Below are positions 1 through 5,557 of a stretch of 5,557 bases of DNA, in pieces. The position numbers were made by a program, and so were the translations under genes. Source of the stretch: a bacterium (GTDB taxonomy: Bacteria; SM23-31; JAUVVT01); NCBI GenBank assembly GCA_030616165.1, contig JAUWXV010000241.1:1-5557 (forward strand). The letters are read 5' to 3'. Numbering within the stretch: position 1 is the first letter of the stretch; every line of letters starts with the position of its first letter. The notes beneath the pieces are model-generated. The model saw only the letters and a list, made by a program, of their open reading frames with translations, was not told where the DNA came from and did not search any database.

Positions 1-1315
1 TTATACTCTCTCTATATCGTTTTTGTCTTTTTATATTCTTGTTTTGTTATCCCTTTTTAATTTAAAATTGGTTTGGCTTTTAATAATATTTTTAACCCCA
101 TTTTCTATAGAGATTTTAATTCCGCAGTTTTCTTTTGCCACTCAATTCCCAACAGAACCATTAATAGCTACTGTGATATTAATCTGGATTTTAAGAACCC
201 TCCTCAAAAAAAATATAACATTTGCAGCATCTTCTTTTAATATACCTATTATTATTTTTTTTTCAATATGCATAATTTCACTGATAAAATCGGATTATCT
301 GTTGTATTCGATTAAGGGTTTAATTACACTTTTATTTTATATTTTGATTGGATATTTTTTTGCTCTAAATAATGTTAAAAGCAAGAAGGATATAGAGAGG
401 GTAATTTTATTATTAATATTTTTGTCTTTGATTTTTTCTGTTTTTGGTATATACAACCATTTTTTTTCAAAAGATATATTTCTTCAAAATATAACAAAAG
501 GGGTTCCAAGGCCTTTCTTTCCTGAGCATGGAAGTTATGCCGCTTTTATTACCTTCGGATTTGCATTTGCTTTAAATTTGGGATTAAATCCAAAAAATAA
601 TTTACTTACCTGGATTTTCAGAGTTTGTGCAGCAATTATATTTACAGGAATAATTCTTTCTTTTACCAGGGCAGCGTGGCTGGGGGCCCTATTTCTAATT
701 GTATTTTCATTCTGGTTCACCCTGTTGAAAAAGTTTAGTGTCAAAAATATTTTTATACTTTTGATGATAATACTCATTTTTTGTTTGATAATTTATCTTT
801 TGGTATTAAATACCGATATATTGGTTCACTTTTTTACAATATATGATATTAGCAATTTATCAAACCTTGAACGTTTTAATAGATGGGCAGCAGCAATAAA
901 GATGTTTAAGGATAGTCCAGTTTTGGGTGTGGGATACGATACTTATACCAGTAATTATTATTATTATAGAAATTTTAATTATTCAACCTTATTATCATCA
1001 GCATTCATGGGAGTTCACAGTGAATTTTTAAAGGTTCTATCAGAAACCGGCTTATTAGGGTTTATCTCTTTCATTTTGTTATTATCCATTTTTTTCAGAG
1101 AAGGGTTTAAGGTTTACAATAAGATTAACGACCTGTTCTTAAAACTCATCATACTTGGTATTATCGGCGGTTTTTCTTCTTACTTGATTCATGGGATATT
1201 TAACAATTTTACAAAGTTTGATAAGGTTGCGATTCCGTTCTGGCTTTCTTTTGGATTGATAGGTGCTGTCGGAAGACTTATCAAGGAGAATAAGGTTGAT
1301 GACAACCAACGATGA
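1..1315 (+). CDS. O-antigen polymerase/ligase family membrane protein (Wzy/WaaL type), 5' end outside window
   Basis: Integral membrane protein of the O-antigen ligase (Wzy_C) family, which joins lipid-linked glycan to a growing chain (polymerase) or to lipid A-core (ligase) on the periplasmic face. The first full codon in frame is at position 2 and no stop precedes the TTG at 23, so the gene probably begins left of the window; perhaps only a short N-terminal piece is missing. Counting that TTG as residue 1, 430 residues are visible, with about ten hydrophobic segments. Family hallmarks: SFTRAAWLGA around 213-222 (Arg216), a large polar loop about 265-330 with Arg284 and Trp288 followed by GVGYDTY at 302-308, then HSEFL (His332) and ETGLLG (341-346). 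Arg residues and a loop His are the residues implicated in catalysis in WaaL. A Tyr-rich patch (NYYYYR, 311-316) lies in the loop. Position next to a flippase and glycosyltransferases slightly favours a Wzy polymerase, but ligase cannot be excluded. It overlaps the next gene by 17 nt. Confidence 0.88.
   Translation, partial: YTLSISFLSFYILVLLSLFNLKLVWLLIIFLTPFSIEILIPQFSFATQFPTEPLIATVILIWILRTLLKKNITFAASSFNIPIIIFFSICIISLIKSDYLLYSIKGLITLLFYILIGYFFALNNVKSKKDIERVILLLIFLSLIFSVFGIYNHFFSKDIFLQNITKGVPRPFFPEHGSYAAFITFGFAFALNLGLNPKNNLLTWIFRVCAAIIFTGIILSFTRAAWLGALFLIVFSFWFTLLKKFSVKNIFILLMIILIFCLIIYLLVLNTDILVHFFTIYDISNLSNLERFNRWAAAIKMFKDSPVLGVGYDTYTSNYYYYRNFNYSTLLSSAFMGVHSEFLKVLSETGLLGFISFILLLSIFFREGFKVYNKINDLFLKLIILGIIGGFSSYLIHGIFNNFTKFDKVAIPFWLSFGLIGAVGRLIKENKVDDNQR
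1283..1288 (+). promoter_or_regulatory. Ribosome binding site deciding the flippase start
   Basis: AAGGAG lies 10 nt before the ATG at 1299, inside the end of the preceding gene. It is the only near-consensus Shine-Dalgarno in front of any start in this window. It supports ATG 1299 over the in-frame GTG at 1263, which would lie upstream of it. A TTG at 1296 is also in range (7 nt) but would add only one codon. The placement suggests translation coupled to the upstream gene. Confidence 0.65.
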
Positions 1316-2741
1316 AAGACTGGGAGCGAGTATTACGAGAAATTCTTCGATATTTTTCTTTGGGACGGTTTTAGATAAGATATTTTCGTTTATTGCTATT
1401 GTTTTAATTACAAGATATCTGGGGGAAGAAGAGTTCGGAATATTTAATTATGCATTAGTATATATAAGTTTTTTTGCTGTATTAATAGACTTCGGCACAG
1501 AATCAATTCTTATAAGAGAAATCTCCAGAAATCCAAAAGATGATGCAACCCTGGTCGGCAATAATGTCCTTATGAAACTATTTTTAACTGCATCAGCAAT
1601 TATTTTTTCTTTTGTAATCACAAAATTCGCAGATTTCAGATATGAAAAGGAAATTCTGATATATATAATGTTAATAAATCTGATATTCTCACCAAAACTT
1701 CCTACTCTAAAAAATTCATTTGAAGCGGGATTCAAGGTGAGAATAAGGATTGGATTTCCGGTTCTGATGAATATACTTGGTTCTGTTGTTCTTCTTATTG
1801 CCGTGATTATTATAATTCATCTGAAGGGTTCCATAAGATTAATAACGCTGGGATATGTTCTAAGCGGAGTTCCGGGTCTTGTCCTCCTTTTTTGGAAATC
1901 GAGAAAAATAATAAGACCAAAGTTTTCGATAGATTTTAATATATGGAGATATTTTTTAAAAGAGTCATTTCCACTTGCTTTTTATGGAATACTCCTGAGC
2001 CTTTCAAACAGGATGGATGTTTTAATGCTTTCCTGGATGAAAGGAGATGCAGAGGTAGGATATTATTCCGCTGCTTTTAGATTGATACTTCCCCTTTCTT
2101 TTATACCGGTTGCTCTGGTTGTTTCTCTATTGCCTGTAATGTCGAAACTTTATCACGAGAAGGATGAAGCTCTCAGCAGAATTTATCAATTCAGTCTTAA
2201 AATAATGTTTTGTTTATCTCTTCCAATTGCTGTTCTAATATACACCGCTTCTGAACAGATTATTAATATAATTTATACTTCGAGATATTATCCATCAACT
2301 GCCGGGCTGAAAATTCTTATAATTTCTCAGATTTTTCTATTTTTGAATGTTATAATGAACCACTTTATAATATCAATCGGGAAACAACTTAAAGGTCTTT
2401 ATGTTGTTGGGGGAATGGTAATTATCAATTTCATTTTGAACGTTTTTCTTATTCCAAAATATGGCCTCGTAGGTGCAAGCCTTGCTACCGTGATTACGGA
2501 ATTTTCTGCATTGATTTTGTGGATTAATTTTACCAAAGGGTTTCTCAGGGATTTTCCTTTGTTATCTTTTTTGAAGATTATCGCACTGAATGTTATCGGT
2601 ATTGTTTTTATCAGATTAACGGTTGAAGAATATTTTTTCTTCAGTATCATTGGATTTTTAATAATTCAGTTTTTATTAATACTGGCATTTAAGATATTTT
2701 CGAGGGAGGAGATATCCGAGTTTAAGGTTTCTTTGAGGTAA
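1299..2741 (+). CDS. Wzx-type polysaccharide flippase (MOP superfamily)
   Basis: Polytopic inner-membrane transporter of 480 residues, the usual size for Wzx/RfbX flippases of the MATE-like MOP superfamily, which move undecaprenyl-pyrophosphate-linked oligosaccharide units from the cytoplasmic to the periplasmic face. Seen in the sequence: about 12-14 hydrophobic segments along the whole length; the typical N-terminal ITRYLGEEEFGIFNYA (37-52) followed by DFGTESILIREISR (64-77); the mid-protein SNRMDVLMLSWM (236-247) with GYYSAAFRL (254-262); and the C-terminal-half NVFLIPKYGLVGASLAT (381-397). All are positions conserved in polysaccharide-biosynthesis flippases. ATG 1299 is chosen because AAGGAG sits 10 nt upstream; a GTG at 1263 would add 12 residues (LSEDLSRRIRL after Met) that do not look like family sequence. 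It overlaps the preceding gene by 17 nt, implying co-translation, and ends 11 nt before the next gene. Substrate specificity cannot be predicted. I leave the symbol blank because wzx is a role name here and no specific ortholog is recognised. Confidence 0.9.
   Translation: MTTNDERLGASITRNSSIFFFGTVLDKIFSFIAIVLITRYLGEEEFGIFNYALVYISFFAVLIDFGTESILIREISRNPKDDATLVGNNVLMKLFLTASAIIFSFVITKFADFRYEKEILIYIMLINLIFSPKLPTLKNSFEAGFKVRIRIGFPVLMNILGSVVLLIAVIIIIHLKGSIRLITLGYVLSGVPGLVLLFWKSRKIIRPKFSIDFNIWRYFLKESFPLAFYGILLSLSNRMDVLMLSWMKGDAEVGYYSAAFRLILPLSFIPVALVVSLLPVMSKLYHEKDEALSRIYQFSLKIMFCLSLPIAVLIYTASEQIINIIYTSRYYPSTAGLKILIISQIFLFLNVIMNHFIISIGKQLKGLYVVGGMVIINFILNVFLIPKYGLVGASLATVITEFSALILWINFTKGFLRDFPLLSFLKIIALNVIGIVFIRLTVEEYFFFSIIGFLIIQFLLILAFKIFSREEISEFKVSLR
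2735..2739 (+). promoter_or_regulatory. Weak ribosome binding site overlapping the flippase stop
   Basis: GAGGT ends 13 nt before the ATG at 2753 and its last base is the first base of the flippase stop codon (2739-2741). The spacing is longer than the usual 5-9 nt, so it may be weak. No better candidate lies closer. Confidence 0.35.
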
Positions 2742-2752
2742 GCAAAAATCTT

Positions 2753-3886
2753 ATGAACATATTAGTAATAGATAAAACATCAGTATTATCCGCTTATCAA
2801 AGGAAGTGGGAATTATTGGCAAATTATGAAGATGTAGAGATTACTTTATTGACTCCCAACTGCTGGAAGGAAAATTTTGATAAAATATATTTAGAAAAAA
2901 ACAGCAGATTGAAAATAATTGCAGGGAGGGTTGTATTTCCCGGATATGGAAATAGAGGATTTTATTATACATCACTTATCAGGGCGGTAATGAAGTGTAA
3001 GCCGGATATAATTCATATAATGGAAGAACCTTATTCACTTTTTTCGCTCGAGGTTGTTGCTGTGAAGAAAATCTTTGCTCCCAAAGCCAAGATTATTTTT
3101 TATACTTACGATAATATCTCTTATAATTACAAGTTTCACTATAAATTTTCACAAATTTATAAACTGATTGAACTTTTTACTTTTAAAAATGCCGATTATG
3201 CGTTATGCGCTAATGAAGAAGCAAAAAGTATAACCTTATCAAAAGGATTTGGTAAACCTGTGAAGGTAATCTATCCCTGTTTTGATTATACATTTTTAAA
3301 GAGGACTGAAACAGGGAGATTAAAGGAGGAATTGGGTCTAAAAGGGAGCGTTATCGGTTTTGCCGGGAGGATTGTTAAGGAAAAGGGACTTGATACTCTT
3401 ATAAAAGCGTGCAGTGAAATAAAAGAAGATGTAAGTCTATTGATTATTGGAAGAGGGGAATATAAACGTGAGCTTATCAGATTAGCAGAAGAACTCGGGA
3501 TTAACGAGAAAATAAGGTTTGTTGACGTAGTAAAGTATTCTGAAATTCCCAAATTTTTGAGTTTATTGGATATCTTTGTTCTTCCGTCGATAACAACAGA
3601 CAGGTGGAAGGAACAGTTTGGGAGGGTGATAATTGAGGCAATGGCTTGTGAAGTTCCGGTTATTGGTTCGAGTTCAGGAGCAATCCCAGAGGTGATTGGA
3701 GATAATGGATTAATATTCAGAGAAAATGATTATATTGACCTTAAAAACAAGATCTTGATATTGATGGAAAATGGTGAATACAGAAATAGATTAATAGCTT
3801 CAGGAAAAAGTTATGCGAAAAATTTTTCCGGGGAAAACTTTGCAAAAAAAATTTATATGATATATCGTGAATTGTTAAATAATTGA
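2753..3886 (+). CDS. GT4-type glycosyltransferase (GT-B fold, retaining)
   Basis: Cytoplasmic or membrane-associated enzyme of 377 residues, normal length for GT4. It should transfer a sugar from a nucleotide-sugar donor to the lipid-linked glycan. The N-terminal Rossmann half begins directly with MNILVID and carries KPDIIHIMEEPYS (83-95), the usual end-of-strand PDIIH motif. The donor-binding C-terminal half begins near 199 with IGFAGRIVKEKGLDTL (201-216; Arg206 and Lys211 in the phosphate-binding GR...KG pattern), then LLIIGRGE (229-236), a FVLPS strand (275-279), and the EX7E motif Glu287-Glu295 within WKEQFGRVIIEAMA, followed by PVIGSSSGAIPEVIG (302-316). Glu300 sits where the family usually has Gly after the AMAC stretch. 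No signal peptide or membrane span is seen. The ATG gives a typical GT4 N-terminus. It lies 11 nt after the flippase gene and 6 nt before the GT9 gene. Donor and acceptor sugars are unknown. Confidence 0.92.
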   Translation: MNILVIDKTSVLSAYQRKWELLANYEDVEITLLTPNCWKENFDKIYLEKNSRLKIIAGRVVFPGYGNRGFYYTSLIRAVMKCKPDIIHIMEEPYSLFSLEVVAVKKIFAPKAKIIFYTYDNISYNYKFHYKFSQIYKLIELFTFKNADYALCANEEAKSITLSKGFGKPVKVIYPCFDYTFLKRTETGRLKEELGLKGSVIGFAGRIVKEKGLDTLIKACSEIKEDVSLLIIGRGEYKRELIRLAEELGINEKIRFVDVVKYSEIPKFLSLLDIFVLPSITTDRWKEQFGRVIIEAMACEVPVIGSSSGAIPEVIGDNGLIFRENDYIDLKNKILILMENGEYRNRLIASGKSYAKNFSGENFAKKIYMIYRELLNN

Positions 3887-3892
3887 TTTTAT

Positions 3893-5038
3893 ATGGAATA
3901 TTTATTATATTTTATTTCGTTCATATTTACAAAGATAATAAATTTTAATAAAAATGTAAGCAAGGCAAATTTTAACAGGATACTAATAATAAAACTCGAC
4001 CATATCGGGGATGTCGTAACTTCTCTGCCTTCTGTTTATTCTATTCGAAAAAGGTTTCCGGATGCTGTGATTACATTTTTAACAGGTGAATGGTCAGAAG
4101 ATGTATTGAAGAATAATCCGTACATTGATAATATTGAGATTTACAACTCGAACAGGTTTAGTCGAGAAAGAGAAAATAGAAAATCAATTATCCAGAGGAT
4201 AAGATATTTAAGAAGTATATTTAAAAAGAGATATGACCTTATTGCAGGATTAAGGGACGATTGGCTGTCACTTATTTTTTCACTGATTTATTTTCCAAAA
4301 GCAAGAATAGATAGAGGAACTGTCAGGATTAAACTAAAATATGAAAACACTTCAGGATTGATTTTTAAAAGTGAGAAAGGAAATAAAACGCTCCACGAAG
4401 TAGATACAAATTTAAAAATAACTGAAATGGCTGGTGCAGAAGCGATTGGAGAAGAAAAGTTTATATTTTTGTCTGAAAGTGAAAGAGATTGGGCAGAAGA
4501 ATTTTTATCGTCCAAAGGATTAAAAGAGAAGAAGTTTGTCATAATAAGTCCGGGCGCTAAATGGAAATACAGAAGATGGAATACCCGAAACTTTGCTCTT
4601 CTTGCTGACAGAATAAGAGGAAAATTCGGATTGGATATTTTGATTTCTGGTTCTGAAGGTGAGGTCGATACTGCTGAAGATATGAGAGTAATGATGAAAG
4701 AAAAAGGCATATCTGTTGCTGGAAAGATTGACATTCGTCAAATTTTATCATTGTTAGAGAAAGCATTGATTTGTATAACAAATGACAGCGGGATGGTACA
4801 TCTAACTTCGGGATTAAATATTCCTGTGATTGCACTTTTTGGAGCACAGGACCCGATGAAATTTGGTCCGTGGAGTGATATTAATACAGTTTATCACAAA
4901 AAAGTCGAATGTTTTCCGTGCAGTCAGAAAAAGTGCAAACTCAAGGATAATCCATGCATAAATCTGATTGAAGAAGATGAGGTCTTTTCGGGGGTCAGTG
5001 AGATTTTAAATTCAACACAGAATATAGAGGTTCAATAA
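3893..5038 (+). CDS. GT9 family glycosyltransferase (heptosyltransferase-like)
   Basis: GT-B enzyme of 381 residues related to LPS heptosyltransferases WaaC/WaaF/WaaQ, which add heptose to the LPS inner core from ADP-heptose; other members may use other donors. Motifs: RILIIKLDHIGDVVTSLP at 29-46, where Asp40 matches the catalytic Asp of WaaC (Asp13 in E. coli); SPGAKWKYRRWNTRNFA at 219-235, the donor phosphate-binding region; TNDSGMVHLTSGL at 296-308 (Asp298, His303); and ALFGAQDPMKFGPW at 314-327. At the WaaC Lys192 position (two before the conserved Trp229) there is Arg227, and Asn230 replaces the usual Pro. The C-terminus has four Cys (340, 343, 348, 355; C-x2-C-x4-C-x6-C), a pattern common in this family. 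An N-terminal extension of about 28 residues, hydrophobic at 4-17, precedes the Rossmann core and may help membrane association. No Shine-Dalgarno is visible before ATG 3893, which is 6 nt after the previous stop; no other in-frame ATG, GTG or TTG precedes the core motif. The stop lies within the left flanking repeat of the element downstream. Confidence 0.9.
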   Translation: MEYLLYFISFIFTKIINFNKNVSKANFNRILIIKLDHIGDVVTSLPSVYSIRKRFPDAVITFLTGEWSEDVLKNNPYIDNIEIYNSNRFSRERENRKSIIQRIRYLRSIFKKRYDLIAGLRDDWLSLIFSLIYFPKARIDRGTVRIKLKYENTSGLIFKSEKGNKTLHEVDTNLKITEMAGAEAIGEEKFIFLSESERDWAEEFLSSKGLKEKKFVIISPGAKWKYRRWNTRNFALLADRIRGKFGLDILISGSEGEVDTAEDMRVMMKEKGISVAGKIDIRQILSLLEKALICITNDSGMVHLTSGLNIPVIALFGAQDPMKFGPWSDINTVYHKKVECFPCSQKKCKLKDNPCINLIEEDEVFSGVSEILNSTQNIEVQ

Positions 5039-5040
5039 AT
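5035..5040. repeat. Left flanking direct repeat (putative target-site duplication)
   Basis: ATAAAT directly abuts the GAGTC terminus of the palindromic element and is matched by ATAAAT at 5162-5167 directly after the GACTC terminus. It contains the TAA stop of the GT9 gene (5036-5038). Six A/T bases can match by chance in such A+T-rich DNA. The exact abutment at both termini is what supports a duplication. Confidence 0.55.
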
Positions 5041-5060
5041 GAGTCAAGTTTAAAAAGGTT

Positions 5061-5081
5061 AAAACCGCGAATTTCGCTAAT
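5061..5081. repeat. Left arm of imperfect inverted repeat
   Basis: Starts AAAACCGCGAATT and pairs with 5129-5149 (ending AATTAGCGGTTTT), 18 of 21 positions complementary; the three mismatches are at arm positions 9, 14 and 18. Two 9-bp units are visible: CCGCGAATT (5065-5073) and TCGCTAATC (5074-5082). The loop between arms is 47 nt. Confidence 0.8.
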
Positions 5082-5118
5082 CAAAACTAATTGATTTTTG
5101 TTAAATTGTGTAATATTA

Positions 5119-5145
5119 AATTCGTGAAATTCGCGTAATTAGCGG
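5119..5145. repeat. Three contiguous 9-bp units in the right arm
   Basis: AATTCGTGA (5119-5127), AATTCGCGT (5128-5136) and AATTAGCGG (5137-5145) follow each other without gaps; read on the - strand they are TCACGAATT, ACGCGAATT and CCGCTAATT in reverse order. The right part of the inverted repeat (5129-5149) covers most of two of these units. The left arm contains two related units in opposite orientation. Confidence 0.7.
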
Positions 5146-5161
5146 TTTTTAGAGCGGACTC

Positions 5162-5167
5162 ATAAAT
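5162..5167. repeat. Right flanking direct repeat (putative target-site duplication)
   Basis: ATAAAT directly after the GACTC terminus of the element, identical to 5035-5040. Removing one copy plus the element would restore a TAA stop followed by about 32 nt to the next ATG, a spacing in keeping with the rest of this tightly packed operon. Confidence 0.55.
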
Positions 5168-5196
5168 CGAATCCTTACAATAATGAATGTAAAAAT

Positions 5197-5557
5197 ATGA
5201 AAATAATTACTGTTGATACATCCGGCAGAGGCGGAATATGTCATTATACTTATTTATTATGTCGTGCTTTATCTTCATTGGAAAAGGAGATGACATTACT
5301 TACAACGAGAAACTATGAACTGAATTCATTTGAAAAAGATTTCAATATTATAAAAATTCTCCCGACACATTATCAAAAAAGGCACAAATTTTCAAAGGGG
5401 GTAATTTATTTTCGTTCTTTAATTAAAATTTTATTCTATATATTGAGTAAAAAACCTGATGTTGTCCATTTTCATCAAATTAAGGTTCCTTTCGTTGAGT
5501 ACTGGTTTTATAAATTGATAGGATTGAATAATATAAAGATTGTAATTACACTTCATT
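5197..5557 (+). CDS. GT4-type glycosyltransferase, N-terminal part (runs off right edge)
   Basis: Open frame from ATG 5197 through the right edge: 120 full codons and one extra base, with no stop. It starts MKIITVDTSGRGGICHYTY. The glycine-rich GRGG at 10-13, followed by a helix (HYTYLLCRAL), is the typical first beta-strand/loop/helix of the GT4 N-terminal Rossmann domain. KKPDVVHFHQIK (85-96) is the usual PDVVH motif, and KIVITLH (114-120) matches the strand ending in a conserved His in many family members. The catalytic C-terminal half lies outside the window, so the family call rests on the N-terminal fold alone; donor and acceptor are unknown. No clear Shine-Dalgarno precedes the start. 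An upstream ATG at 5183 is out of this frame's use because it meets a stop after five codons. Separated from the GT9 gene by 158 nt, almost all of it the palindromic element; probably still the same operon if transcription reads through. Confidence 0.82.
   Translation, partial: MKIITVDTSGRGGICHYTYLLCRALSSLEKEMTLLTTRNYELNSFEKDFNIIKILPTHYQKRHKFSKGVIYFRSLIKILFYILSKKPDVVHFHQIKVPFVEYWFYKLIGLNNIKIVITLH

Follow-up and report, generated by a model that had tools for sequence, protein, structure and literature searches.

A probable 121-bp MITE with IS1182-like ends in the loop of a GTAG-type REP palindrome, overlapping a glycosyltransferase stop codon

MITEs that derive from bacterial insertion sequences have been reviewed (PMC10969869). 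In terms of target choice, insertion sequences of the IS3, IS110, IS4, IS256, and IS5 families target REPs (PMC1525189), and IS1272, an IS1182-family element of staphylococci, is reported to replace a target inverted repeat and to leave no duplication (PMC5678879). REP sequences that carry a GTAG tag have been described together with RAYTs (PMC2817692, PMC3733652). The window analyzed here, the whole 5,557-nt stretch of DNA, holds a 121-bp palindromic unit between two glycosyltransferase genes that is very probably a MITE, that is, a non-autonomous derivative with IS1182-like insertion-sequence ends. The kind of element is already known, and this MITE family is a well-supported new member of it.

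Table 1. Features at the insertion site, in window coordinates
Feature	Coordinates	Strand	Evidence
GT9-family glycosyltransferase gene	3893..5038	+	ORF; PF01075, 2.7e-29
REP half beside the GT9 end (GGTTCA + ATAAAT)	5029..5040	-	Joined flanks match C216; GGTTCRATNNATYGAACC family
Left target-site duplication ATAAAT, holding the TAA stop	5035..5040	.	Sequence; single copy in the empty paralogue C216
121-bp non-autonomous element (very probable MITE), a long imperfect palindrome, GAGTC...GACTC	5041..5161	.	Copies; hairpin fold
Left terminal inverted repeat GAGTCAAGTTTAAAAAGGTTAAAA	5041..5064	+	20/24 bases match one C42-element end (GAGTCCACTCTAAAAAGGTTAAAA)
Right terminal inverted repeat GAGTCCGCTCTAAAAA, read on the - strand	5146..5161	-	16/16 bases identical to transposon-relative ends (L091, L093)
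Right target-site duplication ATAAAT	5162..5167	.	Sequence
Other REP half CGAATCCTTACA; - strand TGTAAGGATTCG, with the GTAG-type tag degenerate as GTAA	5168..5179	-	Flank comparison
GT4-type glycosyltransferase gene of a polysaccharide cluster, cut by the contig end	5197..5557	+	PF13439, 9e-9

The repeats on which the sequence-only reading was built lie where it had placed them: GAGTC (5041–5045) and GACTC (5157–5161) bracket the element, and copies of ATAAAT (5035–5040 and 5162–5167) abut it on either side. The left ATAAAT contains, as had been claimed, the TAA stop codon of the GT9 gene (5036–5038), whose reading frame is intact. The spacer between this stop and the ATG of the next gene measures 158 nt with the element and 31 nt after removal of the element and one ATAAAT (127 bp), in good agreement with the earlier estimate of about 32 nt. 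The 121 bp contain no ORF of at least 60 aa and fold into a DNA hairpin of −20.3 kcal/mol (z −3.46, with none of 200 shuffles folding as well), the corresponding RNA fold having an energy of −36.4 kcal/mol. A transcript across the GT9/GT4 spacer would carry a long hairpin, and the element may influence the operon transcript and its expression.

Two points qualify the earlier reading. GAGTC and GACTC are indeed the outermost bases of the terminal inverted repeats, but the repeats are not limited to these 5 bp; the true repeat is about 16 nt long and imperfect, with the consensus GAGTCMRSTYTAAAAA. In addition, the bare arrangement of inverted and direct repeats, which had been taken as the signature of a transposon, is not sufficient in itself: a 6-bp direct repeat immediately outside a 5-bp inverted repeat (span 60–400 bp) is found five times in the window, against a mean of 2.9 in first-order resampled sequence. 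The arrangement is therefore within chance in this AT-rich window, and it is the occurrence of multiple copies that makes the MITE call, which stands on these copies and on a matching, presumed parent element.

Searching the 3.74-Mb genome (343 contigs) with a 133-bp query gave 25 sequence-search matches, comprising 11 full-length copies at 93–100% identity spread over 10 contigs, several copies at 78–82%, and fragments. The close copies span GAGTC to GACTC over 120–121 bp, with a point change at an end in one or two of them. Perfect 6-bp duplications flank eight of the 11, and the duplicated 6-mers vary by site (ATAAAT, ATAGAT, ATTTAT, and ATATAT); such differing duplicated flanks around GAGTC-ended copies are what the sequence-only reading had proposed to look for. 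At the remaining three close copies the duplication is imperfect, with only three of six positions agreeing at locus L011. The copies lie in both orientations and in unrelated contexts, most of them intergenic, and all fall outside ORFs of at least 80 aa, with the possible exception of L014. Counting older copies as well, nearly all end at GAGTC/GACTC; the older copies fit the duplication pattern less well. Common outer flanks (AATCACTCAAAATTTTTCTTGACTTCCCTCGAAAAATGTA) are seen for the older copies L013 and L016 (on C101 and C208), and also for L015 and L018, indicating that each of these is part of a longer repeat and does not count as an independent insertion. The 121-bp element had no match in plasmid and phage collections, nor did the MITE core in viral contigs or the exact pattern of ends plus core across 84,980 genomes.

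The transposase with matching terminal repeats that the earlier reading had suggested looking for is present in the same genome, on an element whose ends are close to those of the MITE but not identical. A search of this genome for the ends gave one exact inverted pair, 1,858 bp apart (C42:872–2729). The C42 element itself (C42:873–2728; 1,856 bp) has inverted ends that match perfectly for 19 bp (GAGTCCACTCTAAAAAGGT) and is flanked by an ATATAT duplication. Its one ORF encodes an IS1182-like transposase of 563 aa, and the element is the sole copy in the genome. The transposase matches the Pfam families DUF772 and DDE_Tnp_1_6, both over cut-off, and its best NCBIfam match is to IS1182 (NF033551, 3.9e-24 over residues 47–512), at 85 bits against a cut-off of 270. 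Nine relatives of the transposase retain the conserved motifs QRTD, ELHFD, and NIEAT, which supply two Asp and one Glu as putative catalytic DDE residues. Other end pairs at up to two mismatches were found at chance level in this genome (223 matches versus 233 in controls), and so only the exact C42 pair was retained. Candidate pairs at C328, C105, and C335 were dropped on reading as chance or contig ends, and a PF01609 profile search of the genome gave one weak match, on C132.

The C42 element and its transposase are absent from the other five genomes examined of the phylum (six in total, none other of the same genus), and viral contigs yielded nothing for the transposase. Relatives of the transposase at 37–63% identity occur in Ignavibacteriaceae, other Bacteroidetes, Cloacimonadota, Chloroflexi, and an archaeal bin, a scattered distribution that suggests spread of the lineage by horizontal transfer. 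One end of these relatives has a GAGTYCACTCTAAAAAG-like sequence, and for two of them the other end is exactly the right end of the MITE. Duplications at the related transposons in other organisms are also imperfect. The archaeal relative (L092:1890–3703; Thermoplasmatales bin, CP070724.1), which is 53% identical and has a GAGTCCACTCTAAAAA end, represents either cross-domain transfer or a binning error.

The exact match of the MITE right end to these relatives, together with the match of its left end to C42, would fit mobilization by the C42 transposase or a close sister. As the ends are not identical and the MITE, outside its terminal ~24 bp, has no obvious similarity to the C42 element, C42 need not be the actual mobilizer; this could be C42 or a close sister that is now lost or unassembled.

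The interior may have an origin of its own. As a refinement of the MITE reading, and not an alternative to it, an older dispersed palindrome (ACCGCGAATTTCGC...GCGTAATTAGCGGT) may have been captured between IS1182-like ends to give a new MITE, a composite origin to which we give slightly less than even credence. A core of 99–103 bp without GAGTC ends is present at L012:1501–1599 (C50) and L017:1501–1603 (C163), the right half of the core is found alone at L019–L024, and a genome of another phylum, that of G041, has two similar palindromes (75–78% over 69 columns). These palindromes, of the CGCGAATTTCACGAATTA type, resemble the MITE core, lack GAGTC ends, and lie at L161:1501–1576 and L171:1501–1574. 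However, the C50 and C163 sequences could be MITE copies so old that their ends have decayed, and AT-rich palindromes may come to resemble one another by convergence. Both the capture of an independent palindrome by transposon ends and end decay in old copies are plausible.

The insertion event that had been proposed from the repeats is supported by an empty paralogue of the target site: the window flanks joined over one ATAAAT (GGTTCAATAAATCGAATCCTTACA) are identical for 24 nt to C216:12–35, which is uninserted and has a single ATAAAT. This target is a palindrome, GGTTCR-ATNNAT-YGAACC, that is interrupted exactly at its 6-bp loop by the window copy (L001), by L008 and L010, and by the C42 element. 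At all four of these sites the arms are kept and the loop is duplicated, for which reason an IS1272-like replacement of the inverted repeat was rejected. The uninterrupted palindrome is present at 58 sites genome-wide at up to two mismatches, and the reversed control gave none. The tag GTAGGGG is found on 17 of 38 distinct palindrome copies, and most of these copies have GTAGGGG or a near match to it on one side. Palindromes of this GTAG type lie on both sides of a RAYT-like Y1 transposase gene (C182:26124–26714; L139:625–1215) that encodes 177 aa and scores 71.5 bits with NF047646, for which the cut-off is 80; the genome has six further Y1_Tnp matches, and other Y1 genes are adjoined by related GTAGGG palindromes whose loop is ATTTAT. 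Being a tagged stem-loop that exists in many copies and flanks a RAYT-like gene, the target palindrome (GTAGGGGTTCGATTTATCGAACCC) is a REP of the GTAG type described in PMC3733652 and PMC2817692. The target is thus itself a palindrome of a mobile type, an observation that, like the separate existence of the element core, goes beyond the sequence-only reading. At C73:2986–3199 (L149), REP-like palindromes (GGTTTGATTTATCAAACC) are spaced at 49 and 98 bp and resemble a REP array.

REP loops account for four of the 14 independent insertion sites, whereas REPs number 58 and ATNNAT sites about 49,600 in the genome, so that the REP hits far exceed chance expectation (P ~2e-9, a value that serves only as a guide because the REP pattern was defined after the sites had been seen). 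At a fifth site, L011, just one of the two sides has a REP half, and the other insertion sites are ATNNAT without strong arms. Exclusive targeting of REPs was considered and rejected, as the palindrome score of the flanks is strong at only a minority of all insertion sites. The preference for the ATWWAT loop of GTAG-type REPs is therefore marked but not exclusive.

These observations can be rationalized with a scheme in which a DDE transposase of the C42 type likely binds GAGTCYRCTCTAAAAA-like ends, excises or copies the element, and joins it into a 6-bp staggered cut at ATNNAT. Such joining would duplicate the six target bases; this cutting chemistry, like the identity of the mobilizer, we infer from the ends and flanks. 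In the window, the insertion would have struck a REP copy that overlaps the GT9 stop codon, and because the duplicated ATAAAT regenerates TAA, the GT9 protein is unchanged. A broader proposal is that an IS1182-like lineage evolved landing in the 6-bp loops of RAYT-made REP hairpins, with duplication of the loop in place of inverted-repeat replacement, and gave rise to its MITE by capture of a third palindrome family, not by internal deletion; we offer this proposal tentatively and consider it on balance doubtful.

The palindromic site also allows the boundaries of the element to be drawn differently. A mobile unit of 125 bp with AT ends (ATGAGTC...GACTCAT), for which only the 2 bp NN of ATNNAT would be duplicated, predicts identical letters to the 121-bp unit at all ATNNAT sites. 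We consider this reading unlikely, since at L006 (GTTCAT/GTTTAT) a G outside is matched by a G inside the would-be element, which favors a 6-bp over a 2-bp duplication, L006 being the only site that clearly discriminates. Furthermore, the empty REP already has AT on both sides.

With the 121-bp unit retained, the nature of the enzyme that moved it can be considered. The seven Y1_Tnp matches and many palindromic repeats of this genome, and the palindromic form of the MITE itself, would suit a repeat of the REP/REPIN type whose movement depends on a RAYT, a Y1 tyrosine transposase, and not on a DDE enzyme. This is very improbable, as duplications are clear at the 121-bp unit, its terminal repeats are of the DDE type and match those of a DDE transposon, and the GTAG-tagged REP serves in this genome as the target and not as the element; the duplications and the C42 element already largely refute a RAYT origin. 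Target duplications are not a known product of RAYT/REP movement. An intergenic hairpin with a conserved function (terminator, attenuator, or small-RNA gene) repeated by happenstance would fit the strong fold and the intergenic position of most copies but is scarcely credible, because the element has no Rfam match, no intrinsic terminator was found at the window site, and the copies, in unrelated contexts and both orientations, stop exactly at differing duplicated flanks.

The preferred reading of a MITE with IS1182-like ends illustrates how an insertion can be harmless if the stop codon lies within the duplicated target. REP sites both full and empty, the MITE, and its presumed parent are all present in one genome and form a ready set for tests of DDE hairpin-loop targeting. 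In the literature searched, no description was found of the MITE family, of its pairing with an IS1182-like element, or of its use of REP loops.

Like the MITEs of bacterial insertion sequences (PMC10969869), the present element is short and non-coding, occurs in multiple intergenic copies with target duplications, and has terminal inverted repeats in common with a transposase-bearing element. Its interior differs from theirs in being a palindrome that is also found alone, not the remnant of a known element. The C42 element resembles the IS1182 family and IS1272 (PMC5678879) in its combination of DUF772 and DDE domains, its length of ~1.85 kb with one ORF, its ends of ~16–19 bp, and its preference for inverted-repeat targets. 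In contrast to the family, its transposase falls under the NCBIfam cut-off (85 versus 270 bits), and in contrast to the report on IS1272, insertion here preserves the arms of the target and duplicates its 6-bp loop. Insertion into REP palindromes is shared with the REP-targeting families of PMC1525189; however, IS1182-like elements are unnamed there, the preference here is partial (four of 14 sites), and both the MITE and its presumed parent use the REP site. The target palindrome agrees with the GTAG REPs (PMC2817692, PMC3733652) in its sequence and in flanking a RAYT-like gene on either side, but unlike in GTAG REP/RAYT systems, the REP here is the landing site and not the element itself. 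The comparison extends the set of REP-targeting elements by an IS1182-like lineage and its MITE, with a clean duplication of the 6-bp loop, in a sparsely sampled phylum (six genomes examined).
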